Below, piece by piece: positions 1-64,000 of a DNA stretch of 64,000 nt. The first letter of the stretch is position 1; the number at the start of each line of letters is the position of its first letter. The notes beneath the pieces were generated by a model. The model had not been told where the DNA came from and ran no database searches. It saw only the letters and a program-made list of their open reading frames with translations. Source of the DNA: Candidatus Tisiphia endosymbiont of Sialis lutaria (lineage in GTDB: Bacteria; Pseudomonadota; Alphaproteobacteria; Rickettsiales; Rickettsiaceae); assembly GCF_964026535.1 (NCBI RefSeq), contig NZ_OZ032153.1, forward strand, positions 744,001 to 808,000. Reading direction: 5' to 3'. The position numbers were made by a program, and so were the translations under genes.

Positions 1-363
1 GATGAAGCTTTATTACAACGGGTAACTACTGTAAATTACCCCAATACCGAATTATATACTAGGATTACTGAGTATAATCATACTATGAGGGTACCTAATA
101 ACAAGAAGACAGTACTGATGTATGAATACCCACAAGAATATGATAGAACTAACCCTGAGAAGGATATACCTTATTATCCAATACCCAAAGATTGTAATAG
201 TGAATTGTTTAATAAATACAAAGAAATAGCTAAAAATTTTTCTAATCTAAGGCTGATCGGAAGACTAGCTGAGTATCGATATTATGATATGGATGATATA
301 ATATTAAGGGCTTTAAAGGAGTTTGAAGATATAGAATCATTAACTAAAATAACAGCTTTATAA
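1..363 (+). CDS. glf: UDP-galactopyranose mutase, C-terminal part (5'-truncated by window)
   Basis: The reading frame is open from base 1 and ends at a TAA at 361-363. It encodes about 120 residues matching the C-terminus of UDP-galactopyranose mutase, the FAD enzyme that converts UDP-galactopyranose to UDP-galactofuranose. Visible family signatures are VNYPN, YTRITEYNH, YEYPQEYDR, the PIPKD segment and the late motif GRLAEYRYYDMDD, which lies near the C-terminus in known Glf proteins. The FAD-binding N-terminus lies outside the window. The next gene, a glycosyltransferase, begins within a dozen bases on the same strand, so the two probably form one surface-polysaccharide transcript. Identity is well supported by the motifs. 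The galactofuranose role follows from the family and is not shown here. Confidence 0.88.
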   Translation, partial: DEALLQRVTTVNYPNTELYTRITEYNHTMRVPNNKKTVLMYEYPQEYDRTNPEKDIPYYPIPKDCNSELFNKYKEIAKNFSNLRLIGRLAEYRYYDMDDIILRALKEFEDIESLTKITAL

Positions 364-367
364 TTAT

Positions 368-3073
368 TTGAGAATGACCCTCCCCATAGACCTAAAACAA
401 AAAATTATTACGTTACCAACTAATAAACTTAATGGTTTATATGTAAAACATAATAAAGAAGATGATAATATCACAATCATTAACTCATCAAATGAACTAA
501 GATATATAACTATAGATAGGCAGTTTGTCCTATTTAAGGGGAAACAATTTATTAGTTTGCTTAATAAAGGAACTTTGGTTAAGGGTGAAATATCCTTTAC
601 AGTTGCTAGAAAATTGACGTTTTTAAATTCAGAATTAGAAGTCCCTTTATCTAATCTAGAATGTTTTAAAATTGTGCTTACCTTAAAAGCTAACACAGAA
701 GTTAAAATAAAACAATTTACTTATTACATAACTAAAAAAAGTAAATTTGACAATCCTGTTTCTACAGCTGATACATTGATAATTTCTCCTGGATATCCTA
801 GTTCTGCAAACCTGTATAATTTTGGTTTTGTTCATACTTCTATTAAAGCTTTTACCAATCATAATATTAAGCCAGAGGTTTTTTGTCATGATGATAATAA
901 TAGTTTTGTAAATGAATTTGATGGTGTAAAAGTTTATTATAATAGTTTAAGTTTTTTAAAAAATATAATAACTAATTCTAATTTTAAGAGAGTTATAATT
1001 CATTTTATTAATGAGAAATTACAAGATATTATTGATAGTGTAATTTTTTATCATGGTATAAAAATTTATTGTTACATTCATGGTGCGGAAGCACTTTACA
1101 GATATCAAGAATCATTTTGTGTGGCGTATGATGGGACATATAATCCCTATATTACGACTTGGCAAATGAGAATAAAAGATTTAATGTATAAAAAATATGC
1201 AAATAATAAAAATATAAAATGGATATTTGCAAGCAATTGGTTAAAGGCAGAATCTGAGAAATATATAAATACCAATTTCAATAATTTTGCCATAATTCCA
1301 AATGGTATAGATACTGATATATTTAAATATGTTAAAAAATCTTCAGATGATAGGTTAAACATATTTACTTTAAGAAAATTCGATAATTACAATAACTATG
1401 CTTTAGATCTAGTAATAGAGACCATCAATATTCTTCAGAATAAAGAATTTTTTAATCAACTAAACTTTTTTATTTATGGAGATGGTTTATTATTTAAAGA
1501 TTTCTCAGAAAAAATACGATGGTCTAATGTGCATTTTATTCAAGGATTTCATACTCATGCTCAAATTAGCGAGCTTCATAAAAATTGTGGTATAATATTC
1601 CATCCAACAAGACTTGATAGTATGGGGGTTAGTTCTTTAGAAGGAGTAAGTTCTGGTTTAGCGTTAGTTAGTTCTAATGTTTGTGGCGTTCCAGAATTTA
1701 TCAATCCTTCTTATGGTACTTTAAGTAATGATATAGAAAATCCGCAGTCTTATGCCAATATTATTGAGGATTTATTTTACAATCCAGATAGATTTTTAGA
1801 GTTAAGCGAGAAAATGTCTTATGATGTTGCTTCTAAATTTTCACGTAAAATGATTTTGGAAAAAGAATTGCAATTATTTCAAAATGAACAAGAATTTTAT
1901 ATTAAACCTATAGAACATGAGCAAATAAAATTATTATGTATATGTGTTCCTGTTTACAATATTGAGCGTTATTTACCAAGATGCTTAAATTCTATTTTAT
2001 CTTGTGAGAATAAGCATTTACTAGAAATATTAGTTATAAATGATGGCTCAACTGATAACACTCAATCAATTGCTGAAGAGTACCAAAATAAATTCCCAAC
2101 TATTGTAACACTTATAAATCAAAGCAATAAGGGGCATGGTGGAGCAGTAAATACTGGTATTAAACATACTAAGTCAAAATATTTTAAAATAGTGGATGGA
2201 GATGATTGGGTAGATACTCAAGGGCTAGATAATTTCCTAAAATATTTAAATATGTTCGATGTTGATTTAATCTTACATGAATTATCGTATGACATGTTAG
2301 CTAATAGTACTATAAGAAGTGAGGATTGTTATACCCATCTTCCGTCTAAACAAATCTTAATTCTTGACCAAATAAAATTTGATTATTGGGGACCAATTTT
2401 ATCAACTTCAACTTATAAAACTGATATTCTTAAGAAATCTAATATTATACTAACTGAAAAATGTTTTTATGTAGATATGGAATATAATGCGAAAGCTATA
2501 CAATATGTTAAACAGGTTCTGTATTTAGATATACCACTTTATAAATATTATATAGGCAGACCTACCCAATCCATTGCGGCAACAGGATTTAAAATCCATG
2601 ATCATGAAAAGATAATTCTCAATATTCTAAATTATTTGCAAACTAATGATACCACCTTATACAATAAGCGATTAATAATGAATAAAATGTTATTTCATAT
2701 GCTAAAAGGTCATAGAGATCGTATTTTGCAAGTCAGTCCTCTTAGCAAGGCTAATTTAGAATTTTTTAAAAAAGTTAAAGATATTAATAATATAATTAAT
2801 TGGGATATTAATTCTCATGATATCAGTAGGGAATTAGATAATTACTTATCAAAAATGAGACTCGTTACAATAATAGATATTAAATTTGATAAATGTTTTA
2901 GTTATATCAAATTATTTATAAAAAACTTATTAATAACACCTTATACTCTAGGGTTTTTTACTTATAAAATACTAAACACTTATGATATCTATTATTTTAA
3001 TAAGTATGCAAAAATATTAGCGAATATACTTATGCTACCAAAAAAAATAGCCAGTATAATATTAAAAAGATAA
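368..3073 (+). CDS. Bifunctional glycosyltransferase (GT4 + GT2 domains)
   Basis: This is a protein of about 900 residues with two glycosyltransferase modules. Residues about 135-500 resemble a GT-B, family 4 transferase: a Rossmann-like start (LIISPGYPSS), then FIYGDG, an EGVSSGLALVSS segment and CGVPEFI, the usual acceptor/donor pocket. Residues about 520-720 are a GT-A family 2 domain: CICVPVYNIERYLPRCL, VINDGSTDNT, NKGHGGAVNTG and the metal-binding DGDDW. The first 130 residues have no recognised domain. The frame opens with TTG at 368; an ATG six bases later is equally likely to be the true start. It follows glf directly, so it may transfer galactofuranose or other sugars to a lipopolysaccharide or exopolysaccharide. 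Donor and acceptor cannot be read from the sequence. Confidence 0.85.
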   Translation: MRMTLPIDLKQKIITLPTNKLNGLYVKHNKEDDNITIINSSNELRYITIDRQFVLFKGKQFISLLNKGTLVKGEISFTVARKLTFLNSELEVPLSNLECFKIVLTLKANTEVKIKQFTYYITKKSKFDNPVSTADTLIISPGYPSSANLYNFGFVHTSIKAFTNHNIKPEVFCHDDNNSFVNEFDGVKVYYNSLSFLKNIITNSNFKRVIIHFINEKLQDIIDSVIFYHGIKIYCYIHGAEALYRYQESFCVAYDGTYNPYITTWQMRIKDLMYKKYANNKNIKWIFASNWLKAESEKYINTNFNNFAIIPNGIDTDIFKYVKKSSDDRLNIFTLRKFDNYNNYALDLVIETINILQNKEFFNQLNFFIYGDGLLFKDFSEKIRWSNVHFIQGFHTHAQISELHKNCGIIFHPTRLDSMGVSSLEGVSSGLALVSSNVCGVPEFINPSYGTLSNDIENPQSYANIIEDLFYNPDRFLELSEKMSYDVASKFSRKMILEKELQLFQNEQEFYIKPIEHEQIKLLCICVPVYNIERYLPRCLNSILSCENKHLLEILVINDGSTDNTQSIAEEYQNKFPTIVTLINQSNKGHGGAVNTGIKHTKSKYFKIVDGDDWVDTQGLDNFLKYLNMFDVDLILHELSYDMLANSTIRSEDCYTHLPSKQILILDQIKFDYWGPILSTSTYKTDILKKSNIILTEKCFYVDMEYNAKAIQYVKQVLYLDIPLYKYYIGRPTQSIAATGFKIHDHEKIILNILNYLQTNDTTLYNKRLIMNKMLFHMLKGHRDRILQVSPLSKANLEFFKKVKDINNIINWDINSHDISRELDNYLSKMRLVTIIDIKFDKCFSYIKLFIKNLLITPYTLGFFTYKILNTYDIYYFNKYAKILANILMLPKKIASIILKR

Positions 3074-3142
3074 TGAAGAAGGAATGAGTTGAGCCTGATT
3101 AATTTCTTGAATTTACCATTGAATAATCTAGTATAAAAGATA

Positions 3143-3200
3143 TATAGTCAATTAACTTGAATTGGCAACGTTATAAATCGATTAGTATTTAGCCTTAACG
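3143..3200. repeat. Interspersed repeat, family D copy 1
   Basis: About 58 bp containing TGGCAACGTTATAAATC and GATTAGTATTTAGCC. It is present in inverse orientation at 6302-6360 and as a shorter copy at 32047-32090. One end carries TATAGTCAATT, shared with the family A palindromes. No coding potential is seen. Confidence 0.75.
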
Positions 3201-3224
3201 TCATAGCTCAAAGCCACTTTAGTC

Positions 3225-3412
3225 ACAACTGTTGAAAGTTAGAAGGTAAAGCGGGTTTTAGATAGGTTTTTTGTCATTGCGAGACCACGCAAGTAGGTCG
3301 TGGCAATCCATCTTTGGTTACTTTTATGGATTGCTTCGGAGGCGTACGCCTCCTCGCTAATAGACAGCACGATGGGTGCTTATTCGGCACCAATTCAGGT
3401 TAACTGACTATA
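3225..3412. repeat. Chimeric palindromic repeat with GTCATTGCGAG core
   Basis: Together with 3143-3200 this fills the gap of almost 400 bases between the glycosyltransferase and the amidase. The left arm CACAACTGTTGAAAGTTAG is that of the complete element at 39557-39765. The core begins with GTCATTGCGAG and has the paired half-sites GTGGCAATCCA and TGGATTGCTTCGG. The right arm (CGCTAATAGACAGCACGAT and following, to 3412) is instead the arm seen at 48110-48279. The two arms therefore belong to different repeat types. Confidence 0.8.
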
Positions 3413-3468
3413 GAACTGGTTAGCTACACTTAATTTTTTAACATAATTTATAGTGATTGGATATTTGT

Positions 3469-5001
3469 ATGACAAATAAAGCTCTTGATCTCTTTTTAAG
3501 ATACTATCTTTTTATAATAGTTGCATTATTAAATGCTGGCTGTTCTCATAAAAGAGTGGAGGCTTTATCTAAGCCGCATCCTGATATTGTAAGCTTTCAA
3601 AATGATTTTGCTCATTTACAAAGAGAACTTCCTGTATTGCAAAAGAAAAACTTACTTTTCCTAGCCCCTGTGCCAGTTGCAAATTATGGTGACAGAGAAG
3701 GTAAAAAAGTATCAATGGTTATAGTTCACCATACTGGTATATCAACATTAAAAGATACAAAAGAATTGCTAAACAAAATAGGTCTGTCTGCTCATTTTAT
3801 TGTAGATAAGGATGGCAGTATTACGTTAACGGTTCCTTTAGAAAAGCGAGCATACCATGCTGGTATTAGTTATGCTAAAATTAAAATGGGTGAGCAATTT
3901 GAAGAATTAACTGCTTTAAATAATTATTCTATCGGCATAGAAATAGTGAATACTGGGCGTGAATTGTTTTCACAACAGCAAATGGAATCTGTAAAAGAAT
4001 TACTCCTATATCTTATGAAACGTTTTAAAATAAGAAAAGATATGATATTTAGTCATTCTGAAATAGGAACAATATTGTACAGTAAAGCATTTGATAGTTA
4101 TGTGCTACGTAAAGTTGATCCGCATAGATTATTTGATTGGGAGTTATTGGAAAGAAATAATATAGGTCTTCATATAAATAATAGAATAGAATCCAACGAG
4201 GCTAAACGTTTAATGAATAAAGTATTATATAAAATGGGAGATAAAAACACAGATATTCTAAAATTAAAAGAAAGACTGAATAGATTTTTTTATAAGATAC
4301 GACCTTGGAATGATAAAGAAGGTAAGGTAGTTTTGCCTGATGATCGTATCAATTATTCAAATGAATTTGATGAGAGTTTTATGTGGGTAGTATATCAGTT
4401 TTCGATACATAATCTACCAATAGAAATTAGGAAGGATTTACCCTTAAAACTTGAGCAACAAGATGTATTTCCTAAGTTTTTAGATAAGTATCGAGATAGT
4501 ATTTATAGTGAATTCAATAATTTACACTCCAAAATTCATATGCTTGTTAAACCACGTGATTTAAATGAAAAAGACTATAAATATTTATTAACTTCCCTTA
4601 CAAATTATGAACAAGAAGTATCACGTAATACGTTCAATAGCTTAATATATAAAATGGAAATATATTATAATTCTGAGTTAAGGTATGATATAATCTTGCC
4701 ATATAAGACCTTTAAAAACAATTTATTAAATAAAATAGATGTTTTACAACAAGATATTTTATCTTTGAAATCTTTAGATAGTCATAAAATTACTGAGGTT
4801 TCAAATTTAATAGCTATGTTCAAAACAAATATTTCTTCTGAATTTCAAAATCTTGAAAGAGAGTATTCTCAACAATATATAAAAGTATGGAAAAAAGAAT
4901 TCCTACCTCTTATGAAAAAACAAGTTAAATGGACTGCCTTACATGAGGAAATATTAAAATACTTAGAGAAATCTAAATCACAAATTAATGAGACAAACTA
5001 A
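3469..5001 (+). CDS. Lipoprotein N-acetylmuramoyl-L-alanine amidase (Amidase_2 family)
   Basis: The ATG at 3469 gives a signal peptide with a hydrophobic run (YYLFIIVALL) and a lipobox LNAGC, so the product should be a lipoprotein; an in-frame TTG lies 12 bases upstream. The catalytic domain, about residues 75-220, fits the zinc-dependent peptidoglycan amidase family (AmpD/AmiD, PGRP fold): VIVHHTG with the first zinc histidine, SAHFIVDKDG, YHAGIS, the IGIEIVN strand and VDPHRLFDW with the last zinc histidine. The remaining 280 residues are charged and helical, with no recognised domain. The expected reaction is cleavage of the bond between N-acetylmuramic acid and L-alanine in the periplasm, for wall remodelling. 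The long C-terminal extension is unusual for AmiD-type enzymes. No co-transcribed neighbour is evident. Confidence 0.85.
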   Translation: MTNKALDLFLRYYLFIIVALLNAGCSHKRVEALSKPHPDIVSFQNDFAHLQRELPVLQKKNLLFLAPVPVANYGDREGKKVSMVIVHHTGISTLKDTKELLNKIGLSAHFIVDKDGSITLTVPLEKRAYHAGISYAKIKMGEQFEELTALNNYSIGIEIVNTGRELFSQQQMESVKELLLYLMKRFKIRKDMIFSHSEIGTILYSKAFDSYVLRKVDPHRLFDWELLERNNIGLHINNRIESNEAKRLMNKVLYKMGDKNTDILKLKERLNRFFYKIRPWNDKEGKVVLPDDRINYSNEFDESFMWVVYQFSIHNLPIEIRKDLPLKLEQQDVFPKFLDKYRDSIYSEFNNLHSKIHMLVKPRDLNEKDYKYLLTSLTNYEQEVSRNTFNSLIYKMEIYYNSELRYDIILPYKTFKNNLLNKIDVLQQDILSLKSLDSHKITEVSNLIAMFKTNISSEFQNLEREYSQQYIKVWKKEFLPLMKKQVKWTALHEEILKYLEKSKSQINETN

Positions 5002-5101
5002 ATATAGTCAAATTTTTTAAATAATTTGCATATATCTATTAGCGTAATGAATTTTTGTGATAAAATGTATATATTTATTCACTACGAAATAAACAATCGG
5101 A

Positions 5102-5158
5102 TTGTGAGTTATTAGCAGATTGGTTGCTCAACTCAACAAATCTACCATAACTCACAAA
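5102..5158. other. Strong hairpin between convergent genes
   Basis: An 11-bp perfect inverted repeat, TTGTGAGTTAT and ATAACTCACAA, encloses a further imperfect pairing (CAGATT with AATCT). It lies between the amidase stop and the convergent end of the XRE regulator gene. It has no T-run, so it is not a classical intrinsic terminator. It could act as a bidirectional terminator-like structure or protect 3' ends. Confidence 0.55.
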
Positions 5159-5199
5159 TTGCGTAACATAAATAAAATTTTATATATGTTTTATCTCAC

Positions 5200-5574
5200 C
5201 TAATCTTCTTTAATCAAAGAACGTATCAATGCATTAACAGCTTGTTGATGTGCAGGGTTACGAATCTTCATAAAGTTTCTTGATACTTCTATGCACATAC
5301 GCTGATGTTGAGTATGTACAGGCTCGACATTATCCGCTCCTTCTAAACCATCATAAAAATAATCGATATTTTTTTCTAGTGCTTTAGCAATAAGAATCAG
5401 CCTACCCATTGGTATTCTATTAATGCCCTTTTCATATTTTTGTAACTGTTGATGTGTTACTACTATTACCTTTGCAAGTTGTTGACGTGACAACCCCTTA
5501 GCAAGCCTTAAAGAATAGATCTTTTCACCTATAAATTTGTCAGCTTTTTCTATAAAGTCATTCTTTCGTGCCAT
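5200..5574 (-). CDS. XRE-family helix-turn-helix regulator
   Basis: A 124-residue protein with a Cro/cI-type helix-turn-helix at about residues 13-70: IGEKIYSLRLAKGLSRQQLA, then VTHQQLQKYEKGINRIPMGR, and FYDGL closing the domain. The C-terminal 50 residues (RNFMKIRNPAHQQAVNALI) are helical and may form a dimer or sensor helix; this arrangement is typical of short alphaproteobacterial XRE regulators. The start at 5574 is preferred over an upstream in-frame ATG because the strong ribosome site AAAGGAGT lies just before it. The gene stands alone between repeat-filled gaps, so its targets are not evident. An A+T-rich stretch upstream (5640-5800) may hold its promoter, but no clear boxes were seen. 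Confidence 0.88.
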   Translation of the reverse strand: MARKNDFIEKADKFIGEKIYSLRLAKGLSRQQLAKVIVVTHQQLQKYEKGINRIPMGRLILIAKALEKNIDYFYDGLEGADNVEPVHTQHQRMCIEVSRNFMKIRNPAHQQAVNALIRSLIKED

Positions 5575-5938
5575 AGTTAACTCCTTTATGAATGAATTAT
5601 TAAATTTTTGCAAATATACTTATTAATAAATGCAAAGATTACTGTCATATATTATATAACCTAGAAAGGCAACAATTAAATTAAAATAGGTTTATTTCTA
5701 TGTAAACTAATCTACTATCAGTAAATATTGGATATGTCGTTTGTTTACGCACAAGTAATACTTAATATTTTTTAACTTTTATATAATTATAATGATATTA
5801 TAGATACTTGCCCGTCTTGTAAATCTATATTTTACAAAGTACAAGATGTCATTGCAAGGAGACCGTAAGGTTGACGAAGCAATCCAGGAAAGTGATTAGA
5901 AATGGATTGCTTTGTCGACCTTACGGTCTCCTCGCAAT

Positions 5939-6261
5939 CTGATATATCCCCACGAAATTGTTGCAAAATAGCAAGAATTGATAGAATATCATCATTATTT
6001 AATGATGATGGAGATAGTAGGTTATGGATGTAAAAACAGTATTAAATGATTGGGTTATAGGTGTGGTAGGCTATAGCCAAGGTATGCAAAGAATTTTCCA
6101 ACCTAACACAGTAAAAGATAAAAAAATTTATTCGTATTGTACTCTTGGGAAATTTATTATTGAATTTAATTATTTGCATGCCATAAAACCATTGGTAGAA
6201 CCCCTTGCATCTATTATAAAGACGGAGCTTTGTCATGCTTAATTTCGTGGGGATATATTAG
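5939..6261 (+). mobile_element. Internally deleted IS4/IS10-like element (copy 1, 323 bp)
   Basis: The ends are inverted repeats: left CTGATATATCCCCACGAAATT, and the right end reads inversely CTAATATATCCCCACGAAATT. An 8-bp direct duplication, CTCGCAAT, flanks it at 5931-5938 and 6262-6269. The termini resemble the CTGATGAATCCCC-type ends of IS10, from memory of that element. The interior keeps only the two ends of a transposase gene, so the element cannot move by itself. Confidence 0.85.
6024..6242 (+). pseudogene. IS4-family transposase remnant with internal deletion
   Basis: A 72-residue reading frame inside the 323-bp element. It starts MDVKTVLN, which matches the start of the second copy, then jumps to a segment (FQPNTVKDKK, TLGKFIIEF) that fits the C-terminal end of IS10/IS4 transposases, where HFQANTVRNRN is followed by RLGMEVL. 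The DDE catalytic core is absent. The stop codon lies at the edge of the right terminal repeat. It is a deletion derivative and not a functional gene. Confidence 0.75.
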
Positions 6262-6301
6262 CTCGCAATGACGACTAAAGCTTACACATTCATCTCAATA
6301 A

Positions 6302-6360
6302 CGCTAAGGCTAAATACTAATCGGATTTATAACGTTGCCAATTCAAGTTAATTCACTATA
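6302..6360. repeat. Interspersed repeat, family D copy 2
   Basis: This is the reverse complement of 3143-3200, with CGCTAAGGCTAAATACTAAT, AACGTTGCCAATTCAAG and an end reading TTCACTATA. It lies just downstream of the split core repeat. Confidence 0.7.
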
Positions 6361-6408
6361 ATTTTAAAAAGCTGGAAAAACTAACTAAAATCACTTAATC
6401 AAATAAAT

Positions 6409-7062
6409 TTATAGTTTAGGAGGCTTAGGGTCAATAGATAAGTTTTGGTAACATAGATTTATTAACTGCTGCTCGGCTATTGGTAGTTCCAAGTATGCAC
6501 AAATAGTTACAAAATATCTTATAGTTTCCTTAACTATTTTCAGTGTCTTTTCTGGGGATTTAGCCCTTATTGTTTGTAGGTTGTGAATGCGGTCAAATAA
6601 TTTAATCAATGCCACGTCAAATCTCTTTTGTTGAGATAATAAATCCAAAGTATCTTTGGAGCTAATCTTGCCGTAAGACTTGTTCCTTGTTAGAGCTTCC
6701 ACTTGGCTAGCAACTTGACTACCAAAAATTCGAGCTATCATCTTTTCAGTAAGTATTGTATCTTCGATCGTATCATGCAGTAAGCTGGTAACTATCATTT
6801 CAGTTTTAAATAATGTGGGAATTTCTTGGGCTGTGTACTGGGCAACCATGTATGATACTTCTATTGGATGAGAATAATAGGGGTCGCCAGATTGTCGCAT
6901 TTGACTACCATGATATTTCTTAGCGTAATAGATAGCTTTAGTAATTTCGTCGATATCTACTGGATCATTTACTTTTTCATTTAGTAAAATCAATTTATTA
7001 AGTAGCTTAGTAGAATATTTACAAGATTCGAACTTTACCCGCCAATTGTCAATATCTTCCAT
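6409..7062 (-). CDS. Stand-alone HD-domain (p)ppGpp hydrolase (SpoT-like)
   Basis: A 217-residue protein matching only the N-terminal hydrolase half of RelA/SpoT. HD-domain metal ligands are visible: HGSQMRQSGDPYYSHP (H51 and H65), LLHDTIEDT (H96-D97) and LFDRIHNLQT (D157). The synthetase, TGS and ACT domains of the 700-residue bifunctional enzymes are missing, so the predicted reaction is removal of the 3'-diphosphate from (p)ppGpp. Rickettsia carry several split spoT genes of this kind, which fits. The ribosome site GAGAGG precedes the ATG. hisS lies upstream on the same strand with about 110 bases between, so co-transcription is possible. Substrate assignment is by family only; other small nucleotides are possible. 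Confidence 0.82.
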   Translation of the reverse strand: MEDIDNWRVKFESCKYSTKLLNKLILLNEKVNDPVDIDEITKAIYYAKKYHGSQMRQSGDPYYSHPIEVSYMVAQYTAQEIPTLFKTEMIVTSLLHDTIEDTILTEKMIARIFGSQVASQVEALTRNKSYGKISSKDTLDLLSQQKRFDVALIKLFDRIHNLQTIRAKSPEKTLKIVKETIRYFVTICAYLELPIAEQQLINLCYQNLSIDPKPPKL

Positions 7063-7175
7063 AAAAGTACCTCTCTAATTAATTTAATTGTACATTAAAT
7101 TAATATTGCCAATAATTTTGTTATATTTTTTAAAAATTCCTCAATTATCTTTAGGTTATGCAAGAGGTCTAATAA

Positions 7176-8414
7176 CTAAAGTAATTCTACAATTTGCTCA
7201 AATTGTAATAAATATTCTTGTTCTTTATCAAGATCTTTTAATTTAAGGCTATTACTCATTTGTTCATCATCACCAACAAAAATAACATATTTAGCTTTCT
7301 GTAGATTAGCCCGAATCATTCTCTTGGCTATTTTGCCTTTGGCGTCTAAGGTAACAGAAATATTTTTTTGGCGTAATTGATTGGCTAAGATTAAACAATA
7401 TTCTAAATTATTGTCACTAATAGGAAAGATAAATATTGGTCTGGCTTTAGGTATGTTGTATTCTCTCATTAAAGCAAGCCTTTCGATTCCAGCAGCAAAG
7501 CCAATGGCTTTTGTCTCTGACCCGCCCATAATTTTGCTCAACCCATCATATCTTCCACCAGCAAGAATTGTCGACTGACTGCCAAGTTTGCTAGTAGTAA
7601 ACTCAAAAGTTGTATGGCAATAATAATCAAGCCCCCTTACTAGCCTTGGGTTAATGATATATTTTACATTCAGTAAATCTAAGTATCTTAACACATCGTC
7701 AAAATATCTTGCAGTATCACTATTATAGTATTGAGACATTAAAGGGCTATTCGCAACTATTTTTCTATCATTTTCATCTTTTGAATCTAAGATCCGCATC
7801 GGATTTTTGACGAGTCGCTTTTGGCTATCTTCTGATAATTCTGACTTATAATCATTGAAATACTCTACCAGCTTTTGTTGGTAGATGGTACGAGTTGCAG
7901 CACAACCAATTGAGTTTATTTCTAAAGTTGTATCTTTATCTATTTCTAAAGCCTGAAGAATATCTAAGGCAAGCCTAATTGTTTCAGCATCGTTACTCGA
8001 TCCTTCTTCTCCACCAATATACTCAAAATTTATTTGATGAAATTGCCTTTGTCTACCAGCCTGTGGTCGGTCATAACGAAATACTGGACCGCTTGAAAAG
8101 AACTTAATAGGTAATGTTTGTTGCAGGTTATTAGAGATAAAAGCCCTAATAATACCGGCTGTAAACTCAGGTCTAAGAGAAATATTATTATCACTCTTAT
8201 CAAGGAAATTGTACATTTCCTTGCTTATTACATCAGAAGTCTCTCCAAGTGTACGGTCAAAAACTTTAGTATATTCAATTATCGGCGTACTCATGGCTTG
8301 ATAACCATAAAGTTCACCAATATGTTTTGCTGTGTTAATTATATAATCGTGAATTATATAATCCGCAGGCAGTAGATCTTTAGTACCACGTAATGGTTGT
8401 AGTGCATTACTCAT
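7176..8414 (-). CDS. hisS: Histidyl-tRNA synthetase
   Basis: A 412-residue class II aminoacyl-tRNA synthetase, normal length for HisRS, that charges tRNA-His in the cytosol. It opens with the family start [12 protein letters not shown]. Motif 2 contains R113 in [16 protein letters not shown]. The histidine-binding signatures [15 protein letters not shown] and GGRYDGL and motif 3 ([13 protein letters not shown]) are all present, followed by the anticodon-binding alpha/beta domain from about residue 325 ([22 protein letters not shown]). All key motifs look intact. The permease gene upstream on the same strand ends 5 bases before it, so the two are probably one transcript. Confidence 0.97.
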
Positions 8415-8419
8415 ACAAA

Positions 8420-9814
8420 TTAAACTTGTCGTTTCATAAAGAACAATCTAAGAATATACAGAACAAACATTAGTGCAAACCAATATATTAATAATTGCCC
8501 TGCAATCATCAAATTAAAGTTACTATCAAACATTTGTATAGATAGTAAATATAGGCAAGCTATTAAAACAAATGGTATAATGATACATGCAGCAGGACAT
8601 TTAAATGCTCTTGGAACATTTGGCATTTTTATTCTAAACAACATGACTATTACGGCAACTACTGAGTAATCAATTAGAGCCCCCATAGATGATAACTGAA
8701 AAAGAATTTCAGATGGACAAAATCCTCCTAATAATGCAGCAAGAGCAGAAAATATTAAGATAGTAATATAAGGACTATCGTATTTTGCATGCAGTTTTGC
8801 AAAACTCTTTGGCAATAACCCATCTCGGGCAATTACATAAAAGATACGAGATGTACCATAAATATTCATCATCAGTACTGTAGTCATACCACATACTGCT
8901 CCAGTAGCAACGATGGCAGAACCAATATTACTATTATTCAAGCTAAGAGCATAGGCAAGTGGCTGGTCATTATTAAGTTGATCAAAAGGGGCTATACCAG
9001 TGACTAGCCCAGCTATTATAACGTATACTATCGTTGCAATTACTAATGATCCAATAATACCGATCATTAAATCTCGGTTAGGGTTTTTGCATTCTTCAGC
9101 TGTAGCAGCTATTGTCCCAAAACCTGTCATAGCCAAAAATAGGATAGATGCCCCAACTAGCATATTATTGAAGCCAAAAGGTAAAAAGTTTTGCAAATTT
9201 GTCGCATCAAAATACGGTGTGGCAAACACAATAAACGCAAATATAGCTGCCATTTTTACAAATACTAAAATAGCATTTAGTTTTTTACTATCTTTCGTTC
9301 CTAAGTACAAAATAAAAGAGACAAACACTACAATAAGAAAAGCTGGTAAATTTATTATTCCACCATTACTAGGCACGGTCGTTAAAGCTTTAGGTAAATC
9401 TATCCCACCTGCTGACAATATACCCTGAGCATATCCTGACCAGCCAGCTGCAACCGCACCAGCAGCAAAACCGAGTTCTAATATAATAACGCTACCAATT
9501 AACCAAGCAAATACCTCACCAAAAGCTACATAAGAATAAGTATAAATACTACCAGAAGTCGGTAACATGGTAGCAAGCTCTGTATAAGCAAAGGCAACAA
9601 AAATACATGTTCCACCAGCAACAGCGTAGGATAGCATAACTGCAGGACCAGAATATTTAGCCGCTACCATACCTGTTAACACAAATACACCCGTACCTAT
9701 TATAGCCCCAAGACCCAATAATATCAGATCAAATGCCCCTAGAGTTTTGCTAAGACCACTAGTCTTCCCTAGCTCTTTTATTGATTCAAAACTTTTTCTT
9801 GTTAAAAAACTCAT
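8420..9814 (-). CDS. Amino-acid permease, APC superfamily
   Basis: A 464-residue integral membrane protein with about 12 predicted hydrophobic segments. The first membrane helix carries the APC signature [14 protein letters not shown], and [20 protein letters not shown] is the typical helix 6-7 region of cationic amino-acid transporters. It should import amino acids, probably basic ones, across the inner membrane; such uptake is important to obligate intracellular bacteria. The ATG at 9814 is chosen because GGAGAGA lies just upstream; a TTG four codons earlier lacks such a site. hisS follows within 5 bases. Substrate is not decided by the sequence. Confidence 0.88.
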
Positions 9815-9850
9815 TAATCTCTCCAATTTTAATAATAGAAAATACTCTTG

Positions 9851-9946
9851 TCATTCCCGCGTAGGCTGGAATCTAACCCACTACCTACGCAGGGGTGACA
9901 TAAAATTTGGATTGCTTCGCCCACTAAAGTGGCTCCTCGCAATGAC
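9851..9946. repeat. Family E repeat joined to a half core repeat
   Basis: The left part, TCATTCCCGCGTAGGC followed by CGCAGGGGTGACAT, is a small palindrome also seen at 39525-39794 and 42174-42264. The right part, ATTGCTTCGCCCACTAAAG to CTCGCAATGACG, is the right half of the GTCATTGCGAG repeat. It lies between the permease start and the end of mnmA. Confidence 0.75.
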
Positions 9947-9984
9947 GTTGACGATAAATACTAATCGGGATACTATAAAAGTAT

Positions 9985-11082
9985 TTATGCAATTTCTCTA
10001 GTAATCCATCCTCCACCAAGAACTCGAGCATTATCATATATGACACAAGCCTGACCAGGAGTTACAGCTTTCTCTGCAGACATTAACTTTACCCTAATTT
10101 CTGTATTACTTATCCTACTAATCTTGGCAAAGGTAGCAGGACGAGTCGAACGAATCTTAACTTGCACCTCAACTTCCTCTTGTACAACCATTTCTTTACC
10201 AAGCCAGTTAACATTCTTAATAGTAAATTCGGTAGAATCTAATGCCGAATCTGAACCAACATAGACAATTTTTGTATTAGGGTCAATTCTTACTACATAA
10301 AGTGGCTCATGAAAAGCTATGCCAAGTCCACGACGTTGACCTATAGTATAGTTGATAATACCATTATGTGTCCCGAGTTCAAAGCCGTCTACATGGATTA
10401 TTTTACCTTTTTCATTAACATCGGTTCGGATATTACTAATTACCTTCCTATAATCACCATCTGGTACAAAACAAATATCTTGGCTATCAGGCTTATCTGC
10501 AACGCCTAAGTTAAATCTAGTAGCAATATTTCTTGTTTGCTCTTTGCTTAATTCTCCCAAAGGAAAAGATAGATAATTTAGTTGTTCTAAAGTAGTTGCA
10601 AACAAAAAATAACTTTGGTCTTTGGCAATATCAATACCAGTATGTAATTCTGCTCCATCTATACCTTCGACTTTCCGAACATAATGACCAGTAGCAAGAC
10701 AGTCAGCTCCTAAATCTTTTGCTACTTTTAGTAAGTCCTTAAATTTAACTGACTGGTTACATTGTACACATGGCGAAGGTGTTTCGCCTCTAATATAACT
10801 ATCGGCAAAGTTATAAATTACTGATTCTTTAAATTTAGACTCGTAATCCAATACATAATGCGGAATATTTAGCATATCCGCCACCATTTTTGCGTCATAA
10901 ATGTCTTGCCCAGCACAACAAGCATTCTTTTTCTTGGTGGCTATGCCGTGATCGTATAATTGTAGTGTTATACCAATGACTTTATGTCCTTGTTCACAAA
11001 GCATAGCAGCCACTACTGAGCTATCAACCCCACCAGACATTGCAACTACTATTGTAGATGGATTACTTATTCTATTATTCAT
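9985..11082 (-). CDS. mnmA: tRNA-specific 2-thiouridylase MnmA
   Basis: A 365-residue enzyme that puts sulfur on U34 of the tRNAs for Lys, Glu and Gln. The ATP pyrophosphatase loop SGGVDSS is at residues 16-22. The catalytic cysteine pair is visible as C105 in SPCVQCN and C204 in DSQDICFVPDGDY. LATGHYVR, GQRRGLGI and a C-terminal beta-barrel (LGGGWI at the end) complete the family pattern, and length is normal. It is a single gene with a repeat-filled gap after it. A 12-bp perfect inverted repeat (GATAAATTACAA) lies upstream at 11164-11192. Confidence 0.96.
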   Translation of the reverse strand: MNNRISNPSTIVVAMSGGVDSSVVAAMLCEQGHKVIGITLQLYDHGIATKKKNACCAGQDIYDAKMVADMLNIPHYVLDYESKFKESVIYNFADSYIRGETPSPCVQCNQSVKFKDLLKVAKDLGADCLATGHYVRKVEGIDGAELHTGIDIAKDQSYFLFATTLEQLNYLSFPLGELSKEQTRNIATRFNLGVADKPDSQDICFVPDGDYRKVISNIRTDVNEKGKIIHVDGFELGTHNGIINYTIGQRRGLGIAFHEPLYVVRIDPNTKIVYVGSDSALDSTEFTIKNVNWLGKEMVVQEEVEVQVKIRSTRPATFAKISRISNTEIRVKLMSAEKAVTPGQACVIYDNARVLGGGWITREIA

Positions 11083-11163
11083 TGCATTTATAGTAAATTT
11101 ATGTTATAGTAAATACATCTTGCCAACTCGATAAACGAAGCAACACATTATAATAACTTTATA

Positions 11164-11192
11164 GATAAATTACAATAGGATTTGTAATTTAT
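11164..11192. other. Perfect 12-bp inverted repeat
   Basis: GATAAATTACAA and TTGTAATTTATC are separated by 5 bases, between the start of mnmA and the end of the BPL_N gene. It could be a hairpin at the 3' end of the minus-strand BPL_N transcript or an operator for mnmA. There is no clear T-run on either strand. Confidence 0.45.
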
Positions 11193-11306
11193 CCCGATTT
11201 TTAATCATCCATTATTTTTAATATCAAAAATTACTCCTATATTAACCTGACATTTTATTAGTAAGTTAGGTTATATCCATAAAATATAGCAGATTTTTAT
11301 GTTACA

Positions 11307-12095
11307 CTAATAGCTATTTACATTATTTTTGCAAGATTGCTTATTTTTTTCATTTGCTTCAATACTCAACATATTTAAAATATGTTTAACTAACATAATT
11401 CTTGACTTATTATGTTTAATTAATGGCTCTATAATAGGATTGAGTAATTTAGAATGTCGCATTAGATAAGGATCGTACTCAAAATGCACCCCACTTAAAA
11501 TAGCCCTACCACTACCGAATTTACAAATTATAATAGCTGCCTTACAATCTTCATAATTAGCAATAATTTTTGTATTAGCTACATTTTGGGCATCTAAAAA
11601 ATAGCCTCCTCCATTATAAAAAACCATAGAATCTTCAGGAAGATTAGGAGTATTTAAGATTATCCTAGCGGCTCTTGCTCCTTTATTTGAATTATAGTAA
11701 TACTTACATAAGGCTGGACCTATAACACCCCCCTGGTATATGGCAAGTTCTCGAGTTCCTATTACTTCTATTGGTGAAGATTTAGCAAATTCTAGGTAAG
11801 TACCACTATAATATGCTCCTGCACATATTCCGAGAAAACTACCACCTTGCATTAAATAGTTTTGTATATGCTTATTGCCTTTGCCGTTAAGATGTTCCGC
11901 ATAGCATCTATCTTTTCCTCCTGGAATAATAAGTAAACTAGTATTATCAATCCAATCGCCTCTTATAATTTCTTCTGCAGAAATATAACTTATATGATAT
12001 TTTGTTGAAGCATAATGAACAAAACTATTAAAGGTATGATACAAGCTTTCCTTCGATGTACCTAGCCCATTATAGATTCTGATTGATGATATCAT
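11307..12095 (-). CDS. BPL_N-domain protein (class I glutamine amidotransferase-like)
   Basis: A 262-residue protein matching the N-terminal domain of large biotin-protein ligases (BPL_N), a glutamine-amidotransferase-like fold. Visible are RIYNGLGTS, LLIIPGGKD and the nucleophile elbow LGICAGAYYSG with C91, then GYFLDAQNV and LSGVHFEYDP. There is no biotin-ligase catalytic domain, so it is not expected to biotinylate; it may cleave a small amide or thioester substrate, but no function is established. The start codon overlaps the stop of the coq7 fragment (TAATG arrangement). The same 12 bases also occur at the end of the intact coq7, so this gene was once directly downstream of coq7. Confidence 0.78.
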   Translation of the reverse strand: MISSIRIYNGLGTSKESLYHTFNSFVHYASTKYHISYISAEEIIRGDWIDNTSLLIIPGGKDRCYAEHLNGKGNKHIQNYLMQGGSFLGICAGAYYSGTYLEFAKSSPIEVIGTRELAIYQGGVIGPALCKYYYNSNKGARAARIILNTPNLPEDSMVFYNGGGYFLDAQNVANTKIIANYEDCKAAIIICKFGSGRAILSGVHFEYDPYLMRHSKLLNPIIEPLIKHNKSRIMLVKHILNMLSIEANEKNKQSCKNNVNSY

Positions 12096-12268
12096 TAAAT
12101 TTTTTTACTCAAACTAATAGCTATATTACACATTAACTTGATAATTTTATTAATTAGGGGGGCAAATACTACTTCATTACTACCTTGCACTAGAGCTATA
12201 TCTTTATGCTCCGTTTCATCAGACTGAAATTGCTTTATACTATCTAACAATTCTTTTTCTAAATTATA
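12083..12268. repeat. 186-bp direct duplication of the coq7 3' end (copy A)
   Basis: Identical, base for base by eye, to 13110-13295. It holds the last 57 codons of coq7, its stop and the first bases of the BPL_N gene. The two copies bracket an 841-bp segment with the VapBC genes. Confidence 0.95.
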
Positions 12269-12319
12269 GTCAATTGATGAAAAATTGGTAGTATCGTCAC
12301 TTATCGCTCCTGCTACCAA
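12095..12319 (-). pseudogene. coq7 3' fragment fused to a palindromic repeat
   Basis: The 74-residue frame begins inside a family A palindromic repeat (MVAGAISDDTTNFSSIDY) and continues into the last 57 residues of Coq7 (from NLEKELLDSIKQ to SLSKKI). It lacks the N-terminal diiron ligands and most of the fold, so it cannot be a working hydroxylase. It is a by-product of the 186-bp duplication. No ribosome site is obvious. Confidence 0.85.
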
Positions 12320-12339
12320 ATTCTCTTGAATTGACTATA
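12265..12339. repeat. Family A palindromic repeat, short form (75 bp)
   Basis: It has the ends TATAGTCAATTGATG and GAATTGACTATA with a shortened middle (CATCGTC-like and TCGCTCC segments). It joins the coq7 fragment to the 3' end of the vapC gene, whose stop codon lies directly at its edge. Confidence 0.85.
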
Positions 12340-12340
12340 G

Positions 12341-12739
12341 TCATTTGAGTAGATCAAATGCCGATAAAGTTGATGCTTTACCATCAAAAGTGAAGCTTTT
12401 GCTACAACCTTTTAAGTTGTTAATGTTGCCTATTAAAATATCAGCAAAATCAGCATTAGATCTTTCATATTCAACGATAGCCAGCCATAGAGTTTTGTGA
12501 TCTTCAAACTGAAATTCTGAAGTAGCAACTATCTCTTTTAATACTGCTATCATTTGACTTTTAGAGTATTTATAACCACGCTCTAACACCCAAATCAATT
12601 CACAAGCAACTATATTGTTAATAAATATAGAGCCAGCTTGTCCAACATACTGATTAATTAATTTAGCAGCTTTGCTACTTTGCATTTCGTCATCAATAGT
12701 TAAATAACGAACTAAAACATTAGTATCAATTCCTATCAT
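12341..12739 (-). CDS. vapC: PIN-domain ribonuclease toxin (VapC-like)
   Basis: A 132-residue PIN-domain protein. The acidic metal-binding residues of the family are visible: D5 in GIDTNVLVRY, E47 in CELIWVL, D97 and D100 in NADFADILI, and D119 in TFDGKA. VapC toxins cleave RNA, often initiator tRNA or rRNA, when free of antitoxin. The start overlaps the end of the antitoxin gene by 14 bases, the usual VapBC arrangement. The stop codon sits at the edge of a family A palindrome, so the natural C-terminus may have been altered. The pair is inserted between coq7 and its former neighbour. Confidence 0.88.
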   Translation of the reverse strand: MIGIDTNVLVRYLTIDDEMQSSKAAKLINQYVGQAGSIFINNIVACELIWVLERGYKYSKSQMIAVLKEIVATSEFQFEDHKTLWLAIVEYERSNADFADILIGNINNLKGCSKSFTFDGKASTLSAFDLLK

Positions 12740-12968
12740 GCTTACCTTTAATTACTTCGTTGATATCTTCGATACTTAATGACATTTTAGTTCTTGGCAG
12801 TATCCCTTGTAAATTATTGATAGATTTATTGATTGGTATGACAATAAATGAATTATCTTGCATAACAAATTCTAGCTTACTACCAGAAGATAAGTGTAAT
12901 TTATCCCTAATGTAGGATGGAATAGTAATTTGTCCCTTTTTACTAATTACTGAGTTTAATATTTTCAT
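12726..12968 (-). CDS. vapB: AbrB/MazE-type antitoxin (VapB-like)
   Basis: An 80-residue protein with a swapped-hairpin AbrB DNA-binding domain in the first half: SVISKKGQITIPSYIRDKL and GSKLEFVMQDNSFIVIP. The C-terminal tail (LSIEDINEVIKGKH) fits the toxin-binding helix of VapB proteins. It should neutralise the adjacent PIN toxin and repress its own promoter upstream of 12968, where the sequence is very A+T-rich. The two genes overlap by 14 bases and are surely translated together. Family placement is firm; the name VapB is given by context. Confidence 0.87.
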   Translation of the reverse strand: MKILNSVISKKGQITIPSYIRDKLHLSSGSKLEFVMQDNSFIVIPINKSINNLQGILPRTKMSLSIEDINEVIKGKHDRN

Positions 12969-13053
12969 AAGACTCTATATTATAAATATTTACTAAAAAA
13001 TATAGTAATGTAAGAATAATATAAAATCAAGCGGCTAAATTATATTTAAGAAC

Positions 13054-13109
13054 TATAGTCAATTGATGAGCAGTTGGTAACATCGTCGTTTAATGCTCGC
13101 CTATTACTT
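13054..13109. repeat. Truncated family A palindrome at the duplication junction
   Basis: The left half of the palindrome (TATAGTCAATTGATGAGCAG, CATCGTCG, CTCGCCTATTACTT) stops abruptly where the 186-bp coq7 duplication begins. The right arm is missing. Confidence 0.8.
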
Positions 13110-13295
13110 TTGATGATATCATTAAATTTTTTTACTCAAACTAATAGCTATATTACACATTAACTTGATAATTTTATTAATTAGGGGGGCAAATACTACT
13201 TCATTACTACCTTGCACTAGAGCTATATCTTTATGCTCCGTTTCATCAGACTGAAATTGCTTTATACTATCTAACAATTCTTTTTCTAAATTATA
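13110..13295. repeat. 186-bp direct duplication, copy B (within intact coq7)
   Basis: The copy that belongs to the complete coq7 gene. It is identical to 12083-12268; the two lie 1027 bases apart. Confidence 0.95.
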
Positions 13296-13661
13296 TTCTT
13301 CGAGATAGTCTATTTGCTTCTGATAATGTTGTTCAATCACTTCTTCTACACTTTGGGTTAGTAGCATGGCAGTTTTTGTTCCTATTAATATCGATCCACT
13401 ACCAAGTACATAACCAATAATATGCCAAAATGGCATTAAGATAGTTGGTCTAACATTACCTTGTAATAACAAGTTAGTAAAGTAGCTTAAATGCACTTCT
13501 TCTTGCTGCATCATATGTTTTATTGTAGGATAGGTTTGATGGTTTCTGCAATAATTTAATTGCCCCTCATAAATTCGTTTTGCACCGTATTCTCCGGCAT
13601 GATTCACTCTAATAATTTCTTTGATGATATTTCTTGAATTGGTAAAGTCTGGTCTTGCCAT
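13122..13661 (-). CDS. coq7: Demethoxyubiquinone hydroxylase Coq7
   Basis: A 179-residue ferritin-like diiron monooxygenase for the last hydroxylation in ubiquinone synthesis. Diiron ligands are visible: E24 in VNHAGEYGAK, E54 and H57 in QQEEVHL, the second-half motif SVEEVIEQHY and DETEHKDIA. Length fits the short alphaproteobacterial form. The product should associate with the inner membrane. The gene is intact although its 3' 186 bp is duplicated downstream. The duplicated end shows that the stop codon overlapped the start of the BPL_N gene before the toxin-antitoxin segment came between them. Confidence 0.93.
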   Translation of the reverse strand: MARPDFTNSRNIIKEIIRVNHAGEYGAKRIYEGQLNYCRNHQTYPTIKHMMQQEEVHLSYFTNLLLQGNVRPTILMPFWHIIGYVLGSGSILIGTKTAMLLTQSVEEVIEQHYQKQIDYLEEYNLEKELLDSIKQFQSDETEHKDIALVQGSNEVVFAPLINKIIKLMCNIAISLSKKI

Positions 13662-13759
13662 ACGCCCTAGTTCATTTAAATAATGTTATTAAAATTTATT
13701 CTATCAAGAAATATAATACAGCAATCTATCAGTTCCTTAAAAGATAAATTTATATTTTA

Positions 13760-13788
13760 TTGACAGTTTAGTGTCATTATTGTATAAG
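13760..13788 (+). promoter_or_regulatory. Promoter of rpmH-rnpA
   Basis: TTGACA at 13760-13765, a 17-base spacer and TATAAG at 13783-13788 form a near-consensus sigma-70 promoter, about 30 bases before the rpmH start. Confidence 0.8.
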
Positions 13789-13820
13789 TAAACCTGTTCC
13801 TTTGTATTGGATATGAATTT

Positions 13821-13955
13821 ATGAAACGCACATTTCAACCTAGCAATTTAGTAAGAAAAAGAAGACATGGGTTTAAGGCAAGAATGGCAACTGTTGGTGG
13901 TAGAGAGATTTTAAGGAAGCGTCGGGCAAAAGGCAGAAAGAAGTTATCAGCATAG
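13821..13955 (+). CDS. rpmH: 50S ribosomal protein L34
   Basis: A 44-residue basic protein, full length for L34: it begins [18 protein letters not shown], continues [11 protein letters not shown] and ends in a KGRKKLSA tail. It belongs to the large ribosomal subunit. A consensus promoter precedes it and rnpA follows after 3 bases, the conserved bacterial pair. dnaA, often near this pair in other bacteria, is not here. Confidence 0.97.
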
Positions 13956-13958
13956 GCA

Positions 13959-14372
13959 GTGCTTATTTTATCTCTAAAAAATCAAAAAGAATTTGACCTA
14001 GTTAATAAGTTAGGCAAAAAGTTCCATAGCCCTTATTTTATCACAGTAATAGCAAAAGATTTTACTAAGCTTCTTGCAAAATTAAATGCAGGGAATAACG
14101 CTGCTGGCAAGACTACCAATCAAACACGGCTATGTAAAAAATCTGGTGAAGTTTTATTGCTTTTTGGCATAAAAGCCGGAAGAAAATTAGGAAATGCTGT
14201 TATTCGCAATAAAATCAAGAGACGTATCAGACATTTAATTAGGCTTCTAAGTAAAGAAACACAAATTAAACCCAATAGCTGGGCAATAATAATTATTCCT
14301 AAGAAAGGTTTTGATCAAATTGATTTTGCAACTTTACTAAGCGAATTATACAGGATATTTTCAAAGGCATAA
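13959..14372 (+). CDS. rnpA: Ribonuclease P protein component
   Basis: A 137-residue basic protein that binds the RNase P RNA and helps it mature tRNA 5' ends. The family signature GRKLGNAVIRNKIKRRIR is intact. The start is taken as GTG at 13959, three bases after the rpmH stop; the early residues (LKNQKEFDLVNKLGKKFHSPYF) match the normal N-terminus. A stretch of about 15 residues (KLNAGNNAAGKTTNQTRL) between the first strand and the central part is longer than in typical RnpA and may be a lineage-specific insertion. It is co-transcribed with rpmH. Confidence 0.93.
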   Translation: MLILSLKNQKEFDLVNKLGKKFHSPYFITVIAKDFTKLLAKLNAGNNAAGKTTNQTRLCKKSGEVLLLFGIKAGRKLGNAVIRNKIKRRIRHLIRLLSKETQIKPNSWAIIIIPKKGFDQIDFATLLSELYRIFSKA

Positions 14373-14379
14373 TAGACTC

Positions 14380-14500
14380 GTGAGCGTTCACGAAAAAAAG
14401 TTAAAATACAAAACATCATTGCAAAGAGCTATTTTAGTAGCATTGAAGCAACTCAAAATAATGGATTGCTTCAACCATTATGTGGTCTCGCAATGACGTT
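14380..14500. repeat. Degenerate core repeat
   Basis: The left side, CGTGAGCGTTCACGAAAAAA, resembles the arm of the MITEs at 16566 and 17912. The core (CATCATTGCAAAGAG, ATGGATTGCTTC, CTCGCAATGACG) has several substitutions. It follows the rnpA stop closely and might also serve as a terminator structure. Confidence 0.65.
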
Positions 14501-14524
14501 TGGCAAGCATATCTTTTATTGATC

Positions 14525-14591
14525 ATAGTCAATTGATTAGAAGTTGGTGACGTCGTCGCTCCTAGCCCTAAATTCCCCTGAATTGACTATA
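14525..14591. repeat. Family A palindrome, short form (67 bp)
   Basis: Ends ATAGTCAATTGATTAG and GAATTGACTATA, with GACGTCGTCGCTCCTAGCCC in between. It abuts the transposase remnant that follows and fuses to its reading frame. Confidence 0.85.
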
Positions 14592-14840
14592 ATGCAACGT
14601 AAACGTGATTCTGAGATGCTTCGCGATTTGGTATTAGCCCTTACGGTAAAGCCCGATAGCAAGCGTGGTCTAGCACAATATTTAAGCGAACAATTTGACA
14701 AAAACCATGATTTAGACACCATATATCGGATGATGAATAAGTTGCAGGAGCGGATACCTAAAATTAAAGAATTATGCTTTAAAAATACCTTGGCTCTAAT
14801 CCTCAACAAGCAGGTAAGTTTAGGAGGCTACCTGCAATAA
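14592..14840 (+). pseudogene. Truncated transposase (probably IS1634-like)
   Basis: About 80 codons (MQRKRDSEMLRDLVLALTV, LAQYLSEQF, DLDTIYRMMNKLQERI, TLALILNKQVSL) resemble the N-terminal region of IS1634-type transposases as I recall them. The frame breaks off at GGYLQ, where sequence typical of the element's far end (CTGCAATAACTAAAGTAA) joins. The catalytic domain is missing. A second copy of that end piece lies at 26783-26829. The palindromic repeat upstream adds about 15 codons to the frame. Family name is tentative; the broken state is clear. Confidence 0.65.
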
Positions 14841-14876
14841 CTAAAGTAATTCTATATTTGGCTCTTTTTGGTTGCG
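14831..14876. repeat. IS-end-like repeat (copy 1)
   Basis: CTGCAATAACTAAAGTAATT through GGCTCTTTTTGGTTGC is repeated nearly exactly at 26783-26829. It is followed by an inverted repeat (GAATAAACATGATTCTT with AAGAATCATATTTATTC, 14875-14935). It probably marks the end of a decayed insertion sequence. Confidence 0.65.
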
Positions 14877-14976
14877 AATAAACATGATTCTTTTGAAATA
14901 GCTATACTATTCCTGCAAGAATCATATTTATTCTCGTCGAAAATAGCTCAAAATATAATTATATATATAAAACTTC

Positions 14977-16374
14977 CTAAAAATTAATAGCCCTCCTATC
15001 TACAGCCAAAGCTGCTTCCTTTATGGCTTCACTTAAGGTAGGATGGGCATGACAAGTTCTTGCTATATCTTCTGAAGAAGCACCAAATTCCATAAATGCT
15101 ACAAGCTCTGCAATCATAGTACCAGCTGAAGGGCCTATAATATGCGCTCCAAGTACTTTATCCGTTACGCTATCAGCCAATATTTTTACCATCCCATCAG
15201 TACAACCTGTGCTTCTCGCTCGACTATTTGCCAAAAATGGAAATTTGCCGACCTTGTACTCAATCTTAGCTTCTTTTAATTGCTCCTCTGTTAAGCCAAC
15301 ACTTGCCACTTCTGGATAAGTGTAGATGACACTTGGAATAAGGTTGTAATTAACATGACCTGCTAAACCTGCCATAATTTCAACGGCAGCAACAGCTTCC
15401 TCTTCTGCTTTATGAGCGAGCATAGGTCCAGCAATTACATCACCGACAGCATAAATATTAGGAATTATTGTTTGGAACTGATCATTAACCGTAATTCTAT
15501 TTTGTTTGTCCGTTTGAATTGCTAATTTATCTAGACCTAAATTTGTTGTATGGGCTTTTCTACCAACGGCTACTAGCACTATATCAGCACTAATTTGCTG
15601 CACTGAGGAGTCAGTTGTTTGTTGTATATTTAAAATAACTTTTCCTGCTTTTTTCTCAGCAGATATCACCTTAGTGTTTAATCGCAATTCAATAGATTGT
15701 TTTTGTAGGATTTTGGTAAATTGACTGATAATTTCTTTATCTAAAGCTGGCACAATACTTTCAGCATATTCAATAACCGTTACTTTGGAGCCAAGCCTGT
15801 TCCATACCGAACCAAGCTCTAAACCGATATAACCCCCACCAATTACTACCATAGTTTCCAGAACTTTAGCAAGACTCAAGGCTCCTGTTGATGACACTAT
15901 ATATTCCTCATCAACAGTAATATTGGGCATTTCAATAATATCAGAGCCAGTAGCAATTAAAATATTCTTAGCCGATATTTGTTCAACTGATGCATCGTTA
16001 GTAATTTCTACAAGATTGGCTGAAATAAACTTGGCACTTCCAGTAAATTTAGTGATTTTATTTTTTACAAACAAACCTTCTATGCCTTTGCATAAGTCTG
16101 ATACTACCTGACTTTTTTTAGTCATCATTTTCTGTAAATCAAGTTTGGCTGAGGTCATAATGCCAATATCGGCACAATGGTTCAATACTTCATGATATTT
16201 CTCCGAAAAATTTAGTAATACTTTGGAAGGAATACAGCCAACATTTAGGCAAGTACCACCAAGCGTCACCCTTTTCTCTATACAGGCAACCTTCATACCC
16301 AACTGGGCTGCTCTTATTGCTCCTGTATAACCAGCCGGACCACCACCAATCACTATTAAATCAAATTCTTTCAT
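14977..16374 (-). CDS. lpdA: Dihydrolipoyl dehydrogenase (E3)
   Basis: A 465-residue flavoprotein that reoxidises dihydrolipoyl groups of pyruvate and 2-oxoglutarate dehydrogenases with NAD+. The FAD-binding start LIVIGGGPAGYTGAIRAA, the redox disulfide GGTCLNVGCIPSK (C42, C47), the NAD-binding VVIGGGYIGLELGS, the second FAD motif NIYAVGDVIAG and the C-terminal base motif CHAHPTLSEA are all intact. Length is normal. A ribosome site (GGAGGA) precedes the ATG. No dehydrogenase E1 or E2 gene is adjacent, as is common when lpdA is shared between complexes. Confidence 0.96.
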   Translation of the reverse strand: MKEFDLIVIGGGPAGYTGAIRAAQLGMKVACIEKRVTLGGTCLNVGCIPSKVLLNFSEKYHEVLNHCADIGIMTSAKLDLQKMMTKKSQVVSDLCKGIEGLFVKNKITKFTGSAKFISANLVEITNDASVEQISAKNILIATGSDIIEMPNITVDEEYIVSSTGALSLAKVLETMVVIGGGYIGLELGSVWNRLGSKVTVIEYAESIVPALDKEIISQFTKILQKQSIELRLNTKVISAEKKAGKVILNIQQTTDSSVQQISADIVLVAVGRKAHTTNLGLDKLAIQTDKQNRITVNDQFQTIIPNIYAVGDVIAGPMLAHKAEEEAVAAVEIMAGLAGHVNYNLIPSVIYTYPEVASVGLTEEQLKEAKIEYKVGKFPFLANSRARSTGCTDGMVKILADSVTDKVLGAHIIGPSAGTMIAELVAFMEFGASSEDIARTCHAHPTLSEAIKEAALAVDRRAINF

Positions 16375-16565
16375 ATATTTTCCTCCATAATAATAGCATT
16401 ATAAACCATAAACATACCAACACTAATAGTTTTTAGAAAAATAATTATTTTTTTATAGCTAACCCAAGTTAATATTTAACTCATCTTCTTACGAACCAAA
16501 CCGCTACAAATTTTGCGTATTATTAGTTCTTATCGTGATATCAAGAATACTTACCAGTAGTTATT

Positions 16566-16808
16566 CTAGTACTACAGTTGTAGATTGAATGTGAGTGTTC
16601 ACGGAAAAAAGGTTAAAGTATAAGATGTCATTGCGAGGAGGTTGCCAGACCGACGAAGCAATCCAGGAAAGTGATTAGAAATGGATTGCTTCGTTGACCT
16701 TACGGTCTCCTCGCAATGACGCTTGGTGATCAGGTTTTTTTATTCATCACAAAAAAAATAGCAAAAAAATCGTGAATGCTCACATCTAAACTACAACTGT
16801 AGTATTAG
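16566..16808. mobile_element. MITE with CTAGTACTACAG ends, copy 1 (243 bp)
   Basis: A long inverted repeat with ends CTAGTACTACAGTTGTAG and arm TGAATGTGAGTGTTCACGG, enclosing a GTCATTGCGAG core (GACGAAGCAATCCA and TGGATTGCTTCGTT). Nearly identical to 17912-18153 apart from a few bases in the right arm. A right-hand half also occurs at 54376-54441. No coding capacity. It makes up most of the gap between lpdA and lpxC; 16375-16565 has no visible feature. Confidence 0.85.
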
Positions 16809-16929
16809 ATACCAAGCCAGTTTTAAAAGATGTTGCACTATGCGCATCTATTACCGGTTGAACTTGCTTCTTTAATTGTCGAATTTGTTTCTCTAATCCC
16901 TTGAGCTTTATATTTTCTTTACTAGCCAT
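16786..16929 (-). CDS. Small hypothetical protein, 3' end inside MITE
   Basis: A 47-codon frame reading MASKENIKLKGLEKQIRQLK, then KQVQPVIDAHSATSFKTGLV, whose last codons and stop lie inside the MITE at 16566-16808. It is highly charged and helical at the start. It may be the head of a gene cut by the MITE or a chance frame; no family is recognised. A ribosome site is not obvious. Confidence 0.3.
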   Translation of the reverse strand: MASKENIKLKGLEKQIRQLKKQVQPVIDAHSATSFKTGLVSNTTVVV

Positions 16930-16954
16930 ATATTAAACCTGAACTGCTGCAAGC

Positions 16955-17815
16955 CTAAATTTCTCTATTACTAACCCATTGATAGGCAGTAGGATCACTA
17001 AATACTTGTCGTAAAAATTGATTGTTCAGAGCATGGCTGGTTTTATAACCAGTGATGTTAGCTATTAGATGCCCTCCTGTAGTATATAAATCTCCGAATA
17101 GATCAAGAAGTTTATGCCGCACGAATTCATCAGTATATCTAAGTCCATCATGATTTATTATAATATCTTGATCTATACCTATAGCGTTATCGAGAGATGC
17201 CCCACGTGCCAGCCCTTTACTTTTTAAATATTCAAGTTCATGGATAAATCCAAAAGTTCTAGCATCAGCAATATTATTTTTAAAAGATTCATTTTCTGAG
17301 AAGAGTAAATTTTGCTTGCCAATAGCTTTACTAGCAAAATCTATTGTCATATCAACTGTCATGCTATGAGCAGGGCTACACACTAACTCGCAATCTTTGT
17401 GAATTGCCCTAATTTCTTTTAAGATTTTTAGGTATTTTTTTGGAGCATTTTGTAATTGTCGCCCAGCACATTCTATCATAAAAACAAAAGCTTTACTGCT
17501 ACCATCCATTATTGGTACTTCAGAACCATCGATTTCAATTATTAAATTATCAATTCCACATCCCCAAAGAGCTGCCATTAAATGCTCTATAGTTGAAACG
17601 GAAATATTATGTTCATTTTTTATGGTAGTAGAGAAAGAAGTCTCTGAGACATTCAAACAACTAGCTTGAATAAAATTTATTTCTTGCCGCACATCAGTCC
17701 TGACAAAAACAATGCCAGTATTTTCTGCAGCTGGTCTTAAAGTCAACTGAGTAATGTTACCTGAATGAACGCCTACCCCATAACAACTTGCAGGGTTTAG
17801 TATTGATACTTGCAT
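16955..17815 (-). CDS. lpxC: UDP-3-O-acyl-N-acetylglucosamine deacetylase
   Basis: A 286-residue zinc deacetylase for the committed step of lipid A synthesis. The zinc/catalytic motif [10 protein letters not shown] (E77, H78), the fold marker [14 protein letters not shown] and the second-domain motif [12 protein letters not shown], with further zinc ligands H and D, and the late [16 protein letters not shown] are all present. Length is close to the usual 300. MITEs sit on both sides, so it is probably transcribed alone. Its presence argues that the organism makes lipid A. Confidence 0.96.
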
Positions 17816-17911
17816 TGATAAGTTCTACTTCTATTTTAGAAATTCAAGCTATTTTAATACCTTAACAGATTATATGCAAGTTACATTATGTTACAAAATA
17901 TTACACTTATA

Positions 17912-18153
17912 CTAGTACTACAGTTGTAGATTGAATGTGAGTGTTCACGGAAAAAAGGTTAAAGTATAAGATGTCATTGCGAGGAGGTTGCCAGACCGAC
18001 GAAGCAATCCAGAAAAGTGATTAGAAATGGATTGCTTCGTTGACCTTACGGTCTCCTCGCAATGACGCTTGGTGATCAGGTTTTTTTATTCATCACAAAA
18101 AAATAGCAAAAAAATCGTGAACACTCACATTCAATCTACAACTGTAGTACTAG
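17912..18153. mobile_element. MITE with CTAGTACTACAG ends, copy 2 (242 bp)
   Basis: The same as 16566-16808 with better preserved ends: CTAGTACTACAGTTGTAG on the left and its exact inverse CTACAACTGTAGTACTAG on the right. The 1.35-kb spacing of two near-identical copies around lpxC makes recombination between them possible. Confidence 0.88.
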
Positions 18154-18181
18154 ATAATCAAGGTTCTTGCAGAGCTTTAAA

Positions 18182-18318
18182 TATAGTCAATTCAGGAGAA
18201 TTTGGGGGCTAGGAGCGATGGAGCGACGCCTATAAATAATAGGCAAGCATTGAGCGACGACGTCCCCAACTTCTCATCAATTGACTATACTACCCAGTCC
18301 TCCTGAATTGGCTATATA
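18182..18318. repeat. Family A palindrome (108 bp) plus adjacent half copy
   Basis: A complete copy at 18182-18289 (TATAGTCAATTCAGGAG, CGACGCCTATAA, ATAGGC, CGACGACGTCCCC, CAATTGACTATA) is followed at once by a half copy reading CTCCTGAATTGGCTATA. Together with the MITE this explains the gap between lpxC and the large secreted protein gene. Confidence 0.85.
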
Positions 18319-18331
18319 CTCTCAAAATTTG

Positions 18332-21300
18332 CTATTGTAATTTTTTTAATTGGTATTTAATAGTAAGATTCAAAACCCCTCCACCAACAACTCCAACATA
18401 AATCTTAATATTATTCTTACCATTCCGTAAATGTGGCATCAGATCAAGTTGCGGCAACTTAGTAGATTTATATATATCAGGAGCTTCCGCAAAATCTTCT
18501 TTTTTACCAGTTTTAGAAATGTAAACAACACATTTGTCAGCTTGATAATCTCTACATTCTATATCCTTAAACTCATGATTAGGGGGACCAGTATAAATAA
18601 TTTTATCATTGACTTTAATCATTAAGTAATCATCATAATACGAATCAGCCCCACCTATTGTGAAAGAGGTTAGCATATTAGTATTGGGAACATCAATCTC
18701 ATAATTTGCCCAATTTAATGTATTTATTAGATAGGCTGTAGAATTGTATGAACCACCAAGTACCAAAGTGCCAATTTTAGTTGAAGTATCATAGCTATTT
18801 TTTACAGGAAAATTACTTTTAAAGTCATTTGTATATTTGAAACTAAGACCATTATTCTCTTTACAACCAACTCCCTCCGATAAGGCTTCAAAACCAACGC
18901 TTTTAGTAGCTATATTTAATAGGCAATAACGCTGCAGTGGTTTATTCGGATCAATTAATACCCAACCATCCTTGCAAGTACCTTGTGCCAAGTGACCTAT
19001 TTCTGTATCTGGATCACTTATGTTATTAGACCTCCATGTTGCATTACCACTAATATCAGTCGGGGTAGAAATTGCTTTGCATTTAGGGGCATCAATTGCG
19101 ATGCAAAGACCCAATTCCTGGGATGTTTTATCTCGGATTGCAGTAGTCTTCTGATCGTATATAGGATAGTCCTTTTCCTTAGAGGCAAAATTGTAATGTT
19201 GTCCGGTATTTATCGGATATCCTTGTGATGAGGGTGGATAAACTCTATTATCAGTATCTACAGAGACTTTACATACTTCGACACCTTGTTTACGATTATT
19301 TACATAACAATGCACTCTATCACATTGATAAATTGTAATACCCTCCACAGTCTCTTTAGAGTTACAATTAGTAATATTTTTACATAGAGGAAGAAAGTTT
19401 TGATATTGGGTGCTTTTTTCCTTGAATTTTAAGCAATCAATGGTATCTGATTCAAGTAGTTTTGCTAGCACGCAATTAGTATTATTTACTCCAGGAATAC
19501 ATTTTTCTATATCTTTTAATTGTAAACAACCATGCGTTGCTCCTTGCAGATATTTACCATTTATATATTCAAGACCTTTCAAATATACCGCATCTGTAAT
19601 AAGTTTTCCTTCAGTATCGTAAGGAGCCTTGTCGTTTTTGTATTCACCATATATTGTTAAAGGATTCATAGATTTTTTTCCAGAAAACGGCATAGCAGTA
19701 TATGTAACTGGTGGGGTATTAGAAATATATGCCATGAAGGAAGTAAAATTATATCCTGCTAAATTTATTATTTCTTCTGTCTTTTGTTTCTCAGTTGAAT
19801 ATATCGACAATGGAGTAACAACAGTGCTAGTTAAATCAACCACTTTCCCTTCTTTGTCTAACACTTGGATTGACGCAACAAATTGAGGGGTATAATAGCT
19901 ATTATTAGGGCAAATCACCTCAGGAATTACCCCACATTTTTGGGTTAAGATTTGGTAGCCATCTGTTACTCTTTTTTCACAGCCAATTAGCTGATCTCCT
20001 TCTATTACACAAATAGATTTTGGGTCACGACGAAAACTAGGTTCTAAATCAGTATCTAAAAAAGTATTTCTAACAATTGACACAGCAAAAGACCGCTTCT
20101 TGTCATTATTATCGTTGAGATCAAAGAGTTTTTGTAGTTTTAATAAATTGTTATCATCCTGATTTTGTAGCTTAGGAAATTCAATATTAGCATCGATAAA
20201 CTCACCAATATTGATCCCCCATATTTCTTGACAAGTAGTTTTATCTTTATCCTCTGCCTTCGTGCTGTTACAATCAGGTAAATCATCAACATAGTAACTA
20301 CTTGGTGTAGAGTGATTGCCTATTTTTTGTGCGTAAACTATTCTAAAGCCATCTTCACAACCATTTTCAGTAATGCTACATTTAAAGTCAATTTTTGTGT
20401 TAACGCAAGGTGTTGTATCACCAACTGAACATTTTTTTATTGCATCACGTTGAGCGGTAGCAATATGCATCCTTTTGGCTGAAGAAAATTCACCAAGATT
20501 GTTTATTACTACACATTTATCGGTTTTTGTAAGATTTCCTTCCTTTTTACAAAGAGGTACCATATTGTCTAAACTAATACGCACGACATTATGAATAAGA
20601 TTATTCCTTAATTTAGATACTACACATGGGGCATCTGAAGATTGAACAAATAAACCGTTTTCATTCTTCTTACTGCATACAGATTGGGTAGTGGGGGTAA
20701 TAACTAATGGGGCTAATTTAGGGCAATATGGTGGCGGGAAAGGACCAAATGGTAATTCAACACAACCAAATTGGTAGTTATCAACAGTGTTATTTAGTTT
20801 GCCCAATGCTTCTACTATAGTTCCTGCCGCTGTATATATCCATCCTTGCTCAAGAATATATCCTATCCATTTAACCATTTCTTTTATAACATCAAGACCA
20901 GGGGTATTTTCAGCACCCATTATATCTAATAACTTACCTAATAGTGCTGACATAGTTAGATTAGACTTAATGTCTATTAAAAATTTTAGAACTTTTGCCA
21001 GAGGGTGTAACTCATCTGTTTTATGAAGAGGTTGTCTTACTGGGTTCCAGTCCAGCGGATCTAAGTGAACTCCGGTAGCTGAAACCAGATTTACTAAACC
21101 AGGATCACTATATGCACATAACTTTGGTCTATCAAATTTAAGTGGTTTTCCATCATCTCCCATAAATAATTCGTCATCTTCTGTAAAACCAACATCATTC
21201 AAGTGTTTTCCACGAGTATAACCAGGATCTGCTGGCGTTCCTTTTTTGTTAAGATGAGTTGGTGCTACTTCCGGAACGGCAATTCTAGCACAAATTCTGA

Positions 21301-21724
21301 GTAAAGGTAAGGCATAAGCCCCAGGCCATACTACACATTCACCATCCCAATTTAAAGTAGTGGATTGATTCCAGCAGGCAAATGCATTACAACTTTGAGT
21401 TCTTATACGAATCTTTGGGGCAAAATAAGAGCTTTCTTTTGTACGTTCTGCACAATGCTGTAGATAAAATCCAATCCAATTCTCAGGAGGATCAAATTGA
21501 ACCAAGCAATTATCTACATCACGTCCATCCCGTCTATTCCATGGTGGACATAGAGGGTTTGGCTTTATTGTTCTTTTGATTGTTTTATTCCATATTTCAT
21601 CTATCGTAGTGTAGCCACAATTGCAAGGATTCTTTAGACATTCCCCAACTGCTTCCCAAGATGCACAACTATTGCTTGAGTAAATCAACAAGAAAAATAC
21701 TAGATAATATTTTTTTAGCACCAA
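18332..21724 (-). CDS. Large Cys-rich secreted protein next to VirB4 (unknown function)
   Basis: An 1130-residue protein with an N-terminal signal peptide (KKYYLVFFLLIYSSNSCAS). It has dozens of cysteines spread along its length, often in short pairs (CLKNPCNCGY, CNAFACW, CDRVHCYV), so an exported, disulfide-rich fold is likely. A moderately hydrophobic segment lies around residues 240-310. The last 150 residues look like a beta-sandwich ending in hydrophobic strands (NNIKIYVGVVGGGVLNLTI). It lies 13 bases after the VirB4-like ATPase gene, which suggests a surface or channel component of a type IV secretion system; its Cys-richness recalls TraN-like outer membrane proteins of F-type systems. 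That comparison is by character, not by alignment. Confidence 0.72.
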   Translation of the reverse strand: MVLKKYYLVFFLLIYSSNSCASWEAVGECLKNPCNCGYTTIDEIWNKTIKRTIKPNPLCPPWNRRDGRDVDNCLVQFDPPENWIGFYLQHCAERTKESSYFAPKIRIRTQSCNAFACWNQSTTLNWDGECVVWPGAYALPLLRICARIAVPEVAPTHLNKKGTPADPGYTRGKHLNDVGFTEDDELFMGDDGKPLKFDRPKLCAYSDPGLVNLVSATGVHLDPLDWNPVRQPLHKTDELHPLAKVLKFLIDIKSNLTMSALLGKLLDIMGAENTPGLDVIKEMVKWIGYILEQGWIYTAAGTIVEALGKLNNTVDNYQFGCVELPFGPFPPPYCPKLAPLVITPTTQSVCSKKNENGLFVQSSDAPCVVSKLRNNLIHNVVRISLDNMVPLCKKEGNLTKTDKCVVINNLGEFSSAKRMHIATAQRDAIKKCSVGDTTPCVNTKIDFKCSITENGCEDGFRIVYAQKIGNHSTPSSYYVDDLPDCNSTKAEDKDKTTCQEIWGINIGEFIDANIEFPKLQNQDDNNLLKLQKLFDLNDNNDKKRSFAVSIVRNTFLDTDLEPSFRRDPKSICVIEGDQLIGCEKRVTDGYQILTQKCGVIPEVICPNNSYYTPQFVASIQVLDKEGKVVDLTSTVVTPLSIYSTEKQKTEEIINLAGYNFTSFMAYISNTPPVTYTAMPFSGKKSMNPLTIYGEYKNDKAPYDTEGKLITDAVYLKGLEYINGKYLQGATHGCLQLKDIEKCIPGVNNTNCVLAKLLESDTIDCLKFKEKSTQYQNFLPLCKNITNCNSKETVEGITIYQCDRVHCYVNNRKQGVEVCKVSVDTDNRVYPPSSQGYPINTGQHYNFASKEKDYPIYDQKTTAIRDKTSQELGLCIAIDAPKCKAISTPTDISGNATWRSNNISDPDTEIGHLAQGTCKDGWVLIDPNKPLQRYCLLNIATKSVGFEALSEGVGCKENNGLSFKYTNDFKSNFPVKNSYDTSTKIGTLVLGGSYNSTAYLINTLNWANYEIDVPNTNMLTSFTIGGADSYYDDYLMIKVNDKIIYTGPPNHEFKDIECRDYQADKCVVYISKTGKKEDFAEAPDIYKSTKLPQLDLMPHLRNGKNNIKIYVGVVGGGVLNLTIKYQLKKLQ

Positions 21725-21737
21725 ATTCCTCTTTCAA

Positions 21738-24188
21738 CTAAATACGATTTAATGCCATATACAAAGGATTAATCCAATTATCAGGATGTCCTGGATATTG
21801 TTGTAATATTTTTTGATATATTTTTAATTCCTCAGCTCTACAGGATAAAATCTTGATAATACCAATTAAGCTTCCTATACTTAATTCCACAGCAATAGAT
21901 TGATCGTCTTGGTTTATTAAGAACATTCTAGAAGTAATTGTAAATTTCGATAATTTCTTTATTTCTGATTCATTTAACCCTAAAATTTGCTCTAAATATT
22001 GCAATTTTATTTCTGATGGTAAAATAATTTTAGTGTCTGTCAAGTCTAGCCAATTCTGTAACACCCTAGTTTTTATCGATTGCAAATAACTAAAATTAAA
22101 ATTACTAACCATGATCCCATTATTTTTCATTAATCTATCAGAAATCATTTCTGATATGTTATCAAAATTTTCTGGTCTATACAAGGAATCAAGACTATCT
22201 ATTACTAATATTTTTGGACTCTTCCCTGTAATAGTTAAATGATAATTAAAAGCATATATTAACCCTACACATAAACTATTATGCTTAGTTAAATTCATTG
22301 AGAATGCTTCTAAAAGTTTTCTATCTGTTGGATAAAAACGTTTAATAAAGGATTTTTCAGAAAAAGAATATAAATTAAATCCTATTATATTACCTTCGGA
22401 TAAAGGAAATTTATCACTATCAAATATACTATCATATAATCCGCCTTCTGCATAATCTGTTAATTTTAGTTTAATTAACTCTCCACCTTCTATTGAAAAA
22501 TCGATTATTTTTAAAATGGATGAAAAATTACGATCCTTATTATCTAAACTATGAATTTTATCGGCAAAGATTTCTAGAAAAGCTAATTCAATTTCGGTTA
22601 GAGGATAAAAAGAATGATTACAAATTATTTTAAGAAATTCAACAATAAAATTTCTTGATTCTAGAGTATCATCTAGTATAAATGGATTTATTAGATTTTT
22701 TTCCTTTTCAATCCACTGCCCTTCAATTGATTCAACAAAAATCTTTGAATCATTATTGTTGGAAAGATACAATATTGTTGGCTTATACTTAGTAGCTTCA
22801 GAAATCAAAAAATTTGTTAATACGGTCTTGCCAGTGTTAGCTGTACCAAAAATACAAACATTTCCTCTATTATTACTTTTAGCATGAAAATTCATAAAGT
22901 AAGGCGTTCCTTTTTCCGTTCTAAGCAAAGTTACCGCTTTACCCCATATGTTATTTTGGCTTCCAGTTGGAAAATTATGTAATGAAGCTAAGGCAGCTGT
23001 ATTTTCAATAATTGTTGGGGCTAACCTTCTAATATAGGAAAAGTTGCCTGGAAGTTGTGCCCAAAATGTCGATTCTAAGTTTATATCTTCTCGTACATGA
23101 ACAATTCCAATTTTAGCAAGTTCCCTAGATGCCTGGGCAATTGATTGATCCAATTTGTTCAAGTCCGATCCTATAATAGCAATGGAAATTTGTTGTTTAC
23201 AAAATTGGTTTGGAATTGAAGCATCAAGATTCATTATCTTATCTATTCCTGTAATCTCAGCAAGCTTAGCATCCTTACTAACTTGTAAAATATAGGCCTG
23301 TTCTTCAAATGCTTTAGATACTTCTTTTTTATCAACGAAATAAAATATTTCTGTTGCTATTAATTCTACAGGTAATTGTAGGAATCCATCAAGGGCATCC
23401 GATGATACTTCTTGATATTCCTTTATTGAAATAATGGATGCAAATTTTTTACCATGTTGACTTATTACTTCAATCTTATCATTACCAACTGCATATTGAT
23501 TAGAGGCTAAAGCATTAGATAAATTGGCAATCGGCACTAAACAATATTCCTCGTTAAGATGGACTATTCTGCGATATAAAAACATCAGATCAGAGTAAGA
23601 TTCCTCTCTTTCAAATCTTATTCCTAACTTTACTGCACCAAAACCTTGCAAATCCAAAAGTATTGTATCAACAGTACTATTTAGTATTTTAAAAACACTA
23701 TCTAAGTAGTTATTTTGGTAATTGATAAGTTTATCGAAAGACAAAGAAGTTATTAAAGAGTTTAAGTCTTTAACTTTAATGTTATCAGAATCATAAATTA
23801 TTGAAATATATAAAGTATTAACAAATTTATCATCCCAATAATTCTTTTGTTGCCATAGATTGTGAATATTAGCTGGTAACAATTTATTGTACGGAGTTGT
23901 GTCATCTAAATTTGTCTTACGCCGTACCGTATGTATCCAGAATGCAAAACTTTTATTATGAACATTTTTCTTGATAGCATTACGCACTACCTCCCGTAAA
24001 TTGAATAACTTATCACTAATATTTTCTGCATTAATACCATTTATTTGGATAGTTTGAAGCAATTCCCCATTCTTAGTTAACAAAGTATTTTCATTATAAT
24101 GACAAGCAATTGGAATGAAATTCTCTGCAGAATTATTATACAAATCCTTATCAATTTTCCTCGAATTGCTAGTTATTTTGAACACCAA
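21738..24188 (-). CDS. VirB4-family type IV secretion ATPase (divergent copy)
   Basis: An 816-residue protein with the plan of VirB4: an N-terminal CagE/VirB4 domain (residues about 30-400) and a C-terminal P-loop ATPase. The Walker A motif GTANTGKT (about residue 446) is intact. The Walker B strand reads KILVIDSLDSL (about residue 660), so the usual acidic pair after the hydrophobic strand is D-S and not D-E. Rickettsia carry two virB4 genes, one of which is divergent and lies near serS, which matches this locus. The product should power or assemble a type IV secretion channel at the inner membrane. The Cys-rich protein gene follows on the same strand. Confidence 0.86.
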   Translation of the reverse strand: MVFKITSNSRKIDKDLYNNSAENFIPIACHYNENTLLTKNGELLQTIQINGINAENISDKLFNLREVVRNAIKKNVHNKSFAFWIHTVRRKTNLDDTTPYNKLLPANIHNLWQQKNYWDDKFVNTLYISIIYDSDNIKVKDLNSLITSLSFDKLINYQNNYLDSVFKILNSTVDTILLDLQGFGAVKLGIRFEREESYSDLMFLYRRIVHLNEEYCLVPIANLSNALASNQYAVGNDKIEVISQHGKKFASIISIKEYQEVSSDALDGFLQLPVELIATEIFYFVDKKEVSKAFEEQAYILQVSKDAKLAEITGIDKIMNLDASIPNQFCKQQISIAIIGSDLNKLDQSIAQASRELAKIGIVHVREDINLESTFWAQLPGNFSYIRRLAPTIIENTAALASLHNFPTGSQNNIWGKAVTLLRTEKGTPYFMNFHAKSNNRGNVCIFGTANTGKTVLTNFLISEATKYKPTILYLSNNNDSKIFVESIEGQWIEKEKNLINPFILDDTLESRNFIVEFLKIICNHSFYPLTEIELAFLEIFADKIHSLDNKDRNFSSILKIIDFSIEGGELIKLKLTDYAEGGLYDSIFDSDKFPLSEGNIIGFNLYSFSEKSFIKRFYPTDRKLLEAFSMNLTKHNSLCVGLIYAFNYHLTITGKSPKILVIDSLDSLYRPENFDNISEMISDRLMKNNGIMVSNFNFSYLQSIKTRVLQNWLDLTDTKIILPSEIKLQYLEQILGLNESEIKKLSKFTITSRMFLINQDDQSIAVELSIGSLIGIIKILSCRAEELKIYQKILQQYPGHPDNWINPLYMALNRI

Positions 24189-24240
24189 TGATACCTATTA
24201 AATAAACATATATTACTTATATTCTTTTGTTTTTAACATA

Positions 24241-24418
24241 ACTTACCTTACGCATAAACCCTATGACAATTTAAAAGTTTCGGAACGTCATTGCGAGACC
24301 ACGTAGTGGACGAAGCAATCCACATTCATTAGATTGCTTCGTCGCTACTAAAGTAGCTTCCCGTAATGACGCCAAGCTATTTTCTATATGACTTTCAAAT
24401 GTCATGCGTAAGGTGAGT
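24241..24418. mobile_element. Palindromic MITE-like repeat with ACTCACCTTACGCAT-type ends, copy 1
   Basis: The ends are ACTTACCTTACGCATAAAC and, inversely, ATGCGTAAGGTGAGT; inside is the GTCATTGCGAG core with a stem ACCACGTAGTGG on one side and CTACTAAAGTAG on the other. The outer arms match 28303-28502. It fills the gap between serS and virB4. Confidence 0.82.
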
Positions 24419-24444
24419 AACATAACTATCTTAATCTCTCATAC

Positions 24445-25731
24445 TTAACATTTAGTAGCATGAATTCGCTCTAACCCACCCATATAACTCACTAAAACAT
24501 CTGGAACCGTTATTGAGCCATCTGCATTCTGGTAATTTTCTAGAATTGCAATTATTGTTCTACCAATTGGTAAACCAGAACCATTTAACGTATGAGCAAA
24601 AGTAGTGTCGTTGCTACCAAATTCTTTATATCTAGCTTTCATCCTTCTAGCTTGGAAATCTCCACAATTAGAACAGCTTGAAATTTCACGATATAAATTC
24701 TGACCTGGCAACCATACTTCCAAATCATAGGTTTTCTGAGCAGTAAACCCCATATCCCCAGTACAAAGCAACATAACTCTATATGGTAAATCAAGTTTTT
24801 TTAGAATAGTCTCAGCAGCATTAGTGATATACTCATGTTCACATTTAGACTCTTCTACAGTAGTTATTGTGACCAATTCAACTTTACCAAATTGATGCAT
24901 ACGTATCATACCTCTAGTATCCTTACCACTACTCCCAGATTCTGATCTGTAACAGGGGGTATAAGCAACATAACGTATAGGTAATTCTTCTCTAGCTATT
25001 ATAGTATCAGATACCATATTAACAAGAGGTACTTCGCCTGTTGGAATTAGCCTGTAATTATTCACCGTTTCAAACGAATCTTCTGCAAATTTTGGCAATT
25101 GACCACTATTATACATAGCAATTGGTCGTACTAAAGATGGAGGAGATAATTCAATAAAACCAAATTCCTCAGTATGAGTATCAATCATAAAATTAATCAA
25201 TGCTCGCTCTAGCTTTGCTAAATCTCCTTTGAGAGTGACAAATCTACTACCAGACATTTTCGCAGTACGTACAAAATCCATCATCCCTAAACTCTCACCA
25301 AGCTCAAAATGCTGCTTAGCTATTACTGGGGATGCTTTGGTGGTAATATCTCCAACTGTTCTAATCAGTTTATTCATACTTCCATCAGTACCGTATGGTA
25401 CGTCATCCTCAGGAAGATTTGGCAGTACTTCCAGCATATCGTTGAGCTGATGATTACTATTTAATTTTAGAGTCAGTTCTTCTAATTTTTCATTTATATG
25501 ATCCACATCACGCTTTAGTTCTTCAAATTCCTTACTAGTCTTGTTAGGCATATTACCTAAAGATTTAGATTTTTTCTTTCTTGCATGCTGGAATTGTTGA
25601 ATGAGATTAGTTAACTGACGCTTGTTTTCATCTAGTTTAGTAATTTTATCGGACATTGGGGCAATCCCTCTTTTGATAAGTAAATCATCAAATTCCTGTT
25701 TATTTTCCCTAATCCATTTTATATCTAACAT
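24445..25731 (-). CDS. serS: Seryl-tRNA synthetase
   Basis: A 428-residue class II synthetase of normal length that charges tRNA-Ser. Residues about 30-100 form the tRNA-binding coiled coil ([20 protein letters not shown] and onward). Motif 2 contains [20 protein letters not shown] and motif 3 is [27 protein letters not shown] and [18 protein letters not shown] are further family markers. The start ATG lies immediately after the tatC stop, so the two are one transcript, the gene order known in Rickettsia. Confidence 0.97.
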
Positions 25732-26463
25732 CTAATTTCCTCGGTTTTCTACAAATTTACACATAATAACTGAAGTTTCATATAATAAAAGCATTGGTAT
25801 TGCAAGGGCAAATTGGCTAAGTACATCTGGTGGAGTCAAAATACCAGCAATAACAAAAATAATTATTATAGACCATCTTCTCTTGTTCACTAAGTCTTTT
25901 GCTGTTAATATTTTTAATAAATTTAATATTAGCATAATAATAGGCAATTGAAAGGCTATACCAAAAGCAATAATTAGCTGAATTACTAAATTTAAATATT
26001 CGCTAACTCTAGCTTCTAGAATTAGTGGAATAACGACATTATGATCTTCAAAGCTCAAAAAAAATTGCCATGCACGCGGCATAACAAAGTAAAAAACAAA
26101 GACACCCCCACACCAAAACAAAATAGGTGCCATAAAGAGGATAAAAGCCGCATATTTTTTCTCATGTGAATATAGTCCAGGTTTTATAAACAAAAAACAT
26201 TCTATGCTAATAATTGGTATAATCATGATAAAAGAAACAAAAGCCGCAAGTTTTATGTAAGTAAAGAATGCCTCAGTAAGACCAGTATAGATCACTCTTC
26301 TTATATTAGCATGACTTAATTCTGCAAGGGGTTCTAATAAAATATTATATATCTCACTGCTAAAATAATAACAAATAATAAAACCAATAATGAATGCAGC
26401 AAACACTCGTAAAAATCTAGCTTTTAGCTCTAAAAAATGTTCTTTAAAGGTATATGATTTCAT
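25732..26463 (-). CDS. tatC: Twin-arginine translocase subunit TatC
   Basis: A 243-residue inner-membrane protein with six hydrophobic segments, the receptor for twin-arginine signal peptides. It starts with the conserved HFLELKARFLRV region and carries the family stretch LTEAFFTYIKLA and the motif FAFGIAFQLPIIM-like segment (IAFGIAFQLPIIM) before the last two helices. The C-terminal half includes RRWSIIIIFVIAGILTPPDV. serS begins at the next base. TatA and TatB are not in the window. Confidence 0.95.
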   Translation of the reverse strand: MKSYTFKEHFLELKARFLRVFAAFIIGFIICYYFSSEIYNILLEPLAELSHANIRRVIYTGLTEAFFTYIKLAAFVSFIMIIPIISIECFLFIKPGLYSHEKKYAAFILFMAPILFWCGGVFVFYFVMPRAWQFFLSFEDHNVVIPLILEARVSEYLNLVIQLIIAFGIAFQLPIIMLILNLLKILTAKDLVNKRRWSIIIIFVIAGILTPPDVLSQFALAIPMLLLYETSVIMCKFVENRGN

Positions 26464-26501
26464 AAATTAATATATTGCTGTAAAAATTTCGCTATCGTAG
26501 G

Positions 26502-26768
26502 TATAGTCAATTGAGGAGAAATTGGTGACGTCATCGCTCAATGCTCACCTATTACTTATAGGCGTCAGTTTAAGAAAATAAAGTAGAAAAGTCGTAATTG
26601 CGAGCCACCGTAGGTGGCGTGGCAATCCATTTTTAATCACTTTTCTGGATTGCTTCGTCGACCTTACGGTCTCCTCGCAATGACGGTTTTTCAATTATTA
26701 TTTTCTTAAACTAACGCTTATGCGTCGCTCCATCGCTCCTACTATCCAATCCTCCTGTATTGACTATA
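26502..26768. repeat. Family A palindrome split by a nested core repeat
   Basis: The left half, TATAGTCAATTGAGGAG to TTACTTATAGGCGT, and the right half, GCGTCGCTCCATCGCTCC to TTGACTATA, together form one family A copy. A 150-bp element at 26566-26715 separates them. Confidence 0.85.
26566..26715. mobile_element. Core repeat with TTTAAGAAAATAA arms, nested in family A
   Basis: A palindrome with arms CAGTTTAAGAAAATAA and TTATTTTCTTAAACTAACG around a TAATTGCGAG...CTCGCAATGAC core. Flanks read CTTATAGGCGT on the left and CGCTTATGCGT on the right, a possible imperfect target duplication. The left arm is also seen at 40192 and 48110. Confidence 0.8.
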
Positions 26769-26782
26769 GCCTCCTGGGAGAC

Positions 26783-26829
26783 CACCTGCAATAACTAAAG
26801 TAACTCTATATTCGGCTCTTTTTGGTTGC
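26783..26829. repeat. IS-end-like repeat (copy 2)
   Basis: CCTGCAATAACTAAAGTAAC through TTCGGCTCTTTTTGGTTGC, the partner of 14831-14876. No transposase sequence accompanies it here. Confidence 0.65.
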
Positions 26830-26842
26830 AAAATATAATTAA

Positions 26843-27535
26843 TTAGTCATCTTTTTCTAATTCTTGCGACAATACTTCATCAAGTTCTTGCCTGAGTTCT
26901 TCAGGAAGTTTTTCTACTTTATCAGGATATTCATTAGGTTGTGACTTTTTTAAGACATTTGTAGTATCAATAATCTCTGATTTTATGGGTAATTTAATGG
27001 ATTCTAAACTATTTTGTGGTAGAGTTTTTATAAAATTCTTACTTAACTGATCTAGATAGGGAGTAGTCGTGGATTCTTTAAGCCATTCTGGATATTTATC
27101 AATAGTAGTATTTTGCATAACATCTTTTAGCGTTTTTGCTTGTAGATAACTGCCAGAAAAGAAAATTGTTAGGACTAGAAATAGGAATAAACAAATAATC
27201 ATACCTCTAAATACGCCAACGCCTAGACCCAGAGTTCTATCAACGACTCCGCCACTTATAAAGGCAATCATCAAAAGAAATTTATGGGTTAAGAAAGAGC
27301 ATACACTCCAAGATATAATATAGGAGATACTCCCAGAGCTAATTGCTAACGCAATATGGTTAATAAAATATCGACTAATGACCTCATTAATATATGAAGA
27401 TAAGTAATAGGCAAGAATAATTGAAAATATAAAGCCAAGTAAGCTAATAGTAACTTTTGCTAATCCCCTATAAGCTCCGAGCATTGAGGAAGCAGTAATA
27501 ATTGCCAGTATTGTTATATCAAACCAAGTAAACAT
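26843..27535 (-). CDS. CvpA family inner-membrane protein
   Basis: A 230-residue protein with four hydrophobic helices in the first 145 residues, beginning FTWFDITILAIITASSMLGA with the family RGL motif (GAYRGLAKVTISLLGFI), then VDRTLGLGVGVFRGMIIC, another CvpA marker. The C-terminal 85 residues are polar and acidic (EKLPEELRQELDEVL), probably cytosolic. CvpA is linked to colicin V export and envelope homeostasis in other bacteria; a molecular role is not established. It appears to be transcribed alone, next to repeat debris. Confidence 0.85.
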   Translation of the reverse strand: MFTWFDITILAIITASSMLGAYRGLAKVTISLLGFIFSIILAYYLSSYINEVISRYFINHIALAISSGSISYIISWSVCSFLTHKFLLMIAFISGGVVDRTLGLGVGVFRGMIICLFLFLVLTIFFSGSYLQAKTLKDVMQNTTIDKYPEWLKESTTTPYLDQLSKNFIKTLPQNSLESIKLPIKSEIIDTTNVLKKSQPNEYPDKVEKLPEELRQELDEVLSQELEKDD

Positions 27536-27726
27536 TAGACTTTTTAAAAAATTACTTTAGGTTTAGCACAGGTATAGAGTATATTTAATTAGACTTCCTA
27601 GATAAGTCAATCGAAAGTCTTTTAAAATTTTTATTGAATAGGTATAATTTAACACTATATGTATCTAAAAGCTAGTATATTAATATAATATATAGACTAA
27701 ATAAATTTAACAATACAATAAATATT

Positions 27727-28296
27727 ATGAATGAAAACAATAAAATTTTTGATAATTTGTCTGGTAAGGTTTTGATAGCTACTCCTTATATGCTTGATGG
27801 TATATTTAATAAATCACTTGTTTATATGCTATCTCATACAGCAGAGGGAGCGATGGGCTTAATTTTCAATAATTTAGTGAATCATATAGAAATAAAATCG
27901 TTCTTTAAAATATCTGATGATCAGGTAGGTAATATTATGATGCCTATCTATTTGGGAGGACCAGTTGAGCATGATCGTGGTTTTTTCTTACATTCTGATG
28001 ACTATAATGAGAATTTATTATTGAAGTTTCAAAATCATTTAGCAGTTAGTTCTAATCCTCAAATCCCTCATGATATTGCTTCTGGTAATGGTCCTAAAAA
28101 TAGTTTATTTATTATTGGCTATACTTCTTGGAAAGCAGGGCAGCTTGAAGCAGAGATTAAGGATAATTTGTGGATAATAACAGATTGTGATAAAGATTTT
28201 ATTTTTTCTGGTCGTCCAGAGCATAAGTGGCATAATGCCTTGCAAAATCTTGGTATCAAAGAATCGCACTTTACTTCACGAATGGGTAATGCTTAA
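27727..28296 (+). CDS. YqgE/AlgH family protein (DUF179)
   Basis: A 189-residue soluble protein of normal length for the family. Conserved stretches are visible: [68 protein letters not shown] and the end region [10 protein letters not shown]. The family is widespread in proteobacteria and has no settled biochemical activity. No partner gene is adjacent: the gene is followed by a palindromic repeat and then terC. An A+T-rich leader with TAGGTATAATTT lies upstream around 27638 and may be its promoter. Confidence 0.9.
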
Positions 28297-28302
28297 TATT
28301 AT

Positions 28303-28502
28303 ACTCACCTTACGCATGGCATTTAAAAGTCATATAGAAAATAGCTTGGCGTCATTGCATCAGCGTCATTGCGAGAAGCCACTTTAGTGGCGACGAAGCA
28401 ATATATATGTGGATTGCCACGCTCACGTACGTTCGCTCGCAATGACGCTTTGTACTTTTCCGAAATTTTTAAATTGTCATGGGGTTTATGCGTAAGGTGA
28501 GT
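28303..28502. mobile_element. Palindromic MITE-like repeat with ACTCACCTTACGCAT ends, copy 2
   Basis: Left end ACTCACCTTACGCATGGC, right end ATGCGTAAGGTGAGT; arms contain ATATAGAAAATAGCTTGGCG and ATTTTTAAATTGTCATGG. The core has a small duplication (GTCATTGCATCA then GTCATTGCGAG). It fills the 340-base gap before terC; 28503-28620 is A+T-rich and unremarkable. Confidence 0.83.
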
Positions 28503-28636
28503 TACTAAGTTAGGAAATGAAAAAATAAGCAATACCGTAAAAATAATGAAAACAGCTATTAGTGGAGCAAAAAAATCTGTTATATTATAGATATAACCAA
28601 ATTTGGAATAACTATAATAGCTTATAGGAGGAGACT

Positions 28637-29536
28637 TTGACGTGGATTGTTTTTTGTATAGTGATTGTAGGTTTATTAATCTATGATCTTGGTTTTGCTA
28701 ACAAAGAAAATAAGGTATTAACCTTTCGCCAAACCATTTATTTTAGCCTTTTTTACTTAATTATAGCATGCCTTTTTGGTGTTTTTATTTTCTTTGATAT
28801 GGGAAGAGAAAAAGCCCAAGAATATTACACTTGTTTTTTTATAGAAAAAGCCATGTCATTGGATAATATTTTTATTATTTTAATGATTTTCCAGTTTTTT
28901 TCTATTCCCTTGATCTATCAACATCGAATATTATTTTTGGGAATTCTAGGTGTCATAGTGTCTAGAGCTATAATTATATATTTAGGGGTCATTGTTATCT
29001 CAAAATTTTCTTGGTTATTATATGTTTTTGCAATTATTCTTATAACTACAGGTATAAAAACTTTTTATCTATCAAATAAAAATTTAAAAGTGCAAGAATC
29101 GTCTATTTATAGAATTCTACAAAAATACTTTAGCATTACCCCCAAAATCTCGGGTTACAAATTTTTTGTTAAAACTAGCAAAGGTATCAGCATTACTCCT
29201 CTTTTTGCATCATTAATAATGATAGAAGTTATGGATATTGTGTTTGCCATTGATAGTATACCAGCAATATTTGCTATCACTAAGGATCCTTATATAATTT
29301 ATACTTCTAATATTTTTGCCATATTAGGTCTGCGTGCCTTATTCTTATGCTTAGCTAATGTTGTTAAGCAATTTAGTTATATAAAATATTCGCTAGCATT
29401 AATATTAATATTTATTGGTATAAAAATATTCGCTGAACATGTTATTGATATTCCATCTTATACTACACTGGCTATGACAATTATTCTTTTGTCTCTTGGC
29501 ATTATTATCTCTATTATTAAGAAAAGGCGTATGTAA
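28637..29536 (+). CDS. TerC family integral membrane protein
   Basis: A 299-residue protein with about nine hydrophobic segments. The paired acidic signatures of TerC/Alx proteins are intact: [10 protein letters not shown] near residue 75 and [14 protein letters not shown] near residue 200, in membrane segments and likely to coordinate metal. Related proteins export manganese or affect tellurite resistance and metal loading of secreted proteins. The start is TTG, supported by the strong site AGGAGGA 4 bases before it; no ATG is near. The gene stands alone. Confidence 0.88.
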
Positions 29537-29720
29537 TTTGGTTTATTAATATTGTAAAGAATAAAATTAATAATATTATATCCCTTTAAATGCTGAGATT
29601 TATAGGCAATGCTAAAATCTTGTTTATTTTCCACTGGCATAAAATATATTTTTATGCTAGAAGTTTGAAATTGTTGTATCGATTTATTCGAAATTTAATT
29701 TATGTTATGAGGTTCTAACT

Positions 29721-29993
29721 ATGGATGAAAATATTGCACAAAATACTGTCGATCAAGATACTATCGAACAAGATATTATTGAAATCGTTGCTAATACATT
29801 AAAAGTAAAAAAAGATTTAATCACCCCTGAATCTAGATTTGTTGAGGATCTCAAAGCAGATAGTTTAGATATAGTTGAATTAATGATGGCAATAGAAGCA
29901 AAGTATAAATGCGATATACCAGATGATGATGCTAGTAAAATTCTAACCGTTGCTGACCTTATACAATACGTAATACATCATAAAAAAAATTAA
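29721..29993 (+). CDS. acpP: Acyl carrier protein
   Basis: A 90-residue acidic protein with the phosphopantetheine attachment site ADSLDIVELMM (Ser48). The first 15 residues (MDENIAQNTVDQDTI) are an extension compared with the usual 78-residue AcpP; no internal ATG would remove it. It carries growing acyl chains in fatty-acid and lipid A synthesis. fabF follows after 15 bases, the conserved pair. The ribosome site GAGG is present at 29709-29712. Confidence 0.95.
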   Translation: MDENIAQNTVDQDTIEQDIIEIVANTLKVKKDLITPESRFVEDLKADSLDIVELMMAIEAKYKCDIPDDDASKILTVADLIQYVIHHKKN

Positions 29994-30008
29994 TCATAAG
30001 CTATAATT

Positions 30009-31268
30009 ATGTCAACTAGAAGAGTCGTTATAACTGGTATTGGATTAGTCACCCCACTGGGAGTTGGGGTGAAACCCTCTTGGAATGGTATCATAGAGGG
30101 GCGTAGCGGTATTAAGGCAATTACCGGATTTGATACTTCTAACCTTGCTTGTAAAATAGCTGGTATTGTGGATCATTCAACTGATAGCGGCTTTAATCCG
30201 GAAAAATCTATTGACCCTCGTAATGTACATAAGATGGATTTATTCATCCAGTATGGTATCGCAGCAGCTACTGAAGCAATCGAGGATAGTGGATGGCAAG
30301 TACAAGATGAATTATCAGGAGATAGAACAGGTTTAATACTCGGTTCAGGAATCGGTGGACTTAAGATGATCGAAGAGACGTCAGTAAAGTTTCATAAAGA
30401 AAATAATGGCAAAGTTAGTCCATTTTTTATTCCAGCCTCCTTAATCAATCTCCTTTCAGGTCATGTTTCCACTAAATACGGATTTACTGGGCCAAATCAA
30501 GCAGTAGCAACAGCCTGCTCCACTGGGACTCATGCCATAGGAGATGCTACGCGGATGATTCAATATGGTAATGTGGATGTTATGATTGCTGGCGGAGCTG
30601 AAGCACCGGTTACTCCGGTTGGAGTGGCGGGATTCGTTGCTGCAAGGGCGTTATCTACTAAATATAATTCTACCCCTGAAACTGCATCAAGACCCTGGGA
30701 TCAAGAACGTGATGGATTTATAATGGGGGAAGGAGCTGGAGTTGTAGTACTGGAAGAATATGAGCATGCTATTAGTAGAAATGCTAAGATTTATGCTGAA
30801 ATTGTTGGATATGGTTCTACTGGAGATGCTTATCATATGACTTCCCCTCACCCTGATGGAAGAGGTGCTTATAAAGCTATGTTTAATGCTCTTAAAGATG
30901 CAAAAATTGATGCAAGTATTATTGATTATATCAATGCCCACGGGACTTCTACCCAGGTTGGTGATACTATTGAGTTGCTAGCTGTCCAAAGATTATTTTT
31001 GGATGCCAACCCGAAAGTTCTTATGTCGTCAACGAAATCATCTATCGGTCATTTGCTCGGAGCAACTGGTAGCGTAGAGTTAATATACTCAATTCTTGCC
31101 ATACAGGATCAAATTGCTCCACCAACTCTAAATTTACATAAACCGATACCAGAAGTAAAAATAGACTTAGTTCCTTTAGAAGCTAGAAAGGCAAAAATTA
31201 ATTACGTACTTTCTAACTCATTTGGCTTTGGTGGAACTAATGCAAGTTTAATAGTTAAGAAAATATAA
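30009..31268 (+). CDS. fabF: 3-oxoacyl-ACP synthase II
   Basis: A 419-residue condensing enzyme of the thiolase fold that elongates fatty acids on ACP. The nucleophile is C170 in ATACSTGTHAIG; the two catalytic histidines are in NAHGTSTQVGDTIE (about 311) and SIGHLLGATGS (about 348); the late NSFGFGGTNAS loop is intact. Length is normal. It follows acpP closely and should be co-transcribed. Its role in making unsaturated precursors fits with the desaturase gene elsewhere in the window, though that link is only inference. Confidence 0.97.
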   Translation: MSTRRVVITGIGLVTPLGVGVKPSWNGIIEGRSGIKAITGFDTSNLACKIAGIVDHSTDSGFNPEKSIDPRNVHKMDLFIQYGIAAATEAIEDSGWQVQDELSGDRTGLILGSGIGGLKMIEETSVKFHKENNGKVSPFFIPASLINLLSGHVSTKYGFTGPNQAVATACSTGTHAIGDATRMIQYGNVDVMIAGGAEAPVTPVGVAGFVAARALSTKYNSTPETASRPWDQERDGFIMGEGAGVVVLEEYEHAISRNAKIYAEIVGYGSTGDAYHMTSPHPDGRGAYKAMFNALKDAKIDASIIDYINAHGTSTQVGDTIELLAVQRLFLDANPKVLMSSTKSSIGHLLGATGSVELIYSILAIQDQIAPPTLNLHKPIPEVKIDLVPLEARKAKINYVLSNSFGFGGTNASLIVKKI

Positions 31269-31443
31269 TAAACTATATTCAATGGCGGCATCTTTAAATT
31301 TTATAACTTCTACTTTATTATTTTTCCAAAATATGTTATAATCAATGTTGTGTTATCATCTTTAGTATAGTGAGTTTGCAAAAGAACTAATAGTTAATTC
31401 AGTTGACTATAATCTAAGTTTTTATAATGGATAAGGAGTAAGC

Positions 31444-31947
31444 ATGTCAACATCATCTGAATTTAAAGTAGGAGAAAGAATTGTATATCCATCTCATGGA
31501 GTTGGAGAGATAATAAATGTAGAACAGCAAGTGATAGCTGGTACTGATATTAGAGTTTATGTAATATCGTTTCCCCAAGACAAAATGATTCTAAAAGTAC
31601 CTGTAAATAGAGCAACTATTTCGGGTCTTAGAAAACTTGTTAGCAAAACTGACCTGACTATAATATACTCAACACTTCAAGGTAAAGCTAAGCAAGGTAA
31701 TAGGATGTGGAGTAGAAGAGCACAAGAATATGAAAGTAAAATAAATTCTGGCAATATAGTAGCTGTGGCAGAAGTGGTGCGAGATCTCTACAAAAACGTT
31801 GATAGTGATAGGTCTTATAGTGAAAGAACAATTTATGAATCAGCATTAAATAGACTCGCTGGGGAACTTGCTATTCTTGAAAACATAAATCCTGATGAGG
31901 CAATTAATAAATTAATTGAAGTATTGAAGGATAAACTCGCTGCATAA
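31444..31947 (+). CDS. carD: CarD family transcriptional regulator
   Basis: A 167-residue protein with an N-terminal CarD/CdnL RNA-polymerase-interacting domain (FKVGERIVYPSHGVGEIINV, ILKVPVNRATISGLRKLVS) and a helical C-terminal domain containing the family segment MWSRRAQEYESKINSGN, which contacts promoter DNA. It probably stabilises open complexes at rRNA and other promoters. The ribosome site ATAAGGAGT precedes the ATG. A family A palindrome begins 4 bases after the stop codon and may act as the transcript end. Confidence 0.92.
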   Translation: MSTSSEFKVGERIVYPSHGVGEIINVEQQVIAGTDIRVYVISFPQDKMILKVPVNRATISGLRKLVSKTDLTIIYSTLQGKAKQGNRMWSRRAQEYESKINSGNIVAVAEVVRDLYKNVDSDRSYSERTIYESALNRLAGELAILENINPDEAINKLIEVLKDKLAA

Positions 31948-31950
31948 CGA

Positions 31951-32049
31951 TATAGTCAATTGATGAGAAGTTGGGGACGTTGTCGCTCAATGCTCGCCTA
32001 TTACTTATAGGTATCGCTCCTAGCCCCAAATTCCCCTGAATTGACTATA
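31951..32049. repeat. Family A palindrome (99 bp)
   Basis: TATAGTCAATTGATGAGAAG to GAATTGACTATA, with CTCGCCTATTACTTATAGG in the middle. It is followed directly by a family D piece at 32047-32090. Confidence 0.9.
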
Positions 32050-32090
32050 ATCGGATTTATAACGTTGCTAATTCAAGTTAATTCACTATA
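32047..32090. repeat. Interspersed repeat, family D copy 3 (short)
   Basis: ATAATCGGATTTATAACG, then TTGCTAATTCAAG and TTCACTATA, matching the end of 6302-6360. Confidence 0.7.
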
Positions 32091-32181
32091 GAATCGCTAA
32101 GTACCAAAAGACTATTGTTGATATTTATAGAAGATAGCATAGAATATACCAAGCAATAAATTGTTTATGAGTCTTTAATTT

Positions 32182-33036
32182 ATGTTACATGGGTCTATTA
32201 AAAATAATAGTTTTGTTTCTGTACCAGGAAAACAGCATCCATTCCATCTTGTCGATCCCAGCCCTTGGCCCATTCTGACTGCATTTGCCTTATTGCTTTT
32301 AGCTATTGGTAGCATAATGTTTATGCATCAATATCGATTTGGAACATATGTTTTTGGAGTCGGTATTCTTTCGGTGATTTTTTGTTTATCTTCCTGGTGG
32401 AGAGATGTAATTAAAGAGGGATTAATTGGAAAACATCATACTGAGCCAGTAAGAATTGGCTTAAGGATAGGTATGGCATTATTTATCTTGTCAGAGATAA
32501 TGTTTTTTGCAGCATTTTTTGGATCCTTTTTTAACGCAAGTCTTTTTCCTGTAGGATTGCTAGATGGTGTATGGGTAGTAAAGCCTGGTATATGGCCTCC
32601 TGCATCTATTCAAACATTTGATCCTTTTGACATCCCTTTTATTAATACATTGATTCTTTTATTATCTGGTACAACAGTAACATGGGCACATTATGCTGTT
32701 GAGGAAAATAATCAGAAAGATTGTGTAACAGCTCTTGGTTTGACCATAATATTGGGGATATTTTTTAGTTTAATGCAAGCTTACGAATATCATCATGCAA
32801 CTTTTAAATTTAAAGACGGTATCTATTCTTCTAATTTTTATTTAGCAACCGGTTTTCATGGTGTTCATGTAATAATTGGCACTATATTCTTAACTGTTTG
32901 TTATTATAGAGCACGAAGAGGTGATTTTGTTAAAGGCAATGGTCATTTAGGTTTTGAATTTGCCGCTTGGTACTGGCATTTTGTCGATGTAGTATGGTTA
33001 TTTTTATTCACTTTTATATATGTTCTTGGGAAATAA
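32182..33036 (+). CDS. Cytochrome c oxidase subunit III
   Basis: A 284-residue membrane protein with seven hydrophobic segments, the usual size for bacterial and mitochondrial-type subunit III of aa3 oxidase. Family motifs are visible: HPFHLVDPSPWPILTA at the start, SWWRDVIKEG, RIGMALFILSEIMFFAAFFG, LLLSGTTVTWAHYA, GFHGVHVIIGT and the end WYWHFVDVVWLFLF. It supports the proton-pumping subunit I in the inner membrane. Subunits I and II are not in the window, so the oxidase genes are dispersed here. Confidence 0.96.
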   Translation: MLHGSIKNNSFVSVPGKQHPFHLVDPSPWPILTAFALLLLAIGSIMFMHQYRFGTYVFGVGILSVIFCLSSWWRDVIKEGLIGKHHTEPVRIGLRIGMALFILSEIMFFAAFFGSFFNASLFPVGLLDGVWVVKPGIWPPASIQTFDPFDIPFINTLILLLSGTTVTWAHYAVEENNQKDCVTALGLTIILGIFFSLMQAYEYHHATFKFKDGIYSSNFYLATGFHGVHVIIGTIFLTVCYYRARRGDFVKGNGHLGFEFAAWYWHFVDVVWLFLFTFIYVLGK

Positions 33037-33140
33037 ATTTTTAAATTAACTAATTTGTAGAAATTGCGACTAAAACAACACGTAAGACTTAATTTCTCAG
33101 CCATTCTTTAACTAGATTAGCCCCATCCGTAGATTAATCC

Positions 33141-33169
33141 TTGAATTGTAAAAAGCTAGCATATAGAAT
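33141..33169 (+). promoter_or_regulatory. Promoter of first virB2
   Basis: TTGAAT at 33141-33146, a 17-base spacer and TAGAAT at 33164-33169. The same boxes and spacing precede the second virB2 copy, which supports their use. Confidence 0.7.
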
Positions 33170-33206
33170 CAACGACATGTCTAATAATTCGTTAATGAGG
33201 TAAAAT

Positions 33207-33581
33207 ATGAATGTTTATAAACCATATTTGGAACAATTTGATAGTAACTTTGTCTGGCGTTTGCTGTTTGTTCTTTGCAGCGTTGCTCTAATTATTGCAG
33301 TATCAGATGCTTTTGCTGCTGATCCTCCTGCTGGTGGTGGTAATACTACTTCTGATCCAGTAGGTACAGTGTTGTGTAATATGATTAAAATATTTCGTGG
33401 AAATACGGCTCGTGGTATAGCAGTTATTGGTATAGTTGTACTAGGAATTCAAACTCTCAGAGGACAATTAAAATGGGAAGTTGCACTAGTTATTGTGACT
33501 GGGGTTATAATATTGTTTAAAGCTCCTGAAATTATAAATATGGTAGCTGGTACAGCCACTGATGCAGAAAAATGTGTATAA
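33207..33581 (+). CDS. virB2: VirB2/TrbC-family type IV secretion pilin (copy 1)
   Basis: A 124-residue small pilin. A long signal peptide (to DAFAADP, cleavage expected near residue 38) is followed by a short Gly-rich segment (PPAGGGNTTSDP) and two membrane helices: GIAVIGIVVLGIQTL and VALVIVTGVIILFKAPEII. This pattern fits VirB2, whose mature subunits lie in the inner membrane and assemble at the type IV channel. It sits alone with its own promoter and a GAGG ribosome site, away from the main virB cluster. It differs from copy 2 mainly in the signal peptide, the Gly-rich insert and the C-terminus (TATDAEKCV). Confidence 0.88.
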   Translation: MNVYKPYLEQFDSNFVWRLLFVLCSVALIIAVSDAFAADPPAGGGNTTSDPVGTVLCNMIKIFRGNTARGIAVIGIVVLGIQTLRGQLKWEVALVIVTGVIILFKAPEIINMVAGTATDAEKCV

Positions 33582-33596
33582 TGGTAGCAAGTGGTA

Positions 33597-33833
33597 CAGC
33601 ATAAAAACGTCATTGCGAGCAATAGTGAAGAACGACGAAGCAATCAAAAAAAAGATTAAAATGGATTGCTTCGACCATTACATGGTCTTGCAATGACGTA
33701 TATGCACCCCAAACGTCATTGCGAGGAGTGCTAAAGCACGACGAAGCAATCCATGAGAATTAGTATAGATACATCAAGACTATATGGATTGCTTCGTAGG
33801 CTCACGCCTCCTCGCAATGACGTTTTTATGCTG
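33597..33833. repeat. Two tandem core repeats within CAGCATAAAAACG arms
   Basis: The outer arms CAGCATAAAAACGTCATTGC and GCAATGACGTTTTTATGCTG enclose two cores joined by GTATATGCACCCCAAACG. The same joining sequence occurs at 52725-52745. It occupies the space between the two virB2 genes. Confidence 0.83.
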
Positions 33834-33983
33834 CTTAATACTTATAGAATAAAAATTGTAGGGTATGGGCTATAAGTCTCGTTTAGAATTATACAAACTA
33901 CTCTCCATATATGGCTAAAACAGCACATAAACCTTTATTCCTCAGTAATTCTTTAATTAGATATTCCGCTTTATATTAAATCC

Positions 33984-34012
33984 TTGAATTTTAAAAGGCT
34001 ACAGTATAGAAT
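33984..34012 (+). promoter_or_regulatory. Promoter of second virB2
   Basis: TTGAAT at 33984-33989, a 17-base spacer and TAGAAT at 34007-34012, matching the boxes before copy 1. The surrounding 130 bases are alignable between the copies but diverged. Confidence 0.7.
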
Positions 34013-34051
34013 CAGCTGCATGTTTAAATAATTCATTTAACGAGGTAAAAT

Positions 34052-34414
34052 ATGAATATTTATAGACCATATTTGGAACAATCTGATAGTAACTTTGCCT
34101 GGCGGTTACTGCTTGTTCTTTGCAGCGTTGCTGTAATTATTGCGGCATCAGATGCTTTTGCGGCTTCTAGTGCCGATCCAGTAGGTGCAGTGTTGTGTAA
34201 TATGATTAAAATATTTCGTGGAAATACGGCTCGTGGTATAGCAGTTATTGGTATAGTTGTACTAGGAATTCAAACTCTCAGAGGACAATTAAAATGGGAA
34301 GTTGCACTGGTTATTGTGACTGGGGTTATAATATTGTTTAAAGCTCCTGACATTATAAATATGGTAGCTGGGTCAACTGATGCAACATGTGGTATCACAG
34401 AGATTGCTAAATAG
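34052..34414 (+). CDS. virB2: VirB2/TrbC-family type IV secretion pilin (copy 2)
   Basis: A 120-residue paralog of the previous pilin with the same plan: signal peptide ending DAFAAS, then the stretch SADPVGAVLCNMIKIFRG and two membrane helices. From the conserved Cys to the second helix the two proteins differ at one residue (E or D before IINM). The C-terminus (STDATCGITEIAK) is different and adds a Cys. Its own promoter and GAGG ribosome site are present, and an intrinsic terminator lies 37 bases after the stop. Which copy builds the pilus, or whether both do, is not shown. Confidence 0.88.
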   Translation: MNIYRPYLEQSDSNFAWRLLLVLCSVAVIIAASDAFAASSADPVGAVLCNMIKIFRGNTARGIAVIGIVVLGIQTLRGQLKWEVALVIVTGVIILFKAPDIINMVAGSTDATCGITEIAK

Positions 34415-34450
34415 ATAAAAAAGCGTTATCCACAGTATCGTTTTAGCTCT

Positions 34451-34492
34451 AGCGGCTCTCCAACAAAATCTTATTAGCGGGGAGCCGCTTTT
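34451..34492 (+). terminator. Intrinsic terminator after second virB2
   Basis: AGCGGCTCTCC pairs with GGGGAGCCGCT and is followed by TTTT. It is a G+C-rich stem in an A+T-rich setting and the clearest rho-independent terminator in the window. Confidence 0.8.
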
Positions 34493-34541
34493 GCTAACCT
34501 AAAGCAATATAGGGAAACTTATAGTATTGACATAGCTATAG

Positions 34542-34988
34542 TTAATTTTCACTTTCTCGCATTTTCTTGTGATATAAAGCACCAAAATCAATTGGATCAA
34601 TCATCAATGGCTGGAACCCTCCATCCTGCGTTACATCCGAAATAATTTTTCTGGCAAATGGGAAAATCATTGCTGGACAGTGAATTGCTAATATCATCTG
34701 GTGTTGATCTTTCGCTATATTAATCAGGTTAAAAACCCCTGCATATTTTAGGTCTACTATAAATAGCTTATGTTTTTCACTCATTGCTTTAGCTTCTATA
34801 CTTAATTCTACCTCATAAAAGTTTTCTTCAGGTAAATTAGAAATATTAAGGTCTAGGAACAAATCAATTTGTGGATTACGTTCCAAAGATACTAAAGATT
34901 TTGGAGCATCTGGATTTTCAAAAGATAAATCCTTTATGTATTGGGCGTTAATAGCGATATGTGGCATCTCTTGTTGATTAGAGTTCAT
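34542..34988 (-). CDS. secB: Protein-export chaperone SecB
   Basis: A 148-residue acidic chaperone, normal length. Family stretches are visible: [21 protein letters not shown] at the start, [24 protein letters not shown] and the later [33 protein letters not shown]. It holds preproteins unfolded in the cytosol and delivers them to SecA. dcd lies upstream on the same strand with about 30 bases between, so co-transcription is likely. Confidence 0.96.
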
Positions 34989-35016
34989 AACAAATAGTCC
35001 TTTTATATTAAAATTT

Positions 35017-35583
35017 TTAAGTTATTGGCAAGGTAACACCTTGCTGTTTCATATATTTCCCATGACGATCAGCATAAGATGTATTACAAATTTGATCGCC
35101 TTTTAAAAATAAAAATTGACACGCTCCTTCATTAGCATAAATTTTTGCCGGTAATGGAGTAGTATTAGAAAATTCTAATGTTACATGTCCTTCCCATTCA
35201 GGTTCTAATGGTGTTACGTTAACAATTATACCGCATCTTGCATAGGTTGATTTACCAACACAAATAACTAATACATCTCTTGGAATCTTAAAATATTCAA
35301 TTGTTCTTGCTAAAGCAAAACTGTTTGGTGGAATAATACAAACATCAACCTCTCTATCTACCAAGCTGCATTCAGTGAAATTCTTGGGATCAACTATTGC
35401 CGAATTGATATTAGTAAATATTTTGAATTCTTTTGAGACTCTTGCATCATAACCATACGACGATAAACCATAAGAAATAATCCTCTCTGAGTTATTTAAT
35501 TTAACTTGTGTATCAGTAAAAGGTGTAATCATATCATGGTTTACACACATTTTTCTTATCCAATTATCAGACATAATGGTCAT
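35017..35583 (-). CDS. dcd: dCTP deaminase
   Basis: A 188-residue trimeric enzyme that converts dCTP to dUTP for thymidylate supply. The family core is intact: [12 protein letters not shown] near the start, [29 protein letters not shown] with the active-site Arg, and [13 protein letters not shown] with the catalytic Glu; the nucleotide-gating tail ends in [13 protein letters not shown]. The start at 35583 gives the short MTIMSD lead seen in related proteins; an internal ATG three codons later is also possible. Confidence 0.95.
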
Positions 35584-35618
35584 ATATAATTACACATAAT
35601 TATGGTTAAGTTTCCGAA

Positions 35619-35725
35619 TATAGTCAATTCAGGAGAATTTGGGGCTAGGAACGATGGAGCGACGCCTATAAGTAATAGGCGAGCGACGAGTGACGACGTC
35701 CCCAACTTCTCATCAATTGACTATA
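35619..35725. repeat. Family A palindrome (107 bp)
   Basis: A complete copy in the orientation TATAGTCAATTCAGGAG to ATCAATTGACTATA with CGACGCCTATAAGTAATAGG in the centre. It lies upstream of dcd; the rest of the gap (35726-35862) is A+T-rich without features. Confidence 0.9.
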
Positions 35726-35862
35726 AATCTAAATAATATAGTAAAAAGTTAGAAGCACTAAGTGTTTTTAGAATATTTTTTTTTAAAAATTTCAGCCATA
35801 GTAAATTAGCAAGACCAGTACTCGGACTCAAGATTATTTACAATGGCTGTAATATAAGGTTA

Positions 35863-37392
35863 TCATTTTTCTTTAAATGCTCTGAACATAGTGTCAGTAA
35901 TAGGATCAAGTAGATATCTTAGAAGAGTTCTTGTGCCAGTGACAATTTGAACTTCCACCTGCATGCCAGGATGGAGTTCTAACTTTCTAGCTTTTGCAAT
36001 CTTATTAAATTCCTCCATATCAATCTCAATTATAGCAACGTAAAAAGTCTCTGGAGTTTGTTGTGCTTGAGTTCTGTCTTGGACAGTGTCAGGAGATATT
36101 CTAACGACTTTACCAGTAAATAATGGTGTTGTTCTAGATTTAAAAGCACTAAAGCGAATCTTTGCTAACAAACCTTCATGTACTGAATCTATGTTTTTTT
36201 GTGGAACTTTTGCCTCTATTATCAAAGTATCATTAGTTGGAGAAATTTCTACAATCGGAGTAGTGTTGTTAGGAATTACTCCGCCTATTGTATGAAAGTG
36301 CAATACATTGATAATACCATCAACAGGAGACGTAATAACTGTACGACTTAATGAGTCCTTATAAGCAGTAAACTGCTCTTTTAGATGAGATACTTGTCCT
36401 TGAGCATCTTTTAATTCAGTCAGAGTATCCTTTGTATATTTATTCTGTAGGTTAATAATACTAATCTCACACTCTATAATAGTATGTTTAGTAGCCGCAA
36501 TGTCACTTTCTGTCATAGCTATTTCACTTTTAAAGTTAGCTTCCTTAGCTTCAATTTCCAATAAAGCAGCTTTATTAGAAAAACCTTTATCATGTAATGT
36601 ATTTATTGCTTTTAAACGATCCCTAATAACTTCTAGACTTTTGACATTGGCAATCTTTCTAGCTTGCATACCTTCAATTTTTTTATTTAATTGCTCGATC
36701 TTTTGATGCAAAGCATTTTTCTCACTTTTATACATTTCCTTTTTGGAATAAAATAAGCTTTCTTGAGTATGTATAACCCTTGCTACTTCAGGTAGATCCA
36801 TGGCATCTGTTAATAATTTGGGAAACTCAATTTTGTCTTGATTATCTCTCTCAGCCATCAAGCGACTTTCTGCTGCTAAAGCGTGCCTATATTGGCTTAA
36901 AGTAATTTCGTACTGCGATTTAATTTTTGTATCTTCCAACTTTATTAATTTATCACCCGCCTTGACTTTATCGCCTTGTTTAACAAAAATATTAGCTATA
37001 ATTCCACCCTCCTGGTGATTAATTATTTGCTTATTACTATATGTTACCAGAACGCCCGATGCCCCAGCCGCACTATCAAGAGGAGCAAAACTTCCCCATA
37101 TTCCTCCAACTAACACAAAGCAGATTATTATAGCTACTCCAAAGAGAATTGGAGCTCTAGCAGTTTGTACTACATCATTGCGATCAACATCATTATTTTT
37201 GGTAACAAAATTAACAAAACGATCAAGATAATATAATGTATTCTGAATTGTCTTAGAAATACCTACTACTATCTTTTGTGATAGAACACCCCCCTTTGTT
37301 TTTTTCGAGTGTATCAAATCATTTTGTAGCGATAAGAGCTGTTTAAGTTGCTCTGCTGTAAATGTCGGCTTATTAGTTGGCTTTTCTTCCAT
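35863..37392 (-). CDS. Type I secretion membrane fusion protein (HlyD family)
   Basis: A 509-residue periplasmic adaptor with a single membrane helix near residue 80 (ILFGVAIIICFVLVGGIWG), a lipoyl-like piece (GGIIANIFVKQGDKVKAGD), a long helical hairpin (residues about 160-370, coiled coil), and the HlyD C-terminal motif VISPVDG-like ITSPVDGIINVL followed by LHPGMQVEVQI. The ATG at 37392 is chosen over an upstream start inside the ABC gene. It begins 13 bases after the ABC transporter gene, so the two form an export pair. An outer-membrane TolC is not in the window. The substrate is unknown. Confidence 0.92.
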   Translation of the reverse strand: MEEKPTNKPTFTAEQLKQLLSLQNDLIHSKKTKGGVLSQKIVVGISKTIQNTLYYLDRFVNFVTKNNDVDRNDVVQTARAPILFGVAIIICFVLVGGIWGSFAPLDSAAGASGVLVTYSNKQIINHQEGGIIANIFVKQGDKVKAGDKLIKLEDTKIKSQYEITLSQYRHALAAESRLMAERDNQDKIEFPKLLTDAMDLPEVARVIHTQESLFYSKKEMYKSEKNALHQKIEQLNKKIEGMQARKIANVKSLEVIRDRLKAINTLHDKGFSNKAALLEIEAKEANFKSEIAMTESDIAATKHTIIECEISIINLQNKYTKDTLTELKDAQGQVSHLKEQFTAYKDSLSRTVITSPVDGIINVLHFHTIGGVIPNNTTPIVEISPTNDTLIIEAKVPQKNIDSVHEGLLAKIRFSAFKSRTTPLFTGKVVRISPDTVQDRTQAQQTPETFYVAIIEIDMEEFNKIAKARKLELHPGMQVEVQIVTGTRTLLRYLLDPITDTMFRAFKEK

Positions 37393-37405
37393 AATACTTA
37401 AAACT

Positions 37406-39163
37406 TTATTCGTTAATGTGAATTGCACCGTTTTGTAACAGTTTAACTCGATTTTGCAGCTCTTCTTGAGTACCATAAAGAGCTACGGCTCCATCTTGTA
37501 ATACCAATATCTTATCTACCACTGATAATACAGAAGGTCTATGAGAGATAACAACTACAGCAATACCCCTAGCTTTTGCTTGCTTTAAAGAATTTGATAA
37601 GGCTATTTCACCCGCCTCATCAAGATTAGCATTGGGCTCGTCTAAAATAATTAATTTAGGATTACCATAAAATGCTCTAGCAAGACCAACACGTTGTTTT
37701 TGTCCACCAGAGAGATTAGAGCCAGCTGTTCCAATATCCGAATCATAACCATCTGGTAATCTTAAGACCATTTCATGAGCTCCAGCAATTTTAGCTGCCT
37801 CAATTACTTTTTCTGGATCAGCATTTTCAGCCATCCTAGCTATATTCTGTTTTATGCTACCACTAAATAATTCTATCCCTTGTGGCAAATATCCTACATG
37901 CTTACCAAAATCTTCTCTATTCCAGCGATAAATTTCCCCGCTATCAAGTCTAACAGTTCCTGATGCGGCTTTCCATACCCCAACTAGAACTTTAGCTAAA
38001 GTTGACTTACCTGCAGCAGAAGGTCCGATAACTGCTAATACTTCTCCAGGCTGAACAGCAAAAGATACACCCTTTAAAATATATCTTGGTACTGGAGGTT
38101 GTGGCATATATGGAGGGACTGGAAATGAATAATAAATATTTTCTACAGTTAAATGTCCTTCAACATTTGGAATTGGCATTGCTTCTTCTCTTGATTTATA
38201 AGAAGCAAATAACTGATTGATATTTTTATAAGATTTTATGGCACTACTCATACTTTTCCATAACTCAATAGCATTATCGAAAGGAGCTAGAGCCCTCCCA
38301 ACTATAATAGAACTCATAATCATACCACCAGTAGTCATATCTCTTCCTGAAGTACTAACAACCACATAAGCACCAATACCAGTTACAAGCATTTGCATAA
38401 TATTACGAATAAATCTGGAAAAGTTAGAGATAGCACCATTACGATAACTAGCAACGGATTGTTTCTCCAAAGCAGCAATATTAAATTGATGCCAATTTGC
38501 CGTGACATTTTTCATCATCCCCATAGCTTCTACAACTTCTGAATTCCTATTAGCAATATCAGCTTGGGTCATACCCTTTATCGAGAATTCAGTAGCCTCA
38601 CCAAGAGTTCTATTAGTTGCGGCAGCATTAAAGAAAGCTGTAGATACGATAATAATAGCACCAACTAATGTTAAAATCCCAATATATGGGTGAATTAAGA
38701 AAATTACTACTATATAGACAACACTCCAAGGGGCATCAAATAAAGTATTAATACCAGTACTAGTTACAAAAGTTTTTATTGTTTGAAAATCACGAAGTAA
38801 TTGGCTAGCACCAGTATTAGTACGAGTTGCAGCAGCTGAAATAGAGTGACCAAAAATTACAGGAGCAACTGTTTTGTCCAGCCATTCCCCAACTTTAATT
38901 AAAGTGAATGATCTAGCAATTTGTAATAACCCATAAATAAAATAGATTGTACCAATAATAATGGACAACCACATTAATGTCCATATGTTACCACTTCCTA
39001 TAACTCGATCAAGAACTTGTAATGAATAAAGAGGGGTTATCAACATTAATAAGTTAATAACAAACGCGAAACCAAAAACTATCCAAAAAGCAATCTTGCA
39101 CTTTTCAAGAGCACTATTTAGAGGGTTTGCTACTTGAGTTGCTAATGCACTATTATTTTTCAT
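37406..39163 (-). CDS. Type I secretion system permease/ATPase (PrtD family)
   Basis: A 585-residue ABC half-transporter. The N-terminal part has about six membrane helices; the ATPase shows Walker A GPSAAGKST, the signature LSGGQKQRVG, Walker B LIILDEPNANLD and the switch VISHRPS. Size and the short N-terminus without a C39-like domain fit the PrtD/AprD group that exports proteases and RTX-like proteins with a membrane fusion partner, which lies immediately downstream. No obvious RTX substrate gene is next to it. Confidence 0.93.
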   Translation of the reverse strand: MKNNSALATQVANPLNSALEKCKIAFWIVFGFAFVINLLMLITPLYSLQVLDRVIGSGNIWTLMWLSIIIGTIYFIYGLLQIARSFTLIKVGEWLDKTVAPVIFGHSISAAATRTNTGASQLLRDFQTIKTFVTSTGINTLFDAPWSVVYIVVIFLIHPYIGILTLVGAIIIVSTAFFNAAATNRTLGEATEFSIKGMTQADIANRNSEVVEAMGMMKNVTANWHQFNIAALEKQSVASYRNGAISNFSRFIRNIMQMLVTGIGAYVVVSTSGRDMTTGGMIMSSIIVGRALAPFDNAIELWKSMSSAIKSYKNINQLFASYKSREEAMPIPNVEGHLTVENIYYSFPVPPYMPQPPVPRYILKGVSFAVQPGEVLAVIGPSAAGKSTLAKVLVGVWKAASGTVRLDSGEIYRWNREDFGKHVGYLPQGIELFSGSIKQNIARMAENADPEKVIEAAKIAGAHEMVLRLPDGYDSDIGTAGSNLSGGQKQRVGLARAFYGNPKLIILDEPNANLDEAGEIALSNSLKQAKARGIAVVVISHRPSVLSVVDKILVLQDGAVALYGTQEELQNRVKLLQNGAIHINE

Positions 39164-39524
39164 ATTACCATTATTATATCATATTATTTTACTATATAGT
39201 TAGTAAAAATTATATTTTTTGCAATATTTACTAAACTCAAATTATATATACAATAAATAATATATACAACTTCTTTATTAAACTTAGGCTCTGTCAAAAA
39301 AATTTAGATGACTATTTCTATCTAACAAATCTTTATCTTGACAATTAAAACAGCCCCATACTTTACTAAATAAAGTATATGTTGAATAGTTAATATATCA
39401 ATTTTTTTTAGGATTTCAACTATCTCAGTACATAAATTAAAAATTGCCTGAAAATCTAGGAGATTGCTCGAAGGAAATTTGAATATATCCGAGTCACAAC
39501 ATCTATCTTTAAACGTAAAGTTTA

Positions 39525-39794
39525 TCATTCCCGCATAGGCGGGAATCTTTAGACCCCACAACTGTTGAAAGTTAGAAGAGGAAGCGGTTTTAGACCGGAT
39601 AGTTTAGAAGTCGTATGTGGTCAACGTCATTGCGAGAAAGACCGTAGGTCGACGAAGCAATCCACAAAAGTAACCAAAGATGGATTGCCACGACCACTAC
39701 GTGGTCTCGCAATGACAGAAAACCTATCTAAAACCCGCTTTACCTTCTAACTTTCAACAGTTGTGCTTTAGACCCCGCACTGAAGCAGGGGTGA
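39525..39794. repeat. Family E repeat interrupted by a CACAACTG-ended element
   Basis: The left part, TCATTCCCGCATAGGCGGG, and the right part, CGCACTGAAGCAGGGGTG, form a family E palindrome. The inserted element at 39557-39765 duplicates CTTTAGACCC on both sides. The preceding 39164-39524 is A+T-rich and shows no convincing gene. Confidence 0.85.
39557..39765. mobile_element. Complete core-bearing MITE with CACAACTG ends and 10-bp target duplication
   Basis: A 209-bp palindrome with ends CACAACTGTTGAAAGTTAG on the left and CTTTCAACAGTTGTG on the right. It contains GTCATTGCGAGAAAGACC, GACGAAGCAATCCA, GGATTGCCACGACC and CTCGCAATGAC. CTTTAGACCC is repeated exactly at 39547-39556 and 39766-39775. 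This is direct evidence for insertion by a transposition-like event. Confidence 0.88.
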
Positions 39795-39857
39795 AACAAG
39801 TCAAGCAAGAACGCCATCCTGTTCGCGAGACAAATGGATAGACGCTATTCGGATTAG

Positions 39858-40121
39858 CTATAGATTTTTACCTTTGTCTGGAGATAAAATATCTATAGGC
39901 ACAGGATCACATCCGCCATGACAAAAAGGATTGCATCTGACTATTCTCTTAATAAATAACCATAATCCTTTAATATTACCATGTATCATTATTGCTGACT
40001 TAGCATATTCTGAACATGACGGATAAAAACGACAATTGACCCCAACTAGGGGAGATATAAAAAATTGATAAAACCAAATAAATATAAGTAATAAATTAAA
40101 GCGACGTTTTATTTTGAGCAT
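39858..40121 (-). CDS. yidD: Membrane protein insertion efficiency factor YidD
   Basis: An 87-residue protein with the family signature [18 protein letters not shown] and the later [13 protein letters not shown], and an N-terminal amphipathic or membrane helix ([18 protein letters not shown]). Length is normal. It assists membrane protein insertion with YidC. In many bacteria yidD lies between rnpA and yidC; here it is alone, far from rnpA. Confidence 0.95.
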
Positions 40122-40191
40122 ATTTACCTAGCAAAGTATGTTATAGCTAACCGGATTTAACCCATAGCAAACTGATATTATTGCACATAAG

Positions 40192-40358
40192 CGTTAGTTT
40201 AAGAAAACAATAATTGAGAAATCGTCATTGCGAGGAGACCGTAAGGTCGACGAAGCAATTCACATTCATTAGATTGCTTCGTCGCTACTAAAGTAGCTTC
40301 TCGCAATGACGCCAAGCTATTTTCTATATGACTTTTAAATGCCATGCGTAAAGTGAGT
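40192..40358. repeat. Chimeric core repeat (TTTAAGAAAAC left arm, CTTACGCAT-type right arm)
   Basis: The left arm CGTTAGTTTAAGAAAACAAT is the type at 26566, and the right arm (AGCTATTTTCTATATGAC, ATGCGTAAAGTGAGT) is the type at 24241 and 28303. The core contains GTCATTGCGAGGAGACC and CTCGCAATGACG. Confidence 0.85.
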
Positions 40359-40376
40359 TAAACTGATGCCTATGCG

Positions 40377-41102
40377 TTATTGCGAGCTATAAGCTCTATC
40401 TTTTAATAAATCAGCTATTACCTGATAAGATTTAATAGCTTTTTCTGGATCGCTGGCAATCATTTCTGCCCCAAGTTTCTCATTATTATTCATATTCCAT
40501 AAACGACAATTATCAGGGCTGATTTCATCTGCCAACATTACCATAAAGTCTTCACCATTAAACACTCTACCAAATTCGAGCCTGCATTCAACAAGTCTTA
40601 TACCAATACCTGCAAATAGTCCACTTAAAAAATCATGGGTTCTGATGGCTTGATGCTTCACTTCATCAATTTCTTGCTTATTTAACCAACCAAAATTCAG
40701 TATTTGATGCTCATTAATTATAGGATGCTTTAATTCTCTGCTTCTAACTCTAAAATCGATAATTGGGTGATCGAATACATATCCTTCTTCCATAGAGAAA
40801 TCTTTTACAAACCTGCCACATGCTACTGTAGAAATCGATATTTGAATGGGGAAAATATCCACAGATTGTATTAATTGTTCACGCATATTCATTTTTTCAA
40901 TTAGGTGATTCTCTATCCCCACCATATCAAGCTTACTCATTATAAAGGATGAAATATTATTATTCAGTACTCCTTTACCTGAAATATCAAAAATCTCACC
41001 ATTTTCTAAGGTAATTTTGTCAGTAAAGGACATAATAAAAGCAAAATCTTCTTGTGACTGATAAAGCGCTTTACTTGAACCTTGATATAATTTTTGTTTC
41101 AT
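40377..41102 (-). CDS. purC: SAICAR synthetase-like protein PurC (divergent)
   Basis: A 241-residue protein of the length and order of PurC: KQKLYQGSSKALYQ at the start, the SGKGVLNNNISSFIM stretch, EEGYVFDHPIIDFRVRSREL, RLVECRLEFGRVFNGE and LADEISPDNCRLWN. The usual RNIAAGS-type substrate loop reads STVACGRFVKDFS here, so binding may be altered. No other purine-synthesis gene is in the window; Rickettsia are known to carry such a lone purC although they import purines, so its actual substrate is uncertain. The start has no strong ribosome site. Confidence 0.87.
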   Translation of the reverse strand: MKQKLYQGSSKALYQSQEDFAFIMSFTDKITLENGEIFDISGKGVLNNNISSFIMSKLDMVGIENHLIEKMNMREQLIQSVDIFPIQISISTVACGRFVKDFSMEEGYVFDHPIIDFRVRSRELKHPIINEHQILNFGWLNKQEIDEVKHQAIRTHDFLSGLFAGIGIRLVECRLEFGRVFNGEDFMVMLADEISPDNCRLWNMNNNEKLGAEMIASDPEKAIKSYQVIADLLKDRAYSSQ

Positions 41103-41115
41103 TGGAAAAATAATG

Positions 41116-41763
41116 TCAAAAAAAGAGATTAAATAAATATTTTATGCTAATCCAGCTAGCAGCAATTGCTATAACAGCTATAATAAGACCAACTATAGAG
41201 ACTATAAACCCCAAAAATATAGTTAATCCATCTCGATTTAAAAGACCTAATGTCATTATAGTAATACCAAGTGCAGGCACAGCATTGGTTAAAGGTAAAG
41301 GTATTGATATGGTAATAGCACAAATCAACGATATTAAACCAATAAATTGTTCGCAATATATAGAAGATGCAAAACTATATCTTGGTCGTATATATTTTTC
41401 TACCAATTTAATTTTTGGCACAATCTTGTTACTTATATTGATAAGTATATCATTGCTAATTTGATAATTGTTAATTTTAGATGGTAAAAAAACCTGTCTA
41501 AAACCAAGCAACATCTGCATAGATAAAATGATTAATGGTATCCCTACTATAGTAGTAAAACCCGGAGGATACGGTAGAGGAATGGCAATTGGTATGGCAA
41601 AGAAAAGCATCATTAATAGAAGACCATTTTCATGAAAGTCAATTAACAATTCACTGATTTTTGTCTTTTTTTTCTTTTCTTTTTGTCCTAGTTTGCAAAA
41701 AATACTAGATACCTTGGCTCTATCTAGTTGTTTATTTTTTGCAGTAATATTAAACATATTCAC
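41116..41763 (-). CDS. ExoD-like membrane protein
   Basis: A 215-residue protein with four or five hydrophobic segments. The start ISELLIDFHENGLLLMMLFFA followed by PIAIPLPYPPGFTTIVGIPL is the ExoD family pattern, with a second copy of similar character (ITISIPLPLTNAVPALGITIM). ExoD was first tied to exopolysaccharide production in rhizobia; no reaction is known. purC follows 13 bases downstream, so they may be co-transcribed. Confidence 0.82.
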   Translation of the reverse strand: MNMFNITAKNKQLDRAKVSSIFCKLGQKEKKKKTKISELLIDFHENGLLLMMLFFAIPIAIPLPYPPGFTTIVGIPLIILSMQMLLGFRQVFLPSKINNYQISNDILINISNKIVPKIKLVEKYIRPRYSFASSIYCEQFIGLISLICAITISIPLPLTNAVPALGITIMTLGLLNRDGLTIFLGFIVSIVGLIIAVIAIAASWISIKYLFNLFF

Positions 41764-41808
41764 TTAAATTTTTTGTAAGTTATACTATAATTTTAGATTA
41801 TTAAGAAA

Positions 41809-41883
41809 TATAGTCAATTGATGAGAAATTGGGGACGTCGTCCCTCATCGCTTCTAGCCCCAAATTCTCATGAATTGACTATA
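41809..41883. repeat. Family A palindrome, short form (75 bp)
   Basis: TATAGTCAATTGATGAGAAA to GAATTGACTATA with GACGTCGTCCCTCATCGC between. Its middle lacks the TATTACTTATAGG segment of the long form. Confidence 0.88.
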
Positions 41884-42070
41884 ATCCCATCAATGGTTTT
41901 CCTAAATTCTGAAAAGCTATAGCTGAAATGTAACACAATTGGAATAGATTTAGCAAAGAATATTTTTTATAATTATCAAGCTTTGCAGAGATGCAAAAAA
42001 TGATAAAATATGCTATTCTAAAGAAAGCCTAAACATTGGTGCTATGAATTAACTATACTCTTATCCTTAG

Positions 42071-42092
42071 ATAATTAGTATATACTAATTAT
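42071..42092. promoter_or_regulatory. Perfect 22-bp palindrome
   Basis: ATAATTAGTAT followed directly by ATACTAATTAT is a perfect dyad in the featureless stretch 41884-42173. It could bind a dimeric regulator; a match by chance in A+T-rich DNA is also possible. Confidence 0.35.
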
Positions 42093-42173
42093 GATATGCA
42101 CTAAGTATTTTATGAAAAATATTTTTATTATTTTTATTCAGGTATTTTCTATTACTTAGTTAGAAGGTAAATT

Positions 42174-42264
42174 GTCATTCTCGCCCACTATTGTTATTCT
42201 CGCGTAGGCGGGAATCTAGACCCCTGCTTTCGCAGGGGTGACATTAAGTCAAGCAGGTATGACA
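42174..42264. repeat. Family E repeat
   Basis: GTCATTCTCGCCCACTATT, then TTATTCTCGCGTAGGCGGG and CTGCTTTCGCAGGGGTGACA. The left end is duplicated in part. A copy interrupted by another element is at 39525-39794. Confidence 0.75.
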
Positions 42265-42375
42265 TAAAACAGGATCAACTAATATTCGCAATAAAAATTA
42301 AAAAAAATGACTAACAGCTATTAGTGCAAAGAAAATTTTTAGTATAATAATCATACAAGAATTAATGAGATTTTT

Positions 42376-42828
42376 ATGATTACACTACTTGCTTCAATAA
42401 CGGGCTTTATTAGCTCAATTATTCCAGAAATTTTAAAAATTCTAAAGGATCAAAATGATAAAAAACATGAGCTTAATCTTTTAGATCGGCAAATTGAAAG
42501 CCATAAATTAGGGAATACCAAACTGCTCTCAGAGCTTAACACTTCCAAAGACATTGCGGAGAATAATACTTTATATTCAACATATAAATCAGGCATTAAT
42601 TGGGTTGATGCCTTAAATGGTTCAGTTCGCCCTGTTTTGGCATATAGTTTTTTTATTATGTATGCCTATGTCAAATATGTGCAATATAAAACTATACAAA
42701 GTACGGCAATCCTTGTGGAATATCTTGATGTTTTATGGAATATAGACGATCAGGCTATTTTTGCTGGCATTATTAGCTTCTATTTCGGACAGCGTATGTT
42801 TAATAAATTATGGAAACGTAAAATGTAA
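42376..42828 (+). CDS. Holin of the GTA 3-TM type
   Basis: A 150-residue small membrane protein. An amphipathic start (LLASITGFISSIIPEILKIL) is followed by a charged helical stretch and then two hydrophobic segments: VRPVLAYSFFIMYAYVKYVQ and AIFAGIISFYFGQRMF. The pairing of WVDALNGSVRPVLAY with DQAIFAGIISFYFG fits the holin family associated with gene transfer agents and phages. In those systems it lets endolysin reach the wall. No capsid, tail or endolysin gene lies near, so it is an orphan phage-type gene; its present role is unknown. Confidence 0.75.
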   Translation: MITLLASITGFISSIIPEILKILKDQNDKKHELNLLDRQIESHKLGNTKLLSELNTSKDIAENNTLYSTYKSGINWVDALNGSVRPVLAYSFFIMYAYVKYVQYKTIQSTAILVEYLDVLWNIDDQAIFAGIISFYFGQRMFNKLWKRKM

Positions 42829-42908
42829 TGCAACATATTATTTGTATATTGTGACATAATATGCTACAATACTGCCTAAGAATTTTATTTAATTAAAAGA
42901 TTAGATAT

Positions 42909-44099
42909 ATGCTAAAAAGAATCGTTTGGAGTATTTTCTTTGTTCTAATTATATACCCAATTATACTTTCATGCTTGGTTGTAAAATACTATGCTAGCTA
43001 TAAGATAGGTCTATTTGAGATAAGTTTGTTCATAGCTGGCTATTACGGCTCTAATATTGCTGTTGGTGTTGGATTGCATCGTCTATGGTCGCATCATGCC
43101 TTTAAAACAAATAAGGTGGTGGAGTTTATTCTTGTTATGATGTCAGCCGCTACTTTCCAAGGACCAGTTTTATCTTGGGCATCAAATCATTATAAGCATC
43201 ATACTTATACTGATAAAGATCAAGATCCGCATAGCCCATTAAAGTTTGAGAATAGAATTTTAGGGTTTTTATGGTCACATATTGGATGGATGATAATTGA
43301 TGGAAGCTATAAGTCCATTGACCGAGTTACTATGGTTAAACTTGGTAAAAATAAATTGCTGAGATGGCAATTAAAGCGTTATTGGCAAATTTCTCTATTT
43401 ATGAACACTATAGTACCCGCATTAATAGGTTATTTGATTGGTGGTACTATCATCTCTGCCTATGCTGGGTTCTTGTTTATTGGTATGGGTAGAGCATTAC
43501 AACAACATGCGACTTTTTGCGTTAATTCTCTATGTCATTTTGTTGGTAGCAAGAAATATTACAAAGGTACTGCCGGGGATATTTGGTGGATGGCATTATT
43601 CTTATTAGGTGAAAATTGGCATAATTTCCATCATGCATTCCCATCAGATTACCGTAATGGTGCTAAATGGTATCATTTTGATGTCCATAAATGGATAATA
43701 TATGTGATGAGTAAATTAGGGCTGGCTTGGAATTTAGAAGTTACTCCTGAAGTTAGGATACAAGCGAAGGTGAATGAGACTAGTAAGTACCTAATAGAGG
43801 GAAGAAAGCAACAATTAAGTTTACTGCAAGATAAAATTAATCAGTTGGGAGAAAGAATATATGTAAAACTTAACGAGCTTGAAAATTCTTCTATATCGAT
43901 TAAAGTGCAATTACAAAAATCATTTATAGAAATTCAGGAATCACTGAAAAAGCTTGCTGAACAACTACATTCATCAATTCAGTTAACAGAAGAGTCGTCA
44001 GAGCGATTACTAAAAATTGCTAGTAAAAAAATTAAAGATCGTGAGATGGCAATTTATAGGTTATATAATGAACTAGATAGGAAATATGTTAGGAACTAG
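42909..44099 (+). CDS. Fatty acid (acyl-CoA/acyl-ACP type) desaturase
   Basis: A 396-residue membrane protein with the three His boxes of front-end diiron desaturases: HRLWSHHAF at residue 57, [10 protein letters not shown] at about 93 and [10 protein letters not shown] at about 235. The fold resembles the stearoyl-CoA delta-9 desaturase group, so it should introduce a double bond into membrane fatty acids with oxygen and an electron donor. Residues from about 285 form a coiled-coil tail ([32 protein letters not shown]) of 110 residues, which ordinary desaturases lack. xseB follows 35 bases after the stop. Confidence 0.92.
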
Positions 44100-44134
44100 A
44101 TAAAATTGAAACAACAAATAATAATAGAGGGGCG

Positions 44135-44374
44135 ATGCCAGACTTGACATCTATTGAAAATATGAGCTTTGAATCTGCCTTAGCAGAATTAAAAGAAATT
44201 GTAAAAAAAATTGATACTGGTGAGGAAAGCTTAGATTCATCGATTAGTAGCTTTGAAAGAGGGGTGTTACTAAAAGAACACTGTGAAAAAAAGCTACAGG
44301 CGGCTAGATTGAAGATTGAAAAAATCACTAAGCAAGCAGATTCGGCTATTATTATAGAAAAGATAGAGCTATAG
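44135..44374 (+). CDS. xseB: Exodeoxyribonuclease VII small subunit
   Basis: A 79-residue acidic protein with the family stretch [38 protein letters not shown] and AARLKIEKI. It wraps around the large subunit XseA, whose gene is 5 kb downstream on the same strand, not adjacent. ATG at 44135 is preceded by GAGGGG. Size is normal. Confidence 0.94.
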
Positions 44375-44398
44375 TTTATAGTACCTAAGTATTATAAA

Positions 44399-44895
44399 CA
44401 GCATAAAAACGTCATTGCGAGCTGATGTATCCCCACGAAATTGTTGCAAAATAGCAAGAATTGATAGAATATCATCATTATTTAATGATGATAGAGATAG
44501 TAGGTTATGGATGTAAAAACAATATTAAATCGAAGTAATAAAAGAACATTGTCCTTTTATACATAATAATCGTTTAAATGCGTTACTTGATGTTGCAAGA
44601 GGCTTGACAGTAAAAGATAAAAAGATTTATTCGTATTTTATCCTTGGGAAATTTATTATTGAATTTAATTATTTGCATACCATAAAACCATTGCTAGAAC
44701 CCCTGGCATCTATTATAAAGACGGAGCTTTGTCGTGCTTAATTTCGTGGGGATACATCAGATTGCGAGGAGCCACTTTAGTGGCGACGAAGCAATCCAAA
44801 AATGTGGATTGCCACGACCACTACGTGATCTCGCAATGACCTCTTGTACTTTTCTGTAATTTTTAAATTGCCACGGAGTTATGCGTAAGGTAAGT
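44399..44895. repeat. Chimeric core repeat split by an IS-derived insertion
   Basis: The left arm CAGCATAAAAACGTCATTGC is the arm at 33597; after the insertion the right arm (TTTTTAAATTGCCACGG, ATGCGTAAGGTAAGT) is that of 28303-28502. The IS-derived element at 44422-44760 splits the core. The gap up to kdsD also holds a half family A copy. Confidence 0.83.
44422..44760 (+). mobile_element. Internally deleted IS4/IS10-like element (copy 2, 339 bp)
   Basis: Perfect-looking ends CTGATGTATCCCCACGAAAT and ATTTCGTGGGGATACATCAG, flanked by 8-bp duplications ATTGCGAG at 44414-44421 and 44761-44768. The interior keeps a different piece of the transposase from copy 1: HCPFIHNNRLNALLDVARGL, an N-terminal segment of IS10/IS4 transposases, joined to TVKDKKIYSY and IIEFNYLH from the C-terminus. 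The start (MDVKTILN) is out of frame with the rest, so no protein is made. Confidence 0.87.
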
Positions 44896-44947
44896 AATAG
44901 GCAAGGATTGAGCAACGACGTCACCAACTTCTCATCAATTAACTATA
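44896..44947. repeat. Family A palindrome, right half only
   Basis: AATAGGCAAGGATTGAGC to CTTCTCATCAATTAACTATA. The left half is missing, replaced by the end of the chimeric core repeat. Confidence 0.75.
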
Positions 44948-45051
44948 TTCTAATTTTCAACAATTGTGGTCTTATAACATCTTCGCTAATAGACACCAGT
45001 TTGCTGTGAATAAATACAATCGGGTTAGTTATATAATTTGTTGGAGTTAAA

Positions 45052-46008
45052 TTGAAAATGCACTATCATCGTGACGTTGCTAAAAGAGTTATATTAAAAG
45101 AATCTGCCGCACTAATTGAATTATCTAATAACATTCCAAGTAGCTTTGATAATGTAGTAGATCATATAATTAATTGTAAAGGTAGAATTATTTTAACTGG
45201 TATAGGAAAAAGTGGTTATATAGCCCATAAGATAGCAGCAAGTTTTGCTTCTACTGGTACGGCTGCTTTTTATTTGCACCCAGCTGAGGCTAGCCATGGC
45301 GATCTTGGAATGGTAACTGAAAGTGACTTAGTTTTCATGTTATCTAATTCAGGAGAGACCAAAGAATTATTTGATATAATGAAATATTGTAAGCGATTTT
45401 CTATAAAGATAGTTGCCATGACTATGAACGTCAACTCTACTATAGCAACCAATAGCGATTTTTTATTATTAATACCACGAATTAATGAAGCCTCTTATAT
45501 AGCCGCTCCGACAACCTCTGCAATAATGATGTTATCCCTTGGAGATGCACTCACCACTTCTGTACATGAAGCTCGAGGTTTTTCTGAAGATGATTTTCGA
45601 CTATATCATCCTGGAGGAAAGATTGGAGCTAATCTTATCAAGGTGGAAAGTTTAATGAGGGTAAAAGATCAGTTGCCATTAGTATATGTCGATACTTCAT
45701 TTACGGATACTATATTAGTTATGAACCAAAAAAGCCTTGGATGTGCGATAGTAGTAAATAAAGATTTGAGTTTGGTTGGTATTATAACAGATGGAGATTT
45801 GCGTAGACATATTAATGATCAAATAAATATGAAATATGCACGTGATGTAATGACTGCTAACCCACAACAAATTTCTTCCTCGAAATTAGCGGGAGAGGCT
45901 TTAGGAATGATGAATAGTAAATCAATTACTAGTATACCGGTAACTGAAAATAATATAGTTATTGGTATTGTTCATATCCATGACTTACTTCGGGCAGGAA
46001 TTAGTTGA
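45052..46008 (+). CDS. kdsD: Arabinose-5-phosphate isomerase KdsD
   Basis: A 318-residue protein of normal length that makes D-arabinose 5-phosphate for Kdo, the inner-core sugar of lipopolysaccharide. Residues about 25-165 are a sugar isomerase (SIS) domain: GIGKSGYIAHKIAASFASTG, HGDLGMV and SNSGETKEL. Two CBS modules follow (LGCAIVVNKDLSLVGIITDG and SITSIPVTENNIVIGIVHIH). The frame starts at a TTG with a good GGAG site; an ATG two codons later is possible. lptC overlaps the stop by 4 bases, so the gene heads a kdsD-lptC-lptA-lptB operon. Confidence 0.95.
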   Translation: MKMHYHRDVAKRVILKESAALIELSNNIPSSFDNVVDHIINCKGRIILTGIGKSGYIAHKIAASFASTGTAAFYLHPAEASHGDLGMVTESDLVFMLSNSGETKELFDIMKYCKRFSIKIVAMTMNVNSTIATNSDFLLLIPRINEASYIAAPTTSAIMMLSLGDALTTSVHEARGFSEDDFRLYHPGGKIGANLIKVESLMRVKDQLPLVYVDTSFTDTILVMNQKSLGCAIVVNKDLSLVGIITDGDLRRHINDQINMKYARDVMTANPQQISSSKLAGEALGMMNSKSITSIPVTENNIVIGIVHIHDLLRAGIS

Positions 46009-46673
46009 TGAATGTCCATGATAATGTTGGTAGTATTATGGTTAAAATTCCCTTCATAGATAAAAATAGTAGTGCTATCATTTTATCTTATAGACGTTTA
46101 ATTAATCTATCAAAAATCTTATCTTTTTTAGGTCTAGCACTAACCTTATACTTAATTTATATCAATTTTAATCCCATTAATAATAATTTAGAATCAATTG
46201 AAAATAATACCGAAAATAGTGCTTTTGCTCCAAATGATAAAACAAATTATGAAATAAAAATTTTAAATTCAACTTTCAAGGGTTTAAATAAAGACTTAAA
46301 TCCTTACCAAGTTAATGCTGTGCAAGCATTTAGGACTTTAGATAATAAATATGCATTAGAAGAAATTAACGCTAAATATAAAATAAATGGTAATAACCTA
46401 TTAGTGATCAATGCAAAAAATGGTATATTGAATGAGAATAGTCATATGTTAGAATTAACAGAGGATGTCCAATTTTTTTTAGGGGAAGGCATATTAAAAG
46501 CACAAAAAGCCCAACTAAATCTACTAAATAGAGAAGCATTTGGTAAAATGGGCGTGATATTGTTCTATAAAAATTGTGAAATTACTTCTAATAAATTTAG
46601 TTCTACAAATGATAATAATATTATAAATTTCAAAGGTAGCGTATCAACGATTATTGATGTATCAGATTTTTAG
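46005..46673 (+). CDS. lptC: LPS export periplasmic protein LptC
   Basis: A 222-residue bitopic inner-membrane protein. A single hydrophobic helix (residues about 38-53, LSFLGLALTLYLIYI) precedes a periplasmic beta-jellyroll (FRTLDNKYALEEINAKYK, GNNLLVINAKNGILNENSHM, AQLNLLNREAFGKMGV). It receives lipopolysaccharide from the LptBFG transporter and passes it to LptA. Sequence similarity is low in this family; the position between kdsD and lptA decides the assignment. It overlaps both neighbours by a few bases. Confidence 0.88.
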   Translation: MMNVHDNVGSIMVKIPFIDKNSSAIILSYRRLINLSKILSFLGLALTLYLIYINFNPINNNLESIENNTENSAFAPNDKTNYEIKILNSTFKGLNKDLNPYQVNAVQAFRTLDNKYALEEINAKYKINGNNLLVINAKNGILNENSHMLELTEDVQFFLGEGILKAQKAQLNLLNREAFGKMGVILFYKNCEITSNKFSSTNDNNIINFKGSVSTIIDVSDF

Positions 46674-47130
46674 CACAATTTGCTATATGCTGTTTTTTTT
46701 AATAGTGAATTCAGCAATAGCTTATGGAGAACATCCATACTCAAAACATTCTAGTATGGATAAATTATATATTAATTCTGATAATTTAGTAATTGATCAG
46801 ATAAAACAGCAAGCTTGTTTTACAGGCGAGGAGGTGACTTTATGGTTTGATGATATAATGGTAAAAACGACTAATTTAGAAATTTTTTATAAAATAGTTG
46901 ATAATAAAAAAACTATTAATTACATATCCATACCGTCAAAATTGACTGCTAAAAGGAATGATGGTCAGGAAGTATTAATTGCTACTTCTGCAAAATATTT
47001 TGTGGAAAGAAAGGAGTTAATCCTACTTGGTGACGTAATAGTACAAAATAAGGACGGTATTATAAGAACCGACAAGTTAGTATATTATACAGAACTCAAT
47101 AATGTAAATTATAGTAAATCCAAGAATTAA
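46657..47130 (+). CDS. lptA: LPS export bridge protein LptA
   Basis: A 157-residue protein with a signal peptide (FSTICYMLFFLIVNSAIAYG) and an OstA/LptA jellyroll: LYINSDNLVIDQIKQQACFTG, VTLWFDDIMVKTTNLEIFY and LLGDVIVQNKDGIIRTDKL. The ATG at 46657 overlaps the lptC end by 17 bases; a TTG one codon earlier is also in frame. LptA spans the periplasm as a bridge for lipopolysaccharide. lptB follows at once. Confidence 0.9.
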   Translation: MYQIFSTICYMLFFLIVNSAIAYGEHPYSKHSSMDKLYINSDNLVIDQIKQQACFTGEEVTLWFDDIMVKTTNLEIFYKIVDNKKTINYISIPSKLTAKRNDGQEVLIATSAKYFVERKELILLGDVIVQNKDGIIRTDKLVYYTELNNVNYSKSKN

Positions 47131-47145
47131 TTGGAACAAAGAAGT

Positions 47146-47883
47146 ATGTCGCATTTAATAATAGATAGATTACAAGTAAATAGTATTTCAAAATCTTATA
47201 ATAAGAGAGTGATATTGAACGACGTATCTCTTCAATTAAAAACAGGAGAAATAGTTGGTCTTTTTGGTCCAAACGGTGCCGGCAAAACTACCTGTTTTAG
47301 TATTATTATAGGGCTTACCAAGCCAGATAGTGGAGCATTATTTTTTAATGATCATGATATTACCAATTTGCCAATTTATTTAAGAGCTAGGTTTGGCTTT
47401 AGCTATCTTCCTCAAGAACCATCAATTTTTCGTGGATTATCTGTCGGAGATAATATTAGATTAATGTTAGAGGTTTTAGAAAATGATCAAGAAATTATTG
47501 AACAAAAAATATTAGATTTGCTTAAAGAATTTTCTATTCTCCATCTAAAAGATATGCCGGCAATGGGATTATCCGGTGGAGAAAGACGTAGGCTAGAAAT
47601 TGCAAGAGCAATAGCATTAGACCCTAAATTTATTATGCTTGACGAACCACTTGCAGGTATTGATCCACTAGCGATCGAGGATATTAAAAATTTAATTGTC
47701 CACTTACGTAACCGTAATATTGGCATCTTAATCACTGATCATAATGTGAGAGATACACTCAATATAGTTGACAGAGCATACGTTATTTACAACGGAAAAG
47801 TCCTATTAGAAGGAACACCACAAGAAATAGCTACAAGTTGCCAAGTAAAGGAGGTATATTTAGGACAATCTTTTTCTTTGTAA
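47146..47883 (+). CDS. lptB: LPS export ABC ATPase LptB
   Basis: A 245-residue ATPase with Walker A GPNGAGKTT, Q-loop YLPQEPSIFRGL, signature LSGGERRRLEIARA, Walker B FIMLDEPLAGIDP and switch ITDHNVRDTL, the pattern of LptB. It powers extraction of lipopolysaccharide from the inner membrane. The ATG at 47146 is preferred, but the frame opens with a TTG at 47131, directly after the lptA stop. lptF and lptG are not in the window. The operon ends here; a family A repeat follows. Confidence 0.95.
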   Translation: MSHLIIDRLQVNSISKSYNKRVILNDVSLQLKTGEIVGLFGPNGAGKTTCFSIIIGLTKPDSGALFFNDHDITNLPIYLRARFGFSYLPQEPSIFRGLSVGDNIRLMLEVLENDQEIIEQKILDLLKEFSILHLKDMPAMGLSGGERRRLEIARAIALDPKFIMLDEPLAGIDPLAIEDIKNLIVHLRNRNIGILITDHNVRDTLNIVDRAYVIYNGKVLLEGTPQEIATSCQVKEVYLGQSFSL

Positions 47884-47934
47884 CAAGCTTTGTCACAATA
47901 GAAATATAGAAACGATAAGTCTAGGAGTTTAAGA

Positions 47935-48041
47935 TATAGTCAATTCAGGGGAATTGGGTAGCATGAACGATGGAGCGACGCCTATAAGTAATAGGCGAGC
48001 GACGAGTGCCGACGTCACCAACTTCCCATCAATTGACTATA
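47935..48041. repeat. Family A palindrome (107 bp)
   Basis: TATAGTCAATTCAGGGG to CATCAATTGACTATA with the full middle part (CGACGCCTATAAGTAATAGG). It lies 52 bases after lptB. Confidence 0.9.
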
Positions 48042-48109
48042 TGGTTGTTTACAATTGTTTGATCTAATATTATAGTAGAAATTATATAGTGAATTAACTT
48101 GATAAGTGT

Positions 48110-48279
48110 CAGTTTAAGAAAACAATAATTGAAAAACCGTCATTGCGATGAGCCACTTTAGTGGCGACAAAGCAATCCAAAAAACGATTAAAATGGATTG
48201 CTTCGGAGACTTACGCCTCCTCGCTAATAGACAGCACGATAGGTGCTTATTCGGCACTAATTCAGGTTAATTGACTATA
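48110..48279. repeat. Chimeric core repeat (TTTAAGAAAAC left arm, CGCTAATAGACAG right arm)
   Basis: The left arm CAGTTTAAGAAAACAATAAT matches 40192, and the right arm (CTCGCTAATAGACAGCACGA to TTGACTATA) matches 3354-3412. The core begins GTCATTGCGATGAGCC. With the family A copy upstream it explains the gap between lptB and the NfeD gene. Confidence 0.83.
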
Positions 48280-48326
48280 CAAAGTAATCTTAATACTACA
48301 GTTTGTAGATTAATTGAAGACATCAT

Positions 48327-48794
48327 ATGACCATATTTAATATTTCAATAGTAGAATGGTGGCTGATCGCTGGCATTATTTGTATAATTATAGAATTTTC
48401 TAACATTCCAAATGTTGGTTTTTTATTTTTGGGTTTAGGTGGAATATCTAATGCAATAATATTAAATAATTATTCAGACCTTTTAAAATACCAATATATA
48501 ATTTTTGGGTTTATTTCTTTTTTATGGCTGGTTATTTTATGGTACCCACTAAAATTCTATGTTGGCAAAAAACATGATAAGTACGAATATTCTGATATGT
48601 TAGGTCAGGAAGTGCAGCTATATAGTAATGAACTGCTAATAGGAGAAAAGGGACAGGTATTGTGGTCAGGAACTATTATGAATGCCAAACTCAGCAAAGA
48701 TTCTGTAAAATCAGCATATAAAGGAGACACACTTCGCATAGTACAAATTGATGGTAATGTTCTTATATGCACTGCAGAAAATTTGAAGAAGTGA
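48327..48794 (+). CDS. NfeD-like membrane protein
   Basis: A 155-residue protein with three hydrophobic helices in the first 85 residues (WWLIAGIICIIIEF, VGFLFLGLGGISNAIIL, IIFGFISFLWLVILWYPL) and a C-terminal OB-fold-like domain (MLGQEVQLYSNELLIGEKGQ, GDTLRIVQIDGNVLIC) typical of NfeD. These proteins usually partner a stomatin/slipin and sit in membrane microdomains; no such gene is adjacent here. The next gene starts 9 bases after its stop. Confidence 0.85.
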   Translation: MTIFNISIVEWWLIAGIICIIIEFSNIPNVGFLFLGLGGISNAIILNNYSDLLKYQYIIFGFISFLWLVILWYPLKFYVGKKHDKYEYSDMLGQEVQLYSNELLIGEKGQVLWSGTIMNAKLSKDSVKSAYKGDTLRIVQIDGNVLICTAENLKK

Positions 48795-48803
48795 GATCAT
48801 AAA

Positions 48804-49349
48804 ATGACTATTATTATTTACCTAATAGGAACCCCAGGAACCGGAAAATATACTATAGCAAAAGAAATAGCAAGGGCTGGTTATAGAATATGTGATAACC
48901 AACATATCAATAATCCTATTTTTTCACTGCTAAATTATGATGGATTGACTCCTATTCCAGAATTTGCTTGGGATGCAATTGGGCTTATACGAGATGGTAT
49001 TTTTAATTTTCTAAGCCAAGAAATTAGTAATAATTATGTTCTTACCAACTGTCTCTATGAAGTTGATGGTGATCGTAAGCTTTTTAACCAAGTACAACAG
49101 CTAGCAATAAATCGTAAATCAGTGTTTCTTCCTGTAAAATTACTAATTTCACAGGAAGAAAATATTAAGCGAATTCAACATTTAGATAGGCTAGTTCGTT
49201 ATAAATCAATCGACGTACAAGATGTTTATCCAGAATATCCATTAATTCAAATTTCTCATCCTAATTTATTTGAGTTTGATGTTACAAACCTTTCTGCTAG
49301 TGAGGCTGCAAAGAAAATCTTACAGTATAGTCAACTTCTCATCAATTGA
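48804..49349 (+). CDS. Small P-loop NTPase, C-terminus ends in palindromic repeat
   Basis: A 181-residue protein with a kinase-type P-loop IYLIGTPGTGKYTIAKEIA, where the usual K-S/T-T reads K-Y-T. The general build resembles small nucleotide or shikimate kinases (gluconate-kinase-like), but no substrate motif is recognised. The last codons (QYSQLLIN) and the stop lie inside a 29-bp minimal family A palindrome (49326-49354), so the natural C-terminus may be lost. It follows the NfeD gene closely and precedes xseA by 53 bases. Confidence 0.72.
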   Translation: MTIIIYLIGTPGTGKYTIAKEIARAGYRICDNQHINNPIFSLLNYDGLTPIPEFAWDAIGLIRDGIFNFLSQEISNNYVLTNCLYEVDGDRKLFNQVQQLAINRKSVFLPVKLLISQEENIKRIQHLDRLVRYKSIDVQDVYPEYPLIQISHPNLFEFDVTNLSASEAAKKILQYSQLLIN

Positions 49350-49354
49350 CTATA
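49326..49354. repeat. Minimal family A palindrome (29 bp)
   Basis: TATAGTCAACTTCTCATC followed by AATTGACTATA: only the outer arms remain. It supplies the stop codon of the preceding gene. Confidence 0.8.
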
Positions 49355-49402
49355 CTATTATTGTGTTGACCATTTACGTTAGAAAACTATATTAGAAGGT
49401 GT

Positions 49403-50743
49403 ATGATAGAAAATAATTTTATTACTAATTTAGTAAATCAGGAATTCTCAGTCACTGAAATTTCTAGCAAGATTAAGGAATTGCTTGAAAATAACTTTGG
49501 TTATATTAGAGTAAAGGGAGAAATTTCTGGTCTTAAGATAGCAACTTCTGGTCATGGTTATTTTAATCTTAAGGAAAATACAGCGATTCTAGCTTGCACT
49601 TGCTGGCGTCCGGTACTTGCCAAAATTCAATTTACCCCAGTTGATGGTATGGAAGTGGTAGCTATTGGTAAACTCTCTGGATATGCAGGGAATTCACGAT
49701 ATCAGCTATCGGTAGAGGCTCTTGAGCCTGCAGGTCTTGGGGCTATTATGCAAATTCTCAAGGAGCTGCAAGCTAAATTAGAAAAAGAAGGTATCTTTGA
49801 TAAACCAAAAAAACCATTACCTTTCTTGCCTAATAAGATTGGGGTAGTTACCTCAATGACTGGGGCGGTAATTAGGGACATTATACACCGTATTAATGAT
49901 CGCTGTCCGTCTCATATACTAATATGGCCAGTCACTGTTCAAGGTGGCAATGCTGCAAGTGAAATTGCTGGGGCAATTGAAGGGTTTAATAAATTAGAAC
50001 AAAATATAAAACCTGATGTTATAATTGTTGCAAGAGGTGGGGGTTCTATAGAAGATTTATGGGCATTCAATGAAGAAGTAGTAGTACGTAGCGTATTTAG
50101 TTCAGATATTCCTATTATTTCAGCAGTTGGGCATGAAGTAGATAATACTTTAATCGATTTAGTAGCTGACAAGAGAGCTCCTACTCCCACTGCGGCAGCT
50201 GAATTTGCCGTACCTGTACTTTCTAGCCTTAATTACACAATAAGTTCGTATTATGAGACATTACTTAACCGTATTATTCAGCTAGTTAAATATCAACAGC
50301 AAGCCGTTAACTCCAATACTAATATTTCCAAAAGTCTAACTACTTATATAGACTATAATCAACAGCTTCTTGATGAACTAAGTTTTAGATTAACAGAGTC
50401 TTTGCCCAATTTACTTAAATTCAAAGAGGCAAAACTTGATTCACTGAATGTAGAAATATTAAATCCTATGAAAATAGTTGATTATAAGTCTTTAGAATTA
50501 GACCATCAATTTAATTATACACTAAAATCTATTAGCACTAAGTTAAAAAATTATGATCATCAATTAAATTTAAATAATCTACTACTTACCAGTTTAGACT
50601 ACAAAACCGTACTAAAACGTGGCTTTACGGTAATCAAATCCGCCGATGGAGAATTTATAACATCAAAAGTTATGGCAAGCAAAAAACAAGAATTTAATAT
50701 TAAATTTTTTGATGGTGATATATTAGTCCACACTATAAAATAG
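49403..50743 (+). CDS. xseA: Exodeoxyribonuclease VII large subunit
   Basis: A 446-residue protein of normal length. The N-terminal OB-fold (residues about 15-115, [20 protein letters not shown]) is followed by the catalytic domain with [38 protein letters not shown] and [23 protein letters not shown], then a coiled-coil region where the small subunits bind, and KRGFTVI near the end. It degrades single-stranded DNA with XseB. A family A palindrome begins 3 bases after the stop. Confidence 0.96.
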
Positions 50744-50745
50744 TG

Positions 50746-50837
50746 TATAGTCAATTGATGAGAAGTTGGGGACGTTGTCACTCGTCGCTCGCCTATTACT
50801 TTCGCTCCTAGCCCCAAATTCTCATCAATTGACTATA
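50746..50837. repeat. Family A palindrome (92 bp)
   Basis: TATAGTCAATTGATGAGAAG to CATCAATTGACTATA, three bases after the xseA stop. Both ends read TCAATTGATGAG, so the arms are more symmetrical than in other copies. Confidence 0.9.
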
Positions 50838-50884
50838 TACTCTAATTAGCTTGAAGTAGAATTTAATGAGGAGATCTGTACACC

Positions 50885-52489
50885 ATGCAAATACTTAAGA
50901 GTATCATCCCGATTATTATTATCTTACAAAACTTTTTTGCCTATGCAAATCATAAGGAGAATAATAATCAACTATCTAATCCCCTTGACACATATTTTAC
51001 TCAATGTACTGAAGGGGTAAATGATAAAGATCATTTGCTTGTTGATTGCTATTCATTGGAACCCTACCAATTTAGCCATGTAACTAAAAGTGGACACCAT
51101 AATATTACCGGTTTAGATATTGAATTAATCAATGCTATTAGTAGTAAAATTAACATTGGCATACAATATACTGATTCTGCCTGGGAACAAGTAATATCCA
51201 ATATCCAACAAGGTAAAAGTGATATGGTGCCAGGACTTACTTATACCGAGGAAAGAGCAGCCTTTGCCAATTTTTCTATCCCGTATCGACTTGCAGAAAT
51301 TTCCTTATTTACTTTACGTTCAGCAAGAAAACATCTACATTTTAATAATACGAATGAATTCTTAGCTCAGATACGTTTACTAAATTTTCGTCTTGGCATA
51401 ACTAGAAAAGCTGTTTATGGCAATACCAGAACTACTGAGTACCTAAATCAGGCTAGTAATAATGACATCATCATTAAATATGGCAGTAATGCAGAGCTAT
51501 TTAAGGGGTTGCTACGTAATGAAATTGATGGGGTTCTTGCTGACAGGATTGCAGGGGTAGCTCTTACTTTAAACTATATAGAAAAAGATCAAATAGAAGA
51601 GATCCCTACTGGTATTAAAACCCCTGTACATTTAATGTTTAGTAAGAAAACCGTATCTCCTAATTTAGTCGCCAGGTTTAACAATTCAATTAATGAATTT
51701 ATCAATAGCGACGAATATAAAAAAATTGTAGAAAGGTATAAATATAATATCCTACTGCTAAAATCTATCGATTCATCATGGTGTTATATTATTGGAGTTA
51801 TAGGGAGTATAGCATTCGCAATTTCTGGTATCATTATATCAGCTAAAACCAATGCTACGTTGTTTGTTACTTTTGTATTAGCAATGTTACCATCCTTACT
51901 AGGATGTATTTTACTTGATATTGTAGTACATAGTGTTAATGCCAGTCTTATTTTAACTCCATATTATACTTGCCGTATTTTTATAACGGTGCTTATTGGT
52001 TTCTTTGCTATTAAATTACTAGCTTATTATAACAAGCAATTATATGAGGATGATTTTATCCAAAAAATACGCAATAATACTCTTATTGTTTGTGATTCCT
52101 TAGGGCAAGCATCTTTTATGATAATTGGTGTTATAACTGTAATTGTACAAAAAATTGAACCATTAGAGTTCTGGGGACCATGTTTTGCCTGTTTGACTTC
52201 TAGTGTTGGTATAATATTCCGAAATTTAATTTGTCAACATGATAAAAATATCGAGTCTATACCTAGAGAAATTAATTTTGAAATATTAATATTGTGGGGT
52301 GCGATCTTTAGTATATTATTAGATTCTTATGCTTATAAGCCTGATTATAGTACAATAAAATACTCTATTATTACAGTATTTGTAGGAGCTTTTGTTAGTA
52401 GGCTTTTAGTTTACTACTATAATATCCCAAACTTAACTTTTCGTTCGGATAATACAGAAATTCTTACAAAAAATATAAACACAAATTGA
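50885..52489 (+). CDS. Solute-binding domain fused to TRIC/UPF0126-like membrane domain
   Basis: A 534-residue protein with two parts. After a signal-like start (IPIIIILQNFFAYA), residues about 45-290 match the family 3 periplasmic solute-binding fold: GLDIELINAISSKI, SAWEQVISNIQQGKSDMVPG, FSIPYRLAEISLF and IDGVLADRIAGVAL. Residues about 295-510 have six or seven membrane helices; GVIGSIAFAISGIIISAKTN resembles the repeat start of UPF0126/TRIC proteins, and a second half repeats the theme (LGQASFMIIGVITVIVQKIE). A binding domain joined to such a channel would give a one-piece uptake protein, probably for an amino acid. The GAGGAG site lies just before the ATG. The fusion is clear; the function is inference. 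Confidence 0.82.
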   Translation: MQILKSIIPIIIILQNFFAYANHKENNNQLSNPLDTYFTQCTEGVNDKDHLLVDCYSLEPYQFSHVTKSGHHNITGLDIELINAISSKINIGIQYTDSAWEQVISNIQQGKSDMVPGLTYTEERAAFANFSIPYRLAEISLFTLRSARKHLHFNNTNEFLAQIRLLNFRLGITRKAVYGNTRTTEYLNQASNNDIIIKYGSNAELFKGLLRNEIDGVLADRIAGVALTLNYIEKDQIEEIPTGIKTPVHLMFSKKTVSPNLVARFNNSINEFINSDEYKKIVERYKYNILLLKSIDSSWCYIIGVIGSIAFAISGIIISAKTNATLFVTFVLAMLPSLLGCILLDIVVHSVNASLILTPYYTCRIFITVLIGFFAIKLLAYYNKQLYEDDFIQKIRNNTLIVCDSLGQASFMIIGVITVIVQKIEPLEFWGPCFACLTSSVGIIFRNLICQHDKNIESIPREINFEILILWGAIFSILLDSYAYKPDYSTIKYSIITVFVGAFVSRLLVYYYNIPNLTFRSDNTEILTKNINTN

Positions 52490-52522
52490 ATAAATAGTCA
52501 TTAAAAGTAGTATATGGTCAAA

Positions 52523-52800
52523 GTCATTGTAAGGAAGACCGTAGGTCGACGAAGCAATATACAAGTCTGATGGATTGCCACGCTCACATACGTTCGCTCG
52601 CAATGACGTATGCGTTTGAGGAGTCGTAAGTCGATCCGTCATTGCGAATAAGACCTTAGGTCGACAAAGCAATCCACAAAAGTAACCAAAAATGGATTGC
52701 TTCGTCGGCTCATGCCTTTTTGTAATGACATATATGCACCCCAATCGTCATTGCGAAACCATGTAATGGTCGAAGCGATCCATTTTTGATCACTTTCTGG
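52523..52800. repeat. Array of three degenerate core repeats
   Basis: Successive cores start at GTCATTGTAAGG, GTCATTGCGAATAAG and GTCATTGCGAAACC, linked by CGTATGCGTTTGAGGAG and ATATATGCACCCCAATCG. The last core is incomplete. It fills the gap between the fusion gene and the convergent MFS gene. Confidence 0.8.
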
Positions 52801-52824
52801 ATTAGCTATATTAAGCAAGTAATG

Positions 52825-54015
52825 CTACCGACTCTTCACCGCCCATATAGTAGCTAAAGTAATCATTGCAATATAAATTCCTATAGATATAGAAGAGTCA
52901 GTAAAGTGCCAAAGAGCTATGCACACTGCAGGAGCAGAGCGTCCAAATATTGAAGTACCTAAAGCATCACCAATACTAACCAGCATATATTTATCTGAAC
53001 CATGAAATAAGCTATTAAGCCAATAATTTAGTGGGCATAAGAAAGTTACCCCTAAGGCAATAATCCATAAACGGACAAAATTAACATACCATATAGAAGC
53101 ATCAGTCATATATAACCATAATGGTACTATGCTAATAAATAGAATGCTAGTACTTACGATCATTACATCCACAGGACGATATTTTTTAACAAAATACCCT
53201 ATTAATGGAATCATTGCTGCATCTACGATTAATAAAAGAGTATTAACACTCATCATCGCTTCCAAAGATATAGAGGTAATAAGAGGGACAAAACTATTCA
53301 TCACTACAAAAGGTATGACATATGTCATATAGGAAAAGCCACTAATTATAGATATACGCAGAATATTGTACTTATTATTCAATATCACATTTGATGGGTA
53401 AGATTTTTGTTCTATTGCTCTTTGAGACATATTGGAATAACGTCTAAGATAAACCCCTACAATCCCTGTACTACCTCCTAATATAAAACATAAACGCCAA
53501 TATTCATGGTGACTAGAACTAATTAGAATTGCACTGACAGAAGAGGCAATAATAATCCCAAACATTGTTGATAGTTCGTATAGGTAAGATGCTTTCACTC
53601 CTCGACTCTGCGTCTTATTTTCTACAATATATAATTTGGCAATACAATGTTCTCCTTCACCAAAAATTCCTAACATCATTCGAATAATAAGCAGCATCAA
53701 TGGTGAAAACCAGCCAATCATTTGATAAGTTGGTATAACTCCTATTAACATAGTGGTAATAGCCACACCTATTAATGAATAGGATAAAGCCAAAGTTGCC
53801 CCTCGTTTTTTTGCAATTATACTAAAAATTATTGAACCAATTGGCCTGGTAATTATTGAAGTTGCTAACATGCCATAGGTTAAGATCAAAGCAACTATAG
53901 GGTCATCTTTAGGAAAAAAGACTATTGATAAAATTGGAGCAAGAAAACTATAAATAGCCGTATCAAAATGATCCAGACTATTACCTATTAAAATTGATAA
54001 ATCTTTCTTTTTCAT
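52825..54015 (-). CDS. MFS transporter (ProP/metabolite:H+ symporter type)
   Basis: A 396-residue membrane protein with about 12 hydrophobic segments. The first helix region SILIGNSLDHFDTAIYSFLA and the second RPIGSIIFSIIAKKRGATLAL are typical of the metabolite:H+ symporter family that includes the ProP osmolyte carriers; FGEGEHCIAKLYIVENKTQSR-type sequence matches its central motif. Rickettsia have several proP-like genes. The ATG at 54015 is chosen; an upstream TTG gives 8 more residues. Its likely role is import of an osmolyte or small acid from the host cytosol. The solute is not decided. Confidence 0.82.
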   Translation of the reverse strand: MKKKDLSILIGNSLDHFDTAIYSFLAPILSIVFFPKDDPIVALILTYGMLATSIITRPIGSIIFSIIAKKRGATLALSYSLIGVAITTMLIGVIPTYQMIGWFSPLMLLIIRMMLGIFGEGEHCIAKLYIVENKTQSRGVKASYLYELSTMFGIIIASSVSAILISSSHHEYWRLCFILGGSTGIVGVYLRRYSNMSQRAIEQKSYPSNVILNNKYNILRISIISGFSYMTYVIPFVVMNSFVPLITSISLEAMMSVNTLLLIVDAAMIPLIGYFVKKYRPVDVMIVSTSILFISIVPLWLYMTDASIWYVNFVRLWIIALGVTFLCPLNYWLNSLFHGSDKYMLVSIGDALGTSIFGRSAPAVCIALWHFTDSSISIGIYIAMITLATIWAVKSR

Positions 54016-54122
54016 GAGAGACCGTAAAATTTTTGTCAAAAATTATCTATAGCTAACCCGATTAGTATGTTATCCATAGTAACTGGTGCTATTAGCGAGG
54101 AGGCACTTTGTGCAACACACCG

Positions 54123-54441
54123 TCATTGCGAGCTGATGTATCCCCACGAAATTCTTGCTACATGAAACCTAGATGTCAAGCAGTTTACGAACTATTTGAC
54201 ACGTGAAAAGTATAATCAAAACGCTATGTATTTTAAAAAATTTCTAATTTTGAGAATTTATTGCATTTTTTGACCTGATTAAATGTTCTTCAAACCTTGT
54301 GAAGTCTAGGGTTTACTAAAATCAATTAATTGGCAACTCGTGTTATTTTGCAACAATTTCGTGGGGATACATCAGCTCGCAATGACATCTTTAACCTTTT
54401 TTCCGTGAACACTCACATTCAATCTACAACTGTAGTACTAG
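54123..54441. repeat. Core repeat split by an IS10-like-ended element, with MITE right arm
   Basis: The left part is only CGTCATTGCGAG; after the insertion the right part reads CTCGCAATGACATC and then the arm CCGTGAACACTCACATTC to CTGTAGTACTAG of the MITEs at 16566 and 17912. The left arm of that MITE is absent. It lies between the MFS gene and the AsmA gene. Confidence 0.83.
54133..54375. mobile_element. MITE with IS10-like ends and unrelated interior (copy 3, 243 bp)
   Basis: Ends CTGATGTATCCCCACGAAAT and ATTTCGTGGGGATACATCAG, the same as copy 2, but the interior has no transposase sequence. Flanks are ATTGCGAG and CTCGCAAT, inverse complements and not a direct duplication, which hints at insertion into the loop of the palindrome or later rearrangement. 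Confidence 0.83.
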
Positions 54442-54449
54442 GATGACTA

Positions 54450-56903
54450 TTATTTAAATAATCCTTTTAACCCTTTTTCAATGGTAGATTTTACTTTATT
54501 GATGGGATCCTTATTATTAGAAGGCTCTCTTTGTTGATTATTTTGTGTTTCTTCTCCTGTAGCTTGTTTATTTTTTCTTCCCCCAATAATATTTTTTAAT
54601 AGATCTTCAGGCTTTGTGCCTTTCTTAACGCCATCAACCACGCTATTTACTAAATTCTTCGTAAGATATTCCTTTAATGCTTTAGCATCAAGTTTATGCT
54701 GTGGATTATTCAGATTGCCGTACAGGTGAACTTTCAATGGTGGTATTGAATTTATATTTACATTAATAGTACTATCCATATCAAGGGTATATTTAGGTAG
54801 GTTAACATTTCCAGTAATTGTGACTTCTGACGAAGCAACATCTAATTTACCGTTTATTATATTAACTACCCCTTCTTTTATTTCACTATCCACCGCAAGC
54901 TTTTGAAAATTTGTTTCACCACTTGCCAAGAAAACATCGAGCATTTTTAAAATAGTTGCCAGGTTTTTAATATTTCTAAGGTTATCTAATAGTTTTTGTA
55001 AATCAAATCCACTAATTATACCGTCAGATGCTGTTAATGTTGCTGTACCAAATAGGTTACCTACATATTGAGATTGGCTTTGACCTTTTGTTTTGATATC
55101 TGTTACAAAATTAACAGTCCCTTGTGTAACTTTAATTTTACTTCCCTGTGAAGCTATATTTTGCGAAACTATATTTTTTAACTTAGCCTCTTTAAGAGTA
55201 GCTTTAAAGCTAACAGGTTGGTTAACTTGCGAAGAAATTTGTCCAGTAGCAAATAAAGTTCCCCCATATAAATTACCATTTATAGATTTAATATCTAGCA
55301 CACCACCGGCAAGCAACATATTAGTTTTGACGTTATCAAAGTTCAGATTCCCTTTAATAATTTTCTGTATAGTTAACGTTAAATTTCCATCAAACTTGTT
55401 TAAAAATGATAAATCTATAACATCTTTAGACCAGGGTACAGAATTATCTACAACAGAATGATTTACATTTTGCACAGAATTAGCAGCCATATTAGGAGAT
55501 GGTGTATCACTTAAGTCATCTAAATTTAAGGAAGCTATTGTTATATCTGATAAAATATTTGGTTTAGCAGAAGCTAAATTGATAGTTACTGCTCCACTAA
55601 GATTTATAGGATTCTTTTTTAACTGAACGGTAAATTTATTTATATTAGTTTTAAGAGAATTCTGTTGTTTATTTTGTTGTTTAACAGTCTCTCCCTTTAG
55701 CCAAATATCTCCAAGATTAATCGGTAGAGTCATGCCAAATAAACTGGCAATGGCTGCTATCTCACTAATTTTTACATTATAAGAAACAACTAGCTCTTTA
55801 TCCCAATCCTTAACCCCTACATTACCTGTTAAATTAGCTTTATTTACAGTAAGATTAAGGTTATTTAGAGATAAATTTTGATCTAAATAAGCAAAGCTTG
55901 TTGCCAGAGAAACTGCCTTATCTAACAATTTAATTTTTAAATCTACCTTATTATCTTGAAAGTGGAAGTTAGCATTACCTTTAGCTAATAACTTACCTAC
56001 GGTAAAATCAATATCACTAATTTTTAATAATTTCTTATCACTATTAACGTTAAAAGTTAGTTTATGATCTAAATCGTTAGGGATAGACATATCAGGAAAA
56101 ATACTTTGTAGGTTTTTAGCAGTTCCTTCCAGTTTAAGTTGTCCAGCAAAAGTCATATTATCGTAAGCAAAGTTACCTGAAAAATTAACCTTTTCTTGCA
56201 GAGCATTTAAATCTGCTGTTAAAGATATGATACCCTGCTTGTCTTGTATATTACCTTTGATATTATAATTCTTGCCAGAAGAAGAAAACTTACAGGATAA
56301 ATCAGATGGTCCATGAAGATCTTTGATTTTTAATCTGTCAATATCTATGGTTGTTGGAGAAGCGTTATTACCTTTAGTCTTATCAGTAAAATCAACATAA
56401 TTTAACTTAGCATTAACAATTTTAATTAAGTTGATATATAAAGAAAATGGAGCTTTGCTATCGTTCATTTTATCAGTTGGGGTTGTACTAACATTGGTTG
56501 GTATTTTGGCAAATTCCCAAGAGGCTAAACCATTACTCATCCGTTCTAAATTAATTACTGGTTGGTTGATTTCAATCGTTGAAATGTCGATCTTTCCTTT
56601 AATTAGAGATAATATAGAAATAGAAGCACTTACTTCCTTAACATCCAATAAAGAAGGGTAGTTAGCACCATCTAGAGAGGCAAGTGTTAGGTCTTTAACG
56701 ATAATAGTTGGAATGGGCAGCAAAGAAATGCTTATATCTCCATTGATTTGTAGTTCTCGACCAGTTATTTCTTTGACCTTATCAGAGGCTAGTTTTTTAT
56801 ATGATTCCAAAGAAATAAATAAAGGGGTTATCAGCAATATAACAATTATTAAAATAAATAACGCCACCGAATATTTTAGGAATTTTTGCACTATGCTGCT
56901 CAT
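54450..56903 (-). CDS. AsmA family protein
   Basis: An 817-residue protein with one N-terminal membrane helix (YSVALFILIIVILLITPLF) and a long periplasmic part rich in beta strands. The AsmA start motif is present (SYKKLASDKVKEITGRELQI, GDISISLLPIPTIIVKDLTL), and the C-terminal region near residue 610-700 (VTQGTVNFVTDIKTKGQS, ISGFDLQKLLDNLRN) matches the AsmA C-terminal domain. Such proteins form bridges that move phospholipids between membranes. The end is Asn- and Lys-rich (NKQATGEETQNNQQREPSNN). ATG at 56903 is chosen. It diverges from the ABC exporter gene. Confidence 0.9.
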   Translation of the reverse strand: MSSIVQKFLKYSVALFILIIVILLITPLFISLESYKKLASDKVKEITGRELQINGDISISLLPIPTIIVKDLTLASLDGANYPSLLDVKEVSASISILSLIKGKIDISTIEINQPVINLERMSNGLASWEFAKIPTNVSTTPTDKMNDSKAPFSLYINLIKIVNAKLNYVDFTDKTKGNNASPTTIDIDRLKIKDLHGPSDLSCKFSSSGKNYNIKGNIQDKQGIISLTADLNALQEKVNFSGNFAYDNMTFAGQLKLEGTAKNLQSIFPDMSIPNDLDHKLTFNVNSDKKLLKISDIDFTVGKLLAKGNANFHFQDNKVDLKIKLLDKAVSLATSFAYLDQNLSLNNLNLTVNKANLTGNVGVKDWDKELVVSYNVKISEIAAIASLFGMTLPINLGDIWLKGETVKQQNKQQNSLKTNINKFTVQLKKNPINLSGAVTINLASAKPNILSDITIASLNLDDLSDTPSPNMAANSVQNVNHSVVDNSVPWSKDVIDLSFLNKFDGNLTLTIQKIIKGNLNFDNVKTNMLLAGGVLDIKSINGNLYGGTLFATGQISSQVNQPVSFKATLKEAKLKNIVSQNIASQGSKIKVTQGTVNFVTDIKTKGQSQSQYVGNLFGTATLTASDGIISGFDLQKLLDNLRNIKNLATILKMLDVFLASGETNFQKLAVDSEIKEGVVNIINGKLDVASSEVTITGNVNLPKYTLDMDSTINVNINSIPPLKVHLYGNLNNPQHKLDAKALKEYLTKNLVNSVVDGVKKGTKPEDLLKNIIGGRKNKQATGEETQNNQQREPSNNKDPINKVKSTIEKGLKGLFK

Positions 56904-57048
56904 TATAATTATTTTATTAAATATATTGTGATGTCTGGTTTCTGTCAATGATATAGAATAATTAAAAAATCCTAAAAAAGTGCTTAGTGGGGAAGCTATA
57001 ACCTGTTATAATGAAGTGCATTTTTGCATCATTAGAAAGAAATATTTT

Positions 57049-58932
57049 ATGGTCTCTACCAAACAGCAAAATTATCCATTAAAATCATATTTATACTCCT
57101 TGGCTTACAAATATCGAGTATACCTATCTAGCATTGTCCTTATATATATCTGTGGTGCACTACTTGATATTTTTGTTAATTATCAAATTAGAGAAATTAT
57201 TAATACTATTGCCAAGAATCCACATGACAATGTTACCCTACTTCTCTTAATATTTGTATTATATAAAATGATGCACCACGGGGTATATTTTACCTTTAGG
57301 CTTTTTGACATTAAATACAAACCAGTGATGCTGGCAGAAATCGTTGAATATGCCTACAACAAGACTATGAAACATTCTTTGCATTGGTTTGATTCACATT
57401 TATCGGGAGAAATTGCCAGTAAAATCACTGATTTTCAAGATGGCATTATAACTGTTATCACTATTCTTTGTCGTGCTTTGAGAGATATTGTAGTTGTTGT
57501 AGGTGGCATAATATTTTTGTGTACAATGAATTACAAGATAGCCGGAGTGTTAATTGTTTTTATTGTGGTGTATGTACCAATATTATCAGTTTTACTCCAG
57601 AAACAAGTACAGTTACAAGAAGAATATGTTAAGGCACGACAAGAAGCGGTAGGTATTATCAATGACTCTGTTGCTAATATTTTTGGTATTAAAATTATTG
57701 GCAATGTTTGGACAGAACTGAAACTAAAGCTCCTGCCTGCCATTGATCAATGGAAAAGTTGGGATCGAAAAACTCGGGTATATGATGCTTATTATGTAGA
57801 CTTGACTGATAGCATATTAATTACTCTAATGGCAGCGGCTCAAATATTTGTGGTAGCATATTTATATAAAACTGGACAAATCACTGCTGGTGATTTTGCA
57901 ATTAGTATGGTGATTACTTTTAGAATTGAATGGGCGATTGATCAATTATTAGATAATATAATATTTTCCATTAATCCTAAAATCGCTGCTATCAAATCTT
58001 CATACAACTTTATTAATACTATCTCAAATGTCACCGATACAGAAAATGCTAAGTTGCTTCCTTCTGTCAAAGGTGATATTAAATATCAAGATGTAACCTT
58101 CAACTATGGTAGTGGTGGAGATAATATATTTGACAATCTTACATTACATATCAAAGCTGGAGAAAGGATTGGTATAGTTGGGACATCAGGGGCTGGCAAA
58201 ACTACCTTAATCAAATGTTTGCTAAGATATTTCAATTTGCAAAGCGGAACTATTTTAGTTGATGGATATGATATTTCGCAGGTAACGGAAGAGTCACTAA
58301 GAAGCAATATTTCAGTAATCCCACAGGATATTACGATGTTTCATCGTTCTATCCTAGAAAATTTGCAGCTGGCTAAATATGATGCTACTTTACAAGAGAT
58401 TCAGGAAGCCTGTAAAAAAGCTAGAATACATGATGATATTCTGCAGATGCCCAATGGTTATCATTCAATAGTTGGTGAACGAGGGGTAAAAGTAAGCGGC
58501 GGGCAACGGCAACGAATTGCAATCGCTAGAGCTATTTTAAAAAATGCCCCCATCCTTATTTTAGATGAAGCAACATCGGCACTTGACTCGCCAACCGAGG
58601 CTTTAATTCAAAAATCTATAGATGAAGTTTTGGAAACCACTAATGCTACAACTATAGTCGTTGCCCACCGTTTATCAACACTTTTACACATGGATCGTAT
58701 TTTAGTATTCAAGCGTGGTAAAATTGTGGAAGACGGTACTCATGCTATGTTAATCGCTAGAGGAGAGTTATATAAAACTCTCTGGGATGCACAATATAGA
58801 GGATTTTTGCCGGACAGTGAGGATATGTCAATTGATGAGAAGTTGGTGATGTCGTCGCTCAATGCTCGCCTATTACTTATAGGCATCGCTCCATCGCTCC
58901 TAGCACCAAATCCTCCTGAATTGACTATATAG
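57049..58932 (+). CDS. ABC exporter (MsbA-like), C-terminus encoded by a palindromic repeat
   Basis: A 627-residue half-transporter: about six membrane helices in residues 1-310, then an ATPase with Walker A GTSGAGKTT, Q-loop VIPQDITMFH, signature VSGGQRQRIAIARA, Walker B ILILDEATSALD and switch VVAHRLS. The group includes lipid A flippases and multidrug exporters. ATG at 57049 is chosen over upstream in-frame codons. The last 35 residues (from MSIDEKLVMSSLNARLLLIG to PNPPELTI) are encoded by a family A palindrome and the stop comes directly after it, so the protein has a repeat-derived tail. Confidence 0.9.
   Translation: MVSTKQQNYPLKSYLYSLAYKYRVYLSSIVLIYICGALLDIFVNYQIREIINTIAKNPHDNVTLLLLIFVLYKMMHHGVYFTFRLFDIKYKPVMLAEIVEYAYNKTMKHSLHWFDSHLSGEIASKITDFQDGIITVITILCRALRDIVVVVGGIIFLCTMNYKIAGVLIVFIVVYVPILSVLLQKQVQLQEEYVKARQEAVGIINDSVANIFGIKIIGNVWTELKLKLLPAIDQWKSWDRKTRVYDAYYVDLTDSILITLMAAAQIFVVAYLYKTGQITAGDFAISMVITFRIEWAIDQLLDNIIFSINPKIAAIKSSYNFINTISNVTDTENAKLLPSVKGDIKYQDVTFNYGSGGDNIFDNLTLHIKAGERIGIVGTSGAGKTTLIKCLLRYFNLQSGTILVDGYDISQVTEESLRSNISVIPQDITMFHRSILENLQLAKYDATLQEIQEACKKARIHDDILQMPNGYHSIVGERGVKVSGGQRQRIAIARAILKNAPILILDEATSALDSPTEALIQKSIDEVLETTNATTIVVAHRLSTLLHMDRILVFKRGKIVEDGTHAMLIARGELYKTLWDAQYRGFLPDSEDMSIDEKLVMSSLNARLLLIGIAPSLLAPNPPELTI
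58824..58929. repeat. Family A palindrome inside a coding end (106 bp)
   Basis: TATGTCAATTGATGAGAAG to GAATTGACTATA, read in frame as the last 35 codons of the ABC exporter. The stop codon TAG follows the repeat at once. Confidence 0.92.
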
Positions 58933-58968
58933 CTAACCCGAGAAGGTTAGCCACGCATATAGACTAAC

Positions 58969-59059
58969 GTCATTGCGAGAAAGACCTTAGGTCGACGAAG
59001 CAACCCATAAAAGCAACCAAAAATGGATTGCCACGACCACTATGTGGTCTCGCAATGAC
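58969..59059. repeat. Core repeat copy
   Basis: GTCATTGCGAGAAAGACC, GACGAAGCAACCCA, TGGATTGCCACGACC and CTCGCAATGAC; closest to the core of 39557-39765. The remaining gap to atpF has no visible feature. Confidence 0.85.
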
Positions 59060-59213
59060 GTCTGGAACTTATACACTCCTAACAGTAGACGAAGTAATGT
59101 TAATCGGATCGCTATAACTTCAGAATCATTAAATATAATGTAGCACATCCTTAAAGTAGCCTGTAGATGGAGTAAAGCTATCTACTATTTTGAAACCGAC
59201 TTTTTTATAGGCA

Positions 59214-59702
59214 CTATTGTGACTTTGATGGTAGATTTTCCATGAGATTTTTGGCTATTTCACTATCTGACATGCCATTATTTTTTGTAGACTGCATATA
59301 TATAGCTACTAATTTTACCATTTTATCACAAAACTCAGACTGCAGCATTTGAGAAGCTTCTAGTTTTTGCCTATTCATTAAATCTATAGTCTCAAGTTTT
59401 TTGCTTTCTAAGAATTTATCAATTTCCGCGTTTTGTTGTTCAATTAGATTATTGGCAGCTTCTTTGCCATTTTTGAGCATCTCTTCTCTTAGACCATCAA
59501 GCTGTTGTATTTGCTTTACAGCATCTTCAAATAGTAAAACCATATCTTCGTTAAGCTTTTGGGCTTCTGCAACTTGGTTTTTAATAGCAATAATTTTGTC
59601 ATCTAACGATTTTAAAATTATATTTTTTATCGGTCTATAGACTAAATACAAAAAAATTAGGAAACAAATGGCTAACCAAAATTTTTCATCAAATAATTCC
59701 AT
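59214..59702 (-). CDS. atpF: ATP synthase F0 subunit b
   Basis: A 162-residue protein with one N-terminal membrane helix (WLAICFLIFLYLVYRPI) and a long charged helix (from DDKIIAIKNQVAEAQKL through EASQMLQSEF) that forms the stator stalk. It differs from the next gene, which encodes the second b-type subunit (b'); alphaproteobacteria carry both. It is the last gene of the F0 cluster. The F1 genes are elsewhere, as known in Rickettsia. Confidence 0.93.
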   Translation of the reverse strand: MELFDEKFWLAICFLIFLYLVYRPIKNIILKSLDDKIIAIKNQVAEAQKLNEDMVLLFEDAVKQIQQLDGLREEMLKNGKEAANNLIEQQNAEIDKFLESKKLETIDLMNRQKLEASQMLQSEFCDKMVKLVAIYMQSTKNNGMSDSEIAKNLMENLPSKSQ

Positions 59703-59714
59703 TATTTCATCCCA

Positions 59715-60194
59715 TTACTTTATCTTTTTGTAAGATTCTCTTAGTAATTCTAAATCAACTTGTTGATTGGTAATTTTTTGAATTAATAATTTTGCTAAAT
59801 TGATACATGAATCATTTTCATCAAGCCAAAACGATTTGTTAATTGTCTCTATATCATGACGATTATTTTCAATTTGTACTTTCAATTGATCATCGAGCTG
59901 CTTTTTCTTTGATATAAAAGATGCTTCCATTACATCTGTAGCTTCTTTCTTAAGATTTTCTACGATATTTGATATTTCTTCCATCTTACTAGCATATTGC
60001 TTGTGCAGACTATCAGCTTTTGCTGCTAGACTTTCTGCATTAGCAATATTAGTATCTATATAGGATTTCCTATTCTTAAGAATCTTTTCAGTTAACGGTA
60101 CGATGAATTTATCAACGAGAAGGTATAAGAAGCTGAAAGCAAATACCAACCAAAAGATTTGTGAACAATAAAAAGCAACGTCAAACTGAGGCAT
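59715..60194 (-). CDS. ATP synthase F0 subunit b'
   Basis: A 159-residue protein with a membrane helix (IFWLVFAFSFLYLLVDKFI) starting PQFDVAFYCSQ and a long helix (LTEKILKNRKSYIDTNIANAE, EEISNIVENLKKE). The PQFD start is the usual sign of the b' subunit placed directly after subunit c. It dimerises with b in the stator. Twelve bases separate it from atpF. Confidence 0.93.
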   Translation of the reverse strand: MPQFDVAFYCSQIFWLVFAFSFLYLLVDKFIVPLTEKILKNRKSYIDTNIANAESLAAKADSLHKQYASKMEEISNIVENLKKEATDVMEASFISKKKQLDDQLKVQIENNRHDIETINKSFWLDENDSCINLAKLLIQKITNQQVDLELLRESYKKIK

Positions 60195-60201
60195 AGTTAT
60201 A

Positions 60202-60426
60202 TTAAGTAAATATCAACAAAATTGCAATTACAAACGAGAATAAGCCCATAGCTTCAGTAAGCCCAGCTCCAATTAACGCTACTCTTTGTAATTGATCACT
60301 AGCTGAAGGGTTACGAGCAATTGAATTTAGCAATGCACTGAATATATTACCTACACCAATGGCAGCACCTAGCATACCAATAGCCATAAGTCCTACACCA
60401 ATAAATTTTAGAGACGTCATGTCCAT
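60202..60426 (-). CDS. atpE: ATP synthase F0 subunit c
   Basis: A 74-residue protein of two membrane helices with the proton-carrying Glu (E58) in [13 protein letters not shown] and the polar loop [13 protein letters not shown]. It forms the rotor ring. It lies between atpB and the b' gene with short gaps. All expected residues are present. Confidence 0.97.
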
Positions 60427-60455
60427 ATTATATAAACTCCTAAATATAAAAATTT

Positions 60456-61184
60456 CTAATGTGAATTTACAGCATCATTCAAATATACACAAGCAAGAAT
60501 TGTAAAGATATAAGCTTGAAGTATTGCTACAAAAATTTCAAATCCAATAAGGATAATAATTAATGGAATTGGCAAAAATTTAAGGAAAATCATCAATGAT
60601 ACTATAAATCCTGCCATTACCTTTAATAATACATGTCCTGCCATCATGTTAGCCGCTAATCTTAAAGATAAACTTATGGGTCTTGCTAAATATGCAAATA
60701 ATTCTATTACGATCATAAGCGGAGCTAACCAAATAGGCGTACCTTTAGGTAAAAATATTGATAAAAAATGCAGACCATGATTAATAAAACCAATAATTGT
60801 CACCATAAAAAATATCATAATTGCTAAGGCGAAGGTTACCGCTATATGGCTAGTAACAGTGAATCCGTAAGGAAGTATTCCGAGCAAGTTACATAATAAA
60901 ATAAACATAAAAAAAGTAAAAATTAATGGTATAAATTTACGCCCCTTCTCTCCAACATTTTGACTTAACGTCACTGTAATTATATCATAAATTATTTCAG
61001 CACTAAGCTGTAATCTAGACGGAATAATTTTTTCTGCTTTTAAAGCTAAATAAAAATACGACAGAACTATAACCCCAGCAAGCACCATATACAAACTGGA
61101 GTTGGTAAAACTAATATCAAAACCAAATAAATTAATTTCTACTATTTTCTTTATTGCAAATTGATCTAAAGGACTATGTGACAT
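60456..61184 (-). CDS. atpB: ATP synthase F0 subunit a
   Basis: A 242-residue membrane protein with five or six helices. The essential Arg is visible in [19 protein letters not shown], with [21 protein letters not shown] upstream and [21 protein letters not shown] at the end. It conducts protons to the c ring. Its ATG shares a base with the atpI stop, so the two are translationally coupled. Confidence 0.97.
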
Positions 61185-61456
61185 TATTTTTTATTATTTA
61201 ATTTTTGCCAAATTATTCTAAACCCAACAAACGTACCTATCAATAAGAATATTATAACACAAAATGGTTTAGAATTAAACAACTTATCTAATGCAAAACC
61301 AGCAATCAACCCCAGCATCACGCTAGAAACCAAATCTAGTGCAATAACAAACGCATCAATTTGCTTTTCTGGATTAGGCTTAGGACGCCTCTGATGACTA
61401 TTTGTTTTAAATTTATTAATCCTTTCTTGGATATCTTTTAATTTCTTTTGTGCCAT
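61184..61456 (-). CDS. atpI: ATP synthase protein I (AtpI/AtpZ-like)
   Basis: A 90-residue protein with a basic N-terminus and two hydrophobic helices ([39 protein letters not shown]). AtpI is a small assembly or magnesium-linked helper of the F0 sector and is usually the first gene of the operon, as here. It overlaps atpB by one base. The sequence is poorly conserved in general; position supports the name. Confidence 0.88.
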
Positions 61457-61573
61457 GTATACTCAGATAGAAAATCAATAATTGCGTTGTCGTTATTCAA
61501 GATCGCAGTAGTCATATACTAATTTTGATCTTCGTCTACCAGTCTTCAAATGATAGGAGCATATACTTTTTTA

Positions 61574-62554
61574 TCATTTAATAGGGTGAGTAGTAGAGCT
61601 GCTTAATGCTTTATCAATTTCCTTAGAAAGAGTTTGTAAATCATAGCCGTTGGTTTGTATACTATTAACAAAGAATGCAGGTGTACCAACAAAATTTGGA
61701 GCACTAGCAGCAAGGTTAGTATTGGCTAGTAATGTTTCAACAATTTGGTTATCATTAAGACATTTAGCATAAGTTTCTGCTGACACTCCACCAATTTGAG
61801 CTATATTTGTTAGCAATTCACGATATCTATTACTGACTCCCCATTTATCTTGTTGCGACAATATCACACTTTGGAATTTAAGAAAACTATCTTTATTATT
61901 TTGACAACGCTGCAAAATTGCTGCATCTAAATCCTGTTTATTACCAATAAACTCACGAATTATGTAAGTAATTTTATTAGTGTCAATATATTTCTTTTTA
62001 AGCTTCGGTAGAATCGTGTCATGATAATAGGCACAATGCGGGCAAGTTGGGGAAAAATACTCAACTACCACCACATTTGCCTCAATATTACCAAGTATTA
62101 TATCATTTTGACTAACATTGAAAGTTGGTTTATAAGATATCTGTTTCGGGCTAACAACCTGCACGTCAGTCTTCCCATCAACAGATTCAACTGTAGAATT
62201 CTTTGTTGTTTCTAGAGGCTTCTCAGTATCAGTTGAAATCGTAGAATCTTGTTGTTCTACTTCCTGATCATCTACTATTATGTCTAATTTATCATTAGCA
62301 GGGTTATAGTCAATTGATGAGAAGTTGGTGACGTCGTCACTCGTCGCTCGCCTATTACTTATAGGCGTCGCTCCATCGCTCCTGCTACCCAATTTCCCTG
62401 AATTGACTATATCATTATTTTCTTCCGATGGTGCTTTCTCCTGACTTACCTCTGCCTTATTATCAGCTAACTTGTTTTTATTATTAGATGTATCACTTTC
62501 TTCTGAGCATGATATCAACAATAATGAGACTAGAATGATAATGATAGTATGCAT
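61574..62554 (-). CDS. DsbA-family thioredoxin-like lipoprotein with in-frame palindromic repeat
   Basis: A 326-residue protein. The signal peptide ends in a lipobox (LLLISC), so it is likely lipid-anchored. Residues about 145-320 form a DsbA-type thioredoxin fold with the active site SPTCPHCAYYH (CPHC) and the cis-Pro region FVGTPAFFVNSIQ. Between the anchor and the fold, residues about 49-83 (NSGKLGSRSDGATPISNRRA, TSDDVTNFSSIDY) are encoded by a family A palindrome inserted in frame, in a polar linker that tolerates it. It should form or rearrange disulfides in the periplasm, which fits the Cys-rich secreted protein in this window as a possible client; that link is inference. Confidence 0.9.
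   Translation of the reverse strand: MHTIIIILVSLLLISCSEESDTSNNKNKLADNKAEVSQEKAPSEENNDIVNSGKLGSRSDGATPISNRRATSDDVTNFSSIDYNPANDKLDIIVDDQEVEQQDSTISTDTEKPLETTKNSTVESVDGKTDVQVVSPKQISYKPTFNVSQNDIILGNIEANVVVVEYFSPTCPHCAYYHDTILPKLKKKYIDTNKITYIIREFIGNKQDLDAAILQRCQNNKDSFLKFQSVILSQQDKWGVSNRYRELLTNIAQIGGVSAETYAKCLNDNQIVETLLANTNLAASAPNFVGTPAFFVNSIQTNGYDLQTLSKEIDKALSSSTTHPIK
62305..62411. repeat. Family A palindrome inserted in frame in the DsbA gene (107 bp)
   Basis: TATAGTCAATTGATGAGAAG to GAATTGACTATA; the best preserved long copy, with all internal segments. Read on the minus strand it gives about 35 codons without a stop. Its length together with the joining bases keeps the DsbA frame open. Confidence 0.95.
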
Positions 62555-62700
62555 AGTCTGGATATATTCTTTGAAATTAAATTAAAACACAAATGTTATA
62601 TAAATATAAAGTTTTACTTACCTTTAAGCAATAAAAACTTGTATTTTTAAGGCAATATATTTTATCTTACCCCCATATCTGTAAGAATTACATTAAATTT

Positions 62701-62773
62701 CAATGAGTTATGTCAATGAGTTATTGGTTGATTTACTAATTGAGTGTATAATATTGGTAACTTGGTTGATTTA
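62701..62773 (+). promoter_or_regulatory. Promoter with two pairs of direct repeats, before the restriction-methylation gene
   Basis: TTGGTT at 62724-62729, 17 bases and TATAAT at 62747-62752 form a promoter. CAATGAGTTAT occurs at 62701 and 62714, and TTGGTTGATTTA at 62724 and 62762, so each repeat pair touches the promoter or its start region. They could be operator sites. Confidence 0.55.
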
Positions 62774-62787
62774 TTTTTTTAAGGCTA

Positions 62788-64000
62788 ATGACTATGTCCA
62801 AACTTGAAGCAGTTACTGATATAATTATTATTAACATGTTACGTTCTCAAAATTATATTGATGGGAATTTTAATAACATTAATAAAAATGTATTAGTTTG
62901 GGCAAGAAAAGCAGAAAATTCAATAATCAATGACATCTTATCAAATGCTTCAAAGAAACAAACTGGTAATCAAGGATATCCAGAGTTTATTATTTATGAC
63001 CAAGAAAGTAATCTAGTTATTGTTATAGAGAATAAAAGTGATATCAAATATCATATATATGAAAAAGATATTGTGCAATGTGTTGCAGATTATGCAGTAA
63101 ATGGTGCGTTATGGTACGCATCATTTTTAAAGAATCAATTTGATACTATTGCCATTGGGGTTTCTGGTAGTACAATTGAAACATTAAAGATTGATACATA
63201 TGGTTGGAAAAAATCTGCTGAAACATTTACAAATTTTAACATCAAGCAAATCAAAAAAATTGAAGATTATCGCAATCTGATCCATCAACAACAACGAATT
63301 ATCAATAATTCTGAGCAATTAAAGCTGCTTAGTGAAAAATCTAAATTAATCAATGAATTTCTTCGTAGTTATTTAGGAGTATTGGAACATAAAAGGTTAT
63401 ACGCACTTGGCTCAATACTTTTTGCTTTGGAAGATCCTGCCTTTAAAATGTGTTATTCTTCTTTTAATAATAATAAAGAACTTGCACAATTTTTGTATCA
63501 AACTTTAGATAGAAAGATAAAAAACGCTGGACTTAGAAAAAAAGAAATCATTAAAAGTGAATTACAACCAGTATTGGAAAATTTAGGGATTAACGATAAG
63601 GAAGCTGCAAGGCAAAAATTCCCAAATGGCACTTTATTAGAGTTAGTGAGAAATGTCGATAATATTTTATTTGAGTATTATAAGAAAAGTGAGCTAGATT
63701 TAATAGCATTGTTTTTTAATGTGTTCTTGTCTTATTCAACTTCTGGCGGTTCTGACCTAGGGATAGTTCTAACTCCATCCCATATAACCAAATTATTTTG
63801 TGAGCTAGCAGATATTAATATTAATTCAAAAATTTTAGATCCATGTGTTGGAACTGGTGGATTTCTGACTGCTGCTTGGAAAAAAATATCGTTAAATGAT
63901 AAATATTCATTTTCAGAAAAAGAAAAGTTCAGGAAAGAAAATATTATCGGAGTAGAGAAAGAAACTAGCATCTACACTATAGTTGCATTAAATATGTTTA
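62788..64000 (+). CDS. Fused restriction nuclease / N6-adenine DNA methyltransferase (3'-truncated by window)
   Basis: An open frame of 404 codons that runs off the window. The N-terminal part has a PD-(D/E)xK-like nuclease pattern (GYPEFIIYDQESNLVIVIENK). A helical middle (residues about 150-325, LSEKSKLINEFLRSYLGVLE) leads into a type I HsdM-like methylase: GIVLTPSHITKLFCELADI and motif I ILDPCVGTGGFLT. The NPPY/F motif and any target-recognition domain lie beyond the edge. This order, nuclease then methylase in one chain, suggests a type IIG or similar enzyme. The ATG at 62788 has AAGG just upstream; an ATG two codons later is also possible. Confidence 0.83.
   Translation, partial: MTMSKLEAVTDIIIINMLRSQNYIDGNFNNINKNVLVWARKAENSIINDILSNASKKQTGNQGYPEFIIYDQESNLVIVIENKSDIKYHIYEKDIVQCVADYAVNGALWYASFLKNQFDTIAIGVSGSTIETLKIDTYGWKKSAETFTNFNIKQIKKIEDYRNLIHQQQRIINNSEQLKLLSEKSKLINEFLRSYLGVLEHKRLYALGSILFALEDPAFKMCYSSFNNNKELAQFLYQTLDRKIKNAGLRKKEIIKSELQPVLENLGINDKEAARQKFPNGTLLELVRNVDNILFEYYKKSELDLIALFFNVFLSYSTSGGSDLGIVLTPSHITKLFCELADININSKILDPCVGTGGFLTAAWKKISLNDKYSFSEKEKFRKENIIGVEKETSIYTIVALNMF

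Follow-up and report, generated by a model that had tools for sequence, protein, structure and literature searches.

A conserved fusion of family 3 solute-binding and TRIC/UPF0126 membrane domains in Rickettsiaceae, a putative binding-protein-controlled amino-acid permease

The analysed DNA (the window, a stretch of 64,000 nucleotides from the Candidatus Tisiphia endosymbiont of Sialis lutaria) contains an open reading frame at positions 50885-52489 of the forward strand, with an ATG start, that encodes 534 residues, with a family 3 solute-binding domain followed by a TRIC/UPF0126 membrane domain in one chain. Such fusions make up a family that is both old and conserved. We tentatively read the protein as a putative one-chain, binding-protein-controlled inner-membrane amino-acid permease, which we consider quite possible though short of probable. 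The features of the gene are as follows.

50885-52489, forward strand: whole gene, fusion of an SBP family 3 domain and a TRIC domain, 534 residues plus stop.
50885-50947, forward strand: hydrophobic, signal-peptide-like N-terminal segment, residues 1-21 (AYA, then N).
51008-51739, forward strand: binding domain, residues about 42-285, expected to be periplasmic (PF00497 at residues 60-285; profile alignments to PDB binding proteins).
51740-51778, forward strand: joint, residues 286-298, with a length of 13 residues in each of the 58 aligned fusions.
51779-52441, forward strand: TRIC/UPF0126 membrane domain in two related halves, residues 299-519 (PF03458 at 51788-52009; both repeats of 5wuf and 5wtr matched by the profile).
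51890-51919, forward strand: TM2 motif region, residues 336-345, PSLLGCILLD; standalone TRICs have T-A-x-G-G-G-x-x-R-D.
52205-52225, forward strand: TM5 motif region, residues 441-447, VGIIFRN; standalone TRICs have GGGxxRD, of which Gly442 and Arg446 are kept.

Both domains match their Pfam families above the curated cut-offs, in agreement with the original prediction of a family 3 binding protein fused to a TRIC/UPF0126 protein. SBP_bac_3 (PF00497) matches residues 60-285 (72.9 bits, cut-off 26.4, E = 2.7e-20) and Gly_transporter/TRIC (PF03458) matches residues 302-375 (35.5 bits, cut-off 23.5, E = 9.1e-9), which is the first TRIC repeat alone. A profile built from 24 homologous fusions extends over the two repeats of solved TRIC chains, at profile positions 293-511 for 5wuf (E = 1.8e-19) and 293-505 for 5wtr (E = 7.7e-18). 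Thus the membrane half consists of the two related halves that had been predicted, and the failure to align with UPF0126/TRIC profiles that would have spoken against the prediction is not observed. The same profile matches binding proteins such as 6h30 (E = 1.3e-29), and all 24 scanned fusions match both PF00497 and PF03458 (the latter at E 0.001). A search of the window protein for channel families other than PF03458 returned none at E 0.1.

The N terminus of the fusion protein shows a hydropathy peak over residues 1-17, and the putative signal-peptide cleavage site (AYA, then N) was assigned by eye. In a simple hydropathy scan the TRIC domain is hydrophobic, with the seven separate helix peaks not resolved. 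Structure prediction from four near-identical sequences (86-100% identity) gave a pLDDT of 31.6 and was unusable. The genome has one PF03458 match, which is the fusion, and two PF00497 matches, the second of which is a free protein in a frame of 247 residues. The nearest named relative of the window protein is from the Rickettsia endosymbiont of Culicoides newsteadi (99.8% over 534 residues).

The distribution of the fusion was followed from the family to the phylum. We infer the family (f1) to be Rickettsiaceae, the own genus (g1) to be the torix-type genus and genus g21 to be Rickettsia sensu stricto. Some match is present in 75 of the 85 family genomes, a count that takes in binding-protein-only matches, and the frame runs uninterrupted across both halves in at least 49 of the 85 by our own reading. 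In the own genus, 15 of 16 genomes have an uninterrupted fusion and the remaining copy is 75% complete. In g21, the fusion is uninterrupted in 10 of 23 genomes and broken, partial or cut in 13; many relatives therefore manage without it, which counts against the permease reading. Among 338 genomes drawn from the class, at least 15 match the full fusion profile at E 1e-50, at least 13 of them over both halves (own genome included) and two over the TRIC domain alone. An assembly or frameshift artefact is ruled out because of these one-frame fusions across the family and two-half matches across the class, and the search for the same fusion in other genomes that had been proposed with the prediction is thus answered in its favour.

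Outside the family, the PF03458 matches in 261 genomes drawn from the order are frames of 120-259 residues, except for two in an exonuclease VII frame. G198 and G208, considered as fusions elsewhere in the order, proved to be weak hits inside the frame of the exonuclease VII large subunit and were dropped. At the level of the phylum (398 genomes drawn, E 1e-25), the full-length matches among those listed are in genomes of the same class only. None of the matched plasmid records (0 of 31 and 0 of 26) holds 80% of the query. Two or more long matches each are present in G443, G398, G495, G560, G523 and G624, among the matches listed. A tandem pair of SBP-TRIC fusions lies at 3026-6259 on the reverse strand of locus L090 in the 3.5 Mb genome G443, and G398 and G495 have at least three fusion matches each.

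The SBP_bac_3-TRIC fusion is enriched in reduced genomes. Among 81 TRIC-positive genomes of the class, it is present in 9 of 12 of at most 2.0 Mb versus 4 of 69 above that size, among the matches listed (Fisher p = 5e-7, relatedness ignored), which counts for the permease reading. This comparison leaves out a fusion of TRIC with an NMT1 domain in genome G480 (p = 3e-8 with it), fusions of that kind having been sought in the smaller genomes only.

In a FastTree phylogeny of the TRIC halves, one clade (support 0.89) contains the fusions and two TRIC-only proteins, and the 45 fusions of the family form a clade of their own (support 0.986). The TRIC-only relatives of the fusion type come from two genomes, G342 and G465 (loci L093 and L091), and inspection by eye found no adjoining binding protein within the stretch examined at either locus. 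The TRIC type is therefore not strictly tied to the binding domain, and these two proteins count against a fixed partnership of the two. Both halves are under purifying selection in the ten pairs tested, with dN/dS of 0.12-0.40 in the binding half and 0.14-0.44 in the TRIC half, in pairs that we picked and of which seven include the window protein; this counts for the permease reading.

Residue conservation was analysed in an alignment of 58 fusion proteins, which omits near-duplicates (L008, L011, L013, L014), broken or cut copies (L025, L067, L072, L073), and fusions that were seen in G006, G027, G398, G495 and G308 together with partial ones. Of 33 positions counted, seven are invariant in all 58 sequences: Asp78 and Arg135 in the binding half and Pro336, Asp404, Pro426, Gly442 and Arg446 in the TRIC half. 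Arg124 and Asp220 align with an Arg and an Asp of family 3 binding proteins in the PDB, at positions that we take to be those of the residues holding the amino acid, and are jointly kept in 51 of the 58 fusions, which counts for the permease reading. The intracellular setting assumed by the original prediction is correct, and this pair together with a link of UPF0126 to glycine (accessible part of PMC12173739) makes an amino-acid role plausible; the predicted "self-contained uptake device" stays putative.

The joint between Tyr285 and Trp299 has 13 residues in all 58 aligned fusions, and this too counts for the permease reading. The spacing from Asp78 to Gly110 is equally constant (58 of 58), and that some core segments match the joint in this respect counts against the permease reading. 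The span from TM2 to TM4 varies in length from 54 to 66 across the fusions. Being as constant as some core segments while that span is variable, the joint behaves more like part of a folded structure than like a loose linker.

The charges of the loops, a weak test, agree with a periplasmic binding domain. With helix borders that we set from TRIC topology, the loops placed inside have mean Lys plus Arg counts of 1.14, 2.67, 2.52 and 3.10 (6, 20, 17 and 24 residues), and those placed outside 0.78, 0.91 and 0.26 (13, 9 and 9 residues). Per residue this is 0.13-0.19 inside versus 0.03-0.10 outside, which counts for the permease reading.

The pore residues were compared with those of TRIC channels and of 15 standalone TRICs, all from loci of the same order and one of them cut (L037). 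According to the accessible part of PMC5477506, the GGG motifs of TM2 and TM5 are a TRIC signature and make central kinks, TM1 and TM4 carry a conserved Phe, and an Asp-Arg-Asp-Tyr set (D99, R139, D140 and Y155 of SaTRIC) forms a cytoplasmic lock; TM1-2 and TM4-5 bound the pore, TM1 lines it and the N-terminal bundle forms its outer mouth. The sections of PMC5401562 at hand describe a plug Tyr, and they put a K+ site at or near the glycine kinks. The window protein has LGC at the GGG site of TM2 and VGI at that of TM5. The TM2 motif is absent from the own genus (0 of 11) and g21 (0 of 10) and present in 15 of 24 other fusions of the family and in 13 of 13 outside it, that is, in 28 of the 37 more distant fusions. 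For TM5 the respective counts are 0 of 11, 0 of 10, 13 of 24 and 7 of 13. As GGG is missing from all the own-genus and g21 sequences, the pore there may be altered or shut, which counts against the permease reading. The "TRIC-type channel" of the original prediction thus stands as far as the TRIC domain goes, and the plain label does not suit the window protein, which has lost the GGG signature of both helices.

Other parts of the pore are retained to differing degrees. The Phe of TM1 is kept in 57 of the 58 fusions, which counts for the permease reading, and that of TM4 in 53. The TM4 Asp (Asp404) and TM5 Arg (Arg446) of the lock are present in all 58, again counting for this reading; the second Asp is replaced by Asn in 11 of 11 own-genus sequences, and the lock Tyr, by alignment, is found in none of the 45 fusions of the family and in 13 of 13 others. 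The plug Tyr shows the same division (0 of 45 in the family, 13 of 13 outside fusions and 15 of 15 standalone TRICs), which counts against the permease reading. The simplest reading of these sequences puts an ordinary TRIC pore at the origin of the family, with its centre and gate later altered in the Rickettsia branch and the binding pocket mostly unchanged. The likeness of the fusion to the prokaryotic TRIC/UPF0126/Gly_transporter proteins (5wtr, 5wuf, 5h35) thus covers both repeats of the membrane domain, the pore Phe, the TM4 Asp and the TM5 Arg. In comparison with standalone TRICs, the fusion is extended at its N terminus by a binding domain of about 290 residues, and the window protein is without the GGG motifs and the plug Tyr. 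Compared with the 15 of the same order, the fusion also has a two-residue Gly-Pro insertion before TM5, as well as Pro336, Pro426 and Trp430.

As a permease, the protein would probably assemble as a trimer like the known TRICs. Its N-terminal domain, presumably in the periplasm (N-out), would close on an amino acid. The short joint of fixed length ties this domain to the pore-lining TM1, and closure could therefore act on the pore, a coupling suggested by the geometry. The pore of each subunit would then admit a small amino acid, with glycine or a near relative as the first candidate for the presumed permeant and inward movement as the presumed direction, and import would need neither an ATPase nor a separate permease. 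In favour of this reading, UPF0126 genes are important for glycine use in 11 bacteria (accessible part of PMC12173739), and Rickettsia need host serine and glycine while their transporters of proteogenic amino acids are uncharacterised (PMC5615194, in the portion available). Against it, the protein shows no evident coupling ion or energy source, and prokaryotic TRICs behaved as cation channels when measured (PMC5477506, same sections as above).

Since prokaryotic TRICs conduct cations, the anatomy agrees about equally well with an amino-acid-gated ion channel. The amino acid would then be a signal and not cargo, and closure of the binding domain would open a K+-type TRIC pore, which we regard as possible but on the unlikely side. 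The constant-length joint to the pore-lining TM1 favours this alternative as well, as does a match below the cut-off between the binding half and PF10613, the ligand domain of glutamate/glycine receptors (E = 6.7e-4). However, that match reaches 20.2 bits against a cut-off of 30 and is present in one of the 24 scanned members, and the GGG lost in the window's genus falls in the kink region near the K+ site (PMC5401562, in the sections cited above). The plan resembles that of ionotropic glutamate receptors of the GluR0 type, in which a family-3-like binding domain is also joined to an ion-channel domain. The pores are unrelated: ionotropic glutamate receptors carry a K+-channel-like pore within the sequence of their binding domain, whereas the membrane part of the fusion is a C-terminal TRIC domain. 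With PF10613 below its cut-off and PF03458 as the sole channel family at E 0.1, the window protein does not classify as an ionotropic receptor. It is unlikely, though worth stating, that alphaproteobacterial symbionts independently evolved an amino-acid-gated channel in which a family 3 domain opens a TRIC pore, with the pore centre rebuilt in the Rickettsia branch; the ionotropic-receptor plan would then have arisen twice, the second time on an unrelated channel fold.

Two further explanations were considered. The device may work in the GGG-bearing relatives and no longer conduct in the window's organism, as a degenerating relic in the Rickettsia branch. The retention of GGG in 0 of 21 own-genus plus g21 sequences, and the broken, partial or cut copies in 13 of 23 g21 genomes, would agree with such decay, but it is made quite improbable by the uninterrupted frame in 15 of 16 own-genus genomes with the last copy 75% complete, by dN/dS well below 1 in both halves and by the retention of Asp404, Gly442 and Arg446 in every aligned fusion. 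Alternatively, the binding domain could be a membrane-tethered partner of another transporter, such as a polar amino acid ABC permease, with the TRIC domain as an anchor or with a separate function. The genome does encode one such permease (TIGR01726), away from the fusion gene, besides the second, free binding protein. However, the fusion gene is flanked in the window by xseA upstream and by an MFS protein and AsmA downstream, with no ABC permease or ATPase among them, and the nearest named ABC gene in the window is lptB, about 3 kb upstream. Ten scanned neighbours of distant fusions, seven of which matched a family, likewise include no ABC permease or ATPase and no shared partner. Together with the similar purifying selection on the TRIC half, this leaves a tethered partner improbable. 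The gene xseA lies just upstream of the fusion in the own-genus and g21 loci examined and in L048/L049, L065/L066 and L076; it was not found within the examined stretch of the other family fusions examined.

The likeness of the fusion to the family 3 solute-binding proteins of ABC importers of the GlnPQ and HisJ type lies in the PF00497 profile and the Arg and Asp positions; theirs are free or ABC-linked, whereas that of the window is fused to TRIC. Family 3 binding domains serve as sensors too, besides being ABC partners. In G480 (L078, 3368-5197, reverse strand), an NMT1/THI5-like domain (PF09084, E = 3.8e-25) shares one chain with a two-repeat TRIC domain (PF03458, E = 4.4e-31) of the same type as that of the fusion (hhalign probability 99.8, profile columns 274-525). 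The binding protein thus belongs to another family, and the inter-domain stretch (259 to 384) is longer than in the SBP_bac_3-TRIC fusion. This NMT1-TRIC fusion was found in one alphaproteobacterial genome only, one of two of its order, and from this single genome it suggests an association between binding proteins and this TRIC type.

A literature search over the titles and abstract openings listed, with subscription journals mostly outside its coverage, found no description of an SBP-TRIC fusion. The accessible part of PMC7016017 names TRIC, with no binding-protein terms found in it, and that of PMC5615194 does not name the fusion gene; protein databases may already list both domains on such proteins. 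Rickettsia depend on host amino acids, and the fusion gene is a conserved candidate importer in the lineages that keep a whole copy. Relatives whose copy is broken must have another route for glycine if they too depend on the host for it. The fusion connects two half-explained facts, the cation conduction of TRICs in vitro and the role of UPF0126 in bacterial glycine use, and because an amino-acid-type binding domain and a TRIC occur naturally in one chain, the conflict between cation and glycine becomes testable in a single protein.

The DNA around the gene has further features. The MFS protein (52828-54039, reverse strand) is convergent with the fusion gene and is of the metabolite/H+ symporter type, ProP-like (TIGR00883 below cut-off). 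A long palindrome at about 50743-50840, between xseA and the fusion gene, has a fold z of -5.9, and an 84-base query from it has at least 42 matches in the genome, itself included; it is presumably a Rickettsia palindromic element. Just 3' of the fusion gene, repeat-like DNA extends over 52500-52790, and an 18-base piece of it recurs exactly at 28430-28447. The reverse frame of this repeat-like DNA contains an open reading frame of 103 residues, which is probably spurious.
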